This document shows, piece after piece, positions 1 through 64,000 of a stretch of 64,000 bases of DNA. Position 1 is the stretch's first letter, and every line of letters starts with the position of its first letter. The translations under genes and the position numbers were made by a program. Source of the stretch: Microbacterium protaetiae (GTDB lineage: Bacteria > Actinomycetota > Actinomycetes > Actinomycetales > Microbacteriaceae); contig NZ_CP035494.1 of assembly GCF_004135285.1 (NCBI RefSeq), positions 496,001 to 560,000 of the forward strand. Direction: 5' to 3'. A model generated the notes under the pieces. It had not been told where the DNA came from. It saw only the letters and a program-made list of their open reading frames with translations, and did not search any database.

Positions 1-738
1 GTCGTTGGTGAGGATGAAGCCTGAGCGCGGGCCGCCGATGGTCTTGTGCACCGTCGAGGACACCACGTGCGCGTGCGGCACCGGCGACGGGTGCACCCCG
101 CCGGCGACGAGTCCGGCGAAGTGGGCCATGTCGACCCACAGGTAGGCGCCGACCTCGTCGGCGATCTCGCGGAAGCGCGCGAAGTCGAGGTGGCGGGGGT
201 ACGCCGACCAACCCGCGATGATGACCTTGGGATTGTGCTCGACGGCCAGCCGATGCACCTCGTCCATGTCGATGAGCGAGGTTTCGGGGTCGACACCGTA
301 GGCGACGATGTTGTAGAGCCGGCCCGAGAAGTTGATCTTCATGCCGTGGGTCAGGTGGCCGCCCTGGTCGAGCGACAGGCCCAGCAGCGTGTCGCCGGGG
401 CGCGCGATGGCGTGCAGCACGGCCGCGTTGGCGGTCGCACCCGAGTGCGGCTGCACGTTCGCGTACTCGGCGCCGAACAACTCTTTGGCCCGCGCGATCG
501 CCAGCTCTTCGGCGACATCGACTTCTTCGCAGCCGCCATAGTAGCGGCGCCCCGGGTAGCCCTCGGCGTACTTGTTCGTCAACACCGATCCCTGCGACTG
601 CAGCACCGAGACGGGAACGAAGTTCTCCGACGCGATCATCTCCAGGTACGAGCGCTGGCGGTCGAGTTCGCGCTCGAGCACCTGCGCGATCTCTGGGTCT
701 ACCTCAGACAGCGGGGCGTTGAAAAAGCGGTCGGTCAT
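1..738 (-). CDS. glyA: Serine hydroxymethyltransferase, C-terminus cut by window edge
   Basis: Interconverts serine plus tetrahydrofolate and glycine plus methylene-tetrahydrofolate; a cytosolic PLP enzyme. The first 246 residues are visible. They include the SHMT opening [17 protein letters not shown], the IASENF motif, the YYGGCE loop, the [11 protein letters not shown] and [11 protein letters not shown] stretches, and the PLP lysine in [12 protein letters not shown] (about K232), so the fold-type I core is intact up to the edge. The ATG is preceded by a strong GAGGAGA ribosome site. The gene lies downstream of the large surface-protein gene on the same strand, but a hairpin at 870-913 probably separates their transcripts. 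The family assignment is certain; only the C-terminal part is missing. Confidence 0.97.
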
Positions 739-869
739 GGCGTCTCCTCGACTCGGCGGTCACACAACGGATCGGATTCCACATCGGCCCAGGCGTGCGG
801 TCGGATGCCGGTCGGTCGCTCCCCGGTGGTGGCCCACCTCAACGCCAGTCGCGACATGACGATGATAGC

Positions 870-913
870 GGATGCCGCACCCCAGCCGTCATTCGGGCCG
901 GGATGCGGCATCC
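870..913 (-). terminator. Hairpin after the surface-protein gene
   Basis: A perfect 10-bp inverted repeat (GGATGCCGCA at 870-879 and TGCGGCATCC at 904-913) lies just beyond the stop codon of the giant surface protein and upstream of glyA. The loop itself has further C/G-rich complementarity. It is one of several hairpins in this window built on the GGATGCCGC word. There is no T-run, so a terminator role is inferred from position. Confidence 0.5.
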
Positions 914-922
914 CTGTGTCGA

Positions 923-3900
923 TCAGACGAGTTCGTCTCGCCGACGCCGGATGTACAGCAGCACTCCCCCGGCGATGACCAGCGTCGCCCCGAGAGCACC
1001 CAGACTCCACGCGATCGTGCCACCGGTGATGGGCAGCTCACCCTGCGGGGGTGTCGAGTGATCGGTCGTGCAGGTGCCATCGCATCCGCCGCCGGGGCCG
1101 GCTGTCGCCGTGTTGCGCAGCGTCACGTCATACGCGCCGCTGTGCACCGTCACCCGGTAGGTCACCGACACCTGTTCGCCCACGGCCAGCGCCGGAACGT
1201 GCCAGGTCAGCGTCGTGCCCGACAGCGTCAGCCCGGCCGGCAGCGGCTCGACGAGGTCGGCGTTGTTGAGCACCTGTGACAGATCGTCGGTCACGGTCGC
1301 CTCGGCGACCGGTGCCGGGCCGTCGTTGAGCACGGTGAGCGTGTACGCGATCGTCGACCCGGGGTCGACCTGCGAACCCGAGGCGGGGTCACTCGTCTTG
1401 CGCAGCGTCCACAGCGGCACCGGGTGTTCTGTCGTGCAGTCGTCAGCACACGTCGACGGATCGACCGGCCCGGTACCCGCAACGGCGTTGCGAAGCGTCG
1501 TGCCCCACACTCCCTCGTTCACGGTGACTGTGTATGAGACGGATGCCGCCTCACCGACGGCGATCGTCGGGATGTCCCATGTCAGCGTCGTGCCGTCGCG
1601 CGTCAGCCCCGCGGGCAGGTCGCCGAGTGTGGCGGCGTTGAGCACACCGCTCAGGTCATCGGTCGCCGTCGCACCGGAAAGCGGTGCCGGACCGGTGTTG
1701 GTGGCCGTGAGCGTGTACGTGATGTCGTCACCCGGGCGTACCGCACTGCCACTGGCAGGGTCGGCGGTCTTCGCCAACGTCCACGACGGCACCAGATGCT
1801 CCGTCTCACGACACTGCGGATCAGCGGTAGGACACGAGTCCGGATCAGGCACATCACCCGCCCCGGTCACCACATTGCGCAGCGTCTGCCCCGCCGCAGC
1901 GGCAGTGACCGTCACCGTGTACGACACCGTGACATCCTCCCCCGGCGAAAGATCAGGGATCGCCCAGCGCAACGTCGTCCCGTCACGGGTCACACCATCG
2001 GGCAGATCCCCGAGCGTCGCATACGGCAACACGTCGGACAGATCATCTTCGGCGACAGCACCCGTCAGGTCCGCGTCATCCGAGGCGTTTCCGGCGGTCA
2101 ACGTGTACGTGATCGTGTCGCCCGGAACAACCGTCGAACCACTGTCGGGATCCGAACTCTTCGTCAGCGTCCACCGCGGCGTGAACAACTCCGACGTACG
2201 ACAATCGGGATCATCCGTCGGGCAGACCTCCGGATCAGGCACGTCACCGGCACCCGTCACACTGTTGCGCAACGTCACCCCCACCGCATCAGCATCCACC
2301 GTCACCGTGTACGACACCGTCGCACTATCACCCTGCGCCAGGTCAGGAATCGTCCACGTCAGGTTCGTGCCATCCAGCACCAGCCCATCAGGCAGATCAC
2401 CCAGCGACGCATGCGAGAGCACGTCAGACAGATCATCAACCGCCTGCGCACCCGACAGGGTAGTAGACGCCGTATTCGTCGCCGTCAACGTGTACGTCAC
2501 CTCGTCACCCGGCTGCACCGTCGACCCACTCACCGGATCAGACGACTTCGTCAGCGTCCACGCTGGCACAGGATGCTCAGTGGTGCACGGGTCATCCGTG
2601 GTGCACTCCGTGGGGTCGATCGGGCCGGTTCCGGAGACCGCGTTGCGCAAGGTCGTTCCCGTCGCCCCGTCATTGACAGTCGCCGTGTATGAGACGGATG
2701 CATCCTCGCCGACAGCAAGGTCAGGAATGGTCCACACGAGAGAGGTGCCGTCAGCGGCCAGCGCGAGGCCGTCGGGCAGGTCGCCGAGTGTGGCGGCGTT
2801 GAGCACACCGCTCAGGTCATCGGTCGCCGTCGCACCGGAAAGCGGTGCCGGACCGGTGTTGGTGGCCGTGAGCGTGTACGTGATGTCATCACCCGGACGT
2901 ACCGCACTGCCACTGGCAGGATCGGCGGTCTTCGCCAACGTCCACGACGGCACCAGATGCTCCGTCTCACGACACTGCGGATCAGCGGTAGGACACGAGT
3001 CCGGATCAGGCACATCACCCGCCCCGGTCACCACATTGCGCAGCGTCTGCCCCGCCGCAGCGGCAGTGACCGTCACCGTGTACGACACCGTGACATTCTC
3101 CCCCGGCGAAAGATCAGGGATCGCCCAGCGCAGCGTCGTCCCGTCACGGGTCACACCGTCGGGCAGATCCCCGAGCGTCGCATACGGCAACACGTCGGAC
3201 AGATCATCTTCGGCGACAGCACCCGTCAGGTCCGCGTCATCCGAGGCGTTTCCGGCGGTCAACGTGTACGTGATCGTGTCGCCGGGAACAACCGTCGAAC
3301 CACTGTCGGGATCCGAACTCTTCGTCAGCGTCCACCGCGGCGTGAACAACTCCGACGTACGACAATCGGGATCATCCGTCGGGCAGGCCTCCGGATCAGG
3401 CACGTCACCGGCACCCGTCACACTGTTGCGCAACGTCACCCCCACCGCATCAGCATCCACCGTCACCGTGTACGACACCGTCGCACTATCACCCTGCGCC
3501 AGGTCAGGAATCGTCCACGTCAGGTTCGTGCCATCCAGCACCAGCCCATCGGGCAGATCGCCCAGCGACGCATGCGAGAGCACGTCAGACAGATCATCAA
3601 CCGCCTGCGCACCCGACAGCATCGACGTAGCCGTATTGGTCGCGGTCAGCGTGTAGGTGACCGTCTGGCCCGGCTTGACAGTCGACCCAGTCACCGGATC
3701 GGACGACTTGGTCAGCGTCCACGAGTTGAAGGTGTTCTCGAACGCGATCTGCGGGAACTGCATGGGTGCGTCGTCTTCGTTCGTGACAACCGTCGACAAC
3801 GTGTCGTCTGTGTCCGCATTCTTGATCACGGATGTCGCCCGGTACGTGCCGTCTTCGTTCATCGAAGGCGTCGTACAGATCTCAAACCGGGTGGTGTCGT

Positions 3901-6900
3901 AGATGATGCCAGGTTCCGGCGTGCCCGGGACCACCTCCGAGTAGATGTAACAGTATGTGTTTCCGAGCGCCTCGCTCGTCAACACGAGCGCTGCCTCGCG
4001 CTGAACCTGGGCGAACACGCCGTCGGCTGCGCCAGGCATCGAGAAAACCGCGCCATCGGGATACGGCACCTGCCCACCGGTGATAGCCCCTGATGCCGCA
4101 TCCTCGGGCACGACCCGCACCTGGAACTCACCGTCTGTCATGTCGCGTCCGACGAGCCGCTTCAGGATGTCGTAGTGGTAGGTCGCGAGGTAAGTGTTCT
4201 CAAAGATGGTGTTCGGCTGCGAGACCTCGGTCTGCAGCGTGCCCGACCCGTCGTCGGTCACGTGGACCGTCACTGTGAGGACGCTGTCGTCGGTGATCAT
4301 GCTGTCATCACCCGGCGTCGTCTCGCGGATCTCGTATTCGTAGTCGCCGGCCTCGGTGTACGTGATCGGCCCAAATTCACCGACCCGGATGCCGGGGGAC
4401 GCTGTCGTGGATGAGGTGGTGGCATCAACAGTGTCGGTTGCAGGCATGGGCGCACCATCGACAGGCGACAGCTGGAAGCTGAATGTGTCGCCGGCTCGCC
4501 AGTCACGACCCACAATCCGCTTGTCGAAGGAGATGTGCGCGGTGCCGGGCCCGGCTTCGTATGTGTTGGCGAAGTCGATGACGGCCGCCCCGTCGGTGCG
4601 AGAGTCGTATGTCTGTGCCGTGCCAGCACCGTCGCTGACGCTCGTGTGGACCCACATCTCATCGTTCTCGGCGTCGTAACGCGGCTGTATGGTCACCGTA
4701 TACGTCGTGTCGTCGTATGTGATGCCGCCGAGGTCGCCCTGCTGCTCTTGGATCTCGAAGGTGTATGTCTTGCCGATGTCGTCCTGATCGAAGTTGATCT
4801 CCGGCAACTGAGCGACCAGCGCGGTCACGCCGTCTGAAGCAGCTGTGGGATTCGTGTACACCTGACGCGCGTCGGTCCAGCCCAGAATGTCCCGCGCGTT
4901 GTCGTTCGCCTGCACGACGAAACTGAATTCGCGGTAATCGAGGTCACGACCAGTCAGCGTCTTGTTGATGACCACGTTGGCATACGAGACCGAGTTGCGG
5001 TAGGTATTCACGAACGACGCGCTGCCTTCGTCGGTGATGGACACCGTCGCCGTGAGCGATCCCGTCAGAAGGCCGTTCTCATCGACATCGCTGGTCACGA
5101 CGACGGTGTAGACGACAGGATTCGGATCAGTTGTCAGATGAGCCGTTGAGGGCGTGGTCTCCTTGACAGCGAACGAGTACGTTCCCTGTTTGGAGAACGA
5201 GATCGCATCGAATTTCACGTTGTCGGTGTCGCCAGCAGTGGCGGTGGTCGTTAGTGTCGTCGGCATCACAACGTCGCCTTCTGTGATGGCCGTGCCTGTG
5301 TCATCGTCGGCGGCAGAAAGCGCGAAGGTGAAACTGTCGCCGCTCCAGTCTCGACCGTCGATCGTCTTGGTGGCCGTCAAGACCGCCTGCGCGGGCGCGG
5401 GGGTGTAGACGTTCGTGAAGAGCGGCTCTGTGGTGTCGATCGACGTATAGGCAGCCCCCGCGGACGGATCGCATTCGCCCCACGGATTCGTGGTCGTGAC
5501 TTCGGACACCGTCGTATGACACACCGTGATTGCGGGGAGGATCGCATTGTTCTGAAGCACGACGTTGATTCGGAAGAACCACACGGCATCAGACAGCTGC
5601 AGACCCGAAATCGGCGAATCGAAGTCGTCCTCTTGCGCCTTGTAGTAGTACGCGTTACCGACGTGTTCGTGCGTGTACGTCAAGAGCGGCGATGGCACTG
5701 TCACGCTGTCGGCGGTGGCTGCCACCTGTGCTTCGTCGGTCCCGTCTTCGAACAAGAGGTCGGGGGCGGAACCGCCAGCCTGTTGTACGGCGGAGAACGT
5801 GAAGCGGTAGGGAATCCGGGGCGGACGCGGCTCATCAGGTGACGTCAGAGATGAGTCCCTCACCCGTTTGACGATCTCGAGCGCCCCGGTGCGGTCGCCT
5901 GGGGTGAACGTGTTGGTGAACGTCGCTGGGGCGGCGACGGCAACATCGACCGCATGGCCCGCATCGTCGGCGACTTGCCTCAGCGAGGTGCTGTCAACCA
6001 CGAGAGCGCCGTGACCATTGTCTTTGACGGTCACCGTCCATCGATATTCGGCCAGGGAGTCCTGCACGCCCGCGACGTTCGCCTTCAACTCCGCAAGGCT
6101 GTAGGTGAACGTTCCGGGCACCTCGAAGGTCACGTTGCCGAATCCGAATGCTTGATCCTGCCCCGGCGCGTTCGCGTTGACGCAGCTGCCCTCAACACCA
6201 CCGGGCAGGGGCGCGTTGTCGATTCGGCACAGCTGCATCGTGTAGGTACCGTCGACCCAGTTCGGGTCCATGTTCTTGGCGGCCGTGACGGTGGCTGTTG
6301 TCACGGACGAGGCGGAGTAGGTGTTCCCCCAGGGGATGCGAGGGATCGTCTCGTTTTCGGGCAGCGGCGCCGCGATCGTACCGCCTGTCGGGGTCGGCGG
6401 TTGCGAGGTGTACCCGGTCGGTGGCCCTTGCTCATCGACCGAGAACCGCGCTCCGTCGGGAAGCCCCATGACGCGCACGAACTGGTTGGCGGTGATGGCG
6501 ACCGTACCGCCACTCGCGACTGTCCCGGATTCCACTGACTCGCCTGCCGTCGTGAACACGTGATACGGGAACTCGCCAGGAAGTGCTGCGGTGCCGTCGC
6601 TGGTCATCGTGACTTCGAAGGTGAACTTCTGGTCGACGTCAGGGGACAGCGACGCGTTGGTCTTCGTGACGGTCTTCGCGATCTCGAACGCACCGGGCAC
6701 GTTGTACTCGAGCCAGCCGTTGTTGCCGAGCCGCACCTGTACCTGCTGCGCTGCGGTCGGAGCGAGCCTCGTTTGCCGCGCGTAATCGTCGGTGCCGGTG
6801 CGGTTCGCCTGCGTCGGAACGACCGAGCAGCTCAGCACGTCGTTCTCCCACACGACGTCATCGTCAGCGCACTTGGGCATATCGAGGTTCGTGGTGCGAT

Positions 6901-9319
6901 CTGAGAGGTTGTACAGCCCCGCCGGCGCGATCATGTACCCATCGTCGAGCGCACGAATCGTGATCGTGCCGGTCTGACCCGCGAGCAGATCGCCCTTCGT
7001 GGTCGCTGCAAAGATCGTCGTCTTGTCGGGCTTCGATCCCTCGGCGCCCTTCGTGCTGTACGCCGTGATTGTCCGGTACACAATGGCGTCATCGTCGAGT
7101 CCGTCCCAGTCTTCCTGGGTGATCCGCGAACCCGTATTCTCGGCCGAGTAGAGATACGAATCCTGCGCAAACCGGTAGAAGTCGTTCCGCGTCGACGGCC
7201 GGAAGGTCGCGTATGCCTGCGACGTTCGCGTCGCACCGGATTGGGTGAACGCGTTTGCATAGAAACGCACGGCCCCATCAGGTGTCGTGTTGGTGGCGAT
7301 GTAGGTTGCGAGCGCCTGTTGGTCAGCGGTGGACAGGGAGGTAGGGTCGGTCACCGCCGCAGCAACCCCCTCCTTCGGCGCGACCTTGTAGTAGACATGC
7401 ACGGGGTGCGAGTTGAACCAATTCATACTCAGCGGGTTACCGTCGGCGTCTTCGACGATCTTCGTGTTGACCATCGGCAGCAATGCGACAGGAATCTTAA
7501 CCGTGACGATGTCACCGACGGCGAGCGATGTATTGGTCTCGACCGTGATGATGATGTTCGACAGGTCTGTTGCGGGGAAGATGTCGTTCGCCTTGTACGA
7601 GCCGCTGGCGGTGTAGGTCGTGACGTTATTGACGGTCTCCCCCTTCTTCTGCGTCGTGAAGCTCTCGGGCGTGCACTCTTCGCCCGGCCCGGTGTCCGCC
7701 AGCAGCGAGCAGAAGACGATGCTGTCCATCTTCGTGACGTGCATGTAATCGCCCAGTGGGTCTGTGAACGTCACGTAACCGTCGGTGTTCGGGTCGGGCG
7801 AAGTGGTCTCGATCGGCAGCGTCGGCTCGTCCTCGAGCACCTGGCTGGCAATGCGCTCGAATACCGTGATCAATTCACTTGCCGTATTCGGCGCATCGAA
7901 GGTCGTGTTGTACTTCAACTCGGTGTACGTCGGGTCGTAGTTGAGCGCGTTGACGTTGGTTTGGCCGTTCCAGATGGTGTTTCCGCCGGGGCGCGTGATC
8001 GTGAATTCCACCGGTGGGTGATCAGTGTCCGAGACGAGCAACGTCGCCGTGCCGGACTTCCGGTACGCACTCATAGCGGTGGCGAAGCTATTGGCCATCG
8101 GATTGGCACCGGTCGTCCCCTCGTCAGGGAGGGTCCCCAGCGGATTCAACGTCGCATACGCCAGCTGCTGCCCCTGCGTGCTCAGTGCTCCCATTCCCAG
8201 ACCGACGGTGTAGATGTTTGTCTCGACGGGAGCGAAGCCGTGCGCCGTGTTGTACGCCTCGTTGTTGTAGATGTCGTCCACCTGATTCTTCAGATAGGCG
8301 GCCGAAAGCGCGGCGAGAAAACCGTTGCCGAAGAACTGAGTGGCTCCCGGAGATCCGGTCCCGAGATTGGCCGTTCCGGTGAGGTTCCACCAGTTCGTCT
8401 CGTTCGCCGAAAAGGTCGGCTCACCGTCGGAAAACACGATGACGCTCGGGATGTGCTGCACGTCACCGGCAACATCCTTCGTGTTCTGATCGGCCAGGAC
8501 TGACCTGGCCTGGTCGATGCCGCGTTGTATGTTCGTCGACTGAGTGGGACTCGTGCCAACTTGGAGGGTCCCGCCGGCGAAGCGCAGCGTCATCGTGCTG
8601 CCCGAATGCGTCAGCGCCAGATAATTGCCGGTCGACTGATACTGCACCGGCTTGGCCAGCGGCGTGAGCTCTCTCGCACCTGTGCCGAAGGCGACCATGC
8701 TGACCTTCGCGTCGGGGTCCGCCGCCACGATGTGCTTGATGGCGGCATTGACCCCATCGACCATGGCGGACGCGCGAGAATTGGTGTAGTTCGCGTTCGT
8801 GACACAAGTCGTATTGGTGCCGACGCAATACGTCATCGAGTACGAGTTGTCAAGCACCAGGACCAGGTCGATGACGGGCTTGCGGGTCGAGGTGACCTGG
8901 CGCGTTGTGCCCAGGGCCGACAGCGTGACAGCCATCTCGTCCGAGGCGATGTTCAGGTCGTGGTCAACACCGTCAGTCGTAGCCTCAGCGTCGTCCTCGA
9001 AGACGGATTTATCGGTCCAGATGCGGCCCGGGTTCTGCGACAGGTGCGTGTAGTCGTTTTCGTCAGCAAGGGCACCGGGGTACCGGTGCCAGGACGCATA
9101 GTCGGTGGTCTGTGCGTCCGGCGTCACACCGCCGGGGGTCGGGGGCACAGGATCAGCCGCCTGCGCGGCACTTGCACCCACCCAAACCAGCCCCGAGGAC
9201 AGCACCACGGCCGAGGCGAGCATCGCGACGGCCGGACGAATTCTGCGAGTGAACCGCCTCCACGGTGAAGCGAGCGGCGATTCTGTGCGTCGACGTCCCA
9301 AAGCGTGCCTCCCGAACAT
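923..9319 (-). CDS. Giant LPXTG-anchored pilin-like adhesin (vWA, FctA-like and DUF11-type repeats)
   Basis: A 2798-residue cell-wall-anchored surface protein, probably a fibrillar adhesin. Its N-terminus is Arg-rich with a hydrophobic signal segment ending near AQA (about residue 54). A von Willebrand A domain follows, with the MIDAS motif DNSYS (D157) and a FSDGEP strand. From about residue 880 to 1860 there are seven pilin-like (FctA/Spy0128-type) modules beginning near 878, 1010, 1146, 1313, 1446, 1595 and 1716, several opening with K-x-GRDW-type strands that in this family carry isopeptide lysines. Seven DUF11-type repeats of about 128 residues start near 1866 with WTLTKSSDP-type openings. 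The C-terminus is LPITG, a hydrophobic helix and RRRR, a sortase signal. No sortase gene is in the window. The reading frame is open upstream, but the chosen ATG places the Arg-rich signal peptide correctly. The ligand is unknown. Confidence 0.92.
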   Translation of the reverse strand: MFGRHALGRRRTESPLASPWRRFTRRIRPAVAMLASAVVLSSGLVWVGASAAQAADPVPPTPGGVTPDAQTTDYASWHRYPGALADENDYTHLSQNPGRIWTDKSVFEDDAEATTDGVDHDLNIASDEMAVTLSALGTTRQVTSTRKPVIDLVLVLDNSYSMTYCVGTNTTCVTNANYTNSRASAMVDGVNAAIKHIVAADPDAKVSMVAFGTGARELTPLAKPVQYQSTGNYLALTHSGSTMTLRFAGGTLQVGTSPTQSTNIQRGIDQARSVLADQNTKDVAGDVQHIPSVIVFSDGEPTFSANETNWWNLTGTANLGTGSPGATQFFGNGFLAALSAAYLKNQVDDIYNNEAYNTAHGFAPVETNIYTVGLGMGALSTQGQQLAYATLNPLGTLPDEGTTGANPMANSFATAMSAYRKSGTATLLVSDTDHPPVEFTITRPGGNTIWNGQTNVNALNYDPTYTELKYNTTFDAPNTASELITVFERIASQVLEDEPTLPIETTSPDPNTDGYVTFTDPLGDYMHVTKMDSIVFCSLLADTGPGEECTPESFTTQKKGETVNNVTTYTASGSYKANDIFPATDLSNIIITVETNTSLAVGDIVTVKIPVALLPMVNTKIVEDADGNPLSMNWFNSHPVHVYYKVAPKEGVAAAVTDPTSLSTADQQALATYIATNTTPDGAVRFYANAFTQSGATRTSQAYATFRPSTRNDFYRFAQDSYLYSAENTGSRITQEDWDGLDDDAIVYRTITAYSTKGAEGSKPDKTTIFAATTKGDLLAGQTGTITIRALDDGYMIAPAGLYNLSDRTTNLDMPKCADDDVVWENDVLSCSVVPTQANRTGTDDYARQTRLAPTAAQQVQVRLGNNGWLEYNVPGAFEIAKTVTKTNASLSPDVDQKFTFEVTMTSDGTAALPGEFPYHVFTTAGESVESGTVASGGTVAITANQFVRVMGLPDGARFSVDEQGPPTGYTSQPPTPTGGTIAAPLPENETIPRIPWGNTYSASSVTTATVTAAKNMDPNWVDGTYTMQLCRIDNAPLPGGVEGSCVNANAPGQDQAFGFGNVTFEVPGTFTYSLAELKANVAGVQDSLAEYRWTVTVKDNGHGALVVDSTSLRQVADDAGHAVDVAVAAPATFTNTFTPGDRTGALEIVKRVRDSSLTSPDEPRPPRIPYRFTFSAVQQAGGSAPDLLFEDGTDEAQVAATADSVTVPSPLLTYTHEHVGNAYYYKAQEDDFDSPISGLQLSDAVWFFRINVVLQNNAILPAITVCHTTVSEVTTTNPWGECDPSAGAAYTSIDTTEPLFTNVYTPAPAQAVLTATKTIDGRDWSGDSFTFALSAADDDTGTAITEGDVVMPTTLTTTATAGDTDNVKFDAISFSKQGTYSFAVKETTPSTAHLTTDPNPVVYTVVVTSDVDENGLLTGSLTATVSITDEGSASFVNTYRNSVSYANVVINKTLTGRDLDYREFSFVVQANDNARDILGWTDARQVYTNPTAASDGVTALVAQLPEINFDQDDIGKTYTFEIQEQQGDLGGITYDDTTYTVTIQPRYDAENDEMWVHTSVSDGAGTAQTYDSRTDGAAVIDFANTYEAGPGTAHISFDKRIVGRDWRAGDTFSFQLSPVDGAPMPATDTVDATTSSTTASPGIRVGEFGPITYTEAGDYEYEIRETTPGDDSMITDDSVLTVTVHVTDDGSGTLQTEVSQPNTIFENTYLATYHYDILKRLVGRDMTDGEFQVRVVPEDAASGAITGGQVPYPDGAVFSMPGAADGVFAQVQREAALVLTSEALGNTYCYIYSEVVPGTPEPGIIYDTTRFEICTTPSMNEDGTYRATSVIKNADTDDTLSTVVTNEDDAPMQFPQIAFENTFNSWTLTKSSDPVTGSTVKPGQTVTYTLTATNTATSMLSGAQAVDDLSDVLSHASLGDLPDGLVLDGTNLTWTIPDLAQGDSATVSYTVTVDADAVGVTLRNSVTGAGDVPDPEACPTDDPDCRTSELFTPRWTLTKSSDPDSGSTVVPGDTITYTLTAGNASDDADLTGAVAEDDLSDVLPYATLGDLPDGVTRDGTTLRWAIPDLSPGENVTVSYTVTVTAAAAGQTLRNVVTGAGDVPDPDSCPTADPQCRETEHLVPSWTLAKTADPASGSAVRPGDDITYTLTATNTGPAPLSGATATDDLSGVLNAATLGDLPDGLALAADGTSLVWTIPDLAVGEDASVSYTATVNDGATGTTLRNAVSGTGPIDPTECTTDDPCTTEHPVPAWTLTKSSDPVSGSTVQPGDEVTYTLTATNTASTTLSGAQAVDDLSDVLSHASLGDLPDGLVLDGTNLTWTIPDLAQGDSATVSYTVTVDADAVGVTLRNSVTGAGDVPDPEVCPTDDPDCRTSELFTPRWTLTKSSDPDSGSTVVPGDTITYTLTAGNASDDADLTGAVAEDDLSDVLPYATLGDLPDGVTRDGTTLRWAIPDLSPGEDVTVSYTVTVTAAAAGQTLRNVVTGAGDVPDPDSCPTADPQCRETEHLVPSWTLAKTADPASGSAVRPGDDITYTLTATNTGPAPLSGATATDDLSGVLNAATLGDLPAGLTRDGTTLTWDIPTIAVGEAASVSYTVTVNEGVWGTTLRNAVAGTGPVDPSTCADDCTTEHPVPLWTLRKTSDPASGSQVDPGSTIAYTLTVLNDGPAPVAEATVTDDLSQVLNNADLVEPLPAGLTLSGTTLTWHVPALAVGEQVSVTYRVTVHSGAYDVTLRNTATAGPGGGCDGTCTTDHSTPPQGELPITGGTIAWSLGALGATLVIAGGVLLYIRRRRDELV
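1613..3619. repeat. Two direct copies of an ~846-bp segment (1613-2458 and 2774-3619)
   Basis: The two segments are offset by exactly 1161 bp (387 codons) and differ at only a small number of bases. The offset equals three DUF11-type repeats of the surface protein, so repeats 1-2-3 reappear as 4-5-6. The reading frame is kept. The near identity indicates a recent duplication or ongoing gene conversion. Such a tract is also a likely assembly-collapse point. Confidence 0.93.
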
Positions 9320-9452
9320 CTGCGATGCGGCCCCCCGAAGAGAACGCGAAAACGCTCCCTGAGCCGTTCCTGAGTATTCCGTTCTCTGGCCGCGCCCACA
9401 AGACCCAGTGAGAACAGAGTGAAACATGATGCCTCTGGCGTCACACTCGCGC

Positions 9453-9477
9453 CTTTTGTTAGTGTTCCTTACATGAC
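9453..9477 (+). promoter_or_regulatory. ROK-type operator over the start of the hexosaminidase gene (site A), with leaderless -10
   Basis: Arms CTTTTGTTAGT and CCTTACATGAC flank a 3-bp spacer. The core TTTGTTAGT-N3-CCTTAC is identical to the site at 26567-26591 in front of the ROK repressor gene. A TANNNT box (TAGTGT, 9460-9465) inside the site lies 7 nt before the ATG at 9473, so the transcript is probably leaderless and a bound repressor would block both the -10 box and the start codon. The assignment to the ROK protein at 25377-26567 is inferred. Confidence 0.72.
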
Positions 9478-10969
9478 AGTTCCGGTCCCCCGATCGCAGA
9501 CGATCGATGCCGCAGCGGCCCCGTTCACGTTCACCGCGACATCCCGCATCGTCACCGCACCCGAAACTGCCGCCACGGCAGAGTTCGCCGCCCGCGCTCT
9601 CGCCGACGCCATCGGCCGCACGATCGCGATCGTCGAAGACCCCGCCGACGGCGACATCGTGCTCGAGATCGCCGAAGGCCCCGCCGAGTCGTACACGCTC
9701 AGCGCCGACGCGACGACGCTGCGCATCGTGGGCGGCGACGCGGCCGGGCTGTTCTACGGCGTGCAGACGCTCGTGCAGCTGCTGGCGGCATCCCGCACCA
9801 TCGCAGCCCAGACGATCGCCGACGCCCCCCGCTTCGCCTATCGCGGAGTGATGCTCGACGTCGCGCGGCACTTTTTCGACGTCGCCGCGGTCACCGGCTA
9901 CATCGACCGCGCCGCCGCGCTGAAATTCAACGCCCTGCACCTGCACCTGAGCGACGACCAGGGCTGGCGCATCGCCCTTGACAGTCACCCCGAGCTCGTC
10001 GAGAAGGCGAGCGACAGTGCCATCGGCGGCGACGCCGGCGGATTCTTCACGAAAGACGACTACGCCCGCATCGTCGCGCACGCGGCGAGCCGGCACATGA
10101 TCGTGGTGCCCGAGATCGACGGCCCCGGGCACACACACGCCCTCGGCCTGGCTCATCCCGAACTCGTCGAGGCGCCGGTGATCACCCCAGAAGTCGCCGA
10201 GGTCGTCGAAGCCTTCGGGGGTGGGATGCCGCAGCCCGGCGCGCCCTACACGGGTTTGGCGGTCGGCTTCTCGTCGGTGAAGATCCGCGACGAGGCGACC
10301 TACGGGCTGCTCGGCGATGTGTACCGCGAGCTGGCCGCCATGACGCCCGGACCGTATCTGCACGTCGGCGGCGACGAGGCGTTGGGCACCGATCCGTCTG
10401 ACTACGCGCACTACGTCACGCGTGTCACGCGCATGGTCGCCGATCTGGGCAAGACGCCGATCGCGTGGCACGAGGCGGGCGCCTCAGCCGAGCTCGCTCC
10501 CGGCACCATCGGCCAGTACTGGGGGTTCGTCACGCCCACCGACGGAATGGATGAGAAGGCGCGCACGTTCGTACGCAACGGCGCGCGGCTGATCCTCTCC
10601 CCCGCCGACGCCGCCTACCTCGACATGAAGCTCGACGCCGACAGCACCCTCGGACTGACCTGGGCCAACGGCCCCACGAGCGTGCAGGATTCCTATGGGT
10701 GGGATCCGGCTGACATCATCGACGGTGTCGGCGACGACGACATCCTCGGTGTGGAGGCGCCGCTGTGGGCCGAGACGCTGCGCACCGCAGCAGATCTCGA
10801 TGCGCAGGCCTTTCCCCGCATCGCGGCGGCGGCCGAGATCGCCTGGTCGCCGGCCGACGCGCCCGAACGCACCTGGGGCTCGTTCCGCACTCGCGTGGGC
10901 GCGCTGGGCGCGCTCTGGCGCAGCCAGGGCATAGTATTCACGGCCGCACCGGAGATCGACTGGGTCTGA
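9473..10969 (+). CDS. Beta-N-acetylhexosaminidase, GH20 family
   Basis: Releases terminal beta-GlcNAc (or GalNAc) from chito-oligosaccharides or glycans; 498 residues. The N-terminal GH20b domain (about 1-120) is followed by the TIM barrel, which starts at FAYRGVMLDVARHFF and holds LHLHLSDDQGWRI, the PEIDGPGHTHA motif and the catalytic Asp-Glu pair in YLHVGGDEA (D301-E302), the hallmark of substrate-assisted GH20 catalysis. No signal peptide is visible, so it probably acts inside the cell on imported oligosaccharides. The ATG at 9473 is chosen because homology begins at once and a leaderless -10 box lies 7 nt upstream; a GTG at 9419 is a weaker alternative. nagA follows after 1 bp, giving a two-gene GlcNAc operon under the ROK-like operator. 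Confidence 0.95.
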   Translation: MTVPVPRSQTIDAAAAPFTFTATSRIVTAPETAATAEFAARALADAIGRTIAIVEDPADGDIVLEIAEGPAESYTLSADATTLRIVGGDAAGLFYGVQTLVQLLAASRTIAAQTIADAPRFAYRGVMLDVARHFFDVAAVTGYIDRAAALKFNALHLHLSDDQGWRIALDSHPELVEKASDSAIGGDAGGFFTKDDYARIVAHAASRHMIVVPEIDGPGHTHALGLAHPELVEAPVITPEVAEVVEAFGGGMPQPGAPYTGLAVGFSSVKIRDEATYGLLGDVYRELAAMTPGPYLHVGGDEALGTDPSDYAHYVTRVTRMVADLGKTPIAWHEAGASAELAPGTIGQYWGFVTPTDGMDEKARTFVRNGARLILSPADAAYLDMKLDADSTLGLTWANGPTSVQDSYGWDPADIIDGVGDDDILGVEAPLWAETLRTAADLDAQAFPRIAAAAEIAWSPADAPERTWGSFRTRVGALGALWRSQGIVFTAAPEIDWV

Positions 10970-10970
10970 G

Positions 10971-12116
10971 ATGGCCGTCGACCGCGTCATCCATTCCGCT
11001 CGTCTCGTCGATGAGGGCCGGGTCACCGAGCACGCCTGGGTGGCGTTCCACGACGGGCTCGTCGCGGGCCTGGGCACCGGTGACGACTGGCGCGAACTCT
11101 CACCACGCGAGGCCGACGACGCGGGCGAGGCGTGGCTGACGCCGGGTTTCATCGACATCCACGGGCATGGCGGCGGTGGCGCAGCCTATGACGACGGGCC
11201 CGATGCCATCGCCGAGGCCCGTGCCCTGCACCGCACGCACGGCACGACGCGCGCGGTGCTCTCGCTGGTGACCGCCTCGATAGACGACCTCGCCGCCCGC
11301 GCGGCCATGGTCGGCGAGCTCTCCGCTGCCGATGCGACGATTCTCGGTTCGCACCTTGAGGGGCCGTTCTTGGATGTCGGGCACAAAGGCGCGCACACGC
11401 CGGCGCTGCTGCGCGCGCCCGATGCGGCATCCATCGACCACCTGCTCGAGGCGGGCGCCGGCAGTATCCGGCAGATCACTCTCGCTCCCGAGCTTCCCGG
11501 CGGCCTCGACGCAGTCCGCCGCTTCGCCACGGCCGGGGTCGCGGTCGCGGTCGGACACACCGACGCCGACCAGGCGATGACCCACGCCGCTTTCGACGCG
11601 GGTGCCACGATCCTCACACACGCGTTCAACGCGATGCGCGGCATCCATCATCGTGCTCCCGGGCCGGTGGTGGCGGCACTGAGTGACGACCGTGTCACGC
11701 TCGAGGTCGTCGCCGACGGCACGCACGTGCACCCTGATGTGATCCGGTTGCTGGCCGGCGGCGCCCCGGGCCGGGTCGCGCTGATCACCGACGCCATGGC
11801 GGCCGCCGGCGCGCCCGACGGCGCGTACACGCTCGGCGGCCTCGAGGTCTCGGTCGTCGACGGCGTCGCGCGTCTGGTCAGCGATGGCACCATCGCCGGA
11901 TCGACGCTCACGCAAGACGCCGCCGTCAGACTCATGGTGCATGAGGTCGGGATGCCGCTGCCCGACGCTGTCGCGGCCGCCACCGCGGTTCCCGCCGCGG
12001 CCATCGGCGTCGCCGACCGCTTCGGCTCGCTCACGCCCGGGCACGCCGCCGACGCCGTGCTGCTGGACGAGCGGTTGACCGTGCAGCGCGTGTGGGTGGA
12101 CGGGGCGCCGATCTGA
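10971..12116 (+). CDS. nagA: N-acetylglucosamine-6-phosphate deacetylase
   Basis: Converts GlcNAc-6-P to GlcN-6-P plus acetate, the committed step feeding NagB. The 381-residue protein has the amidohydrolase layout: metal-binding GFIDIHGHGG, SHLEGPFL (metal Glu), VGHTDA and LTHAFNAM (metal His and substrate loop), and LITDAM with the catalytic Asp. The ATG sits one base after the hexosaminidase stop, so the two genes are translationally coupled. NagB, a ROK sugar kinase and the sugar importer are encoded about 8 kb away under a matching operator, which completes the pathway GlcNAc to GlcNAc-6-P to GlcN-6-P to fructose-6-P. Confidence 0.96.
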   Translation: MAVDRVIHSARLVDEGRVTEHAWVAFHDGLVAGLGTGDDWRELSPREADDAGEAWLTPGFIDIHGHGGGGAAYDDGPDAIAEARALHRTHGTTRAVLSLVTASIDDLAARAAMVGELSAADATILGSHLEGPFLDVGHKGAHTPALLRAPDAASIDHLLEAGAGSIRQITLAPELPGGLDAVRRFATAGVAVAVGHTDADQAMTHAAFDAGATILTHAFNAMRGIHHRAPGPVVAALSDDRVTLEVVADGTHVHPDVIRLLAGGAPGRVALITDAMAAAGAPDGAYTLGGLEVSVVDGVARLVSDGTIAGSTLTQDAAVRLMVHEVGMPLPDAVAAATAVPAAAIGVADRFGSLTPGHAADAVLLDERLTVQRVWVDGAPI

Positions 12117-12728
12117 CCGGGCGTTGGTAATGCCTACCGGGCGTTGAGCGAGCGAGCGCAGCGAGCGAGTCGAAACGCGCCCACCCGCTCCCTTATCCCG
12201 CACCGCGCGTCGACCCCTCGCCCGGCGTCGCGTCTCAGATCGCGGTCAAACGAGCACCATAGTCTCGCGAACCGCCGTGTTCGCCCGCCGCGTTGCGGGC
12301 CCGCGCGAGGGCGGGCTGCGGCATCCATTCTTCTGGGCGTCACGACGGGGTCGGCGGCCTCTGCAGACCGCCGACCCCGTTGCTGCCGATCGCGGGTCCC
12401 GACCGGCCCCCGCACTTCTCCCCCCGAAGAAGCGCAGGCCGCGAGCGGCGGAGGCGTTCCCCCTGAACGCTTCCGCCTCTCACCGACTGCCTTCGGGCGA
12501 CAGCCACACCTGGGCTCCGCCCCCCGGAGGAGCACAGGCCTGTCGTGAAGAGAGACGCCTCTCCCCGAGATTCATGACGCGACTTCGCGAAAAAAGTTCC
12601 ACAGCCTCCGAAGACACCGGGAGAGACGCGATTTCACGGCGGCGGGGATGGCGTCTCACCGGCGGGTCGGCAAGAATGGACGGTGCCGGGCACCCGAGCC
12701 CGGCCCACCCACACGCCCAGGAGAGACG
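12117..12728. other. 612-bp intergenic region between nagA and the sigma-fusion gene
   Basis: No convincing gene. It begins with a GAGCGAGCGCAGCGAGCGAG run of short palindromic steps, followed by the 13-bp hairpin at 12345-12380. A second hairpin has arms GGCGGAGGCGTTC (12447-12459) and GAACGCTTCCGCC (12465-12477), with one G-T pair. A third, GCCGGGC/GCCCGGC (12685-12704), lies close to the next gene. The open frames here lack family resemblance and run through the hairpins. Confidence 0.6.
12345..12380. terminator. Strong hairpin downstream of nagA
   Basis: A perfect 13-bp stem (ACGGGGTCGGCGG / CCGCCGACCCCGT) with a 10-nt loop. No T-tract follows, which is usual for GC-rich actinobacteria. 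It sits about 230 bp past nagA in a gene-free stretch. Confidence 0.6.
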
Positions 12729-15443
12729 ATGAGAAGTCGTCGCGGCGGCGAACATCGCCCTGCGCTCGAAGAGACGGCCGACGCCGATCTCGTCGAGCTC
12801 TCGCGCTCGGGCGACACCGACGCGTTCGGTGAGTTGTGGCGTCGACACTATCCCGCCGGCATCACCGTCGCGCGATCGATCACGTCGTCGTTGGAGCCCG
12901 ACGACCTCGTACAAGAGGCCTACACCCGCATCTACCGCTCGCTGCAACGCGGGGGCGGGCCCACCGGGTCGTTTCGTGCCTACCTTTTCACCAGCATCCG
13001 CAATACCGCTGCGGCCTGGGGGCGCGCACGCCGCGAGACGGCGATCGACGAGCTCGACGCCATCGCCGATCCGGGCACCGAAGAGCAAGCGGCTGAGGAC
13101 GCCCTCGACCGCGGGCTGACGCATCAGGCATTCCGCAGCCTGCCCACGCGCTGGCAGGAAGTGCTCTGGTACACCGAGATCGAGCAGATGAAGCCTGCCG
13201 AGGTGGCGCCGCTGCTCGGCATGAAGGCGAACGCCGTCGCGCAGCTGGCCGTGCGCGCCCGCGAGGGTCTGCGCGCGGCGTGGGTGCAGGCCCATCTGCG
13301 CTCGGTCGCTGACGGCTCGGACTGCCAGTGGACCATCGAGCGACTCGGAGCCTATGCGCGCGGAGGCCTCGGTAAGCGCGACAAGGGCAAAGTCGAACGG
13401 CATCTGCACGCCTGCGCGCGGTGCGCAATCGTCGCCGCCGAGGCGAAAGACGTCTCCGACCGCCTCGCCCTGGTGCTTCTTCCGCTGACTCTCGGCGCCG
13501 GCGCGGCCGGTTATGCCGCCTGGCTGCAGCTGGGCGCTCCGGTCACCGCGGTGGCCGGGATGCCGTCGGGCGTCGTGCAGGGCGCCGTGATCGCCGGAGG
13601 TGTCGAAGGTGCGGGCGTCGGTTCGGATGCCGGGGCTGGTGCTGGTTTGGGCGCCGGGGCTGGCGTCGGTTCGGGCGGCGGTTCCGGCGGCGGAGCGGGT
13701 GGCGCCGGAGCGGGTGGCGGTTCGGGCGTCGGTTCGGGCGTCGGCGGGGCGTCGGGTGGAGTTTTCGCCGGCGCGGGTGCAGTCGCCGGCCTGGCCGCCG
13801 CCGGTGTGCTGGTCGCCGCGACCATCGCCGTGGGCGCTCTGGTGATCCCGCGCACGTTGACAGCGCCGTCGTCGGCCGATGCCCAGTCATCGGCGAACGG
13901 CACTGTCCCCCACGCACCCACACCGAGTGCCGACGTCGTCGGTGAAGAGCCCGACCCGCACAATCTTCCGACTGCGCCGCCCGAAGAGCCACCGGCATCC
14001 CCTCCTGTGCCGAAACAGCCGAATGTTCCCGCTCCGGACGAGCCGGATGAGCCGGATGCGCCTGAGGCGCCTCCCGCCGCTGACACGGTCACCACCGAGC
14101 CGGTGGTCGCAGAGCCGGTCGAACCCGCCCCCGAGCCGGTCGCCGTCGATCCGCCGGCCGAGGTCACGCCGCAGGAGCCGGCTCAGCCAGGTGACACGGA
14201 CGAGCCCGGCGATGTCACTGACCCGGGCGGGACTACCGACCCCGGTGACACCGACCCCGGCGACATCGACCAGCCCGGCGATGTCACCGACCCGGACGAC
14301 ACCACCGACCCCGGCGACACCGACCAGCCCGGCGAGACCACCGACCCCGGCCAAACCACCGACCCCGGCGACGGCACTGGCCCCGGCGAAACCACCGACC
14401 CGGGCGACACAGACCAGCCCGGCGATGTCACCGACCCGGGCGAAACCACCGACCCCGGCGACGGCGACCCCGGCGACACCACCAACCCCGGCGAAACCAG
14501 TCCGCAACCCGCGCGTACTCCCCTGAGCATCGGGCCGGTGTCTGCGGCTTTTGACACCAGATTCAGATGGGTGATCACAGTTCCCCTCACCGGTGCCGCC
14601 GGCGAGGATGTCACCATCGCCCTCGGCAATCGCGACCCGCACACCGTCACGCTCGGCGAGACCGGACAACAGTCGATCGAACTTCGTCCTACCCTTGCTG
14701 AAATTCTGGCGGACGCCCCCATCACATTCCAGTACGCCGAAGACGATGTGCCCACGATCACGACGTCAGTTCTCGAGCTCAGTGACGGCGCGGTCCTCCC
14801 CCTGCCGGACGCGCCCGACGGCGACACAGACGACGTCTCGGCCACGTTGCCCGATCCCGGCCGCATCCAGCCCGCGGAACCGACGCCAGTCGAATCGCTC
14901 GCCGATGTGCCCGCGGCATCCGCACTATCGATGCGCGCCGAGGTGGCGCACGCGGAGGCGACGCCTGCGGCCATCGAACAAGCCAACGACCCCACGTTGT
15001 CGTCCCCGGATGCCACTTCGTCGTCTCCCGACACCGCGTCATCGTCTCCCGACACCGCGTCATCGTCTCCCGACACCGCGTCACCGGTTCCCGACACCGC
15101 GTCATCGTCTCCCGACACCGCGTCATCGTCTCCCGACACCGCGTCATCGTCTCCCGACACCGCGTCATCGGCTGCCGATTCCCCCGTGTCGACGTCCGCT
15201 TCCGATACGTCGAACACCGACTCCTCCGACGATGCGTCGCCCGACGGGAAGACCGCCGGCGTGGCGCCCGCGGCAGCCGCGACGGAGAACACCACACCGG
15301 CCACAGACGACACGGCGGCCGCCACCGACAACAACACCGCTCCGGCCACAGACGCCGACACCACCACCGCCGCCGCACCTGTCACCGCTGACGATGCAGC
15401 GCCCGTCACCGCAAACGACGCTGCTTCAGCGCCCCCGCAGTGA
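12729..15443 (+). CDS. Membrane-anchored sigma-70/ECF factor fused to zinc anti-sigma motif and long Thr/Pro/Asp C-terminal region
   Basis: A single 904-residue polypeptide. Residues about 26-100 are sigma region 2 (DAFGELWRRH, EPDDLVQEAYTRIYRSL) and about 125-185 region 4 (FRSLPTRWQEVLWYTEIEQ, then VAPLLGMKANAVAQL, the HTH). Around 200-235 is a zinc anti-sigma (ZAS) motif, H225-x3-C229-x2-C232, with a further Cys at 199. Two hydrophobic segments (about 245-267 and 350-378) are separated by a Gly/Ala-rich linker. Then comes a low-complexity tail: DPGDTTDPGET repeats, an all-beta-looking block around RFRWVITVPLTG, and seven SSSPDTA heptads. Normally sigma and anti-sigma are separate; here release would have to be intramolecular or proteolytic. 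With two membrane segments the side on which the tail lies is unclear. AGGAGAG precedes the ATG. The signal and regulon are unknown. Confidence 0.85.
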   Translation: MRSRRGGEHRPALEETADADLVELSRSGDTDAFGELWRRHYPAGITVARSITSSLEPDDLVQEAYTRIYRSLQRGGGPTGSFRAYLFTSIRNTAAAWGRARRETAIDELDAIADPGTEEQAAEDALDRGLTHQAFRSLPTRWQEVLWYTEIEQMKPAEVAPLLGMKANAVAQLAVRAREGLRAAWVQAHLRSVADGSDCQWTIERLGAYARGGLGKRDKGKVERHLHACARCAIVAAEAKDVSDRLALVLLPLTLGAGAAGYAAWLQLGAPVTAVAGMPSGVVQGAVIAGGVEGAGVGSDAGAGAGLGAGAGVGSGGGSGGGAGGAGAGGGSGVGSGVGGASGGVFAGAGAVAGLAAAGVLVAATIAVGALVIPRTLTAPSSADAQSSANGTVPHAPTPSADVVGEEPDPHNLPTAPPEEPPASPPVPKQPNVPAPDEPDEPDAPEAPPAADTVTTEPVVAEPVEPAPEPVAVDPPAEVTPQEPAQPGDTDEPGDVTDPGGTTDPGDTDPGDIDQPGDVTDPDDTTDPGDTDQPGETTDPGQTTDPGDGTGPGETTDPGDTDQPGDVTDPGETTDPGDGDPGDTTNPGETSPQPARTPLSIGPVSAAFDTRFRWVITVPLTGAAGEDVTIALGNRDPHTVTLGETGQQSIELRPTLAEILADAPITFQYAEDDVPTITTSVLELSDGAVLPLPDAPDGDTDDVSATLPDPGRIQPAEPTPVESLADVPAASALSMRAEVAHAEATPAAIEQANDPTLSSPDATSSSPDTASSSPDTASSSPDTASPVPDTASSSPDTASSSPDTASSSPDTASSAADSPVSTSASDTSNTDSSDDASPDGKTAGVAPAAAATENTTPATDDTAAATDNNTAPATDADTTTAAAPVTADDAAPVTANDAASAPPQ
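15021..15167 (+). repeat. Seven 21-bp tandem repeats coding for SSSPDTA
   Basis: In-frame 21-bp units (TCGTCTCCCGACACCGCGTCA); unit four is a variant carrying CCGGTTCCCG. They lie in the tail of the sigma-fusion protein. Copy number is likely to vary between strains. Confidence 0.9.
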
Positions 15444-16161
15444 AGGCCTCCGACTCGAACCTTCCGCCGTCCGTCGCGTCCGCGTCGGCCGCGGGTAACG
15501 CGTGCACGACTTCGACAGCGTACTCAGAACGGGGTAGCGCACGCAGATTTGAGCAGCGCGAGACACCCCGCTGGCCGCCGTGCCGCGCCGCATCGTGCAC
15601 GCGCTACCCGAATCCGCATCCGCGCACGCAAATCACAAGCACGAACGCAGAAACGGGCAGCGCGACGCGCAGTCGCCGCAGAACTCCCCCGCGAACGCAG
15701 AACCGACTAGCGCCCGCAGATACGTATAGCGCGAGACACCCCGCTGAGCGCCGCACCGCGCCGCATCGTGCACGCGCTACCCGAATCCGCATCCGCGCAC
15801 GCAAATCACAAGCACGAACGCAGAAACGGGCAGCGCGACGCGCTGTCCCCGCAGAACTCCCCCGCGAACGCAGAACCGACTAGCGCACACAGAAGGCCCC
15901 CGGGCACGCAGAACGCCCTCGCGGACGCAGAACGAGGCAGCGCGAGGCATCCGCGACGTCGTCTCGCCAACCACCGAGCGTGCCCCACCCCACACCGAGC
16001 TCCGGATGGCCTGGCCCGAGTGCTGTGCACACGAACGCGGCGTAGAGCACCGCGGCATCCTCTCCTCCCCAGGCAACCAAATCGCCCATTATCACGGCAG
16101 TTGTCCACAGATCGCACGTGCGGCCGCCACGGCCACCCTCGGCGCGGGCAGCATCGTGTGC
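15444..16161. repeat. Intergenic repeat array A (GCGCTACCCG family)
   Basis: No gene. From about 15510 to 15960 the DNA is made of repeats. Two units begin with the core GCGCTACCCGAATCCGCA at 15601 and 15774 (period 173 bp), and continue with words such as GCGAACGCAGAACC and TAGCGC that run in the opposite sense to the core. The same core occurs in arrays at 17.28-17.87 and 51.84-52.35 kb. After the array come about 200 bp of unique sequence leading to the AbiEi-like gene. Confidence 0.85.
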
Positions 16162-17142
16162 ATGGCAACGTCCGTCACATCCGCCCTGGTCCCCGTCGAG
16201 TCCTCGCTCCAGCTCATTCGGCGGTCTGACCGTGCGCTCGAGTTGATCGACGACCGGCGGCTTCGTCGATCGATCGATTCCGGAGAGTGGACACGCGTCG
16301 TCCCCGGCGTATTCGCCCCGTCCAAGGATTGGGCGGCGCTCAAGCCGATCGAGCGACATCGCACGCTGGTCGACGAGACGGTGCGCCGGCTCCAGCATCC
16401 CGCCGTCGTGTCCCACTTCGCGGCGGGTTCCGAATGGGATATCGACGTGCTCGGATCGTGGCCGAATCGGGTGGATGTCACGACTCCGCGTCGCTCGGGC
16501 GGGCGATCGGGCGGCACCGTGCAGCGTCACGCGCTCGGGCTCGAGGGCGTGGAGCGCGTGCCCTGGGGTGATCACGAGATCACGACACCGGCCCAGACAG
16601 CACTCGACCTCGCGAGAGTGCTGCCCTTCGTCAGGGCGGTGAGCGCCGTCGATCAGGCGATATGGTCGGAGCGTCCCGGCGGGCCGTTGACGACGCTCGC
16701 CGACATCCGCAAGCTGCTCGAGAGCAGTGCCCCGAGCCGTGGCGACGCGCGGGCGCGTCGCGTGCTCGACTTCGCGAACCCGCTCGCTGCGAACGTGCGC
16801 GAATCGCAGAGCCGCGTCGTCGTGGTGCAGCTGGGGTTTCCGATGCCGCTGATACAGGTTCGGCGCACTCTGCGCAGTGGACGCCTCGCGATCGCTGACC
16901 TCTTCTTCGAGCGCGAAGACCACTGGTGCGAGATCGATGGCCGGGGCAAGTACCTCAGCCCGGAGTTCGGAGCAGACCGCAGTTCCGCTGAAATCGTCAT
17001 CGATGAGAAGAACCGCGAGAACGAAATCCGCCGCGAAGTGCGTGGGTTCTCCCGGTGGGAGGCTCTCGAAGCCGACAACCCACGGCGAATCTGGGACATC
17101 CTCACCGGAGACGGAATGCCATGCTCACGGCCGCGGCCGTGA
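16162..17142 (+). CDS. AbiEi-like antitoxin-domain protein with DUF559/Vsr-like C-terminus, solitary
   Basis: A 326-residue protein. The N-terminal part (LRRSIDSGEWTRVVPGVFAP) resembles the winged helix of AbiEi-type antitoxins, and the middle (TTPAQTALDLARVLPF) matches the usual AbiEi continuation. The C-terminal part, RLAIADLFFERE-x3-CEIDGRGKY, looks like the D...ExDGxxK core of Vsr/DUF559 PD-(D/E)xK nucleases. No AbiEii-type nucleotidyltransferase toxin lies next to it, so a toxin-antitoxin role cannot be assumed; actinobacteria carry many such solitary genes. The start ATG follows a GTG two codons earlier and has no clear ribosome site. Arrays of the same repeat family flank the gene on both sides. 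Confidence 0.72.
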   Translation: MATSVTSALVPVESSLQLIRRSDRALELIDDRRLRRSIDSGEWTRVVPGVFAPSKDWAALKPIERHRTLVDETVRRLQHPAVVSHFAAGSEWDIDVLGSWPNRVDVTTPRRSGGRSGGTVQRHALGLEGVERVPWGDHEITTPAQTALDLARVLPFVRAVSAVDQAIWSERPGGPLTTLADIRKLLESSAPSRGDARARRVLDFANPLAANVRESQSRVVVVQLGFPMPLIQVRRTLRSGRLAIADLFFEREDHWCEIDGRGKYLSPEFGADRSSAEIVIDEKNRENEIRREVRGFSRWEALEADNPRRIWDILTGDGMPCSRPRP

Positions 17143-17149
17143 GGGATGC

Positions 17150-17880
17150 CGCAGCGCACGACTCGCGTCAGAGGATCGCGAACACCGCGCCGCGCGGCGC
17201 GTGATAGTGCGAAGCAGAACGGGATAGCGCACGCAGAACGGGATAGCGCGACGTACCCCGCGAACGACGCCAAATCGCCCGCGCTACCCGAATCCGCATA
17301 CGCGCACGCGAATGACATGCGCGAACGCAGAAAAGGACAGCGCGAACAACACCACCACGCCAAACGGGATAGCGCACGCAGAACGGGATAGCGAACGCAG
17401 AAAGAGACAGCGCGACGTACCCCGCGAACGACGCCAAATCGCCCGCGCTACCCGAATCCGCATACGCGCACGCGAATGACATGCGCGAACGCAGAATAGG
17501 ACAGCGCGAAGAACACCACCACGCCAAACGGGATTGCGAACGCAGAACGGGGTAGCGAACGCAGAACGGGATAGCGCACGCAGAACGCGACAGCGCGACG
17601 TACCCCGCGAACGACGCCGAATCGCCCGCGCTACCCGAATCCGCACACGCGCATGCGAATGACATGCGCGAACGCGGAAAAGGACAGCGCGAACAACAAC
17701 GCCCCGTCAAACGGGACAGCGCACGCAGAACGGGACAGCGCACGCAGAACGCGACAGCGCGACGTACCCCGCGAACGACACCAAATCGCCCGCGCTACCC
17801 GAATCCGCACACGCGCATGCGAACGACATGCGCGCACGCAGAAGAGGACAGCGCGAGGAAACCCTGGCCCATGCACAACC
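17150..17880. repeat. Intergenic repeat array B (GCGCTACCCG family, four units)
   Basis: Four tandem units begin with GCGCTACCCGAATCCGCA or a one-base variant at 17281, 17445, 17628 and 17792 (periods 164, 183, 164 bp). Inside each unit shorter 19-bp words (AACGGGATAGCGCACGCAG type) repeat one to three times, and most words end in AGCGCG, the inverse of the unit head. No coding potential is credible: open frames run both ways only because the period and GC content keep them open. Confidence 0.9.
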
Positions 17881-17950
17881 AAGCACAGCCGCGCGCGCCC
17901 AGCGCGCCACCCCGACGAAACCTCCAGACACCGCCGCGTAGACTAGGGGC

Positions 17951-18325
17951 ATGCCCTCCCCCGAACACGCCGAGGTCGCACCCGGCGTGCGCACCCCGCT
18001 GACGGCGGTTGACATCCTCGCTGTCGTCTGTGAGCTGTTCGCCTTCTTCACGCTGGCATTCTGGGGCTTTGCGGGCTGGGCGTTCCCGTGGAACATCGTG
18101 CTCGGCCTCGGCCTGCCGATCGTCGCGATCTTGCTCTGGGCGCTTTTCGTCTCGCCGCGGGCCGTGATGCAGGTGCATCCGTTCGTCCGTGCCGTGGTCG
18201 AGCTGCTCGTGTATGCGAGTGCCACGATCGCGTGGTGGGATATGGGCCAAGCCTGGATCGGCCTGATCTTCGCCGTCGTGGCCGTCACCGCCGGAGTCAT
18301 CGCCGGGCGCCGCCGGTTCGCATGA
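17951..18325 (+). CDS. DUF2568 (YrdB-like) small membrane protein
   Basis: A 124-residue protein with four predicted membrane helices (about 20-45, 47-67, 75-95, 98-118) and the aromatic FWGFAGW and AIAWWDMGQAW patterns typical of DUF2568. Function unknown. A TAGACT -10 box at 17939-17944 lies 6 nt before the ATG, so the mRNA is probably leaderless. The stop codon overlaps the ATG of the FAD oxidase gene (ATGA), so it is the first gene of a three-gene operon. Confidence 0.85.
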   Translation: MPSPEHAEVAPGVRTPLTAVDILAVVCELFAFFTLAFWGFAGWAFPWNIVLGLGLPIVAILLWALFVSPRAVMQVHPFVRAVVELLVYASATIAWWDMGQAWIGLIFAVVAVTAGVIAGRRRFA

Positions 18326-19713
18326 CGGATGCGGGCGGGACGACCGGTGCACACAGCACCGAGGTCGTCGCCCGCCTGCGCAATGCTCTCCACGACCGTG
18401 TCGACACGTCGCCCGATGCGCTGACCGCGGCGCGCGCCGACAAATCGGGTCACGCATCGGCGGGCACTCCGCTCGCGGTCGTGCATGCGGCATCCATCGC
18501 CGATGTGCAGGCGACCATGCGCATCGCCGCCGAGACCCGCACGCCGGTGGTCCCCCGCGGCGCCGGGACCGGCCTGGCCGGCGGGGCGAACACCGGCACC
18601 GGTGAGATATCGCTGTCGCTACGCAGCATGGACCGCATTCTCGACGTGCGCCCCGACGACCTGCTGGCGGTAGTCGAGCCGGGCATCCTCAACGCCGATC
18701 TCAACGCGAAACTCGAGTCGCACGGCGTGTGGTGGGCGCCCGATCCGGCCAGCCGCTCGATCTCGACGGTGGGTGGCAACATCGCCACCGGCGCCGGCGG
18801 GCTGCTCTGCGCGAAGTACGGCGTGGTGCGCGACGCGGTGCTCGCCCTCGACGTCGTGCTGGCCGACGGCCGCCTCATCCATACGGGGCACCGCAGCGTG
18901 AAGGGCGTCACCGGACTCGACCTGACGAGCCTGTTCATCGGCTCAGAAGGCGTGCTGGGCGTGGTGGTGGGCGCAACGCTCAAGCTGCGCCGCCTCGCGC
19001 CCGGCCAGGTGCACACGCTGGCCGCTCTCTTCCCCGATGTGCGCACGGCCGCGGCCGCATCCGCCGCCGTCACCGCCGTCGGTCTGCAGCCGTCGGTGAT
19101 GGAACTGATGGATGCCACGTGCCTGGCCGCCGCGCATCGTCTGCTGCATCTCGCGCCGCCCGCGGGCGGCGCGCAGCTGACGGTGCAGACTGACGGTGCG
19201 GCATCCGCCGACGAAGCCGCCGCCATCGCCGACGTGCTGCGTGCCGCGGGCGGCCAGGTCGAGACCGCACGTGACCAGGCCGAGGGCGAACGCCTGCTCG
19301 AGATACGCCGCGCCATGCATCCGGCGATGGAGACGTTGGGCACCACGCTCATCGAAGACGTCGCAGTGCCCCGCAGCCGCCTGGCGGAGATGTTCGACGA
19401 GATAGCGCGGGTCGAGCGCGAGCACGGCGTCGTCATCCCCACCGTCGCACACGCCGGCGACGGCAACCTGCACCCCAACTTCATTTTCGAGGGCACCGAG
19501 GTGCCGCAGAAGATCTGGGATGCCGCCGACGACCTGTTTCACGCCGCCCTGCGCCTGGGCGGAACCCTCACCGGCGAGCACGGCATCGGCGTGCTCAAAA
19601 GCCGGTGGCTGGCCGCCGAGCTCGGCGACGACCAGTGGCAGCTGCAGCGCAGCATCAAGACCGTGTTCGACCCGCTGGGCATTCTCAATCCCGGAAAGGT
19701 GTTCTCCGAATGA
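18322..19713 (+). CDS. FAD-linked oxidase, GlcD / D-lactate dehydrogenase type
   Basis: A 463-residue VAO-fold flavoprotein that probably oxidises a 2-hydroxy acid such as glycolate or D-lactate. The FAD-binding domain shows VVPRGAGTGLAGGA, the STVGGNIATGAGG pyrophosphate loop and FIGSEGVLGVV. The C-terminal cap has the signature AHAGDGNLHP and GGTLTGEHGIGVLKS, where the histidines bind the active-site metal in GlcD/Dld2-like enzymes, and ends in FDPLGILNPGKVF. No separate GlcE or GlcF subunit is nearby, so a stand-alone enzyme is likely. Substrate not determined. It overlaps both neighbours by ATGA. Confidence 0.9.
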   Translation: MTDAGGTTGAHSTEVVARLRNALHDRVDTSPDALTAARADKSGHASAGTPLAVVHAASIADVQATMRIAAETRTPVVPRGAGTGLAGGANTGTGEISLSLRSMDRILDVRPDDLLAVVEPGILNADLNAKLESHGVWWAPDPASRSISTVGGNIATGAGGLLCAKYGVVRDAVLALDVVLADGRLIHTGHRSVKGVTGLDLTSLFIGSEGVLGVVVGATLKLRRLAPGQVHTLAALFPDVRTAAAASAAVTAVGLQPSVMELMDATCLAAAHRLLHLAPPAGGAQLTVQTDGAASADEAAAIADVLRAAGGQVETARDQAEGERLLEIRRAMHPAMETLGTTLIEDVAVPRSRLAEMFDEIARVEREHGVVIPTVAHAGDGNLHPNFIFEGTEVPQKIWDAADDLFHAALRLGGTLTGEHGIGVLKSRWLAAELGDDQWQLQRSIKTVFDPLGILNPGKVFSE

Positions 19714-20150
19714 CTGCCACCATCCGCGTCAGTGCCGCCGTTGTGACGGATGCCGGAGGCCGCGCGCTTCTGGTCCGCAAACGGGGCACCGGCATGTTCA
19801 TGCAGCCGGGGGGCAAGCCCGAGCCGGGTGAATCCCCCGTGCAGACACTTGTCCGCGAATTGAAAGAAGAGCTCGGCGTGCGCGTGCGCACCGGCTCGCT
19901 GCGCGCCCTCGGCCGGTTCACGGCGGCCGCCGCGAACGAGGCAGGGCACGACGTGGTCGCCGACGCCTTCGCCCTGCACCTCGCCCCGGCGGCGGTGCGC
20001 CCCGCCGCCGAGATCGACGAGGCGCGATGGGTCACGGCCGACCAGCTCGGCACCCTGCAGATAGCGCCGCTCAGCCGCGACATCCTGCTCCCCCTCATCT
20101 GGCGCGCGCGGCGCGCAAGCCGGGGTCCGGTGGTCGTGCCGGCGCTCTGA
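19710..20150 (+). CDS. NUDIX hydrolase
   Basis: A 146-residue protein with a full Nudix box, GKPEPGES-x6-RELKEELGV, following the G-x5-E-x7-REUXEEXGU pattern, so the Mg-binding Glu residues are present. The substrate cannot be read from sequence; MutT/ADP-ribose-type nucleotides are typical. It is the last gene of the DUF2568-oxidase operon, starting within the stop codon of the oxidase gene, and ends just before a convergent hairpin. Confidence 0.9.
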   Translation: MTATIRVSAAVVTDAGGRALLVRKRGTGMFMQPGGKPEPGESPVQTLVRELKEELGVRVRTGSLRALGRFTAAAANEAGHDVVADAFALHLAPAAVRPAAEIDEARWVTADQLGTLQIAPLSRDILLPLIWRARRASRGPVVVPAL

Positions 20151-20166
20151 CGCGCGGCATCCCCCG

Positions 20167-20187
20167 CTCCTCGCCCAGGGCGAGGAG
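20167..20187. terminator. Convergent hairpin between NUDIX gene and nagB
   Basis: A perfect 9-bp stem (CTCCTCGCC / GGCGAGGAG) with a CAG loop. Further CCTCGCC/GGCGAGG words downstream to about 20262 allow alternative stems. It lies between converging genes, so it may end both transcripts. Confidence 0.6.
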
Positions 20188-20289
20188 AATGGCCGAGGCG
20201 AGGACCGGACGGCGACATCGCGTCCTCGCCTGGGCAGATCCCCTCGCCCGAGGCGAGGGCGGAGGGGAAGGAGCCTTGAGATCCGCCCT

Positions 20290-21069
20290 CTACAGCTCCT
20301 GCCAGGCCGGCTTGTTGTCCCAGGTGTAGCGGTAGTAGTCGGCGAAGCGCAGACGGGATGCCGCGGCCTCATCGACGACCACGCTCACGCGCGGGTGCAG
20401 CTGAATCGCCGATCCGGGCAGCGATGCGGTGACCGCGCCCTCGACGGCCCCGGCGACCGCCTCGGCTTTGCCCTCGCCGAAGGCGAGCAGCACGAGGTGA
20501 CGGGCGCGCAGGATGGTGCCGAGCCCCTGCGTGATGCAGTGCATGGGAACCTCGTCGATCGAATCGAAGAAGCGCGCGTTGTCCTGCCGGGTCTGCGCGG
20601 TCAGGGTCTTCACGCGCGTCGACGACGCGAACGACGACCCGGGCTCGTTGAAGCCGATGTGCCCGTCAGTGCCGATCCCCAGAATCTGCAGTTCCACGCC
20701 GCCTGCCGCCGCTATCGCCGCCTCGTAGTCGTCGCCGGCGTGCTCGATGGTCTCCAACGCGCCGTTGGGCACCTGGATGCGCTCGGGATCCAACCCGAGC
20801 GGCTCGACCACCTCGCGGCGAATGACGTTGCGGTAGCTCTCCGGGTGAGCGGGGTCGATGCCCACGTACTCGTCGAGCGCGAATCCACGCACGCGCGAGA
20901 CATCCAGCCCCGCCAGCCGAGCCGGCAGCGCCTGATACACCGGCAGCGGGGTGGAGCCGGTCGCAAGCCCCAGCACGACCTCGGGATCGGCCGCGATGAG
21001 CGCGGCGATCTCGTCCGCCACGAGCGCACCCGCGGTCGCGGCATCCGGAACAATGACGACTTCAGCCAT
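20290..21069 (-). CDS. nagB: Glucosamine-6-phosphate deaminase
   Basis: Converts GlcN-6-P to fructose-6-P and ammonia, the entry into glycolysis. The 259-residue protein has LATGSTPLPVY (phosphate loop), FALDEYVG with the catalytic-base Asp, and GIGTDGHIGFNEPG, which carries the active-site Asp, His and Glu. The length fits the short NagB type that lacks the extended allosteric tail of the E. coli enzyme. The start overlaps the end of the upstream ROK kinase gene by 8 bp, making it the last gene of the GlcNAc import operon. Confidence 0.96.
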   Translation of the reverse strand: MAEVVIVPDAATAGALVADEIAALIAADPEVVLGLATGSTPLPVYQALPARLAGLDVSRVRGFALDEYVGIDPAHPESYRNVIRREVVEPLGLDPERIQVPNGALETIEHAGDDYEAAIAAAGGVELQILGIGTDGHIGFNEPGSSFASSTRVKTLTAQTRQDNARFFDSIDEVPMHCITQGLGTILRARHLVLLAFGEGKAEAVAGAVEGAVTASLPGSAIQLHPRVSVVVDEAAASRLRFADYYRYTWDNKPAWQEL

Positions 21070-21994
21070 GGAACACAGTCTCCCTTGTATCGCGCTCGCG
21101 TGCCGCCCCGACCAGCGCCGCACCCAGCGCCGCCGCCGGCGAACCGGCCGGCAGCAGCTGCACACGTCCGGGCAGGTGCAGTGAGCGCATGAATTCGGAT
21201 GCCGCGGCGCTGGCTTCCAGCTCGGCCCGCACGCCGTCCATCAGTCTGTCGCCGAGGCCGCTGAGCCCGCCGCCGATCACGACGACGTCGACATCGGCGG
21301 TCAGCACGAGAATGCGCACCGCAGCAGACACGCCGATCATGAGGTCGGCGCGCAGCGCCTGAGCGTGCGGGTCGGCGCGATCTGCGGCATCCAGCATGTC
21401 GAGCACCGGCAGCGGGGCGGGCCTGCCCCAGCGGCGCGCGATGGCCGCCCCTCCCGACAGCGCCTCGACGCAGCCGCGCTGACCGCACGTACAGATCGGG
21501 CCGTGCGGGTCGACGGCGATGTGGCCGACTTCGCCGGCGGTGCCGTGGGCGCCGGTCCACAGGGTGCCGTCGCTGACGATCCCCGCGGCGACCCCGGTTC
21601 CGAGGTTGAGAAAGGCCATCGTGCCACCGGCCCCGCCGCGCAGCGCGTCGGCGCCGAGCGCGGCCGCCTTGACATCGTTCTCGACGCTGACCGGCACGCC
21701 CAACCGCGGCGCTGTCGCCGCGGCGAGGTCGAGATCGGCGATGCCCAGGTTCACCGCGTGCAGCACATGCGACGATCCGGGATGCACTTGACCCGGCATC
21801 CCGACACCCACCGATTGGATGCCGCCACGCTCGACACCCGCGGCCACGAGGGCCTCGACGGCGTCGACGACCGTCTGCACCACGCCGTCGGGTCCCCACC
21901 CGGTGGCCAGACGCACCCTGCCGGTGATGGTGCCGGCGGCGTCGACGGCGACGGCGTCGGTCTTGGTGCCGCCGACGTCCAATCCCACTCTCAT
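21062..21994 (-). CDS. ROK-family sugar kinase, probable N-acetylglucosamine kinase
   Basis: A 310-residue cytosolic kinase with the phosphate-1 motif DVGGTK, the sugar-binding END/GTGVAAG region, and the ROK zinc signature CTCGQRGCVE following GHIAVD. It lacks an N-terminal helix-turn-helix, which separates it from the ROK repressor at the other end of the operon. Position next to nagB and a matching nagA operon indicates GlcNAc (or a related amino sugar) as the substrate; a glucokinase activity is the alternative. The kinase is needed because ABC import delivers unphosphorylated sugar. Confidence 0.9.
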   Translation of the reverse strand: MRVGLDVGGTKTDAVAVDAAGTITGRVRLATGWGPDGVVQTVVDAVEALVAAGVERGGIQSVGVGMPGQVHPGSSHVLHAVNLGIADLDLAAATAPRLGVPVSVENDVKAAALGADALRGGAGGTMAFLNLGTGVAAGIVSDGTLWTGAHGTAGEVGHIAVDPHGPICTCGQRGCVEALSGGAAIARRWGRPAPLPVLDMLDAADRADPHAQALRADLMIGVSAAVRILVLTADVDVVVIGGGLSGLGDRLMDGVRAELEASAAASEFMRSLHLPGRVQLLPAGSPAAALGAALVGAARERDTRETVFHG

Positions 21995-22037
21995 CGGCCG
22001 TCCTCCCCACAGGAGGCGGCTCTCACACGCTCGTTCA

Positions 22038-22934
22038 TCAGCCCTTGACCGCCCCCGCCGACATCCCGGTGACGAGATTGCGCTGGATGATCAGGAAGAA
22101 GATGACCGCCGGCAACGAGAAGATCACCGACGCCGCCATCTGCGCGGCGTAGTCGATCGGCTGGTTGGGCACCGCGAACGAGGCCAGCCAGACCGGCAGG
22201 GTGTACATCGTCTGGTCCTTCATGAACACATAGGCGACCAGATAGTCGTTCCAGGCAGCGATGAACGAGAACACGCTCGATGCGATCACGCCGGGGGCTA
22301 CGAGCGGAAACAGCACCCGCCACATCACCGTCCACGTGTTCGCGCCGTCGACCTCGGCGGCCTCTTCGACCTCTTTCGGAATCGCCAGGAAGAACCCGCG
22401 CATCACCCATATGGAGAACGGCAGCGTCAGGGCCACATAGGCCAGAATCAGTCCGATGTAGTGGTTGAGCAGGCCCAGCCGGTTGAACACCAGGAACTGC
22501 GGGATCAGCAGCGCCGTGCCCGGCAGCATCTGCACGGCCAGGATGAGCACGAGGATGACGCGGCGCCCGCGGAAGCGGAAGCGCGAGAGCGCCGCCGAGG
22601 CGAACATCGCCAGCACGATGGCGAACACCAACGTCACGGCGACCACGATCACCGAGTTCTTCAGATTCGTGAAGAACGTCGTCTGCGTGAGGGCGTTGAC
22701 GTAGTTCTGCAGGCTCGGGTTCTTCGGCAGAAACTCGGGAGTCGCATTCAGCACGTTCCACGGCTGCTTGAACGAGGTCAGCACCATCCAGTAGACGGGG
22801 AAGATCCAGATCACCGAGACGACGATGGCCAGGATGTTGCTGCCGGTGCGGTGCTTGCGTCGCCGCCGGCGGCGCACCGGAGTCGCGCCGGTAGGGGCGG
22901 TGCCGACGGGTTCGTCGGTGGTCAGGGCGGTCAC
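22038..22934 (-). CDS. Sugar ABC transporter permease, MalG-like
   Basis: A 298-residue inner-membrane subunit with about six membrane helices. The EAA loop VEEAAEVDGANTW...FPLVAPG, which docks to the ATPase, is intact. An Arg/Lys-rich N-terminus (RRRRRRK) precedes helix 1. It starts at a GTG that overlaps the stop of the MalF-like partner by 4 bp (GTGA), so the two are coupled. No ATPase gene is in the operon; CUT1 importers of actinobacteria often share a remote MsiK-type ATPase. Confidence 0.93.
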   Translation of the reverse strand: MTALTTDEPVGTAPTGATPVRRRRRRKHRTGSNILAIVVSVIWIFPVYWMVLTSFKQPWNVLNATPEFLPKNPSLQNYVNALTQTTFFTNLKNSVIVVAVTLVFAIVLAMFASAALSRFRFRGRRVILVLILAVQMLPGTALLIPQFLVFNRLGLLNHYIGLILAYVALTLPFSIWVMRGFFLAIPKEVEEAAEVDGANTWTVMWRVLFPLVAPGVIASSVFSFIAAWNDYLVAYVFMKDQTMYTLPVWLASFAVPNQPIDYAAQMAASVIFSLPAVIFFLIIQRNLVTGMSAGAVKG

Positions 22935-23914
22935 AGGTCCTCCCCGGAGCGCAGAAGCCGGCGGATGTAGAAGCCGGTGATGATGAGAAGAATGAGTGTG
23001 GTCACGACCGAGATGGCCGCGCCCGTTCCGATCTTGAAGCTGACGAAGGCCTGCTTGAAAGTGAACACGCCCAGTGTCGCGGTCGTGTTGTCAGGCCCAC
23101 CCTGGGTGACCAGCCAGATCTGGTTGAAGACGTTGAAGTCCCAGATCACCGACAAGATCGTGATGAGGATGAGGCTCGGGGCGATGAAGGGCAGCGTGAC
23201 GTTGCGGTAGATGCGCCACTCGCTCGCGCCGTCCAGGCGCGCCGCCTCGTAGTAGGCCGGATCCACCTGGGTCTGGGCCGCATAGACCGTCAGCGCGATG
23301 AACGGCACCGCCTGCCACACGATCAGCAGCCAGATGCACAAGAAGCCCAACCACGTGTTGGCGGCCCAGTTCGTCTGGGTCAGGTCGCCGAAGATGCGCA
23401 GCTGTGTGAGCAGCCAGTTGATCACGCCGTACCCCGGCTGGAACAGCCAGTTCCACACCTGAGACGAGGCCACCGTCGGCATCGCCCAGGCGAAGATCAG
23501 CGCGATGGTGAGCACGTAACGCATCACCGTACCCAGCCGTGTGAGCAGGTTCGCCAACACGAGTCCGATGAGAACCGAGCCGGCCACCATCGCCGCGGTG
23601 AACCACAGGGTGCGCCACAGCGATGCCCAGAACTCCGGGTCGGTGAAGATCTTGGTGTAATTGGCAACGCCGACCGAGTCGTAGGCGCCGGTGATCACCG
23701 TGCGCGCGTTGGCGTCGGTGAAGGAGAAGAGCACAAGCAGGGCGATGGGCACGACCGTCAGCGCGATCATCACGAGCCCCGCCGGGGTGAGCATCACCCA
23801 GGGTGCTATCCGCTTGCGCCGTCGCCGGCGAGGGCCGCCGGGCTGCCGCGGCGCGTCGAGCGCCGCGGCAGCCGTGCCCTCGCCTGCGGCCAGAGCCGCA
23901 GTCGGGGTGTTCAT
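22931..23914 (-). CDS. Sugar ABC transporter permease, MalF/UgpA-like
   Basis: A 327-residue CUT1-family inner-membrane subunit with a basic cytosolic N-terminus (RRRRKRIAPWVMLTPA), six helices and the EAA motif YYEAARLDGASEW...LPFIAPS. It pairs with the downstream MalG-like subunit. A clean AGGAGGA ribosome site precedes the ATG. Set between the binding lipoprotein and the second permease, it forms the membrane channel of the operon's GlcNAc or chito-oligosaccharide importer. Confidence 0.93.
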   Translation of the reverse strand: MNTPTAALAAGEGTAAAALDAPRQPGGPRRRRRKRIAPWVMLTPAGLVMIALTVVPIALLVLFSFTDANARTVITGAYDSVGVANYTKIFTDPEFWASLWRTLWFTAAMVAGSVLIGLVLANLLTRLGTVMRYVLTIALIFAWAMPTVASSQVWNWLFQPGYGVINWLLTQLRIFGDLTQTNWAANTWLGFLCIWLLIVWQAVPFIALTVYAAQTQVDPAYYEAARLDGASEWRIYRNVTLPFIAPSLILITILSVIWDFNVFNQIWLVTQGGPDNTTATLGVFTFKQAFVSFKIGTGAAISVVTTLILLIITGFYIRRLLRSGEDL

Positions 23915-23964
23915 CGGTATTCCTCCTGGGTTCCGAAGGGAACCGAATCGAGGCTGACTGTGCG

Positions 23965-25305
23965 TCAGCCGTTCAGCGTGCTGTCGAGCGTGGCATCCAT
24001 GTCCTTCGCCGCATCAGCGACCGACTTGCTGCCGCTGGCCACCGAGGAGAAGAACTGCTCCATGTTCTTGTTGCCCTCGATGGTGCCCCAGCCGGCGGCA
24101 CCCGGTGTGGCGCGGGTCACACCGGAGGCGTCGTAGAAGCCCTGGGTGAGGGTGGTCGCCTTCGTGGCCCACTCCGCAGCGAGTTCCTTGGTGTTCGGAA
24201 TCCAGGGCTGCGCAGCCAGCGCGTTCTGGATGTCGGGGCTTGCCGCGATCTTGGTCCACACCAGCGCGAGATCCTGGTTGGGCGACTTCTGAGCGATGCC
24301 CCAGACCTCACCACCACCGAAGTTGTACGCCGGGCCGGATCCACCTGCCGTGTTCGGCAGGGCGAACGTGCCCAGGTCGTCCTCGGTGATCTTGCCGTTC
24401 GAGCCCGACACGACCAGTCCGGCGTCCCACAGCGCACCGATGATGGTCGCGGTCTTGCCGTCGGCCATGATCTGGTCTTCGTTCGGCTTGTCGGTGTTCA
24501 GCGTCTGGCTCGCCTTGCTCGAGTACGCGTTCTGGAAGGCCTTGAACTCGTCGAGGCCCTTCTGCGCCTCGGTGCTCGAGAACGCGCCCTTCCAGGTGCC
24601 GTCGTCGCTCGTGGCGATGTCCCCACCGGCGTCCCAGACCCAGCTCATTCCGGCGTACCAGAACTGTCCGGGCAGGTAGAACGGCGAGAAGTCGCTGGCG
24701 GAGTTCTTCGCCTTGATCTTGTCAAGATCGCTCTTGAGCTCGTCGTAGGTGGTCGGTGCCGTCGTGACACCGGCATCCGCCCACATCTTCTTGTTGTAGA
24801 TGACGGCGCGGTTGCCCACGAACGACGGCACGGCGTAGAGCTTGCCGTCGAAGGTGGCGGGGCCGGCCAGCGAGTCGACCCAGGTGCCGCCCTGCTGCAG
24901 CTCGTCCTTGTAGGCGCTCAGGTCCATCAGGCCACCGGTGTTCGCGTAGCCCGCAACCTGCGTGTTGCCGATGTCGACGACATCGGGGGGCGTCGTGGTG
25001 CCCAGCGCCGTGGTCAGCTTCGTGGTGATGCCGTCCCAGGCCTGCACCTGAACGTCGACCTTCGCGCCGGTCTGTGCCTCGAACTCGTCGTTGACCTTCT
25101 TCATCACCTCGTCCGAGTAATCCCCGGTCATCGCCCAGACGGTCAGCGTGCGACCGCTGCCGTCGACGGTGCCGATGGTCTTGCTCGTGTCGGGCGTGCT
25201 GGTGTCGCCGCCGTTGCCGCCGTTGCCGGCGCTCGAGCACGCGCTGAGCGCCAGCGCGGCTGCGATGCCGGCGGCGCCGACCGCAACGATGCGTGATGTG
25301 CGCAT
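23965..25305 (-). CDS. Sugar-binding lipoprotein of the ABC importer
   Basis: A 446-residue extracellular solute-binding protein of the MalE/CUT1 type. The signal peptide ends in the lipobox LSAC (C23) and is followed by a Gly/Ser/Asn-rich tether. Family features include TLTVWAMTGDYSD at the first strand, VDVQVQAWDGI, YNKKMWADAG and ALVWTKIAASPDIQ. The bound sugar is inferred as GlcNAc or a chito-oligosaccharide because nagB and a ROK kinase lie in the operon and a GH20 enzyme shares the operator. First transport gene after the repressor gene. Confidence 0.93.
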   Translation of the reverse strand: MRTSRIVAVGAAGIAAALALSACSSAGNGGNGGDTSTPDTSKTIGTVDGSGRTLTVWAMTGDYSDEVMKKVNDEFEAQTGAKVDVQVQAWDGITTKLTTALGTTTPPDVVDIGNTQVAGYANTGGLMDLSAYKDELQQGGTWVDSLAGPATFDGKLYAVPSFVGNRAVIYNKKMWADAGVTTAPTTYDELKSDLDKIKAKNSASDFSPFYLPGQFWYAGMSWVWDAGGDIATSDDGTWKGAFSSTEAQKGLDEFKAFQNAYSSKASQTLNTDKPNEDQIMADGKTATIIGALWDAGLVVSGSNGKITEDDLGTFALPNTAGGSGPAYNFGGGEVWGIAQKSPNQDLALVWTKIAASPDIQNALAAQPWIPNTKELAAEWATKATTLTQGFYDASGVTRATPGAAGWGTIEGNKNMEQFFSSVASGSKSVADAAKDMDATLDSTLNG

Positions 25306-25376
25306 TCTGTCTCCTTGTTTGCTTCTCTTGGTAGTGGGTGGGTCGGGCGACCTACCCGGGGGGATCTGCGGGGCGG

Positions 25377-26567
25377 CTAGGACACCCCGAGTTGTGCGGA
25401 CAGGACCATGACCGCGGCGCCGCGCAGGACGATGTCCTCGCCTTGTGCGGTCATGCGCACCCGAATGCCCTCGTGGATCTTCGCGAGGGTACGGGTTCGA
25501 AGAGTCTCGACCGTGGCCGCAGAGAACGGGCCGTCGAGAAGATCGCTGGGGCCGGAGAGGATGACCTCCGACAGGTCAAGCGCGCCCACGACCGGCGCCA
25601 GGGCGATGCCCAGCCGCTCGCCGGCGTCGCGCAGCACGCCCTCACGGGCGGAGGGGGTGGATGCCTCGGCCAGCCGTGCGGTCAGAGTGGGCACCGAGAT
25701 CCATGCCTCGAGGCATCCCACCTTCCCGCACGAGCAGCGCGGACCACCGTCGGTGGCCACCGTCACATGGCCGATCTCACCGGCGGCGAAACGGCTGCCG
25801 ACCATCGGGCGGCCGCCCGAGAGCAGGCCCGAGCCGACGCCGCGCCCGACCCGCACGACCATGACATCGTCACCGGCTCCCCCGAACGTGTACTCGGCGA
25901 GCACCGCGGCGTTCGCATCGTTGGCGACGATGATCGGTACATCGAGCGCCGCGCGCAGCGCGCCCTCGAGATCGAAGCCGTTCAACCCGAGGTTCGGAGC
26001 CGTGATGACCACGCCCGACGCATCGACGATGCCCGGAGTGCCCACGCCGATGCCCAGCACCGGCGCGTGTGAGTCGGCGACCAGCTCGCCGGCGAACGCG
26101 ACGATGGCGCCCACCACGTCGCCGTCGGCGCCGGGGTGCGGAATCTCGCGCCGCACCACGATCGTGCCGTCGAGTGTGAGCACGCCGCCCACGAACGACG
26201 AGGTGCCCGAAAGGTCGAGGCCGACGATGCGGTGACCCTCGTGATCGAGGTCGACGAGAATCGCGGGCTTGCCGGGGCGCGAGATCTCGCGCACCCCCTT
26301 TTCGGCGACGAATCCGTCGGCGATCAGCTCGGCGACCAGGTCAGAGATCGTCACCCGGGTCAGCCCGGTCTCACGCGACAGGTCGGCGCGACTCATGGCG
26401 CCACCGTGGAAAAGCGTCTGCAGCACCAGCGACCGATTGTGCGCGCGAGCGTGTTCGGGAAGCACCTTCGCGCCATGACGCGGATGCCGCGGCGCGGCCA
26501 ATGCGTAGCCGGCGGCGCTCCCCTGCTCCGGGGAGGAAGGGCCGCGTCGCGCTTCCGAGGTCGACAT
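25377..26567 (-). CDS. ROK-family transcriptional repressor
   Basis: A 396-residue protein. An N-terminal winged helix (HNRSLVLQTLFHGGAMSRADL, then TGLTRVTISDLVAELIADG) is joined to a ROK sugar-binding domain with GLDLSGT, VGTPGIVD, NDANAAVLAEY and the zinc motif CSCGKVGCLEAW. It heads the import operon and probably represses it until an amino sugar or sugar phosphate binds. The ATG overlaps an inverted repeat (26567-26591) shared with the nagA operon, which suggests autoregulation. There is no proper ribosome site before this ATG; the message may be near-leaderless, or translation may begin at a GTG inside the KVLPEHARAHN segment. Confidence 0.9.
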   Translation of the reverse strand: MSTSEARRGPSSPEQGSAAGYALAAPRHPRHGAKVLPEHARAHNRSLVLQTLFHGGAMSRADLSRETGLTRVTISDLVAELIADGFVAEKGVREISRPGKPAILVDLDHEGHRIVGLDLSGTSSFVGGVLTLDGTIVVRREIPHPGADGDVVGAIVAFAGELVADSHAPVLGIGVGTPGIVDASGVVITAPNLGLNGFDLEGALRAALDVPIIVANDANAAVLAEYTFGGAGDDVMVVRVGRGVGSGLLSGGRPMVGSRFAAGEIGHVTVATDGGPRCSCGKVGCLEAWISVPTLTARLAEASTPSAREGVLRDAGERLGIALAPVVGALDLSEVILSGPSDLLDGPFSAATVETLRTRTLAKIHEGIRVRMTAQGEDIVLRGAAVMVLSAQLGVS

Positions 26568-26591
26568 GTTTGTTAGTACACCTTACGAACA
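26567..26591 (-). promoter_or_regulatory. ROK-type operator at the start of the GlcNAc import operon (site B)
   Basis: An inverted repeat with 11-bp arms TGTTTGTTAGT and CCTTACGAACA and spacer ACA; 8 of 11 positions pair. It matches site A at 9453-9477 over TTTGTTAGT-N3-CCTTAC. On the transcribed strand it contains a TANNNT box (TAAGGT), so repressor binding would cover the promoter and abut the start codon of the ROK gene. Confidence 0.72.
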
Positions 26592-26742
26592 CGGCCGACG
26601 CAAGCTTTCACACCATTTTGCATAGCGGCTTTACAAAAACGTTACCTTTTCTTGACCGTCGCAGCACGTCTTCGGGCTCTCACTCCAGGCTTCCTGACAA
26701 GCGTGTCGATTAGCATGGTGACCGGGGAAGACTTCGGGGGTG

Positions 26743-28155
26743 ATGTCCGTGGGCGAAGTGTCACGGGAAGAGGGCGACGCGAGCACGCAGACCTATGCGT
26801 GGGCGCCGACGCCGCCACCCAAGCGCAAGCGGCATCTCGGTCTGTGGATCGGGGCGCCGGCAGGCGTGGCGCTGGCCGGCGTGATCGCCGCCTCGCTCGT
26901 GCTGATCGCCCCCGGCACCGCTGTCGCCGGCGTGCAGGTGGGCGGAATGACGCCGGGGGCCGCCGCCGCCGCCATTCAGGCACAGCTCGATCGCACCGCC
27001 ATCGAGCTGACCGGCGACGGGGTCGACGCGACCCTCACCGGCGCCCAGCTCGGCGCCACCGTCGATGCGCGCGCCCTCGCCGACGCGGCCTACAGCGACC
27101 ACCCGATGTGGAAGATCGGGGCGTGGTTCTCCGACACCGCGCACGCCCAGGTCACCCTCGACCACGACACCGCCGAGGCGGCACTGCGCAAGGCAGCGCC
27201 CGCGCTGTTCGAAGACGCCAAAGACGCCACGGTCACCTTCGACGACAAGAGTGAGAAGTACGTGGTCGGCGAGGCCGAGAACGGCGCCGGCGTCGACTTG
27301 GACACCATCGCCACCGGCCTACAAGACGGGTTCGCCGCCGGCAAGGCCGCGGTGCCCGTGGCGGCGACTCAGGTGCCCACCGACCCCGCGATCTCCACCG
27401 ACACCGCGAACAAGACGGCGAAGCAGCTCAACACTCTTCTCGACAAGGTCGGCTTCTACGTGGGCGACGAGCGCACCGTGCCCGTCGATCGCGCGGTTGC
27501 GGCATCCTGGCTCATCGTCAGTCCCCGCGATGGATCGTTCGACATCACCGCCGACGCTTCGGCCATCGACAAGGTCGTGGCCACCCTGGCGAAGAAGGTC
27601 GACCGTGCCCCGCAGAACGGCACCGCGATCACCAACACCGCGGGCACCGTGCTGCGCACTGACCAGCAGACGCTCGACGGACGCAAACTCGGCGACACCA
27701 CCGGCATCGCCGCCGCCTTCGCTTCGCAGCTGGCCGCCGGAGACAGCGTCTACAAGCTGAAGGTCGACGTCGACAAGGCGACGACCACGAAGATCTCGCG
27801 CTACGCGGTGGTCGATCTCAGCGAACAGCGCGCGTACTTCTACCAGAACGGCAAGCTCTGGAACAGCTACCTCGTCTCCACCGGAGCCGCCGGGCACGCC
27901 ACCCCCACCGGGCACTTCACCGTTTTCGCGCACGTGCCTCTGCAAGACATGGGCTGCGTGCCCGGGTATGACTACTGCACCAAGAACGTGCCGTGGGTGA
28001 CCTACTTCGCCCCCGACATCGGGTTCCACGGGACGTACTGGCACCACAACTTCGGGCACGTGATGAGCCACGGATGCGTGAACATGCCCATCAGCACCGC
28101 CAAGACGATCTACGACTGGGCGCCCGAGGGCATGGAAGTCACCGTCCAGCCCTAG
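26743..28155 (+). CDS. L,D-transpeptidase (YkuD) with peptidoglycan-binding N-terminal domains
   Basis: A 470-residue membrane-anchored cell-wall enzyme that would make 3-3 cross-links or attach proteins to peptidoglycan. A cytosolic N-terminus with KRKRH precedes one helix (about 34-58). Then come two repeated VanW/PG-binding-type modules (about 60-330, with VQVGGMTPG and NGAGVDLD) and a C-terminal YkuD domain. The catalytic motif is SHGCVN (nucleophile C445), preceded by the invariant His in FHGTYWHHNFG. An extra Cys pair (MGCVPGYDYC) sits near the active site, as in some actinobacterial Ldts. A GTG one codon upstream is an equal start choice given GGGGAAG at 26724. The upstream region is unusually AT-rich. 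Confidence 0.92.
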   Translation: MSVGEVSREEGDASTQTYAWAPTPPPKRKRHLGLWIGAPAGVALAGVIAASLVLIAPGTAVAGVQVGGMTPGAAAAAIQAQLDRTAIELTGDGVDATLTGAQLGATVDARALADAAYSDHPMWKIGAWFSDTAHAQVTLDHDTAEAALRKAAPALFEDAKDATVTFDDKSEKYVVGEAENGAGVDLDTIATGLQDGFAAGKAAVPVAATQVPTDPAISTDTANKTAKQLNTLLDKVGFYVGDERTVPVDRAVAASWLIVSPRDGSFDITADASAIDKVVATLAKKVDRAPQNGTAITNTAGTVLRTDQQTLDGRKLGDTTGIAAAFASQLAAGDSVYKLKVDVDKATTTKISRYAVVDLSEQRAYFYQNGKLWNSYLVSTGAAGHATPTGHFTVFAHVPLQDMGCVPGYDYCTKNVPWVTYFAPDIGFHGTYWHHNFGHVMSHGCVNMPISTAKTIYDWAPEGMEVTVQP

Positions 28156-28177
28156 CCTCGGCGCGTCTCGGTTCGCC

Positions 28178-28712
28178 GCGCGAGTTGCCCCCCGGTTGCC
28201 CGAGTTGTCCCCGGGTTGCCCGACTTGTCCCCCGGTTACCCGATTTGCCCCCGGGTTGCCCGAGTTGTCCCCGGGTTGCCCGAGTTGCCCCCGGGTTGCC
28301 CGAGTTGTCCCTCGGTTGCCCGAGTTGTCCTCGGGTTGCCCGAGTTGTCCCCCGGTTGCCCGAGTTGTCCCCCGGTTGCCCGAGCTGTCCCCCGGGTTGC
28401 CCGAGTTGTCCTCGGGTTGCCCGAGCTGTCCTCGGGTTGCCCGAGCTGTCCCCCGGTTGCCCGAGCTGTCCCCCGGTTGCCCGAGCTGTCCCCCGGTTAC
28501 CCGAGTTGTCCCTCGGTTGCCCGAGTTGTCCTCGGGTTGCCCGAGTTGTCCCCCGGTTGCCCGAGTTGCCCCCGGGTTGCCCGAGCTGTCCCCCGGTTAC
28601 CCGAGCTGTCCCCCTGGCCCGAGGACAGGTCGCGCAACACCAGGACAGCTCGCGCAACAAGTGGACAAGTCGCGCAACCCCAGGACAAGTCGCGCAACAA
28701 CGGGGCAACTCG
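28178..28712. repeat. Tandem array of ~20-bp units (GTTGCCCGAGTTGTCCCCGG) with inverted tail
   Basis: About twenty degenerate copies of a 20-21-bp unit run in one orientation to about 28615. Then come five units of the form GGACAAGTCGCGCAAC, close to the reverse complement of the first set. The array can therefore fold back on itself. It fills the gap between converging genes (L,D-transpeptidase and icd). There are no spacers, so it is not a CRISPR. A sister array sits at 35618-35815. A purine-rich GAGAGACAGAGAGA stretch follows before the icd terminator. Confidence 0.92.
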
Positions 28713-28765
28713 CGTGGGTGGGGCGAGGGAGAGACAGAGAGACGGAGAGAGACAGAGAGAGAAGA

Positions 28766-28789
28766 GGGGGGATGCCGCGGCATCCCCCC
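28766..28789. terminator. Terminator hairpin of icd
   Basis: A perfect 24-bp palindrome centred on GGATGCCGCGGCATCC and extended by G and C runs, 6 bp beyond the icd stop codon. Outside it, AAGAG and CTCTT allow the stem to lengthen. It may also stop read-through from the repeat array side. Confidence 0.75.
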
Positions 28790-28795
28790 CCTCTT

Positions 28796-31015
<2,220 letters not shown>

Positions 31016-31076
31016 CGCATGCCTCTTCGTTCGCTTGCTTCGATCGGGGTGACTCCAGCCTACCGCCCCGGCGAAA

Positions 31077-31096
31077 ATATCTTGATATCGAGATAT
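31077..31096 (-). promoter_or_regulatory. Palindrome upstream of icd, candidate TCA-gene operator
   Basis: ATATCTTGATATCGAGATAT, a 20-bp palindrome with one mismatched pair, AT-rich in a GC-rich setting. Its right half TCGAGATA recurs in the palindrome before sucC (49120-49133). The cognate regulator is not in the window. Confidence 0.6.
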
Positions 31097-31170
31097 CTCC
31101 GCGCGGGGTGCGACGGCCGTTCTGGATTTTCGACATGCATCCGTGCCGCAAATGTGGATACTCTGGCGGT

Positions 31171-31623
31171 ATGGGAGACCTGCGCTTGGTGGAACTGTCA
31201 GCAACGACGATCGTGGCGGTCAACAATTTCTCACTGAAGCCGGGTCAAGAGGAATTCCTCTCCCCGGTCAGCTACGGCATCGCCGCGACGGTGGTGAATC
31301 CGCAGACCTCGTGGCAGCGCGTCGTGGTCGACGGCGACGAGGTCGTGGGCTTCGTCAGCGCGAACTTCGACCCCGACTTTCCGCAGGAGCACTTCCGGTC
31401 CGTGCTCTGGCGCATCAACGTCGACGCCGACGAGCAGGGCCGCGGCGTCGGCCGGTTCGCCGTCGACGGGCTGCTCGACGAGGCCCGCTCGCGCGGCATG
31501 GACCACGTCAACGTCATCTACGAGGCCGGCAGCGGCGGACCCGAGAAGTTCTTCGAGCGCGTCGGCTTCACGCCCGTCGGCGAAACGGAGTACGGCGAGG
31601 TCATCGCCGAGATCCGTCTCTGA
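31171..31623 (+). CDS. GNAT-family N-acetyltransferase
   Basis: A 150-residue acetyltransferase. The acetyl-CoA loop is [21 protein letters not shown] (Q/RxxGxG/A) in motif A, preceded by the strand [10 protein letters not shown] and followed by motif [22 protein letters not shown]. It resembles diamine/amine acetyltransferase-like GNATs, but the substrate cannot be read. A TACTCT -10 box (31159-31164) ends 6 nt before the ATG, pointing to a leaderless message. It diverges from icd and converges with the exporter operon over a shared hairpin. Confidence 0.88.
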
Positions 31624-31663
31624 CGGGGTGGGATGCCGCGGTGCGGCATCCGCCCGCCTCTCA

Positions 31664-31698
31664 AGGTGAGGGATGCCGCACCGCGGCATCCCTCACCT
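31664..31698. terminator. Bidirectional terminator between GNAT gene and exporter operon
   Basis: A perfect 16-bp stem (AGGTGAGGGATGCCGC / GCGGCATCCCTCACCT) with an ACC triloop. Its last base pair touches the stop codon of the exporter gene. A smaller GGATGCCGC/GCGGCATCC hairpin lies just upstream at 31631-31651. It is ideally placed to end both converging transcripts. Confidence 0.8.
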
Positions 31699-33506
31699 CA
31701 CACCAGCGACTCGCGCCAAGCCGCGTGCAACTGCGCGAACTTGCCGGTACCGGCGATGAGTGCGTCGGGGGCATCGTCCTCGATGATGCGGCCGTGCTCC
31801 ATGACCAGCACGCGGTCGGCGATCGCGACCGTCGACAGCCGGTGCGCGATGATGATCGCCGTGCGGTCGGCCAGCAGAGTCTGCAGCGCCTCTTGCACCT
31901 GACGCTCGCTGGGCATGTCGAGCGAGGCCGTCGCCTCGTCGAGGATCAGCACCGCCGGGTTGGCCAAGAACGCGCGGGCGAACGAGATCAGCTGCCGCTG
32001 GCCGGCTGAGACGCGACCGCCGCGCTTGTTCACGTCGGTGTCGTACCCGTCGGGAAGGCTCTCGATGAAGACGTCCGCCCCCACTGCCCGCGCCGCCGCG
32101 CGGATCTCGTCGAGCGTCGCGTCGGGCTTGCCGAGCGCAATGTTGTCGGCGACCGTGCCGCTGAAAAGATAGGCCTCCTGCGTGACCATCACTATCGCGC
32201 GGCGCAGGTCCTTCGGGTGCAGGTCGCGCAGATCCACGCCGTCCAGGCGCACCGAGCCATCGGTCGGGTCATAGAACCGCGACACGAGCTTGGCCAGCGT
32301 CGACTTGCCGGCACCGGTGGTTCCCACCAGCGCGATCGTCTGACCCGCGGGGATGTCGAGCGAGAAGTCGGGCAGAATGACCTTGCCGGCACCGTAGGCG
32401 AACTCGACATCGTCGAACGCGAGGTGACCACGGGCCTCCCACAGGTCGATCGGCTTGACCGGATCGGGAACGCTGGGCTCCTCCTCGAGGACACCCGACA
32501 CCTTCTCGAGCGCGGCGGTCGCCGACTGGTACGAGTTCAGGAACATCGCGACCTCTTGCAGGGGGCTGAAGAAGTTGCGGATGTACATCACTGCCGCCAG
32601 CAGCGAACCGATGAGCAGCGTGCCGTCGATCACTCGGAAGGCGCCCCACAGCAGCACGACCGCCATGGTGATGTTCGCCAGCAGGATCAGCCCCGGCTCG
32701 AAGATGCCGAACAGGTTCACCAGACGCAGGTTCACCCGGCGGTACTCCGACGAGATCTCGCCGAACTCCGCGTCGTTCCGGCGCTCCTTGCGGAACGCCT
32801 TGACAGCGCGAATGCCCGTCATGGTCTCGACGAACTGCACGATCAGCCGTGCCGAGACCACGCGCGATGCGCGGAATCCCTTCTGCGACTGCCCGTAGAA
32901 CCAGCGCATGAGGAACGCAAGCGGCACGCCCATGACGATGATGACAGCCCCACTGCGCCAGTCGAGTAGGAACAGCGAGATGAGCGTGAAGACGCCGAAC
33001 AGCACCCCCGAGACGAGCTGGGTTAGTCCGCCGTCGAGCAACTCGCGGATGGCCTCGAGGTCGCTCGTCTGCCGCGAGATGATGCGGCCTGAGGTGTACG
33101 TCTCGTGGAACTCCAGGCTCAGCCGCTGGGTGTGCCGGAAGATCCGGGTGCGCAGGTCGAGCAGGATCGTCTGCGTGAGCTTGGCCGACAGCACGACGAA
33201 CCAGCCCATCAGCAGCGCCCCGAGAACGCCGACGACGATATAGGCGATGGTGATGCCGAACGCCGGCATCCAATCGGCTGCCAACGCGCGCGGCAGCGCC
33301 GTGTTGATCCCGTACGCGATCAGCGTGGGGCCGATCACCTGGAACGCGGTTGAGACGACGACCACCACACCGCAGAGCACGACGAGCCAGCGCATCGGCG
33401 ACAGAAGCGAGCCCAGCAGGCGCAGCGAGCGCTGCCGGATCGCGCGACTCTCGGACTTCGTGTAGTCGTTGCGGTCTTCACCGCGGGTTCCGACGACCGT
33501 ACTCAC
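31698..33506 (-). CDS. ABC exporter half-transporter, subunit B (catalytic Walker B, variant signature)
   Basis: A 602-residue type IV exporter: six membrane helices (about 35-330) fused to an ATPase. Walker A is GTTGAGKST, Walker [10 protein letters not shown] with the catalytic Glu, and the H-loop is AHRLST. The signature is VSAGQ instead of LSGGQ. Its partner has the opposite pattern, so the pair makes a heterodimer with one working and one degenerate ATP site, as in BmrCD and TM287/288. It begins at a GTG overlapping the partner's stop codon (GTGA). The cargo is unknown; drugs or lipids are typical. Expression is probably governed by the attenuator upstream of subunit A. Confidence 0.93.
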
Positions 33507-35317
33507 AGGTTCACCTCCGTTTCTCGCACGTGCTGATCCTCGACCTCGAGGCTCGAGATCACGTAGCGGTAATGCTCACTCGTGTGCAGCAGTTCGGCAT
33601 GGGTGCCCACGGCGCTGATCCTTCCGTTTTCGAGCAGCGCCACCCGGTCGGCCAATGCGACCGTCGAGGAGCGGTGCGCAACGATCAGGGCTGTGGTGCT
33701 GGCCAGCACGCGCCGCAATGCCGCCTCGACGAGCGCCTCGGTGTCGACATCCAATGCCGACAGCGGATCGTCGAGCACCATCACCGTCGGTGCCGCCGCG
33801 ACCGCACGCGCCAACGCGAGGCGCTGGCGCTGCCCGCCCGACAGGCTCAGGCCCTCTTCACCCACTGTCGTGTCGACGCCGTCCGGCAGTTCGTAGGCAA
33901 ACTGCGCCTGCGCGGTCTGCAGCGCCTCGTCGAGAACCGCCTGCGCTTCGGGGCTGTGGATGTCGAGGTCGTCGCGTCCGAGCAGAACGTTCTCACGCAC
34001 CGACGCCGAGAACAACGTGGCATCTTCGAACGCCATCGCAATGTGCCGCCGCAGCTCGCCCAGGCTCAGCTCCCGCACGTCGACGCCGTCGAGTTCGAGG
34101 GCTCCGCCGGTCACGTCGTACAGGCGGCCCGGAAGGGTGGTCAACGTCGTCTTGCCCGATCCGGTCAGCCCGACCAGCGCCATGGTCTCACCGGGGCGCA
34201 GCGCGAGGTCGATGCCGTCGAGCAGGTCGGCTTCGTCTGCGCGCGAGTCGGGGTAGCGGAAGTGCACGCCGCGGAAGATGAGTTCGCCGCGAGGCTCGGT
34301 GATCGTGGCCGGTTCGGCTGGATCGGTGATGCTGTTCTGCTCGGCGAACACCTCGAAGACACGGTCGGTCGCGGTGCGGGTGTCCATCAGGAATGAGAAG
34401 AGAAAGCCGAGCGACTCGAGCGGCCAGCGCAGGGCGGTCGCCATCGCGAAGAACGCGAACAGCTCGCCGACGGTCAACTGGCCGAGACTGGCCAGCCAGA
34501 TTCCCAGCAGCAGACATACGCCGAAGGCGAGCATCGGCACGGAGTCGAGCCAGAACCAGAGCAGCCCGACCTCGTGCGCCTTGCGCATCTCGGTTCCGCG
34601 CAGTGTGTCTGCCTGCCGCGTGAACTTCTGCAACGCATGCTTGCCGCGCCCGAACGCCTTGAGCACGCGGATGCCGTGCACGCTCTCCTCCACCGAGGTG
34701 GCCAGATCACCGGCCTGATCCTGACTCTGCCGCGTGAGAGCGCCGTAGCGCTGCTCAAAGCGGTAGCCGAAGAACCACAGCGGAATCGAGAGCACGATCA
34801 GCGACGTTCCCAGCGCCCAGTGCCAGCGGAACAGCAGCACCGTGCCGATGATGATCGTGAGCACATTGACGATCAGCATGATCAGGCCGAATGCTATCCA
34901 GCGGCGCACGAGGCTGATGTCCTGCATCATCCGGCTGAGCAGCTGCCCGGACTGCCACCGGTCGTGAAAGGCGACCGGCAGCCGTTGCAGCCGCTCGTAG
35001 AAGTCCTGGCGAATGCGGTACTCGACCTTGGTCGCCGGGCCGAGCACGAAGGCACGGCGCAGGAACACGAACACGGCCTCAAGCACGCCGAGAACCAGAA
35101 CGCCCAGGCAGACCCAGACGATCAGCGGCAGGTTCTTGTCGGCGATGGGCCCGTCGACGGCTCCCTGCAGCACCAGAGGGATGATCAGCGTCATCAGCGC
35201 GCCGGCGAGTGCCGTGAAAAGGCCTCCGATCAGGCGCGGCAGCACCGGTTTGACGAAGGGGATGAGCCGCGCGAGCGCGCGCGGCGTGGACAGTCGTTGC
35301 GAAGACGAAGAACTCAT
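33503..35317 (-). CDS. ABC exporter half-transporter, subunit A (degenerate Walker B)
   Basis: A 604-residue partner of the downstream exporter gene, with six helices (about 25-320) and an ATPase. Walker A is GLTGSGKTT and the signature a canonical [14 protein letters not shown], but Walker B reads [12 protein letters not shown]: Asp replaces the catalytic Glu. This is the standard mark of the inactive site in heterodimeric exporters. Its Walker motifs pair with the VSAGQ signature of subunit B (degenerate site), while its LSGGQ pairs with the intact Walker motifs of B. It is preceded by a 132-nt spacer with a terminator-like hairpin and, before that, a 24-codon leader ORF. Confidence 0.94.
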
Positions 35318-35339
35318 GATCCTTGCAGGGAGAAGGTGG

Positions 35340-35374
35340 GCGGAAAAAGACAGATGTCACCCGCGGCGGGCGAC
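35340..35374 (-). terminator. Intrinsic terminator in the exporter leader (attenuator)
   Basis: On the minus-strand RNA: 5-prime arm GUCGCCC (35374-35368), loop GCCGC, 3-prime arm GGGUGAC (35362-35356), then AUCUGUCUUUUUCC. One pair is G-U and so forms only in this orientation, as expected if the minus-strand RNA is the functional one. It lies between the leader peptide stop (35450) and the exporter start (35317). Bases 35362-35370 are also exactly complementary to bases 35469-35477 inside the leader ORF, which would form a competing antiterminator. Confidence 0.7.
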
Positions 35375-35449
35375 GCAGAAGCGGAGGGAAACGGGCGCCG
35401 AAGAGGCGAAACGTGTGGCGACGAACCGGATGACGGCGGTTGCGGCAGC

Positions 35450-35524
35450 CTATCCCTCGACGATGATCCCCGCCGCGAGCGGACGGAAGACGACCGGCTT
35501 GACGTCGATGACGGCCTGGTACAT
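35450..35524 (-). CDS. 24-residue leader peptide upstream of the ABC exporter
   Basis: Encodes MYQAVIDVKPVVFRPLAAGI followed by IVEG and a TAG stop. A near-perfect ribosome site GAGGAGGAAGCC lies directly before the ATG, stronger than those of most genes here. A promoter-like pair (TTGCAC, 18 bp, TATGCT) lies 58-87 bp upstream. The codons for L16-A17-A18-G19 contain CGCGGCGGG, the exact complement of the terminator arm and loop 100 nt further on. Taken together this looks like a translated attenuator leader whose ribosome occupancy controls read-through into the exporter genes. I do not recognise the peptide. An independent small protein is the alternative. Confidence 0.75.
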   Translation of the reverse strand: MYQAVIDVKPVVFRPLAAGIIVEG

Positions 35525-35581
35525 GGCTTCCTCCTCGGATCGCGGAACAGGGCTGCTGCGTCCAAGACGCGACAGCCGACC

Positions 35582-35611
35582 AGCATATGCCTGAACGTTG
35601 CCTGAGTGCAA
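35582..35611 (-). promoter_or_regulatory. Predicted promoter of the leader-exporter operon
   Basis: On the minus strand: -35 TTGCAC (35611-35606), an 18-bp spacer, -10 TATGCT (35587-35582). The transcript would start near 35575, giving about 50 nt of leader before the ribosome site of the 24-codon ORF. This is the best match to a sigma-70 consensus that I found in the window. Confidence 0.65.
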
Positions 35612-35617
35612 CACCGC

Positions 35618-35815
35618 CGCTCGCCGAGTTGTCCCCGCGTTGCGCGACCTGACCCCGCGTTGCCCGAGTTGTCCCGGGGTTGCCCGAGTTGCCCCCGCGT
35701 TGCCCGAGTTGCCCCGGGACAAGTCGCGCAACCCGAGGACAACTCGCGGCACAACAAGGACAAGTCGCGCAACCCGAGGACAACTCGCGGCACAAGGGGA
35801 CAACTCGCGGCTAAT
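35618..35815. repeat. Second GTTGCCCGAGTTGTCC array with head-to-head arms
   Basis: Five or six units of the type GTTGCCCGAGTTGTCCCCGC run to about 35713. Then six units in the opposite sense (GGACAAGTCGCGCAACCCGA and GGACAACTCGCGGC types) run to the end of the ogt gene. It is the same family as 28178-28712 and shares the change of orientation in the middle. It ends within the last codons of ogt and lies just upstream of the exporter promoter. Confidence 0.9.
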
Positions 35816-36311
35816 GGGGGGCGGCGGCGGCCTCGCGTGCGAGCAGCTGGCGCTTGACGTCCAGGCCCCAGGCGAAGCCGCCCAGCGACCCGTCGCCGCG
35901 CAGCACGCGATGGCACGGCACGAACAGTGCCGGCGCATTGCGCGCGCAGATGGATGCCGCTGCCCGCACCGCGGCCGGATGCCCCACAGCGGCCGCGAGC
36001 TCGGTGTACGAGAGCGGGCGGCCCGGCGAGATCCGGCGCAGCGCCGCCCAGCCGTCACGCTGCATCGCCGTTCCGTGCTGCCGTACGGGCACCGCGTCGA
36101 TCGCGGAGAGGTCTCCGACGTAGTACGCCCGGACAGCGGCTGCGGCATCCGTCGCACCCGGCACGATATCGCGAGGTCGCAGGCTCACATGGATGCGCGC
36201 GACGACCGCGTCCGCGTTGCTCGTCCAGCCCGACGCGAGCACGTTCCCGGCGTCGCTGACGATCGTGAACGGGCCGTCGGGGGTCTCGAGGGTCTCGATG
36301 AGGGCAGTCAT
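35811..36311 (-). CDS. ogt: Methylated-DNA--protein-cysteine methyltransferase
   Basis: Removes methyl groups from O6-methylguanine in a suicidal transfer to its own cysteine. The 166-residue protein holds the active site [11 protein letters not shown] and the recognition-helix region [22 protein letters not shown], with ARNAP before the active site as in the family. AGGAGAACC precedes this ATG; an ATG seven codons upstream overlapping the alkA stop is the alternative. It follows the ada-alkA fusion gene by 13 bp in the same operon, a repair pair for alkylation damage. Its last codons run into the repeat array. Confidence 0.95.
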
Positions 36312-36324
36312 GGTTCTCCTGTGG

Positions 36325-37887
36325 TCACTCATTCAGTCTGGGCGCGGACACGCGCGGCCTCGCCCCGCGTGTTTCCGCAGGCGGCTCCGCATCGCCGGCG
36401 CCCGCAGACTGAGTTGTTGCACGCGCCTCGGGCGAGCCGAGAGGGGTGGATGCCGCGCGCCAGAAGTGCGCGGTCAGGTAACTGCGCCACGGCGCGGCGC
36501 GCTCGGCCCACGCCGCCAGCGCCTTCGCTTCACCGGGCAGCCCGAGGCGAGCGGCACCGGCGCGGGCGGCGACGTCGCCGGGCAGGAAAACATCGGGATC
36601 GCCGGTGATCCGCATCCGCACATAGTCGGCGGTCCACGGCCCGATGCCGGGCATCGCCAGCAACGCAGCGCGCTGGGCGACGGGGTCGTCTCCGGCGCCG
36701 AGCTGAAGCGATCCGTCGGCCAGCGCCGCGGCCGCACCGGTGATCGCGCGGATGCGCGCGCCCGGCCCGCGCAGCACTTCCGCACCCCGCTCTGCGATCG
36801 CCGCCATGGTCGGGAACAACAGTGCCCCGCCGGGCAGGCGCTCCCCCAGCGCGTGCGTCAGCCGGGTCAGTGCGGTGCGGGCCGCGGCCACCGAGATCTG
36901 CTGGCCGATCATCGCGCGGATGAGCATCTCACCCGCATCGACCGCCCCGGGCACGCGCATCCCCGGCACCGCTCCGACGGCGGGCGCGAGTTCGAGATGT
37001 CGCGCAAGAGCGCCGTCGATGCCGACAGGGTCGGCGTCGAGGTCGAACAGGCGCCGTGCTCGGGCGATCAGCGCCGGCAGATCGGCGAGGTGGGCGAGCC
37101 GGGCATCCAAGCGCAGCGCGTCGCCGTCGGCGTGGATGCGCATCCACCCGGGCCCGCGCGGCAGGGCGAGCGTGCGGCTGTAGGAGGTCTCGGATGCCTC
37201 TTCGACGCCGTCGACGGCTCGCGCGCGCATCCAGGCGAACAGTCCGTCGAGATCGATCGGTGCGCGATGCGCGAGCACCAGCCGCACCCGGCCTGCCTCA
37301 CCCGTCGAGGGCAGCAGGTGCCGGCGCGCACGCAGCTGCAGCGGCGGCATCCCGAACACTTCCCGCACGGTGTCGTTGAATTGGCGGATGCTGGCGAAGC
37401 CGGCCGAGAACGCGACATCGGCCGCCGTCAGATCGGTGCCCACCAGCAGCATGCGCGCCGTGTGCGCACGATGCGCGCGGGCGAGGGCGAGGGGGCCGGC
37501 GCCGAGTTCTGCGGTCAGGATGCGGCCGAGCTGGCGGGGCGAATACCCGAGGCGCCGGGCAAGGCCGGGCACGCCCTCGCGCTCGACGACGCCGTCTTGA
37601 ATCAGGCGCATAGCTCGGCCTGCGGCATCCGTTCGCAGATTCCATTCGGGCGAGCCCGGCGCCGCATCGGGCAGGCAGCGTTTGCAGGCGCGGTAACCGG
37701 CCTCGTGCGCGGCAGCCGCCGTCGGGAAGAACGTCACATTCGCGGGCTTCGGCGTGCGCGCCGGGCAGCTCGGGCGGCAGTAGATGCCGGTCGAGCGCAC
37801 CGCCGTGATGAACTGCCCGTCGAAGCGCGCGTCGCGCGTGTCGATGGCACGGTAGCGCTCGTCGAAGGTCATCGCCGTCACGCTCAT
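36325..37887 (-). CDS. alkA: Ada-type regulator fused to DNA-3-methyladenine glycosylase II (AdaA-AlkA)
   Basis: A 520-residue bifunctional protein. The N-terminal Ada zinc domain has its four Cys ([10 protein letters not shown] and [10 protein letters not shown]); the first is the methyl-phosphotriester acceptor. An AraC-type HTH pair follows (about 100-190, with [20 protein letters not shown]). An AlkA N-domain (about 200-290) and the HhH-GPD glycosylase come next, with [18 protein letters not shown] and the catalytic Asp in FLPGD. It excises 3-alkylpurines and probably activates the operon when methylated. The layout is usual for actinobacteria. The C-terminal 40 residues are Pro/Ala/Arg-rich and unlike the family. 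Confidence 0.94.
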
Positions 37888-38295
37888 AGCTCTAGCCTGA
37901 CACGCGCACTGCTGCCTGGATAGCGGAAATCGGCCATCTCGGTGGGGCCGCGGTAGTCGTCAGATGCGCACCCCCGGTGCGCCCGGGGACGAAGGCGGCG
38001 GACGACCGATCAGCACGACGCACAGCGGTGACGCAGCGGCTCCGGCGGGTCGGCCCCGGCCGTGCGGCTCCGGCCGTGCGGCCCCATCCCGGCGGCCCCA
38101 GCCGTGCGGCTCCGGCCGGGCGACCCCTGCCGGGCGGCCCACGGGGCCACGTTCACGCTGGTCGAATTCCGCTCCGCCGGCACCGGACACGTCCGCACAC
38201 GGCGCTCGGTGTGCCGAAGCCGGCCGCGCGGGTCGCAGCATCCCGGTTGTCCAACCCCATCGCGTAGACGCGCGCAAGCGCCTACGGTGTCACCC
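37888..38295. other. 408-bp divergent intergenic region with GC-rich repeats
   Basis: No gene seen. From about 38035 to 38145 degenerate repeats of CCGTGCGGCTCCGGCC and CCGGGCGGCCC occur; these words are close to self-complementary. Promoters for alkA (left) and the flavoprotein (right, TACGGT at 38283-38288) must lie at the two ends. Confidence 0.6.
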
Positions 38296-39714
38296 ATGGA
38301 CACCTACGACCTCATCGTGATCGGCGCCGGCCCCGTCGGCGAGAACGTGGCGGATCGCGCCGTGCAGTCAGGTCTCACGGCCGTGATCGTGGAGAGCGAG
38401 CTCGTCGGCGGGGAGTGCTCGTACTGGGCATGCATGCCCTCGAAGGGACTGCTGCGCCCGGCAGCCGCGCTGCGAGCCGCGCGTGACATCGACGGCGCAC
38501 GGCAGGCGGTGACCGGCCCGATCGACCCCGCAGGAGCCTTCCGTCGCCGCGACGTGCTCACGCACGACTGGAGCGACGACGGCCAGGTCGAATGGCTGCG
38601 CAGCGCCGGCATCGACCTGGTGCGCGGGCAGGGCCGCATCACCGGCGAGCGCGAGGTGACGGTGACCCCGCCTGAGTCTCCGGCGCGCACGCTGCGCGCC
38701 CGTCATGCCGTGGCCGTGTGCACCGGAACCCGGGCGGCCGTCCCCGACATCCCCGGGCTGCGCGACGCGCATCCGTGGACCAGCCGCGAGGCGACATCGG
38801 CTCACGAGGTGCCCGCCTCGCTGGCGATCATCGGCGGTGGCGTTGTCGCCTGCGAGATGGCGACCGCCTATGCCGGGCTCGGCAGCCGCATCACGATGAT
38901 CGTGCGCTCGGGGCTTCTCGGCCGCGTCGAGCCGTTCGCGCAGGATGCCGTGCGCGAAGCGCTTGTTCAGGCCGGCGTCGACATCCGCACGGGCAACACC
39001 GCGAGCGTGCGCCGCGAGACCGACGGCGCTGTCGTGCTCACGCTCGACGACGGCAGCACCGTGCGCGCCAGCGAGGTCCTGGTCGCGACCGGCCGCGCTC
39101 CGCGCACCGACGACATCGGGCTGGATGCCGCAGGATGTGCCCCGGGCGATTGGCTCGACGTCGACGACACGATGCGGGTCGTCGGCAGCGACTGGCTGTA
39201 TGCGGTCGGCGACGTCAACCATCGCGCGCTGCTGACGCACCAGGGCAAGTACCAGGCGCGCGCTGCCGGCGACGTCATCGCCGCGCGCGCCACCGGAGCG
39301 ACGGTGGATGCCGCACCCTGGGGCCGCCACGCCGCGACGGCCGATCACGACGCGGTGCCGCAGGTGGTCTTCACCGAGCCCGAGATCGCCGCGGTGGGCA
39401 TGACCGAGGCCGAGGCGCGGGCGACCGGGCGCGACATCCGCGTTCTCGACAACGACCTGTCGGGCATCGCGGGGGCCGCGGCGTACGCCGATCACTACCG
39501 CGGCCGGGCGCGCGCCGTCGTCGACCAGAAGCGCGGCGTGCTCCTGGGCGCGACCTTCGTCGGGCCCGACGTCGGCGAGCTGCTGCATGCGGCGACGATA
39601 GCGGTGGTCGGCGAGGTTCCGCTGTCGCGGCTGTGGCATGCCGTGCCGGCGTATCCGACGATCAGCGAGGTGTGGCTGCGCTGGCTCGAGCAGGCCGGGC
39701 GCGCGACGGCGTAG
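38296..39714 (+). CDS. Pyridine nucleotide-disulfide oxidoreductase (Lpd/mercuric reductase-like)
   Basis: A 472-residue FAD enzyme. It has the N-terminal FAD motif GAGPVGENVA, the redox-active disulfide GGECSYWACMPSK (C41 and C46), the NAD(P) motif IIGGGVVACEMA, the second FAD motif LYAVGDVNH, and the C-terminal dimer-interface base HAVPAYPTISE (HxxP...SE). Lipoamide, glutathione, mycothiol or a metal ion could be the electron acceptor. The gene stands alone without E1/E2 subunits, so it is not the dedicated pyruvate dehydrogenase E3. TACGGT ends 7 nt before the ATG: leaderless. Confidence 0.92.
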   Translation: MDTYDLIVIGAGPVGENVADRAVQSGLTAVIVESELVGGECSYWACMPSKGLLRPAAALRAARDIDGARQAVTGPIDPAGAFRRRDVLTHDWSDDGQVEWLRSAGIDLVRGQGRITGEREVTVTPPESPARTLRARHAVAVCTGTRAAVPDIPGLRDAHPWTSREATSAHEVPASLAIIGGGVVACEMATAYAGLGSRITMIVRSGLLGRVEPFAQDAVREALVQAGVDIRTGNTASVRRETDGAVVLTLDDGSTVRASEVLVATGRAPRTDDIGLDAAGCAPGDWLDVDDTMRVVGSDWLYAVGDVNHRALLTHQGKYQARAAGDVIAARATGATVDAAPWGRHAATADHDAVPQVVFTEPEIAAVGMTEAEARATGRDIRVLDNDLSGIAGAAAYADHYRGRARAVVDQKRGVLLGATFVGPDVGELLHAATIAVVGEVPLSRLWHAVPAYPTISEVWLRWLEQAGRATA

Positions 39715-39736
39715 GACGGTGGATGCCGCGGCGGTG

Positions 39737-39760
39737 GGGATGCCGCGGCCGCGGCATCCC
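39737..39760. terminator. Perfect 24-bp palindrome after the flavoprotein gene
   Basis: GGGATGCCGCGG joined directly to its reverse complement. It lies 22 bp past the stop codon and belongs to the same hairpin class as those at 28766 and 31664. Confidence 0.75.
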
Positions 39761-39767
39761 GACCCAG

Positions 39768-39845
39768 ACCACATCAAATCTCCCAGCCCACATCAAACCG
39801 CCGGAAAATTGATGTGGTGCGGGAAATTCCATATGGAATTTCCCG
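39768..39845. other. Nested inverted repeats between convergent genes (flavoprotein / purH)
   Basis: A 10-bp perfect inverted repeat (ACCACATCAA at 39768-39777, TTGATGTGGT at 39809-39818) has a third direct copy, CCACATCAA, in its loop. It is followed at once by a 26-bp perfect palindrome (arms CGGGAAATTCC at 39820 and GGAATTTCCCG ending at 39845, centre ATAT). The palindrome is AT-rich, unlike other terminators here, and ends 9 bp from the purH stop codon. Terminator of purH or a protein-binding site. Confidence 0.6.
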
Positions 39846-39854
39846 GGGCAGGCG

Positions 39855-41465
39855 TCAGTGGAAGAAGTGCCGCTCTCCGGTGAAGAACATCGTCACGCCG
39901 CGCTCGCGGGCCAGATCGATCGTCTCCTGGTCGCGCACCGAACCGCCGGGCTGCACGATGGCGGTGATGCCCGCGTTGATCAGCGTCTCGGGGCCGTCGG
40001 AGAACGGAAAGTAGGCGTCGGATGCCGCGACCGAGCCGGCCGCGCGCTCTCCGGCGCGCTCCACCGCCAGCTTGCACGAATCGACCCGGTTGACCTGGCC
40101 CATGCCGATGCCGACCGTGGCCGAATCCTTGGCCAGCACGATGGCGTTCGACTTCACGGCACGGCACGACTTCCAGGCGAAGATGAGGTTCTGCATCTCG
40201 GCATCGCTGGGCTGCTCACCCGAGACGAGATCCCATCCGGCAGCCACCGAGGCGAAGTCGTCGTCGGGGAACCGGTCGGCGTCTTGCAGCAGCAGCCCGC
40301 CCGAGACCAGGCGCACATCCATCGGCTCTTGCGTCCAGTCATCGGGCAGCCGCAGCACGCGCAGGTTCTTCTTGAGCGCGAACAGCTCGAGGGCCTCTGC
40401 CTCGAAGTCGGGGGCGACGATCACCTCGGTGAAGATGTCACGCAGGTTCTCGGCCATCTTCAGGGTGACCGTGCGGTTGGCGGCGATGACCCCGCCGAAC
40501 GCCGACAGCGGGTCGCATTCATGCGCACGCAGGTGGGCGCTGGCGATCGGGTCGAGCGCGTTGGGCGCGGCCACCGCGATGCCGCACGGGTTCGCGTGCT
40601 TGATGATCGCGACCGCCGGCAGCACCATGTCGAACGCGGCACGCAGGGCGGCATCGGCGTCGACGTAGTTGTTGTACGACATCGGCTTGCCCTGCAGCTG
40701 ATCGGCCTGGGCGATGCCGTGCCCGCCCACGCGCGAGTAGATGGCCGCGCGCTGGTGGGCGTTCTCGCCGTACCGCAGCGGCGCGACTCGTTCGGCCTTG
40801 ATCGTCAGATGCTGGGGCAGGTCGACGCCTTCGGCGAGGGTCTCCTCTGAGAACCAGGTGGCCACGGCCCGGTCGTAGTTCGCCGTGTGCGCGAACGCGC
40901 GGGCGGCCAGTTCCTTGCGCTCGGCCAGCGTCGTGCCGCCACCGGTGACAGCGTCGATGATGGCCGGATACGACTCGGGCGAGACCACGACGGCCACGTT
41001 CGCGAAGTTCTTCGCCGATGCGCGCACCATGGCCGGTCCCCCGATGTCGATCTGTTCGACGACGTCGTCGGCGCCGGCGCCCGAACGCACGGTCTCCACG
41101 AACGGGTACAGGTTCACCACGACCAGTTCGAACGGCTCGATGCCGAACTCGGCGAGCTGCTCTTCGTGCGACTGCAGGCGCAGGTCGGCCAGCAGCCCGC
41201 CGTGCACCTTGGGGTGCAGCGTCTTCACGCGTCCGTCGAGCAGCTCGGGAACCCCGGTGACCGCCGACACGTCGGTGACGGCGAAGCCGGCGTCACGGAT
41301 CGTCGATGCGGTCGAGCCCGTCGACACGATCTCCACACCGGCACCGCTGAGCGCTTCGGCCAGGGTCAGCAGGCCGGTCTTGTCGCTGACCGAGACCAAC
41401 GCTCGGCGGACGGGGACGATGTCGCGCTCGCGGTACAGGGAGGGATCGTGGTGAGGGCCGGCCAT
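39855..41465 (-). CDS. purH: Bifunctional AICAR transformylase / IMP cyclohydrolase
   Basis: Catalyses the last two steps of IMP synthesis. The 536-residue protein has the N-terminal MGS-like cyclohydrolase domain ([29 protein letters not shown]) and the C-terminal transformylase domain with the catalytic Lys-His in IIKHANPCG and the CDPLSAFGG and [10 protein letters not shown] segments, ending in [13 protein letters not shown] sequence ([11 protein letters not shown]). It lies 21 bp after purN in the same operon and can receive purine intermediates from the same regulon as the NCS2 permease nearby. Confidence 0.98.
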
Positions 41466-41486
41466 AGGTGCTCCTTCTCGGTGCTG

Positions 41487-42095
41487 TCAGGGGGTCTGGG
41501 TCACCGGGGCGGATGCCGCGGCAAGATCGAGGTCGCCGGTGGCGACGCGGCGCACCACGTCGATGAGCAGGCGCCGCTCGACAGGCTTGATGCGCTCGTG
41601 CAGGGACTGCTCGTCGTCACCGGGCAGCACCGGCACGCGCTCCTGCGCAAGGATGGGGCCCGAATCGACACCGTTGTCGACCACGATGACGCTGGCGCCG
41701 GTCTGCGTGGCACCGGCCGCGAGCGCGTCGCGCACCCCGTGCGCACCGGGAAACTCGGGCAGGTAGGCGGGGTGGGTGTTGATGATGCGGGGTGAGAAGG
41801 CATCCACGGTCGCCGACGGCAGCAGCCGCATCAGCCCGCTCAGCACGATGAGGTCGGGGTTCCACACACGCAGCTGTGCGTCGAGTTCGGCGCCCCACTG
41901 TTCACGACTACTGAACCGCGCGTAGGGCACCGTGAAGGTCGGGATGCCGAAGGCTTCGGCATGGTCCAGGCCGTCGGCCTGCCGATCGGCGCCGACGGCG
42001 ATGATCCGCGCCGGATAGTCGGGGTCGTCGGCGGCGTCGAGCAGAGCCCGCAGATTCGAGCCTGCGCCCGAGATGAGTACGGCGACCGTCAGCAC
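41487..42095 (-). CDS. purN: Phosphoribosylglycinamide formyltransferase
   Basis: Transfers formyl from 10-formyl-THF to GAR in purine synthesis. The 202-residue enzyme shows the N-terminal LISGAGSNL phosphate loop, the catalytic Asn-His in [16 protein letters not shown] and the Asp in [11 protein letters not shown]. The start is GTG. A TAGACT box (42107-42102 on the minus strand) ends 6 nt upstream, so the purNH message is probably leaderless. The membrane protein gene upstream ends 35 bp away. Confidence 0.96.
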
Positions 42096-42130
42096 CCGCC
42101 CAGTCTACCCGCGTGAATGGATCGCCCCGA

Positions 42131-43576
42131 TCAGGGCCGAATCTCGTCGGGGCCGTCAAGGAACCCGGGATCGATCGGCGCCGTGTCGATGTCATCCTCG
42201 CCCGCCGTGTCATCGTCCGAGGTCACCGCCCTATCCACCTGGGCCGCCGCCCTGTCCGCCTCGACCGACGAAGTGGTCTTCACCCCGGTCGCTCCCGGCG
42301 TGCCGCCGGCGAGCCTGCCGCGATCCGTCCCGCCCTCGCCCTCGGGCGTCAGCAGCAGGATGCCCACACCGATCAGCACCTCGACTCCGACGGCAAGTGC
42401 CACCGCACCGGGGTGCGGGCCCACCAGCGCAAGGCGCCCGGGACCGAACGCCCCCGATGCCGCCCACGCGGCCAGCGCCGCGCCCGCCGCGCTGAGCACG
42501 GCCACACCCACCGCGACGCCGGCACGCACGCCGTAGTCCTCGCGGCGCCAGGATGTCGACGCCCCCCGCACAGCCGGCTCCCCCGCCCCCACGTCACCGG
42601 GACGGGGCATCTGCCCGCGTAGCATCCATCCCGCCAGCACGCCGGCGCCGATCGGCAGCAGCACCAGCAGCAGCAGCCAGGGCGACACCGACTCGGGCAA
42701 CAGGCCCAGCACCGGAATGCCCGGCACCACGCCCAGCTGCGTGCCCGCCGGCGATACGGCGGTGGCGGTACCGACCGCGAACCCTGGTCCGGCGATGAAC
42801 GAGAGCGCCCACACGATGAGCGTGGGCAGGTAGGCGAGCTGCGCGAGCGAGACGACGATCACACCTGTCGCGTCGAGGTTGGCCGCCTGGTAGAGCGCTA
42901 TCACCTCGTCGCCGCGCAGCAGCAGGGCTGCGATCACGCCCAGGGCGCCGATGCCGGTCACCGCGGTCAGCACGATGCCGGCCCCACGCAGCGCGAGCGC
43001 CGGAACCTCGGGCCACAGCCCGGGCAGGTCATCGATCAGCTCGCGCAGCCGCCCGATGACACCGGAGTCGGACCGCCATGCGGCCCCGACCGCCCCGGCC
43101 AGACAGGGCAGCAGAAAGACGAGGGTCGGCAGCAGCACCGCCTGCCAGAGGGATGCAACAGCCACCGGTGTACGCGAGGTCAGACCGACGACCGCGGCGA
43201 CGACGGCGAAGGCGACCGCCGCACCGGCCACGCCCGTGATCCAGGCGCCGCTGCGCCCCGCGCGAATGCCCGACCGCACCCCGCGATAGGCCGTGAAACA
43301 CGCGAAGGCGAGCGGGGCGAGCGACAGAGCGATGGATGCCGCGCCGTCGGGGATTCCGGTGACGGCGAGATACTCCGCCGACAGGTGGATGGTGAACGGC
43401 ACGAGGTGCCCGAGCTGCCACACGCCGGCGGTGACCGGCCACAACGCCGACCACTCGGGAGCACCGATGCCGGCCACCCACAGCACCGTGAGGGTCGCCA
43501 GCGCCACGGCGAGGCCGACGGCCGCGGCGATGAGCGCGTCGAACGCAGAGAGCAGGGCGATGAGAAGGCGATGCAT
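42131..43576 (-). CDS. DUF6350 multi-pass membrane protein
   Basis: A 481-residue integral membrane protein with roughly ten hydrophobic helices from residue 4 onward and an acidic, disordered C-terminus (SDDDTAGEDDIDTAPIDPGF). It matches the actinobacterial family that lies between sucD and purN (Rv0955-like neighbourhood). Function unknown. The frame is open further upstream, but MHRLLIALLSAFDAL starts the first helix and fits the family. It probably heads or precedes the purNH unit; purN also has its own -10 box. Confidence 0.85.
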   Translation of the reverse strand: MHRLLIALLSAFDALIAAAVGLAVALATLTVLWVAGIGAPEWSALWPVTAGVWQLGHLVPFTIHLSAEYLAVTGIPDGAASIALSLAPLAFACFTAYRGVRSGIRAGRSGAWITGVAGAAVAFAVVAAVVGLTSRTPVAVASLWQAVLLPTLVFLLPCLAGAVGAAWRSDSGVIGRLRELIDDLPGLWPEVPALALRGAGIVLTAVTGIGALGVIAALLLRGDEVIALYQAANLDATGVIVVSLAQLAYLPTLIVWALSFIAGPGFAVGTATAVSPAGTQLGVVPGIPVLGLLPESVSPWLLLLVLLPIGAGVLAGWMLRGQMPRPGDVGAGEPAVRGASTSWRREDYGVRAGVAVGVAVLSAAGAALAAWAASGAFGPGRLALVGPHPGAVALAVGVEVLIGVGILLLTPEGEGGTDRGRLAGGTPGATGVKTTSSVEADRAAAQVDRAVTSDDDTAGEDDIDTAPIDPGFLDGPDEIRP

Positions 43577-43745
43577 GGGCGTGTCGAGACTACCCAGAGC
43601 CGCGGCATCCACCCCCGCGGGCGCGCCCGCGGGCGGCAAACGCGCGCCGGCAGGCGGTGCTCGCGCGCGGTTTGCCGGCATTCCTGGACGGATGCTGTGA
43701 AATGGGGTCGCCTGACGCTATGTTTCTCTCGGAGGTCCCCCACTT

Positions 43746-45209
43746 ATGAGCACAGCCCCTGCGCCCGAATCGACCGCCGAAGAAGCCCGCCCGCCCAAGA
43801 ACGGGTTCGACAGGTTCTTCGAGATCAGCAAGCGCGGATCGACCCTCGGCACCGAGATCCGCGGCGGCATCGTCACGTTCGTGACCATGGCGTACATCGT
43901 CATCCTCAACCCGATCATCCTCGGGGGCACGAAAGACGTCGCCGGCAACATCCTCGACGGCCAGCAGCTTGCCGCCGTGACCGCTTTGACCGCCGGTGCC
44001 ATGACGATCCTGTTCGGCCTGATCTCCCGCCTGCCTTTCGCATTCGCCGCGGGCCTGGGCATCAACTCGTTCCTGGCGGTGAGCGTGGTCGGGCAGTTGA
44101 CCTGGCCCGAGGCCATGGGCCTGGTGCTCATCAACGGTCTGATCATCGTGCTGCTGTCGGCGACTGGACTGCGGCGCATGATCATGGACGCCATCCCGAT
44201 GGAGCTGAAGATCGCCATCACGGTCGGCATCGGCATGTTCATCGCCTTCATCGGGCTCGTCGACGGCACCTTCGTGACCGGCACAGGGCTGAATTCGCCG
44301 CCCGTCGGCCTCGGGGTGAACGGCTCGATCGCGACCGTTCCCACCCTGCTGTTCGTGCTGACGCTGCTGCTGGCCGGAATCCTCATGGCGCGCAAGGTCA
44401 AGGCCGCGCTGCTGATAGCGCTGGTGTCGGGCACAGTGGTGGCCATGATCATCGAGGCGATCTGGCATCTGGGCGCCAAGAGCGCCGACAACCCCAACGG
44501 CTGGTCGATGTCGATCCCCGCGCTTCCCGCGCAGTGGCTGAGCCTGCCCGATCTGGGCCTGGTCGGTCACGTCGATCTCGTGCACAGCTGGGGCCGTATC
44601 GGGGCCATCGCGTGCATCATGCTGATCTTCACCCTCGTGTTCACCAACTTCTTCGACGCGATGGGCACGATGACCGGCCTGGCCGAAGAGGCCGGGCTCT
44701 CTGACGGCAAGGGCAACTTCCCTCGCCTGAAGTCGGCGCTGATCATCGAGGGCGTCGGCGCCGTGATGGGTGGCGCGACCTCGGGATCGTCGAACACCGT
44801 GTTCGTCGAGTCGGCGTCGGGCATCGGCGAGGGGGCGCGCACAGGCGTGGCCAACCTCGTCACCGGCGCACTGTTCCTGATCGCCATGTTCCTCACTCCG
44901 CTGACCTCGATCGTGCCCAGTGAGGTCGCCTCTGCGGCCCTGGTCGTGGTCGGCGCGCTGATGATGTCGCAGATCCGCCGCATCGAGTTCCACGACATGT
45001 CGGTGCTGATCCCGGTGTTCATCACGGTGGCGGTCATGCCGTTCACCTACTCGATCGCCAACGGCATCGGCGCGGGCTTCATCGCCTGGGTCGTCATCCG
45101 CTCGCTGTCGGGCAAGGCCCGCCAGATAAGCCCGCTGCTGTGGATCGTGGCCGCAGGCTTCGCCATCTACTTCGCGCGCGGACCGCTCGAGCAGCTGATC
45201 GGCGGGTGA
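43746..45209 (+). CDS. NCS2-family purine permease (AzgA/PbuG-like)
   Basis: A 487-residue transporter for adenine, hypoxanthine or guanine. It has the AzgA-type start FFEISKRGSTLGTEIRGGI, the MAYIVILNPIIL helix, FAAGLGINSFLA, the motif FTNFFDAMGTMTGLAEEAG and GATSGSSNTVFVESASGIGEGARTG, all marks of the AzgA subfamily, with 12-14 helices. GGAGG lies 11 bp before the ATG. It stands between sucD and the DUF6350-purN-purH block, divergent from the latter, where other actinobacteria have those genes adjacent. Purine salvage next to purine synthesis makes sense. Confidence 0.95.
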   Translation: MSTAPAPESTAEEARPPKNGFDRFFEISKRGSTLGTEIRGGIVTFVTMAYIVILNPIILGGTKDVAGNILDGQQLAAVTALTAGAMTILFGLISRLPFAFAAGLGINSFLAVSVVGQLTWPEAMGLVLINGLIIVLLSATGLRRMIMDAIPMELKIAITVGIGMFIAFIGLVDGTFVTGTGLNSPPVGLGVNGSIATVPTLLFVLTLLLAGILMARKVKAALLIALVSGTVVAMIIEAIWHLGAKSADNPNGWSMSIPALPAQWLSLPDLGLVGHVDLVHSWGRIGAIACIMLIFTLVFTNFFDAMGTMTGLAEEAGLSDGKGNFPRLKSALIIEGVGAVMGGATSGSSNTVFVESASGIGEGARTGVANLVTGALFLIAMFLTPLTSIVPSEVASAALVVVGALMMSQIRRIEFHDMSVLIPVFITVAVMPFTYSIANGIGAGFIAWVVIRSLSGKARQISPLLWIVAAGFAIYFARGPLEQLIGG

Positions 45210-45412
45210 GCCGCGGCATCCCGCGCGATGCAGCCTCACGCGCGATGCGGTATCCCGCGCGAGCCGGTAGTGTCGCGCGCGCACGCCGCGGTATCCCATG
45301 CGAGCCGGTAGTGCCGTGCGCGCAAGCCGCGGCATCCCGCGCGCAAACCGGTAGTGTCGCGCGCAAGCCGGCAGCGTCGCGCGCCCGCCGCGGCATCCCG
45401 CGCGCAAGCCGC
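45210..45412. repeat. Repeats of GCGCGCAAGCCGCGGCATCCC type
   Basis: About ten degenerate units combine CGCGCGCAAGCC or GCGATGC with CGGTAGTGTCG or CGGCATCCCGCG. They lie between the NCS2 permease stop and the remains of a VOC-family gene, and appear to have replaced the 5-prime part of that gene. Different from the other repeat families in the window. Confidence 0.75.
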
Positions 45413-45582
45413 ATGTTCGCCCTGCTCGGCACCGCGGCGCCAGCGACCATGCAGGGCTGGTTCACCGCGCTTGCCCAGGGCGGAACCATCATCGACCCGC
45501 TGCAGCGCCGCCCATGGGCGACCGTGACGGCCGGGTCGCCGACCGGTTCGGTGTGACGTGGCCGATCGGCTACAGCGGCTGA
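45413..45582 (+). pseudogene. Remnant of a VOC/PhnB-family (glyoxalase-fold) gene
   Basis: Only the last 55 or so codons remain. Frame 1 reads TMQGWFTALAQGGTIIDPLQ then RRPW, after which a one-base loss in a G run shifts to a second frame reading DGRVADRFGVTWPIGYSG and a stop. Together these match the C-terminal half of PhnB-like VOC proteins (W...L..GG....PL....WG...G...D.FG..W.I). The N-terminal half is missing and repeat DNA lies in its place. Both truncation and frameshift show it is dead. Confidence 0.75.
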
Positions 45583-45594
45583 TCGGAGTGCGGC

Positions 45595-46050
45595 TCAGCC
45601 GGCGACGGAGTCTGTTGCGAGTGGCTCGAGCACGAACAGGGCGATCACCCGGTCGGTCTTCTTCTGGTATTCGGCGTAGTCGGGCCAGGCCTCCACGGCG
45701 CGCGCCCACCATTCGTCTCGTTCAGCGCCGGAGCTCTCGTGCGCGGTGTAATCGCGTGTGAGAGCGCCGTCCTGCAGTTCGACCTGAGGGTTCTTGCGCA
45801 GGTTGCCCGCCCAGGCGGGCTCGACGGGCGCGCCGCCCTTCGAGGCGACGACCGCGTAGCGACCACCGTGCTCGACGCGCATCAGCGCCGTCTTGCGCAG
45901 CGCGCCGGTCTTCGCCCCGACGGTGGTCAGCACGATGATGGGCTTGCCGCGCAGCGTGTTCGCTTCTTCGCCCGCGGTCGCCTCGAATGTCTCGGCTTGC
46001 TCGCGCGCCCATGCAGCGGTGCTGGGCTTGTACTCTCCGGTCAGTGGCAT
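45595..46050 (-). CDS. Deazaflavin-dependent nitroreductase-family protein (DDN)
   Basis: A 151-residue split beta-barrel protein of the F420-dependent DDN family. It shows [24 protein letters not shown], the cofactor-binding segment, [30 protein letters not shown], and a C-terminal [20 protein letters not shown], all family hallmarks. Likely uses F420 (or FMN) to reduce quinones or nitro compounds. A second, more divergent member is encoded at 53692-54159. Single gene between a pseudogene and a repeat array. Confidence 0.92.
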
Positions 46051-46915
46051 GGCTTCACGCTACCGCCCCGCACGACGTGGGTCCGCGGCATCCTGCCCCC
46101 AGCCCGACGCTCGAGTTCTCCGCCGTCCCCGCGCATGCCGTCCCCGCGCACGCCGGCCCCGCGCACGCCGGCCCCGCGCATGCCGTCCCCGCGCATGCCG
46201 TCCCCGCGCACGCCGGCCCAAACCCCCGCATCCCACCACACCAAGCGACCACTCCGGACGGCAGAACCACCACCGCCCCGCGCACGCCGGCCCAAACCGC
46301 CGCATCCCACCACACCAAGCGACCACTCCGGACGGTACAACCGCCGCAGCGCCCCCGCGCACGCCATCCCCGCGCACGCCGTCCCAAACCCGTCGCATCC
46401 CACCACACGAAGCGACCACTCCGGACGGCGCATCCTCCGCCACCCCGCGCACACCGGCCCAAACCGTCGCATCCGGCCACGCAAACGACCACCTCGGACG
46501 GCGGAACCGCCGCGTTCACCGCCAGCCCGCGCACGCCGTCCCAAACCGCCGCATCCCACCACACGAAGCGACCACTCCGGACGGTAGAACCACCACCGCC
46601 CCGCGCACACCGGCCCAAACCGTCGCATCCCACCACACAAGCGACCACTTCGGACAGCAAAACCGCCGCGTTCACCACCAGCCCGCGCACGCCGCCCCAA
46701 ACCGTCGCATCCGGCCCCACAAGCGACCACACCGGACGGTAGAACCGCCACCGCCCCGCGCACACCGGCCCAAACCGTCGCATCCCACCACGCGAAGCGA
46801 CGACTTCAGACGGCACAACCCCCGCAGCGCTCCCGCGCCCTAACGCCGCAGCGCCCCCGCGCACGCCGCAACCGCCGCAGCACTCCCCCACCACCAGTCC
46901 CGCCGCGGCAGACGA
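46051..46915. repeat. Large intergenic array of 72-89-bp units (GCGACCACTCCGGACGG)
   Basis: About 860 bp with no gene. It opens with short CCCCGCGCACGCCGG units, then nine or so longer units, each holding AAACCGCCGCATCCCACCAC, then GCGACCACTCCGGACGG, then an ACCACCGCCCCGCGCAC linker. Copies of GCGACCAC(T/C)(C/T)CGGACGG start near 46247, 46319, 46408, 46482, 46566, 46638, 46725 and 46797. Unit sequence is unrelated to the other arrays. It lies between sucD and the DDN gene, both on the minus strand. Confidence 0.9.
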
Positions 46916-46969
46916 GAGGGGCGGATGCCTCGACCGCCGCGATCGCGCGGGTCGAGGCATCCGCCCCTC
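46916..46969 (-). terminator. Terminator of the sucCD operon
   Basis: A perfect 20-bp stem, GAGGGGCGGATGCCTCGACC at 46916-46935 and its complement at 46950-46969, with a 14-nt loop. It begins 10 bp beyond the sucD stop codon and is the longest perfect hairpin in the window. Confidence 0.85.
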
Positions 46970-46979
46970 ATGTCGTGCT

Positions 46980-47882
46980 TTACAGCGCGGTGATGATCTC
47001 GCGCATCAGCTCGGCGGTTTCGCTGGGCGTCTTGCCGACCTTGACGCCGGCGGCCTCGAGGGCCTCCTTCTTGGCCTGCGCGGTGCCGGCCGAGCCGGAC
47101 ACGATGGCGCCGGCGTGGCCCATGGTCTTGCCCTCGGGCGCGGTGAATCCGGCGACGTAGCCGACGACCGGCTTGGTGACGTTCGCCTTGATGAACTCGG
47201 CCGCGCGCTCTTCGGCGTCGCCGCCGATCTCGCCGATCATGACGATCGCCTTGGTCTCGGGGTCGGCCTCGAACGCGGCCAGCGCGTCGATGTGGGTGGT
47301 GCCGATGACCGGGTCACCGCCGATGCCGATGGCGGTCGAGAAGCCCAGGTCGCGCAGCTCGAACATCATCTGGTAGGTCAGCGTGCCCGACTTCGACACC
47401 AGGCCGATCGGGCCCTTGCCGGTGATGTTGGCCGGCGTGATGCCCACCAGCGCCTCACCCGGAGTGATGACGCCGGGGCAGTTCGGACCGATGATGCGGG
47501 TCTTGTTGCCCTTGCTCTGCGCGTAGGCCCAGGCCTCGGCGGTGTCGCCGACCGGCACACCCTCGGTGATGACCACGAGCAGCGGAATCTCGGTGTCGAT
47601 GGCTTCGATCATCGCGTCCTTGGTGAACGCCGGCGGCACGAAGGCGATCGACACGTCGGCGCCCGTCTTCTCGATGGCCTCGGCCACCGTGCCGAACACG
47701 GGCAGCTCGACGGGGTTGCCGTCCTTGTCGGTGTGCGACACCGTGGTGCCGGCCTTGCGCGCGTTCACGCCGCCGACGACGTTGGTGCCGGCCTTGAGCA
47801 TGAGCGCGGTGTGCTTGGTGCCCTCGCCGCCGGTGATGCCCTGGACGATGACCTTGGAATCCTTGTTGAGGTAGATCGACAT
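46980..47882 (-). CDS. sucD: Succinyl-CoA synthetase alpha subunit
   Basis: Forms the CoA-binding, phospho-histidine subunit of succinyl-CoA synthetase (TCA cycle, substrate-level phosphorylation). The 300-residue protein has [13 protein letters not shown] at the CoA-binding Rossmann fold, [13 protein letters not shown], and the active-site histidine in [12 protein letters not shown]. It starts 27 bp after sucC in the same operon and is followed by a strong terminator. Confidence 0.98.
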
Positions 47883-47909
47883 TCTCTTGTCCTTATCTCG
47901 TCGTCAGGC

Positions 47910-49073
47910 TCAGGCGTTGGCCAGCTCGGCGGCCTTGTCGGCGCCTTCGTCCATGCTCGAAGCCAAGGTCACCAGCGGGTGGTTCGCACCGGCGAGAATG
48001 GCCCGGCCCTCTTCGACCTGGTTGCCGTCGAGGCGCACGACCAGCGGCTTGGTGGCGGCATCCCCGAGAATCTCCAGCGCCTTGACGATGCCTTCGGCCA
48101 CGGCCACGCACGAGGTGATGCCGCCGAACACGTTGACGAAGACGCTCTTGACCTGCGCGTCGCCCAGGATCACGTCGAGGCCCGCGGCCATGACGGTGGC
48201 CGAGGCCCCGCCGCCGATGTCGAGGAAGTTGGCCGGCTTCACGCCGCCGTGCTTCTCGCCGGCGTACGCGACGACGTCGAGCGTGGACATGACCAAGCCC
48301 GCACCGTTGCCGATGATGCCGACCTGGCCGTCGAGCTTCACATAGTTGAGGTCGTGCTGCTTGGCCTTGGCCTCGAGCGGGTCAGCGGCCGACTTGTCTT
48401 CGAGCGCCTCGTGGTTCGGGTGACGGAACGACGCATTGTCGTCGAGCGACACCTTGCCGTCGAGGGCGATGATGTCACCCTCTTCGGTCTGCACGAGCGG
48501 GTTCACCTCGACGAGCGTGGCGTCCTCACCCTTGTACACGTTGTAGAGCTTGACGAACACCTCGGCCACCTTCGGGGCCAGATCGGCGTCGAAGCCGGCA
48601 GCCTGGGCGATCTCGAGCGCCTTCGCCTGGTCGATGCCGGTGAGCGGGTCGACCTCGACGCGCGCGAGCGCCTCGGGCTTCTCGACGGCGAGCTGCTCGA
48701 TCTCCATGCCGCCCTCGACGCTGGAGAGCGACAGGTAGGAGCGGTTGGCGCGATCCAGCAGCACCGAGAAGTAGAACTCCTTCGCGATGCGGGCGCCGCC
48801 GGCGACCATCACGCGCTTGACGATGTGGCCCTTGATGTCCAGACCCAGAATGGCCTGGGCCGCCTCATACGCCTCCTCGGGCGTCTTTGCGACCTTGACG
48901 CCGCCGGCCTTTCCGCGACCGCCGGTCTTGACCTGCGCCTTGACGACGACGACCCCGCCCAGCTTCTCGGCCGCAGCCTTCACTTCTTCGGGGGTATCGG
49001 CGATGATGCCGGGAAGCACCGGCACCTCATACTGTTCGAACAGGTCTCGTGCCTGGTACTCGTAGAGATCCAC
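47910..49073 (-). CDS. sucC: Succinyl-CoA synthetase beta subunit
   Basis: The ATP-grasp nucleotide-binding subunit that partners SucD. 387 residues: [20 protein letters not shown] start, ATP loop [14 protein letters not shown], metal-binding [19 protein letters not shown], and C-terminal [19 protein letters not shown] with [16 protein letters not shown]. The start is GTG with AAGGA upstream. A palindrome centred 54 bp upstream (49120-49133) resembles the one before icd, suggesting common TCA control. Confidence 0.98.
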
Positions 49074-49118
49074 TGCAATCCTTCGTTGGGACGAATGTGG
49101 GGTGATGAGGCGAAAAAC

Positions 49119-49136
49119 GTCTCGACGTCGAGATAA
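49119..49136 (-). promoter_or_regulatory. Palindrome upstream of sucC, candidate TCA-gene operator
   Basis: TCTCGACGTCGAGA (49120-49133) is a perfect 14-bp palindrome, continuing as TCGAGATAA on the right. It shares TCTYGA-N2-TCGAGATA with the icd site at 31077-31096. It lies in the promoter region between sucC and a divergent TetR gene, so either could be the target. Confidence 0.6.
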
Positions 49137-49257
49137 ATCGACCGATCCCCCAGCCTACTACCGGTGCCTGAGAGCCCCCGTGCATCCTTACCCTGCGGGG
49201 ACGGCATCCCTGGAATGGATGCCGCGGGCCGGGCGGTCTCACGACTAATCTCGGAAC

Positions 49258-49923
49258 ATGAGCACCTCTTCGCGCACCGCCGTCATGGCCGCGGCGCTCG
49301 ACCTGTTCGACCGGCAGGGCTTCGAGGCCACCTCGGTCGAGCAGATAGCGAAGGCCGCCGGGGTGTCGCGGTCGACGTTCTTCCGACAGTTCGGTGGCAA
49401 AGACGATGTCGTCTTCGCCGATCACGAACTGCTGCTGGACATGCTGCGCGAATACCTCGGCAAACCCCACGACGACCCGTGGCTTGCGGTGCGGGATGCC
49501 TGTATCAAGGTGTTTCGGCACTTCGCCGCCGACCCCGACCTGGCGCGGCGGCGGTACGCCGTCGTGCGCCAGGTGCCGGCGCTGCGCGAACGTGAGATCG
49601 TCACGGTGTTCCGCTACGAACGGCTGTTCGACGAGTATCTGCGCGACGCGTTGCCCGGTCTTGATCCGGTGGACGCGGTCAGCTTCGCCGCGGTCGTCAC
49701 CGCCATCCACAACCATGTGCTGCGGCGGCTGATCCGCGGCACCAAGCGTGTGCCGGTCTCGGTCCTCAGTGCCGCCCTCGACGAGGCGCTGCGCCGCTTC
49801 GGCGTGCTCGGCACCGCGGCCGCTCCGGCCTCCGACGATGTCGTGGTCGCCGTCTTTCCGCGCCGGATGCCGGTGGCCGAGGTCGCACGCCGGCTGCGCG
49901 CCGACCTGCCCGGGGCATCGTGA
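49258..49923 (+). CDS. TetR-family transcriptional regulator
   Basis: A 221-residue regulator. The N-terminal HTH reads MAAALDLFDRQGFEATSVEQ and AAGVSRSTFFRQFGGKDDVV. The C-terminal ligand domain includes VPALREREIVTVFRYERLFDEYL. It diverges from sucC. A TAATCT box (49246-49251) ends 6 nt before the ATG, so the transcript is probably leaderless. Target unknown; the divergent sucC promoter holds a palindrome it might bind, but that site also occurs at icd, so a remote regulator is as likely. Confidence 0.9.
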   Translation: MSTSSRTAVMAAALDLFDRQGFEATSVEQIAKAAGVSRSTFFRQFGGKDDVVFADHELLLDMLREYLGKPHDDPWLAVRDACIKVFRHFAADPDLARRRYAVVRQVPALREREIVTVFRYERLFDEYLRDALPGLDPVDAVSFAAVVTAIHNHVLRRLIRGTKRVPVSVLSAALDEALRRFGVLGTAAAPASDDVVVAVFPRRMPVAEVARRLRADLPGAS

Positions 49924-49929
49924 GCTCTC

Positions 49930-50529
49930 TCACCCGCGCCGGCTCGCGGCATCCGGTCTGCTGATTCCTGCCAGAAAAAGATCCGTGAGCTGCTCGGCCA
50001 CCTGCGTCTTGCTCTCGGGACCCTCGGGCGAATACCACTGCGACAGGTAGTGCACGTCGCTGAAGAAGTGGGCAACCAGCACCGCGGTGGGAATGTCGGT
50101 GCGCCACAGACCCTGCGCCTGGCCTTGCTCGATGAGCGCGACGAACGCGTCGTGATATGCGCGCCGGCGCCGGGTGACCTCATGCTGCCGAGAGGCCGAG
50201 ACCAGGTGCGCGCTGCGAAAGAACACGGTGGCCGCCGGCAGATCGTCGATCGAGGTCTCGATGACGTCGACGCAGGCCGCGCGCAGCACCTGATCGATGT
50301 CGCCGCCCGCAGTGATGATCGCGTCGAGCCGCGTCTTCTGCAGTGACAGCAGCCGATCGTAGATGCCGAACAGCAGGTCGTCCTTCGACTCGAAGTAGTG
50401 GTACATCGCGCCCTTGGTGACGCCGGCCGCCTCGACGATCTGCTGCACGCTCGTGCTGGCATAGCCCTGCACCGCGAAAAGCTCGACCGCAGCGCGCGTG
50501 ACGTCGTCTGCGACGTGGGAGTCCTTCAT
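49930..50529 (-). CDS. TetR/AcrR-family regulator, FadR/KstR2-like
   Basis: A 199-residue regulator with HTH AAVELFAVQGYASTSVQQIVEAAGVTKGAMYHYFESK (in two parts, residues about 13-50) and a C-terminal domain containing FFRSAHLVSASRQHEVTRRRR, a pattern seen in acyl-CoA-responsive TetR proteins such as KstR2. It follows an SDR gene on the same strand across a 310-bp repeat tract. Control of that SDR or of lipid catabolism genes is plausible but unproven. It converges with the other TetR gene, 6 bp apart. Confidence 0.88.
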   Translation of the reverse strand: MKDSHVADDVTRAAVELFAVQGYASTSVQQIVEAAGVTKGAMYHYFESKDDLLFGIYDRLLSLQKTRLDAIITAGGDIDQVLRAACVDVIETSIDDLPAATVFFRSAHLVSASRQHEVTRRRRAYHDAFVALIEQGQAQGLWRTDIPTAVLVAHFFSDVHYLSQWYSPEGPESKTQVAEQLTDLFLAGISRPDAASRRG

Positions 50530-50549
50530 GGCGTCAATCCTTTCGCACT

Positions 50550-50839
50550 GCGCGGGCGCTCGCGCTCACGCTCATGCTCATGCTCATGCTCACGCTCACA
50601 CACGCTCACGCTCACGCACGCTCACCCGCTCACACACGCCCACTCGCTCACGCTCACGCTTACCCTCACGCACGCTCACGCTCACGCACGCCCACTCGCT
50701 CACGCTCACACACGCTCACGCTCACGCACGCTCACCCGCTCACACACGCCCACTCGCTCACGCTCACGCTTACCCTCACGCACGCTCACGCTCACGCACG
50801 CCCACTCGCTCACGCTCACGCACGCTCACGCGCTCGCGC
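50550..50839. repeat. CTCACG/CGCTCACG simple-sequence tract with perfect 110-bp tandem duplication
   Basis: The whole gap between the SDR and TetR genes is built from CTCACG, CTCACA and CACGCCCACT words on the plus strand, with pyrimidine/purine alternation. Positions 50591-50700 are repeated without change at 50701-50810, with a few more matching bases beyond. It directly abuts the SDR stop codon. No gene. Confidence 0.95.
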
Positions 50840-51583
50840 TTACGCGAGGGGGCGGATGCCTGACCCGCCGTCGATCGGCAGCGCGTGGCCGGTGATCCAC
50901 GCGGCATCCGCCGACAGCAGGAACGCGACGGGCCCGGCGACATCGGCCGGTTCCCCGAGCCGCTTCAACGGGTAATCGTCGGCGACCTGCGCCTCGCGCC
51001 CTTCGTACAGGGCCCGCGCGAACCGCGTCTTGATGATCGCCGGCGCGACGGCGTTGACACGGACCGCGGGCGCGAGTTCGAACGCCAGTTGCATCGTCAG
51101 GTTGATCACGGCCGCCTTCGAGATGCCGTAGAAGGCGATGCCCGGGCTGGCGCCGAGGCCGGCCACCGACGCGATGTTGACGACCGATCGCGATAGTCCC
51201 GCAGCCACCGCATCGCGGGTCCAGTCGAGGGTGGCCACGACGTTCACCTCGAGGATCTTGCGGGCGGCGTCCGCGTCGACATCCACGATCGGGCCGTAGA
51301 CCGGGTTGATCCCGGTGTTGTTCACGAGGTGTTCGAGGTGTCCGTGCCGCTCGGCGATGTGTTGGTAGACCGCGGCGCGGTGCGCGGGGTCATCCGCGTG
51401 GCCGGCGATGCCCGAGGCGGCCGGACCGAGTTCAGCCACCGCGGCATCCAGGGCCTCCTGCTTGCGGCCGGTGATCACGACCGCTCCGCCTTCGTCGACC
51501 AGGCGCTTGGCCACCGCGAAGCCGATGCCGCGGCTGGAGCCGGTGATCAGCGTCACGGTGTCTGCGAAGCGGTTGAGAGCCAT
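50840..51583 (-). CDS. Short-chain dehydrogenase/reductase
   Basis: A 247-residue classical SDR. The cofactor motif TGSSRGIGFAVA, the NNTG stretch (usual NNAG), the catalytic Ser in VVNIASVAG and the YGISK Tyr-Lys pair are all present; PIDGGSGIRP ends the fold. Basic residues after strand 2 (GRKQ) suggest NADP(H). AGGAGACGTG precedes the ATG. It resembles 3-oxoacyl-ACP reductase-like SDRs used with KstR2-like regulators, which fits the TetR gene downstream, but the substrate is unknown. Confidence 0.92.
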   Translation of the reverse strand: MALNRFADTVTLITGSSRGIGFAVAKRLVDEGGAVVITGRKQEALDAAVAELGPAASGIAGHADDPAHRAAVYQHIAERHGHLEHLVNNTGINPVYGPIVDVDADAARKILEVNVVATLDWTRDAVAAGLSRSVVNIASVAGLGASPGIAFYGISKAAVINLTMQLAFELAPAVRVNAVAPAIIKTRFARALYEGREAQVADDYPLKRLGEPADVAGPVAFLLSADAAWITGHALPIDGGSGIRPLA

Positions 51584-52626
51584 CACGTCTCCTCATCGAG
51601 TCATACCGGCTGGTCGGTTTGTGTGGTTCACGCTAGCACACGCGCCCGCTCGCGCTGCTCGAATCCGCATCCGCTACCCCGTTCCGCATCCGCTACCTCA
51701 TTCCGCATCCGCGCCCCCATTCCGCATCCGCTACCCCATTCCGCATCCGCGCCCCCAATCCGCATCCGCGCCCCCATTCCGCATCCGCGCCCCCATTCCG
51801 CATCCGCGCCCCATTTCGACGACACCCCGCCACTCGCGCTACCCGAATCCGCACCCGCGCATGCGATTCACACCCGCGAACGCAGAATCGGATAGCGCGA
51901 GCGAATCAGCACACCGCGCCCCGTCCCTCGCGCTACCCGAATCCGCGTACGCCACCCCATTCCGCGCCCACGCGGCCCTTCAGCGTCCGCGCTCGTTTCG
52001 ACGCTCCCGCGCTCGCGCCACCGCAACCAGCATCCGCGCCCCCAATCCGCGTCCGCTACCCCAACCCGCATCCGCGCCCCGTTTCGACGACACCCCACCA
52101 CTCGCGCTACCCGAATCCGCATCCGCGCATGCGATTCACACCCGCGAACGCAGAACCGGATAGCGCGACCTGAACGACACCCCTCGCACCGTCCCCCGCG
52201 CCACCGCAATCAGCATCCGCGCCCCCAATCCGCATCCGCTACCCCATTTCGCACCCGCGCCTCGTTTCGACGACACCCCTCCGCTCGCGCTACCCGAATC
52301 CGCATCCGCGCATGCGATTTACACCCGCGAACGCAGAACCGGATAGCGCGAGCAAATCAGCACGCCGCACCCCGTCCCCCACGAACGCGGAATCGGGTAG
52401 CGCGAGTGAATCCGAGGGGTGGATGCCGCGACCCGACATGTCTGCGAGCGTCGCCTCGCACCGGCGTCACGCGCACGCCGCCCCGCGCCGGCGTCACTCG
52501 CACCCCGCCCCGCACCGGCGTCACGCGCACCCCGCCCCGCGGCCGTCGTCACCGCCACCGCCGTGCCGTCCGCCATCGCCGTCCCGGCTGCCACGCCGTG
52601 CCGGCCGCCACCGGCGCGGCTGGCCG
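51584..52626. repeat. Intergenic repeat array C (GCGCTACCCG family) plus GCACCGGCGTCAC repeats
   Basis: Over 1 kb without a gene. At 51650-51830 short units CGCATCCGCGCCCCCATTC repeat about eight times. Family heads GCGCTACCCGAATCCGC occur at 51836, 51928, 52104 and 52287, each followed by GCGAACGCAGAAYCGGATAGCGCGA, whose end is the inverse of the head. A copy in opposite sense (GCGGAATCGGGTAGCGC) lies near 52389-52405. From 52450 to 52560 a different GCGCACCCCGCCCCGCACCGGCGTCAC unit repeats four times, leading into the ligase gene end. Confidence 0.9.
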
Positions 52627-53688
52627 TCACCGCCCCGGAAGAATCGCCGACAGCCGAAAGTCGGTGGCCTCTTCCAGCTGATCGAACGTGCATGAGCGCG
52701 GGTCACGGTCGGGACGCCAGCGGCGAAAGCTCGGAATGTGGCGAAAACGATCGCCTTCCATGTGGTCATAGGCCACCTCGACGACGAGTTCGGGGCGCAG
52801 CGGCACGAACGAGAGGTCCTTGCCGGCGTTCCACCTGCTCACCGCGCCCGGGCGCCGCTGATCACCGGCCTCGTGCTCTGCCCACCTACCCCAGGGATGC
52901 TGCGCCAGATCGACGTCACGGTACGGCGCGAGCTCATCGAGAAGGGTCTTGCGGCGCGCCATCGGAAACGAGGCGGTCACGCCGACGTGTTGCAGCTGCC
53001 CGTCGTCGCTGTACAGGCCCAGCAGCAGCGAGCCGACCACATCGCCGGTCTTGTGCCAGCGGAATCCGGCGACGACGCAGTCGGCGGTGCGTTCGTGCTT
53101 GATCTTGAACATGCTGCGCTTGCCCGGCTGGTACGTGCCCTCAAGCGGCTTGGCCACGACGCCGTCGAGCCCCGCACCCTCGAAGCTGTCGAACCACTCC
53201 CGCGCCTGCTGAAGGTCGGCGGTCGACGGTGTGACGAAGATCGGGTCGGCGGCATCCCCCAGTGCTTCGACCAGACGCGCACGGCGCTGCCCGAAGGGCT
53301 GCGGCATGAGGTCGAGATCGTCGAGAGCGAGCAGGTCGAACCCGATGAACGAGGCGGGTGTCTGTGCGGCCAGCAGTCGAACCCTGCTGTCGGCCGGGTG
53401 AATGCGCTGCTGCAGCGCCTCGAAATCGAGGTGGTCGTCGGTGGCCACGACGATCTCTCCGTCGATGACGCAACGCGTTGGCGTGTGCGCTTTGAGCGCG
53501 TCGACGAGTTCGGGAAAGTACCGGGTCAGCGGCCGTTCGTTGCGGCTGCCGAGCACGACCTCGTCACCGTCTCGGAAGACGATGGTGCGGAAACCGTCCC
53601 ACTTGGGCTCGGCGTGCCCGAGATCGGGGATCTCCTTGACCGACTTGGCGAGCATCGGTGCGACGGGTGGCATGACGGGCAGCTGCAT
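52627..53688 (-). CDS. ATP-dependent DNA ligase, LigD/LigC ligase-domain type
   Basis: A 353-residue stand-alone ligase. The adenylation lysine is in EPKWDGFR (K29, KxDG motif I); motif III FIGFDLLAL, motif IV DGVVAKPL and motif V MFKIKHERTADCVVAG follow, and an OB fold closes the protein (VVEVAYDHMEGDRFRHIPSFRRWRPD in parts). It corresponds to the ligase module of LigD or to mycobacterial LigC, acting in end-joining repair. The LigD-type polymerase is a separate gene 470 bp upstream in the same operon. No Ku gene is in the window. Confidence 0.94.
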   Translation of the reverse strand: MQLPVMPPVAPMLAKSVKEIPDLGHAEPKWDGFRTIVFRDGDEVVLGSRNERPLTRYFPELVDALKAHTPTRCVIDGEIVVATDDHLDFEALQQRIHPADSRVRLLAAQTPASFIGFDLLALDDLDLMPQPFGQRRARLVEALGDAADPIFVTPSTADLQQAREWFDSFEGAGLDGVVAKPLEGTYQPGKRSMFKIKHERTADCVVAGFRWHKTGDVVGSLLLGLYSDDGQLQHVGVTASFPMARRKTLLDELAPYRDVDLAQHPWGRWAEHEAGDQRRPGAVSRWNAGKDLSFVPLRPELVVEVAYDHMEGDRFRHIPSFRRWRPDRDPRSCTFDQLEEATDFRLSAILPGR

Positions 53689-53691
53689 GGC

Positions 53692-54159
53692 TCAATCTTT
53701 CGTGCGCGGCGGGGTGAACTCGACGAGCGGGATGAACGCGTCTGCGCCGGCTGCGGCATCCATCGCCCCCTTCAGATGTTTCCAGGCGACGGGATGCTGC
53801 GCTGCATACCGCTGCAGAGCTGTGGTCGACTCATCCCGGTCGAGAAGACGCACGTGCGCACGCACCCGCCGCGCCCGCCCGGTGCTGAGGTAGGCGACGG
53901 AGTTGGCCCCGAGATTGCGGTACCACTGGGCCTTCGTGCCGAATCCCGACGCGACCACGATGCGGTTGCGAGTGCGCTCGGCCACCTCGACGACGACGAA
54001 ACGCGGCTCGCGCGAGACGCGACCAAGGTGTTCGATCATGACCAGGCGCGTGCCGAACAGCCACCCGAAGCCGGCGCGATACAGGGCGATAGGCGCACGC
54101 ACGAGCCACTGCGTGCCTAACAGCGCGGCGATCGCCCGGTCGATGCGCGATGCCCTCAT
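53692..54159 (-). CDS. Deazaflavin-dependent nitroreductase-family protein (DDN), second copy
   Basis: A 155-residue split-barrel protein. It shows ALYRAGFGWLFGTRLVMIEHLGRVSREPRFVV and ASGFGTKAQWYRNLGANS (each read in part), the cofactor and substrate segments of DDN-like proteins. It has no obvious tie to DNA repair, yet sits between the two halves of the split LigD system: its ATG overlaps the stop codon of the polymerase gene (TGATG), and the ligase ATG follows 3 bp after its own stop. F420 or heme-type ligands are possible. Confidence 0.85.
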   Translation of the reverse strand: MRASRIDRAIAALLGTQWLVRAPIALYRAGFGWLFGTRLVMIEHLGRVSREPRFVVVEVAERTRNRIVVASGFGTKAQWYRNLGANSVAYLSTGRARRVRAHVRLLDRDESTTALQRYAAQHPVAWKHLKGAMDAAAGADAFIPLVEFTPPRTKD

Positions 54160-55181
54160 CAGTCCTCCTTGCGCGTCCGGCTCGGCTGCACCCGGGGCGG
54201 CTCGCCCGGCATCTTCGGAAACTCCGGTGGGAAGGGAAGTTCGCCCAGTCCGTCGTCGAGGTCGCGCTGCCACCACTCCAGGAGCGTGTCGATCCGGCCC
54301 GGTTTCGCGGCCAGCTGACGCCACGGATCGCCCACCTCGGCAAGCCGCCGCGGAATCGTGCGCACCGTGAACGAGGCGGGGTCGACGTCGGTCAGTTCGT
54401 TCCACGTCACCGGCGTCGACACGGTGGCCGCGGGCAGGGCGCGGGGGCTGTACGCACCGGCCATGGTGCGGTCACGGTTGGCCTGGTTGAAGTCGATGAA
54501 GATGCGCGCGCCGCGCTCTTCCTTCCACCAGTCCATCGTGACCTTCTCGGGCAGGCGCCGGGCCAGCTCACGGCCGGCGGCGATGACCGCGTGCCGCACG
54601 TCGAGGAACTCGTACATCGGCTCGATCGGGCAGAACACATGCAGGCCGCGGCTGCCGCTCGTTTTCACCCAGGCATCCAGCCCCGCCTCTGCCAGCACCT
54701 CGCGCAGCGCCGGGGCCACCGCCACAGCGTCGGCGAAGTCGGTGCCCGGCTGCGGGTCGAGGTCGATGCGCAGCTCGACCGGGTGATCGGTGTCGGCGGC
54801 CAGCGACGCCCAGGGATGGAAGACGACCGTGTTCATCTGCGCGGCCCACACCGCCGCGGCGATCTCGGTGAGCACGAGCTGCGGATGCCGCCGCCCGCTG
54901 TTGTACGTCACGGTGACGCTCTCGACATAGTCGGGAGCCCCCTTGGGTGGGTTCTTCGAGAAGAACGCCTCGCCGTCGATGCCGTCGGGGAACCGCTGCA
55001 AAGAAACCGGACGGTTGCCGTTGGCGGCCAGGAACGGCTCGGCGACGGCGATGAAATATTCGGCCAACTCGCGCTTGGTGATGCCGGCATCGGGCCACAC
55101 CACCCGATCGGGACTCGACAAAGAGACCTCGCGGTCGCCGTGCGGCCCGGGCACCGTCAGTGTGATCCGCGGTGAAGCCAT
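54159..55181 (-). CDS. LigD-type NHEJ polymerase/primase
   Basis: A 340-residue archaeo-eukaryotic-primase-fold polymerase that fills ends before ligation. It shows the LigD-Pol start DRVVWPDAGITKRELAEYF, FFSKNPPKGAPDYV, the catalytic Asp pair RIDLDPQPG, the TSGSRGLHVFCPIEP substrate loop and the third metal ligand in IFIDFNQANRDRTMAGAYS. It is a separate polypeptide here, not fused to nuclease or ligase modules. A TAGCGT box 6 nt before the ATG suggests a leaderless transcript running through the DDN and ligase genes. Confidence 0.94.
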   Translation of the reverse strand: MASPRITLTVPGPHGDREVSLSSPDRVVWPDAGITKRELAEYFIAVAEPFLAANGNRPVSLQRFPDGIDGEAFFSKNPPKGAPDYVESVTVTYNSGRRHPQLVLTEIAAAVWAAQMNTVVFHPWASLAADTDHPVELRIDLDPQPGTDFADAVAVAPALREVLAEAGLDAWVKTSGSRGLHVFCPIEPMYEFLDVRHAVIAAGRELARRLPEKVTMDWWKEERGARIFIDFNQANRDRTMAGAYSPRALPAATVSTPVTWNELTDVDPASFTVRTIPRRLAEVGDPWRQLAAKPGRIDTLLEWWQRDLDDGLGELPFPPEFPKMPGEPPRVQPSRTRKED

Positions 55182-55211
55182 GCGCCAACGCTATCGATCA
55201 GCACCGACATT

Positions 55212-55345
55212 CAACAGGGGCGGGATGCCGCAGCCCGTGCCTGTCACAACAGGGGCGGGATGCCGCAGCCCCGTGCCTGTCACAACAGGGGCGGGATGCC
55301 GCAGCCCCGTGCCTGTCACAACAGCGGCGGGATGCCACGGCTCAG
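55212..55345. repeat. Tandem 35-36-bp repeats, 3.5 copies
   Basis: Units start CAACAGGGGCGGGATGCCGC at 55212, 55247, 55283 and, diverged, at 55319; each ends GTGCCTGTCA. GGGGC/GCCCC and CAGG/CCTG inside a unit can pair, so each copy may fold. The last partial copy reaches the stop codon of the MFS gene, which makes it a candidate transcription terminator cluster for that operon. Confidence 0.92.
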
Positions 55346-56718
55346 TGTCCTCGCCACGGCAGCCGCCGGTCGAGCAGCACCAGCAGCAGCACCGCCACGC
55401 CCAGCCCCACCAGCACCAGCGCGGCAGCGTGCAGACCGGCGTCGGTGGCGCGCCCGGGGAAGGCGAGTGCTATCAGCGCCGAGGCGAAGATAGCGCCCAG
55501 ATAGCTCGACGTACGCAGCAGGCCCGAGGCCACGCCGATCTCATCGGAGGTGGTCTGGGTGTAGAGCGCGGCCTGATTGGCCGTGGAGTTCATGCCCATC
55601 ACGACACCGAACACGAGACTCAAGGCGACAAGAAGTACCACGTTCGTGTGGGCGCCGACGAGCGTCAAGGCCACGCCGCCGGCGATGACTGCGACAGCGC
55701 TGATCAGCAGCGGCCCACGCACCTGCGCGCGCGGTGCGATCACGGCGGCGCCGATCGCGGCGACCGCGCTCATCGGCAGCATGACCAGCCCGCTGACGCT
55801 GGCGGCAAGCCCGCGCCCCTCCTCGAGCCACTGCACATAGCCGTACAGCACCGTGTACGCGGCCATCAGGGTCAGCGCTTGGCGCAGATATGTGCGCACC
55901 AGCGGATGATTGCCCGCCAGCATCCGCAGATCGATGAAGGGATGCCGCGCGCGCAGCTCCCACCAGATCATGGCTGCCACGGCCACCGCGAATGCACCGG
56001 CGAACCACCAATTCGGATGCCGCACATCCGACAGCACCGCGATCAGGGCGATCACCGCCGCGGTGAAGAACGCCATGCCGAGCGGATCGAGAGCGCGGGC
56101 CAGCTCCCGTGCCGAACTGCGCACTCGGGGCTTGTCGGCGGGCAGCCACACCAGCGCCAGCACGATGCCGGCAAGGCCCAGCGGAATGTTCACGGCGAAC
56201 ACCGCCGGCCATCCCCACAGTCCCACCAGCAGCCCGCCCAACGGCAGGCCGAGGGCCGCCGTCACCTGGCCGGCGATCGAGATCCCCCCGAGTACTGTGC
56301 CCGGGATGCCGCTGCCCGCCGCCTCGGCACGGGATCTGATCATCGCCATCGCGGTCGGGTAGCCGGCCGCCGTGCCGATGCCGATCAGGGCCCGCGAGGC
56401 GATCAGCCAGCCGAACGAGGGCGCGAAAGTGCCGACGATGCCGGCGAGGGTCACGATCGACAGCCCGATCAGGAACACCCGACGTGCCCCGAACTGGCTC
56501 GCCAGTCGACCCATCGCCGGCTGCGCGACCGCGCTGGCGACGTAGACGGCGGCCACGAGCGTGGCCGTCTGCCCGGCGCTGACGCCGAAGCCGGTGCCGA
56601 TGGCGACCAGCGAGGTCGCGATGATCGAGGAATTGATCGGGTTGAGCGAGGTGCCCCACAGCAGCGGGGTGACGAACCTCGCCCGGAACGGACGCTCTCC
56701 GACGGCGGTCGGGGTCAA
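55342..56718 (-). CDS. MFS transporter, drug-efflux-like
   Basis: A 458-residue major facilitator protein with 12-14 helices. Motif A-like GRLASQFGARRVFLIG follows helix 2, and SRALIGIGTAAGYPTAMAMI and GLPLGGLLVGLWGWPAVFAVNIP match the DHA-type efflux pattern. The start is a TTG that overlaps the isochorismatase stop (TTGA), so it is translated by coupling. Last gene of a MarR-isochorismatase-MFS operon; likely exports a compound sensed by MarR. Substrate unknown. Confidence 0.9.
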   Translation of the reverse strand: MTPTAVGERPFRARFVTPLLWGTSLNPINSSIIATSLVAIGTGFGVSAGQTATLVAAVYVASAVAQPAMGRLASQFGARRVFLIGLSIVTLAGIVGTFAPSFGWLIASRALIGIGTAAGYPTAMAMIRSRAEAAGSGIPGTVLGGISIAGQVTAALGLPLGGLLVGLWGWPAVFAVNIPLGLAGIVLALVWLPADKPRVRSSARELARALDPLGMAFFTAAVIALIAVLSDVRHPNWWFAGAFAVAVAAMIWWELRARHPFIDLRMLAGNHPLVRTYLRQALTLMAAYTVLYGYVQWLEEGRGLAASVSGLVMLPMSAVAAIGAAVIAPRAQVRGPLLISAVAVIAGGVALTLVGAHTNVVLLVALSLVFGVVMGMNSTANQAALYTQTTSDEIGVASGLLRTSSYLGAIFASALIALAFPGRATDAGLHAAALVLVGLGVAVLLLVLLDRRLPWRGH

Positions 56719-57260
56719 CGCTGCGTCGCCTCCAGCAGGTCGATGATCTGCGCGGTGGTGCCCGTCTCTCCCAGCGCCGGGAAAATGCGCTCCACGGCGT
56801 TGCGGTGGGAGTCGGGATCGGTGTCGGCCACGGCATCGACGGCCACCGTCACGTTGTACCCGTGTTCGTGCGCCGACCGCGCCGTCGATTCGACGCCCTT
56901 GCTCGTCGCGATGCCGCTGAGCACCACCTGGGTGACGCCTTGTTCGCGCAGCCGTTCGTCCAGATCGGTGCCGTGGAAAGCGCCCCAGGTCTTCTTCGTG
57001 ACGCGGATGCCCTCACCCAATTCGGGCAGCAGCTCGGCCCATCCCTCGGGGCGCGCTGCCGCCGGCCGCGGGCGCTCGGTGCGTCCGGGGGCTCCGGAGA
57101 CGACGTTCACGAGCACGACCGGCAGGTCGTGTGCACGGAACGCGTCGGCGAGCTCCACGGCGCGGGCGACGACGGGGGCGGCCTGAGGGGAGCCGGCGAT
57201 TCCCGCCTGCAGATCGATGATGACCAGCGCGGTGCGCGGGTCAAGGGTGGTGAGGGTCAC
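56715..57260 (-). CDS. Isochorismatase-family (cysteine hydrolase) protein lacking the usual catalytic Cys
   Basis: A 181-residue alpha/beta protein. The catalytic Asp (LVIIDLQAGI) and Lys (RVTKKTWGAFHGTDL) are present, as is the cis-peptide region VVLSGIATSKGVESTARSA, but the position normally holding Cys (G-x-A-T-x-x-C) is Gly/Lys. Without the nucleophile it may bind rather than hydrolyse, or use another mechanism, as true isochorismatases do. GTG start overlapping the MarR stop (GTGA). Co-transcribed with a regulator and an efflux pump, so detoxification is a reasonable guess. Confidence 0.88.
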   Translation of the reverse strand: MTLTTLDPRTALVIIDLQAGIAGSPQAAPVVARAVELADAFRAHDLPVVLVNVVSGAPGRTERPRPAAARPEGWAELLPELGEGIRVTKKTWGAFHGTDLDERLREQGVTQVVLSGIATSKGVESTARSAHEHGYNVTVAVDAVADTDPDSHRNAVERIFPALGETGTTAQIIDLLEATQR

Positions 57261-57709
57261 AGGGCATCTTTCGGGTCGGGCTGCAGCATCCGCTCGACAA
57301 GAGCGACGGCAGCGGTCAAAGTGTGCAGTTCGTCGGCGGTGAACCGTTCAGAGAGGGTGCGCACAAGCCACTCCTGCTTGGCGCTGCGCCCCTGGCGCAG
57401 GGCGCGCTCGCCGTCGTCGGAGAGCGAAACCTGCACGGCGCGCCCGTCGTTCGGGTCGGGCTGCCGGGTGAGGATGCCGGCGTCGACCAGCGAGGCCACA
57501 GTCGCGCTCATCGACTGCGGGCGCATCCCCTCGGCACGTGCCAGCTCAGAGGTCGTGGCCGGGCCTTCGTCGAGCAGGCGCCGGATCACCGCGACCTGCG
57601 CGGCACTGTACTCGGCATTGCCCGCCTCGGCGCGCAGCCGGCGATACAGGCGCGAGGCCACGACGCGCAGCGCGGCGGCAGTCTCGTCGATGTCGGTCAC
57701 ATCCGACAC
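57257..57709 (-). CDS. MarR-family transcriptional regulator
   Basis: A 150-residue winged-helix regulator: AAQVAVIRRLLDEGPATTSE, the recognition helix RPQSMSATVASLVDAG and the wing RQPDPNDGRAVQVSLSDDG, where DGR is the typical wing tip. GTG start. It is the first gene of an operon with the isochorismatase-like and MFS genes. A near-perfect palindrome (57721-57748) 12 bp upstream is the obvious operator, which points to autorepression. Confidence 0.94.
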   Translation of the reverse strand: MSDVTDIDETAAALRVVASRLYRRLRAEAGNAEYSAAQVAVIRRLLDEGPATTSELARAEGMRPQSMSATVASLVDAGILTRQPDPNDGRAVQVSLSDDGERALRQGRSAKQEWLVRTLSERFTADELHTLTAAVALVERMLQPDPKDAL

Positions 57710-57720
57710 CGTAACACTTC

Positions 57721-57748
57721 TTCAGGCAACCTGTACAGTTTGCCTGAA
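57721..57748 (-). promoter_or_regulatory. MarR operator candidate
   Basis: Outer arms TTCAGGCAA and TTGCCTGAA are perfect complements; the centre CTGTACAG is itself a palindrome. Over 28 bp only one pair fails. It lies 12-39 bp before the GTG of the MarR gene, a size and place typical of MarR-family sites. Confidence 0.82.
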
Positions 57749-57822
57749 TTCATCGGTGCGAGCACGGGATTCCCCGTGCCGTTCTGCGCGGGTCAGCTCT
57801 CGCGGTGCGCGTTCTGCGCGGA

Positions 57823-59109
57823 TCAGCTCTCGCGGGTCGCGTTCTCAGTGGCGGATGCCGCGTCTGCAGCGTTCGCGGACGCTTCGGCTGCCGCATCCTG
57901 CTCCTCGGCTGCCGCATCCGGCTCCTCGGCTGCCGCATCCGGCTCCTCGGCTGCCGCATCCGGCTCCTCGGCGATCTGCTGCGCTGCCTCGGGCTCAGGC
58001 AGTGCGAGCACAGCGCCCAACTCGTCGCGGTTCACGCGGATCCAGGGCCCGACGGGATCGACGACCACACCCTCGATGCCGTCATCACCGCGCAGTGCTT
58101 GTCCGAGTTGCGCCGGGCTGAACGGCATCGGCCGATCGTTACGTCCCAGAGCGACGACCTCGAGCGGATGCGAGAACACCGGCAGAATGCGCTCACCCGA
58201 TGCGGTGCGCGATTCGGCCACTCCCCAGTCGTCGTCGTCCGAGGCGCGGTTCACCGCGATCCACAACGGAGTGCTCGCCAGCGCCTCAGCGACCTGTGCG
58301 GCCGTGTCGTCGGTGCGCGGGCCGCTGACGAGCTTCTTGAGGGTGCACTGCGGATCCCACTCGGCGACCATGCGCTCGATCAGGGCACGCGGCAGCACCA
58401 CGGCGGCCGGGGTCGAGGCATGATCGACCATGACCCCGGCGAACTCTCCCTGCAGCACATACTGCAGCACGGCAGGCCCGGGCTGCCCCATCGCCGAGGT
58501 CTCGGTGTCGCCATCGGCCTGCACAGCCGCAGCCAGCGCTGCCCCCGAGCTGTAGAGCATGACGAACTGGCCTTCGTCGCGAGTCGCAACAGCCAAAGGC
58601 AGCGCCTCGCCGGCGTTCATGAGCTCTTGCGCGTTGCCCTTCACCCGCAGGTACACATTGCCCTGCAACAGCTGTCGTGCGACCCCGAGAATCTCGTGCG
58701 GTTCCGGGTTCTCGCCGAGGGCGCCCAGCGATCCGCGCAGCACGACGTTGTCGGGCAGGCCGGGAATCGTCTCGGCCGGTGCGGGCGGCTCTCCTGTGGG
58801 CTGAGAAGCCGTGGCCTGAGGGGCGGCCGGCTGCGCCGCGCCGGCACCGAAGCCGCCGTACGACGTCGTGGAGATTCCTACCTGGGGCACGTCTTGGGCG
58901 CCGGACACGTCCGCCGTGGTCGCGGCATCGACTGCAGACGCCGTGTTGGCATCGGCCGCAGGCCCGCCCGCAGCATCCGCTGCCGTCGAATCGGCGGTGA
59001 CGGCGTCGGTCGATGTGCTGGCGGCCTCCACCTCGGCGGCCGCCTCAGGTGCCTCGGAATCGCCGTTGTCGGAACCGGTCGTCTTCGAGCCGCGGGAGAA
59101 AAGAGCCAT
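57823..59109 (-). CDS. SseB-family protein with acidic repetitive ends
   Basis: A 428-residue protein. The core (about 120-370) holds two SseB-like domains, one with PVFSHPLEVVALGRNDRPMPFSPAQL. The N-terminal 110 residues are Ala/Asp/Thr-rich and the C-terminus carries EEPDAAA repeats (three exact, one variant), so both ends should be disordered. Function in actinobacteria is unknown; the SseB name comes from a domain of varied proteins. A TAGGCT box 6 nt before the ATG indicates a leaderless message. Confidence 0.85.
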   Translation of the reverse strand: MALFSRGSKTTGSDNGDSEAPEAAAEVEAASTSTDAVTADSTAADAAGGPAADANTASAVDAATTADVSGAQDVPQVGISTTSYGGFGAGAAQPAAPQATASQPTGEPPAPAETIPGLPDNVVLRGSLGALGENPEPHEILGVARQLLQGNVYLRVKGNAQELMNAGEALPLAVATRDEGQFVMLYSSGAALAAAVQADGDTETSAMGQPGPAVLQYVLQGEFAGVMVDHASTPAAVVLPRALIERMVAEWDPQCTLKKLVSGPRTDDTAAQVAEALASTPLWIAVNRASDDDDWGVAESRTASGERILPVFSHPLEVVALGRNDRPMPFSPAQLGQALRGDDGIEGVVVDPVGPWIRVNRDELGAVLALPEPEAAQQIAEEPDAAAEEPDAAAEEPDAAAEEQDAAAEASANAADAASATENATRES

Positions 59110-59169
59110 TACGCCAGCCTAACCCGGGCCAGGATGAGGGTCGCGTCCGAGCCCCTCCATCGCCGCCGC

Positions 59170-61590
59170 CTACAGCTTCTCGATCGGCGCGATCTTGATG
59201 AGCAGCTTCTTGGCGCCGGCCTTGTCGAAACGCACGTGCGCCACGCGTTTCGGGCCCTCACCGGTGACGGCGTCCACGATGCCGTCTCCGAAGTCCTCAT
59301 GCCGAATGCGGTCGCCCGAGGCGAGCTCCATGTCGCCGTTGTCGCGCACCTTCGCCGGAATGCGGTTGGGGAACTTCTCCATCGCGGTCGACTTCGGCCT
59401 CAGCGCGGGAGGATCGTCGGTGCGTCGCTGGCCCCACGGTCGGCGAGCGTTCAATGCTCGGGATTGCGTGCCGCCGCGCGAATTCACATCGCCCGGCGAT
59501 TGCCGCCAGTCGATGAGCTCAGCGGGCACTTCTTGCAGAAAGCGGCTCGGCATGGCCACCGACACCTCGCCGAACTGCGCACGGGTCATGGCCAGCGTCA
59601 GGTACAGGCGCTGCCGCGCGCGGGTGACGCCCACATAGAACAGTCGGCGTTCCTCACTCGGGCCGCCCGGCTCACCGGCCGAGATACGGTGCGGCAGCAG
59701 GTCTTCTTCGACGCCGGTCAGGAACACCGTCTCGAATTCGAGCCCCTTTGCGGTGTGCAGGGTCATCAGCGACACCGTGCCCGACGCGTCTTCGAGGTCG
59801 TCGGCGTCGGAGACCAGCGCGACTTCGGTGAGGAAGTCCAGCAGTGTGCCGTCGGGGTTGTTGCGGGCGAACTCGCGTGCGACAGCGACGAGTTCGTCGA
59901 GGTTCTCGAGCCGCGCCTCGTCTTGCGGATCACGGCTGGCCCGCAGCGCGTCGCGGTAGCCGCTCTTGTCGAGCAGCACGCTTAGCCCCTCAGCCACCGC
60001 CGTGGGCGGGGCGATCTCACCCGAAGAGGGCAGCATGACGGCGGATGCCTCGGCCAAAACGGCATCGAGGCGGGTGATCGATGTCTGCAGCTTCGGTCCG
60101 ACACCGAGCGCCGACGCGTTTGCGAGGGCGTCGCGGAAGGTGATGCCTTCGTCAGCCGCGTACCGCGCGATGGTCTCGACCGTCACGTCGCCGATGCCAC
60201 GCTTGGGCCGATTGATGATGCGGCGCACTGCCATCTCGTCGGCCGGGTTGGCGACGGCCGTGAGATATGCGAGGGCGTCTTTGATCTCGGCGCGCTCGTA
60301 GAATCGCGTGCCGCCCATGATCTTGTACGGGATGGCCGCGCGGATGAAGATCTCTTCCAAGGCTCGGGACTGCGAGTTCGTGCGGTAGAACACCGCCATC
60401 TGCCCGTAGGCCATGCCACCGCGGCGGAGCACGTCGATCTCGTCGGCGACGAACTGTGCTTCGTCATGCTGCGAGTAGCCGGTGTAGCCGACGATTTTCT
60501 CGCCCTCGCCGACGTCGGTCCACAACCGCTTGTCTTTGCGGTCGAAGTTGTGGCTGATCACGGCGTTCGCGGCCGAGAGAATGTTCTGCGTTGAACGATA
60601 GTTCTGCTCGAGGAGCACGACCTTGGCGCCCGGGTAGTCGCGCTCGAACTCGGTGATGTTGCGGATGTCGGCGCCGCGGAACGCGTAGATCGACTGGTCG
60701 GAGTCACCGACGACGGTCAGCGAGGCCGGCTCGAGTTCGGGCGCGTGCTCCGGCTCGAAGATCATCATGCCGCCAGCGGAATATGGCTCGGCGGCCTTGC
60801 CCACCACAGGCCGGGTCAGCTCGTGGATGAGGGCGTACTGGGCGTGGTTGGTGTCTTGATACTCATCGACGAGGATGTGCCGGAAGCGTCGGCGATACAC
60901 GTCGGCCACGCGCGGAAAGGCACGGAACAGGTAGACGGTCTGCCCGATGAGGTCGTCGAAGTCGAACGCGTTGGCCTTCTGCAGCGCCCGCTGGTAGGCG
61001 CCGAACACCTCCACGAACTTCCGCTCGGCCGGGTCGGACATGTTCGCGTCGCGCGCGTATGCCTCGGCGTCGACGAGCTCGTTCTTCGACTTCGAGATGC
61101 GACTCTGCACCGCCGCGGGCGTCAGGCCGAAGGCATCGGCCTCGTATTCCTTCACCAGCCGCTTGACCAGGGCGCGCGAATCGCCCGAGTCGTAGATCGT
61201 GAACGACTTCGTGAATCCGAACTGTTCGGCCTCGCGGCGCAGAATGCGCACGCACGCCGAGTGGAACGTCGAGATCCACATGCCCTGCGCGTGCTGGCCG
61301 ACCAGCTGCTCGACGCGCTCGCGCATCTCGCCCGCCGCCTTGTTGGTGAACGTGATGGCGAGGATCTGGCTCGGCCACGCCTCTTTGTTGCGCAGCAGTG
61401 ACGCTATGCGGTGCGTGAGCACGCGCGTCTTGCCCGAACCCGCGCCGGCGACGATGAGCAGGGCATTGCCCCGGTACACGACGGCCTCGCGCTGTTGCGG
61501 GTTCAGACCCTGCAGCAGGTCGTCGTCAGGACGGGAGCCGGCGGCGCGGGAAACGTCGCCGACGACGAGGGGCGTGGAGGCATCGGTCAT
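59170..61590 (-). CDS. pcrA: ATP-dependent DNA helicase, UvrD/PcrA type
   Basis: An 806-residue SF1A 3-prime-5-prime helicase for repair and replication-conflict handling. Walker A VAGAGSGKT (about 47-55), motif Ia ITFTNKAAGEM, motif II VDEYQDTN, motif III VVGDSDQSIYAFRGAD, motif IV LEQNYRSTQNI, motif V LMTLHTAKGLEF and motif VI YVGVTRARQRL are in order. The C-terminal region ends with the Tudor-like GDRIRHEDFGDGIVDAVTG segment typical of PcrA, which contacts RNA polymerase. TAGACT lies 9 nt before the ATG, so the leader is at most a few bases. Confidence 0.97.
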   Translation of the reverse strand: MTDASTPLVVGDVSRAAGSRPDDDLLQGLNPQQREAVVYRGNALLIVAGAGSGKTRVLTHRIASLLRNKEAWPSQILAITFTNKAAGEMRERVEQLVGQHAQGMWISTFHSACVRILRREAEQFGFTKSFTIYDSGDSRALVKRLVKEYEADAFGLTPAAVQSRISKSKNELVDAEAYARDANMSDPAERKFVEVFGAYQRALQKANAFDFDDLIGQTVYLFRAFPRVADVYRRRFRHILVDEYQDTNHAQYALIHELTRPVVGKAAEPYSAGGMMIFEPEHAPELEPASLTVVGDSDQSIYAFRGADIRNITEFERDYPGAKVVLLEQNYRSTQNILSAANAVISHNFDRKDKRLWTDVGEGEKIVGYTGYSQHDEAQFVADEIDVLRRGGMAYGQMAVFYRTNSQSRALEEIFIRAAIPYKIMGGTRFYERAEIKDALAYLTAVANPADEMAVRRIINRPKRGIGDVTVETIARYAADEGITFRDALANASALGVGPKLQTSITRLDAVLAEASAVMLPSSGEIAPPTAVAEGLSVLLDKSGYRDALRASRDPQDEARLENLDELVAVAREFARNNPDGTLLDFLTEVALVSDADDLEDASGTVSLMTLHTAKGLEFETVFLTGVEEDLLPHRISAGEPGGPSEERRLFYVGVTRARQRLYLTLAMTRAQFGEVSVAMPSRFLQEVPAELIDWRQSPGDVNSRGGTQSRALNARRPWGQRRTDDPPALRPKSTAMEKFPNRIPAKVRDNGDMELASGDRIRHEDFGDGIVDAVTGEGPKRVAHVRFDKAGAKKLLIKIAPIEKL

Positions 61591-61741
61591 GTCTCTTCGA
61601 GTCTAGGCGCGGCCGCCGACACTGCGACTTCTAACGGCCTGCCGCCATAACCACCACAGGCACGCCTTGGCCCACCAGGTTATTCAGTGGTCTCCTAGCG
61701 CGTGTCTGACGACAGATGGGCGCGGCCAATGGGGTTGGCGA

Positions 61742-62116
61742 ATGAGGCCCGGTGGCTCCTGGCTGTACGTCTGGCTCGACGTCGAGACCCGAGAGATCGC
61801 ATACGTGGGTGCCACTGGCTTCGACCCGGAGTTGCGCGCGTACTTGCATGTCACGAGTGAGGATCCTCAACTCGGGTGGGTAAGAGCAACGGTGCCTCAG
61901 TACGACGAGCGAACCCTCGACGTGCTGGCGTTCGAGTTGCCTGATGGCGTCGATCAGGCGGCTGCAAATCAGGTCCTGATCACGTGCCTAGCCGATGTCG
62001 GCGAGTACACGGGCGTGAGCGGAGCAGCGAGCGATCTGCGCAATGCCATCGGCCCGGTTCTTCAGGCGCTAGACAATCACCGCGGGATGGCGTCTCAGGA
62101 GTCTGCTGCTTCGTGA
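61742..62116 (+). CDS. Hypothetical protein with GIY-YIG-like N-terminus
   Basis: A 124-residue protein. SWLYVWLDVETREIAYVGAT followed by GFDPELRAYLHV fits the GIY-x10-YIG ... R ... H arrangement of GIY-YIG nuclease folds. The rest (LDVLAFELPDGVDQAAANQV) is not recognised, and a clear catalytic Glu/Asn pair is not evident, so activity is doubtful. The start is chosen at the first ATG in frame near the domain; there is no strong ribosome site. It is the first gene beyond pcrA in what seems an accessory region; its 3-prime end overlaps a transposase fossil. Confidence 0.55.
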   Translation: MRPGGSWLYVWLDVETREIAYVGATGFDPELRAYLHVTSEDPQLGWVRATVPQYDERTLDVLAFELPDGVDQAAANQVLITCLADVGEYTGVSGAASDLRNAIGPVLQALDNHRGMASQESAAS

Positions 62117-62672
62117 GTTCGCGGCTCCACGGTGACGGCGTTGAGCACCTCTGCAGCGCGACAGATGATGGCATGCTTGTCGAAGCGGGTGGCGAGACCG
62201 TGCCACTGCTCTATTTGGCAGTAGGGTCGCTCGATCACGCTGCGGTTCCTGTAGTCGTCGGGGTCAAGCGCAACCGGCCGGCCACTGCGTGACCGCGCCG
62301 TTTGCGGTGTGCCTTCCGGTCGTCCGATTCCGCGATGACAGCGTTGATTCCGCAGGAGCGAAAGTGACCGCGGATCGCGCGAGACGAGTACGCCTCATCG
62401 CCACGAACCGCGCCTGGGCGGGTCGTTGATCGAACAACGCTTCGCCCCACCTTCAGTTGCGCCATCAACGGCAGGGACATCCGGGGGGTCGCGTGTTCGT
62501 CGCGTGCTGATGCGCGCGGACACAATCGTCGAGTCCACCGATACCGACCGGTAGACGATCGCCTCGACCATCGTCCGCGCATCGCAGAACTTCTCACCCC
62601 GCCCCATCGGACGGGGCAGCATCCCTCGGTCAAAGACCATTGAGCATCCGAAAGCACCTGAGACCGCGGCAC
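62095..62672 (-). pseudogene. Decayed IS5-type transposase
   Basis: Fragments in three frames read, in order: LSDAQWSL with PRPMGRGEKFCDARTMVEAIVYR (N-terminal DUF4096-like part), VSVDSTIVSA near the catalytic Asp, DEAYSSRAIRGHFRSCGINAVIAE with AHRKRRGH, and LDPDDYRNRSVIERPYCQIE then QWHGLATRFDKHA (the DDE Glu region). The order and content match IS5-family transposases, but at least two frameshifts and a large internal deletion are present. Terminal inverted repeats were not identified. Confidence 0.8.
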
Positions 62673-62754
62673 GGAATCAGGCTCTCAGCCAGCATCCACA
62701 ACGTTTGTCAGGCACACTCTAGATCTCAGCCGCCGTCGACAGCCGTTCGACTCG

Positions 62755-62800
62755 TCTTTAATAGCAAGTCACCTAAATTACTATTGACATCCGAAAACTT
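62755..62800 (+). promoter_or_regulatory. AT-rich promoter region of the secreted-protein/ABC locus
   Basis: A short low-GC patch holds TACTAT (62779-62784), a good -10 box, and TTGACA (62784-62789), which with GAGTAT 17 bp on could serve as a second promoter. The first would give a leader of about 20 nt before the 22-codon ORF; the second would start inside that ORF and serve only the secreted-protein gene. Confidence 0.5.
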
Positions 62801-62810
62801 GGAGGAGAGT

Positions 62811-62879
62811 ATGAGGAGTACGCGGCTTTGCCTGCGAGCGGGACAAGAGGTCGACCCCTCAAGACAAAGCCACTTCTGA
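62811..62879 (+). CDS. 22-residue ORF before the secreted-protein gene
   Basis: Encodes MRSTRLCLRAGQEVDPSRQS then HF and a TGA stop. The ribosome site GGAGGAGAG ends 1 bp before the ATG and is one of the strongest in the window. The next ATG (62892) follows the stop by 12 bp with its own GGAGA, so the two are probably coupled. Could be a leader peptide, a peptide product, or an incidental ORF. Not recognised. Confidence 0.45.
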   Translation: MRSTRLCLRAGQEVDPSRQSHF

Positions 62880-62891
62880 ACGGAGACGGCG

Positions 62892-63284
62892 ATGCGTGCA
62901 CAGACCCCATCGGCGAAACCAAGGACGACATCAACACCACCACGGATGCGCAGCATCCTCGGGAGAGTGGCCGGAGTCGCTGCGCCCCTCGGCTCCCCGC
63001 GTCTTTTCGGGACTTCGGCAAACGCTGTGGAACCAGCCACTCCAAACGCGCTGCTGGCCTGCTCCTATATTTCAGTCGGCTATGACCAGAGCAACGGAGA
63101 CGTAACCGCATCGTGCAGCGGTAACGTCGTCATTACGGTTTCTTGCCACGCCATCCCGGGATGGAGTCCCTGGACGATTCGGCACACGTACGACGTCGGT
63201 GCAGGCCAGAGTCGGGTGATCTCGGGCGTCTGGCCGAGCTGCCCGTGGCCCGCTAGCTACGACGTCCTTTGGGCGTCGGCCTAA
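62892..63284 (+). CDS. Small secreted four-cysteine protein
   Basis: A 130-residue protein. A basic N-terminus (KPRTTSTPPRMRS) and a mildly hydrophobic stretch (ILGRVAGVAAPLG) lead to a possible signal-peptidase site after SANA (about 45). The mature part has Cys at 57, 75, 85 and 117, enough for two disulfides, and is Trp/Ser/Val-rich with the end VWPSCPWPASYDVLWASA. GGAGA lies 5 bp before the ATG; an internal ATG at 62946 (MRSILGRV) would give a shorter signal peptide. It lies 72 bp before an ABC ATPase gene, the setting of a secreted peptide with its exporter or immunity pump. It does not clearly match lactococcin 972. Confidence 0.6.
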   Translation: MRAQTPSAKPRTTSTPPRMRSILGRVAGVAAPLGSPRLFGTSANAVEPATPNALLACSYISVGYDQSNGDVTASCSGNVVITVSCHAIPGWSPWTIRHTYDVGAGQSRVISGVWPSCPWPASYDVLWASA

Positions 63285-63356
63285 GTTTGTCCCCCTCGTC
63301 TCCTCTCCCTGGCAGGCTGGACGTGCCGCGAAGCAGCGGTGTCCTGAGGGGGATTG

Positions 63357-64000
63357 ATGATCGAGGTTGACCATCTGACGAAGTACTTCGGTGATCGGCT
63401 GGCATTGGACGATGTGTCTTTCCGGGTCGAGTCGGGGAAGGTCACCGGTTTTCTCGGGCCCAATGGCGCGGGTAAGACGACAACGATGCGTTTGATCCTC
63501 GGACTAGATCGGCCCACCAGCGGCATGGCCTTGATCGATGGGCGCGCGCTTCAGGATTATACGGATCCACTGTGTCAGGTAGGTGCGCTGCTGGATGCGA
63601 AGTTCGCGCACCCGCGACGGACCGCATTCAATCACTTGGTCACGGTGGCGACCACGCATGGGATCCCTACGTCGCGTGTGCGCGAGGTGCTCTCGCAGGC
63701 GGGGCTGGAAGCGGTTGCTGCTGAGCGGGTCGGGAAGTTCTCGCTGGGCATGACTCAGCGGCTAGGTATCGCGACCGCGCTGCTGGGCTCGCCTCGTGCA
63801 TTGATTCTGGACGAGCCGATCAACGGCCTGGACGTCGACGGTGTGCGCTGGTTCCGCGGCCTATGCCGCGATCTTGCCGATTCTGGTGTGGCAGTGTTCC
63901 TCTCATCGCATCTGATGTCCGAGGTGGAGTTGGTCGCCGACCGAGTGATCGTGCTTGGCCGTGGCAGGGTGCTCCAGGATGCACCGCTGGGACACTTCCG
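63357..64000 (+). CDS. ABC transporter ATP-binding protein, cut by window edge
   Basis: The first 214 residues: MIEVDHLTKYFGDRLALDDV, Walker A FLGPNGAGKTTTMRLILGLD, the variant signature FSLGMTQRLGIA, Walker B LILDEPINGLD and H-loop LSSHLM. This is the BcrA/DrrA-like group of ATPases that pair with a separate membrane subunit for peptide or drug export and self-protection. GAGGGGG precedes the ATG. Codon choice is less GC-biased than in the core genes (for example TTGATT, GCATTG), in line with an acquired locus. The partner permease would lie just beyond the window. Confidence 0.9.
   Translation, partial: MIEVDHLTKYFGDRLALDDVSFRVESGKVTGFLGPNGAGKTTTMRLILGLDRPTSGMALIDGRALQDYTDPLCQVGALLDAKFAHPRRTAFNHLVTVATTHGIPTSRVREVLSQAGLEAVAAERVGKFSLGMTQRLGIATALLGSPRALILDEPINGLDVDGVRWFRGLCRDLADSGVAVFLSSHLMSEVELVADRVIVLGRGRVLQDAPLGHF

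Follow-up and report, generated by a model that had tools for sequence, protein, structure and literature searches.

A conserved leader open reading frame upstream of a heterodimeric ABC exporter in Microbacterium, a candidate conditional premature-termination device

Introduction

What controls the production of a heterodimeric ABC exporter in Microbacterium protaetiae, and is this control shared by its relatives? The question arises from a 64,000-nucleotide stretch of the genome (hereafter the window; contig NZ_CP035494.1, positions 496,001 to 560,000), on whose minus strand a first-pass annotation had described a complete candidate attenuator, mediated by the ribosome, in front of the exporter, i.e., a promoter, a 24-codon leader open reading frame (ORF), an intrinsic terminator and a leader-encoded antiterminator. 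Most of what is known of drug exporters under the control of a leader ORF comes from Firmicutes, and among the papers listed by a literature search that covered few subscription journals, none dealt with this Microbacterium operon. Here we compare the locus with those of its relatives and weigh the ways in which a leader ORF might govern the exporter.

Results and discussion

The exporter operon and its 5' region

The operon and the upstream elements comprise the following features:

31698..33506, minus strand: ABC exporter subunit 2, Walker B VLILDE intact, signature SAGQR degenerate (motifs, structure-database match)
33503..35317, minus strand: ABC exporter subunit 1, Walker B VMVLDD degenerate, LSGGQ intact (motifs, structure-database match)
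35450..35524, minus strand: leader ORF MYQAVIDVKPVVFRPLAAGIIVEG, ATG 35524 to TAG 35450, 24 codons (sequence and conservation)
35529..35536, minus strand: leader ribosome-binding site GAGGAGGA (sequence check)
35551..35577, minus strand: 5'-terminal hairpin GGCUGU-C-GCGUC-UUG-GACGC-A-GCAGCC (folding z -2.3 at the window locus)
35582..35611, minus strand: promoter, -35 TTGCAC 35611-35606, 18-nt spacer, -10 TATGCT 35587-35582 (sequence check)

The two exporter ORFs overlap by 4 bases. Among many ABC exporters in the structure database, subunit 1 matches YheI (BmrC) at E 3e-71 and subunit 2 matches YheH (BmrD) at E 5.3e-83 and TM_0288 at E 5.4e-94. Subunit 1 has Asp in place of the Walker B catalytic Glu and subunit 2 has an altered signature motif, and the LDD of the former with the SAGQR of the latter presumably makes up one degenerate ATP site; the annotated heterodimeric exporter is borne out by the overlapping ORFs and by these motifs. 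The 24-codon leader ORF and its strong ribosome site are likewise found on the minus strand where they had been placed. Calling the promoter near-consensus went too far, as by the E. coli yardstick just 3/6 and 4/6 bases agree, and a promoter scan reported none. An ogt-type methyltransferase gene (35811-36332) lies upstream of the leader and the exporter.

A leader ORF kept across the genus

Of 366 genomes searched within the genus, 358 contain the exporter (E<=1e-200). Starting from 80 named loci and further ones, 200 upstream regions were gathered, and the 187 that were distinct and N-free were kept. A locus counted as leadered when the promoter motif (TANNNT...GGCT) was followed by a ribosome site and an ORF of 16-40 aa, and by this rule a leader precedes the orthologous exporter in 166 of the 187, behind the same promoter motif. 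Conservation of the ORF in relatives, by which the first-pass annotation had proposed to judge its model, is therefore found. Leader length ranges from 16 to 40 aa (median 24), GGAGG lies at most 14 nt 5' of the leader ATG in 163/166 loci, and the leader starts 25-75 nt from the promoter motif, again in 163 of the 166. A leader finder that demands ATG succeeded in 165/166 real 5' regions and in 0.6% of 3320 shuffles, figures that are to be read as a contrast and not as a probability, because the 166 loci are mutually related and were picked by a similar finder.

The peptides fall into several groups, here called clades: A (n = 60; MYQAVIDVKPVVF... or MYQAAIAAKTVFVLR...), B (n = 47; MTTIATARIAALGSTPARPLS), C (n = 10; MPTITTASSISAV...), D (n = 24; MDQIDAPVAPAAA...), E (n = 6; MNTIAVAVTPVAA...) and others (n = 19), under crude rules that leave a few MFTT/MHTN peptides in A and one MFTI peptide in B. 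Within clade A both ends are mostly kept (MYQA or MSQA in 42/60, EG or QG in 36/60), and the leaders vary between 21 and 33 aa by whole codons, so that the frame survives. The ratio of nonsynonymous to synonymous changes (N/S) between near pairs, which are not independent of one another, is 0.55 in A, 1.01 in B, 0.96 in C and 0.90 in D, with 1.24 in E (two usable pairs) and 1.50 in the others (three usable pairs). In clades B, C and D a ratio of about 1 leaves the peptide without visible constraint, only the status as an ORF being constrained; together with the survival of the frame in clade A, this pattern suggests that translation of the leader matters and the peptide less so. By eye, no run of codons for one amino acid occurs in the listed leaders, as would be looked for in an amino-acid-sensing attenuator of the trp/his/ilv type.

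Given the free divergence of the peptide between clades and the N/S ratios near 1, the short ORF might have no regulatory role and be either the gene of a small protein of its own or incidental to a conserved 5' region. We regard this as very unlikely, since the contrast with shuffled sequences, the kept start position and the retention across genera (see below) speak against it; peptides of 16-40 aa with no sequence common to all groups also make a common protein function unlikely. On the comparative sequence evidence, the leader ORF upstream of the heterodimeric ABC exporter is real, conserved and old.

Beyond the 187 loci, a short ORF with a motif resembling a ribosome site was found in 8/8 loci from three other genera of Microbacteriaceae (L231-L238, fetched out of nine matches), and in 0/10 loci from other families of the order (L239-L248), the latter by the same finder without a shuffled control of its own. 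Eight further loci kept out of the 187 (L223-L230) have a leader by the finder in five cases and by eye in L226, and the finder reported none in L229 and L230. It is thus rather probable that a leader-controlled exporter 5' region is common to the sampled genera of the family.

The 5' end and the loci without a leader

The loci also resemble each other upstream of the leader. By a loose test, TTG lies 25-50 nt 5' of the GGCTG motif in 166/166 leadered loci; the -10/GGCT motif itself (TANNNT...GGCT) was a prerequisite in the locus-selection script, and its presence is not independent evidence. The inspected relatives have 5'-terminal hairpins as well, with a mean folding z of -2.73 in clade A (60 loci), -2.49 in C and -0.74 to -1.64 elsewhere. 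In the window strain's own genome, the sole zero-mismatch site of TANNNTGGNNGGCTGTCGCG is this promoter and 5' region. A regulon sharing the promoter/5'-hairpin motif was considered and rejected, as the genome holds one perfect match and five other sites with two mismatches each; a control search with the reversed pattern gave 32 genome sites.

By the script, 21 of the 187 loci are without a leader. A leader-like ORF was missed by the rule in L091, L094 and L077 (by eye in the last) and probably in L093; L081-L084 have short ORFs, but no matching promoter motif, and L010 and L062 lie at a contig edge. Eleven loci (L011, L034, L080, L106, L107, L108, L121, L137, L173, L187 and L191) are leaderless by the finder and keep the promoter motif with a short 5' region, the distance from motif to exporter ATG being 47-115 nt, against 174-344 nt in leadered loci. 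Owing to this short distance, the leader and the post-leader region appear to go together for the most part, as expected if both form one device. L229, which has no leader and retains by eye the CAUA hairpin and CGUU described below, counts against the two always acting jointly.

A candidate terminator and its predicted rival pairing in the window strain

Two further features bear on the proposed attenuator:

35344..35374, minus strand: terminator-like hairpin 35374-35356 with UCUUUUU tail 35350-35344 (sequence, fold)
35469..35477, minus strand: CGCGGCGGG, strain-specific core of the leader segment predicted to pair with the terminator hairpin (duplex prediction)

The hairpin, the UCUUUUU and the exporter ATG (35317) all lie on the minus strand as annotated. 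The hairpin, GUCGCCCG-CCG-CGGGUGAC, has 8 bp including one G-U and a predicted energy of -12.1 kcal/mol, and is followed by AUCUGUCUUUUU. A terminator scan of 1.4 kb around the locus gave 2 sites as compared with 1.0 (sd 1.1) in shuffles, i.e., not above chance. The annotation had described a 9-nt complement between leader and hairpin: CGCGGCGGG (35477-35469) is indeed the exact complement of CCCGCCGCG (35370-35362), and the pairing turns out to be longer than 9 nt, with a predicted duplex of about 16 bp and -31.7 kcal/mol. This energy was reached by 0/300 shuffled leaders and by 0/59 other clade-A leaders (best of the 59, -29.6). A perfect 9-nt complement arises by chance in 1.3% of 300 shuffled leaders when sought in the hairpin and in 4.7% when sought in the whole post-leader region.

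Folding was also predicted for the RNA left free by a ribosome placed at various leader codons. The predicted probability of the terminator is 0.000 with the ribosome at codons 3, 5, 8 and 10, 0.32 at codon 12, 0.97-0.98 at codons 14-18 and 0.81 at codon 24. With shuffled leaders, the stalled state has a mean probability of 0.845, and 1.0% of 200 were as low as the real leader. In this one sequence, the terminator and the antiterminator are thus predicted to be mutually exclusive and with the polarity that had been claimed.

These predictions, like the leader pairing that neither shuffled nor other clade-A leaders matched, favor the model as first drawn, namely a ribosome-mediated attenuator of the BmrB type that functions in the window strain by means of an antiterminator of about 16 bp. 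The antiterminator also wins in the absence of any ribosome, though (predicted probability of the terminator 0.001), so that the exporter would be transcribed whenever the leader is not being translated. Among the 166 loci, moreover, the one in the window stands at the extreme, and it had been chosen by eye for this very feature. With the lack of both antiterminator and U-run in relatives (below), the model seems to us possible, if short of an even chance.

The predicted antiterminator is private to one strain

Conservation of the complementarity, the second property by which the annotation had proposed to judge its model, fails in the relatives. For each of the 166 loci, the best duplex that the exposed part of the leader can form with the post-leader RNA was compared with those of 60 shuffled leaders, giving a mean pairing z of -0.01 in clade A, -0.25 in B, -0.40 in C, -0.24 in D, 0.19 in E and 0.21 in the others; p<=0.05 was reached by 7/166 loci where about 8 are expected, i.e., pairing is at chance. 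The window locus has the lowest z of all 166 (-3.34), as against +0.83 in L085 and +0.63 in L005. L085 is the closest relative, its exporter being 89% identical and the first 19 residues of its leader unchanged. The hairpin of L085 has the same 3' half, again followed by AUCUGUCU, with A-U in place of the window's G-U, and the tail after it is AUCUGUCUGCUCUC. Its hairpin is predicted to be unopposed by the leader (probability 0.95 with the ribosome early), and 33% of shuffles match its duplex. L085 and L005 have retained neither antiterminator nor U-run, and a U-run anywhere from leader to exporter (5 or more U within 7 nt) occurs in just 18/166 loci.

When state folding was applied to the strongest hairpin of each locus, the mean rank among 30 shuffles was 14.4 in clade A, 15.7 in B, 17.4 in D and 16.6 in the others, with a lean towards a leader effect only in C (5.6 over 10 loci) and E (8.0 over 6). 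The best-hairpin rule misses the annotated terminator at the window locus, and that hairpin was tested by name. In these predictions there is no general effect of the leader on the strongest hairpin, which counts against our main reading (set out below). Leader swaps gave residuals of -0.67 in clade A (se 0.42, a weak lean to cognate pairing), -0.04 in B, -0.05 in C and +0.50 in D.

On the strength of the shuffles, the leader swaps and the closest relatives, we reject the antiterminator as a conserved principle, and the attenuator of the first-pass annotation is not supported as a conserved mechanism. Given one extreme locus among relatives at chance, the pairing either was refined recently in this strain or is an outlier that arose by chance and was picked for standing out. 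A strain-level solution is plausible.

The post-leader region

Between leader and exporter the window holds two more features:

35328..35449, minus strand: post-leader region with more C (45%) than G (22%), candidate for Rho loading (base composition)
35408..35441, minus strand: first post-leader hairpin AACCG-N8-CGGUU 35441-35424 with CGUUUC 35413-35408 (position, eye)

A region that loads Rho is expected to be C-rich and G-poor. C exceeds G 3' of the leader in 166/166 leadered loci (clade means C 45-52%, G 21-27%), and the bias of the window's post-leader region is reached by 1.6% of 122-nt windows in the 64 kb, both strands included. The stretch is a candidate that fits the expected look of a Rho-loading region, no proof of one. 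Attenuation could accordingly depend on Rho, which would load on naked C-rich RNA past the leader stop and be blocked by a held ribosome or a changed fold. The scarcity of U-runs would agree with this, and in a published uORF system drug sensing is joined with Rho (PMC12121999). The leaders are themselves C-rich, however (clade means C 37-47%, G 26-30%), C over G is a weak predictor, and it is not obvious how a ribosome held early would protect a stretch of 100 nt. We consider Rho-dependent attenuation a tentative option, some way from being the expected one.

Several structures recur here within limits. A stem with a CAUA (or CAUU) loop followed by CGUU is found in 37/60 loci of clade A, 3/6 of E and 5/19 of the others (45/85 together), as opposed to 1.3%, 0% and 0.8% of the respective shuffles, and in 0/81 loci of clades B, C and D. 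Its stems vary in sequence from locus to locus. The window locus does not match the CAUA pattern and has at most a degenerate form; by position and eye, its AACCG-N8-CGGUU/CGUUUC is a possible degenerate counterpart. In clade B, 30/47 loci have a 36-nt hairpin in common. RNAalifold on the clade-B alignment was uninformative, and the hairpin was cut out and tested alone: standard pairs fill 99.1% of the pair cells in its 23 distinct copies, a percentage inflated because the copies were chosen for shape, the compensatory changes being the useful part. Four of the 14 pairs are changed on both sides (reached by 1/500 shuffles) and the covariation score was reached by 0/500 shuffles; further pair types are no more numerous than in shuffles (6 vs 6.9).

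Searches for a known RNA family matched none at the leader region. Rfam gave no match at the leader of the window, the sole hit being a ZTP riboswitch elsewhere in it, and at E<=1 the 15 relatives gave five hits, all far under gathering scores.

The control might act on translation instead, as in systems of the ermC or toiL type: RNA structure would mask the exporter ribosome site until a ribosome halted on the leader opened it up. By eye, a conserved CUUUC...GAGAG in clade B could cover the exporter site, and clade C has predicted alternative pairings near it. The predicted openness of the site is alike, though, in three ribosome states and with shuffled leaders (clade A: 0.55, 0.58 and 0.59, and 0.57 when shuffled), and the clade means are no lower than in the surrounding RNA, except in B without a ribosome (0.37 vs 0.46), where the other two states reach 0.48 and 0.47 in this prediction on the 166-locus set. 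Translation attenuation is distinctly unlikely in our view, and as a general principle masking of the exporter ribosome site was rejected, there being no state-dependent change in the clade means over the 166 loci with that one exception.

A proposed mechanism

Judging from the sequences, the exporter is kept together with the promoter, the 5' hairpin, the leader ORF with its ribosome site and the C-over-G stretch. We postulate that they form a leader-ORF-dependent device for conditional premature termination that senses slowed translation and whose termination step, by a hairpin or by Rho, evolves fast; we hold this to be somewhat more probable than its opposite. The reading draws on known uORF attenuators and on a survey which describes attenuator sensing structures as diverse and fast-evolving and finds predicted intrinsic terminators at a minimum in Actinobacteria (PMC2965389). 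Ribosomes would initiate at the strong site and translate the leader of 16-40 aa. The RNA from the leader stop to the exporter (about 90-200 nt, C-rich and G-poor) would serve as the zone of premature termination, and the exporter would be made mainly upon disturbed translation of the leader, e.g., by ribosome-targeting drugs. In other words, we infer that ribosomes do translate the leader, that RNA polymerase terminates short of the exporter and that this termination is relieved under translation stress. In the window strain, the stop would most simply be an intrinsic terminator opposed by the leader-encoded antiterminator; as U-run and antiterminator are missing in most of the examined loci, Rho on the C-rich stretch or clade-specific hairpins would do the work there.

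A bolder version, which we think rather doubtful, is that of a family-wide translation sensor indifferent to sequence, in which the ORF would be selected for being translated and not for its peptide, the termination structures would be replaced from clade to clade, and an undescribed motif (a covarying stem with a CAUA loop and CGUU about 10 nt on) would be the effector in one large Microbacterium group.

Comparison with known systems

The nearest experimentally tested system is BmrB/BmrCD of B. subtilis, where lincomycin, erythromycin and chloramphenicol raise read-through in a manner that needs leader translation and the terminator (PMC4191407). Both loci have a leader ORF before a heterodimeric ABC exporter, and the terminator and antiterminator of bmrB-bmrCD have candidate counterparts here in the window strain only; the bmrB leader is the longer one and contains the terminator within its coding region, whereas the hairpin here is 3' of the leader, and drug induction has been demonstrated for bmrB-bmrCD, whereas the Microbacterium locus is known from its sequence and its antiterminator is not conserved (PMC4191407). 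In toiL-topAI-yjhQP of E. coli, similarly, a short uORF senses many stalls, one uORF can respond to several drug classes, and premature termination follows downstream; there, Rho acts within the downstream gene, whose ribosome site is masked, while here the site is not generally masked in the prediction (PMC12121999).

In mycobacteria, and hence also in Actinobacteria, ilvB1 and whiB7 are each preceded by a uORF and controlled by transcription attenuation (PMC13236596). For ilvB1, which senses amino acids, a terminator and an antiterminator have been described, with LVVI sensor codons in the leader, unlike the present leaders, which by eye share no amino-acid run; the whiB7 uORF senses ribosome stalling, and whiB7 is a regulator where the gene controlled here is an exporter (PMC13236596). 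Finally, in S. pneumoniae, a different lineage, an intrinsic terminator in the leader keeps expression of the ABC exporter patAB low, and the abstract of that report mentions no leader ORF (PMC4319486). By analogy with these systems, antibiotic control of the Microbacterium exporter is plausible.

Conclusions

The window strain carries a warning: however elegantly a terminator and an antiterminator match in one genome, the pair can be peculiar to it. What is conserved appears to be an actinobacterial version of the leader-controlled exporter, in which the 166 natural variants and 11 leaderless loci can be used to ask what such a sensor needs. It may need a translated ORF and a termination zone, with peptide, terminator and antiterminator all being replaceable.

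Repeat arrays and a riboswitch in the window

Between ogt and the promoter of the 24-codon leader of the ABC exporter lie arrays of a 20-bp repeat, CGAGTTGTCCNNNNGTTGC, whose units are arranged both head-to-tail and inverted. The repeat occurs genome-wide, and the window also contains a ZTP riboswitch:

28181-28580 and 35624-35815, arrays of the CGAGTTGTCCNNNNGTTGC repeat
780-862, minus strand, ZTP riboswitch (54 bits)

The strain's own genome holds 224 matches at ≤ 1 mismatch, as against a single match for the reversed-pattern control; 135 copies are exact, and the matches are grouped in many clusters. A search of 294 further Microbacterium genomes gave no exact match, and the repeat family is private to this strain among the genomes tested.

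Other arrangements upstream of the exporter

The leadered Microbacterium loci were divided by leader peptide into clades. Several clade B leaders (L056, L053, and L041) encode peptides such as MISIAVAQITVLGS, similar to the ermA erythromycin-arrest leader, which contains SIAVVEIT, a likeness that could be due to chance. In clade C (e.g., L031), inspection of the printed fold by eye showed a predicted GGAUGC-AUC-GCAUCC hairpin whose 3' half could instead pair with GAUGCGAU, which lies downstream, close to the ribosome site of the exporter, i.e., a separate candidate switch. Three loci from one other family of the order (L242, L245, and L247) have, by eye, a 13-codon ORF preceding the exporter (peptide MPSLKVRTPQTHS in L242 and L245), the stop of which overlaps a possible GTG start (L247 being similar). 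Such an overlap would be compatible with translational coupling, a design unlike the Microbacterium leader.

CAUA hairpin and CGUU element

At 45 of 85 loci (groups A, E, and others), a hairpin between the leader stop and the exporter has a loop that begins with CAUA, and CGUU follows downstream:

Post-leader regions of L009, L110, L132, L140, and L149, examples of the CAUA hairpin and CGUU

Stem sequences vary between loci while pairing is kept, and an Rfam scan of 15 relatives gave no match for the element. At another locus, L229, a CAUA hairpin and CGUU directly follow the promoter motif, and no leader ORF was found by eye. Based on this arrangement, we consider that the element may be able to act without a leader.
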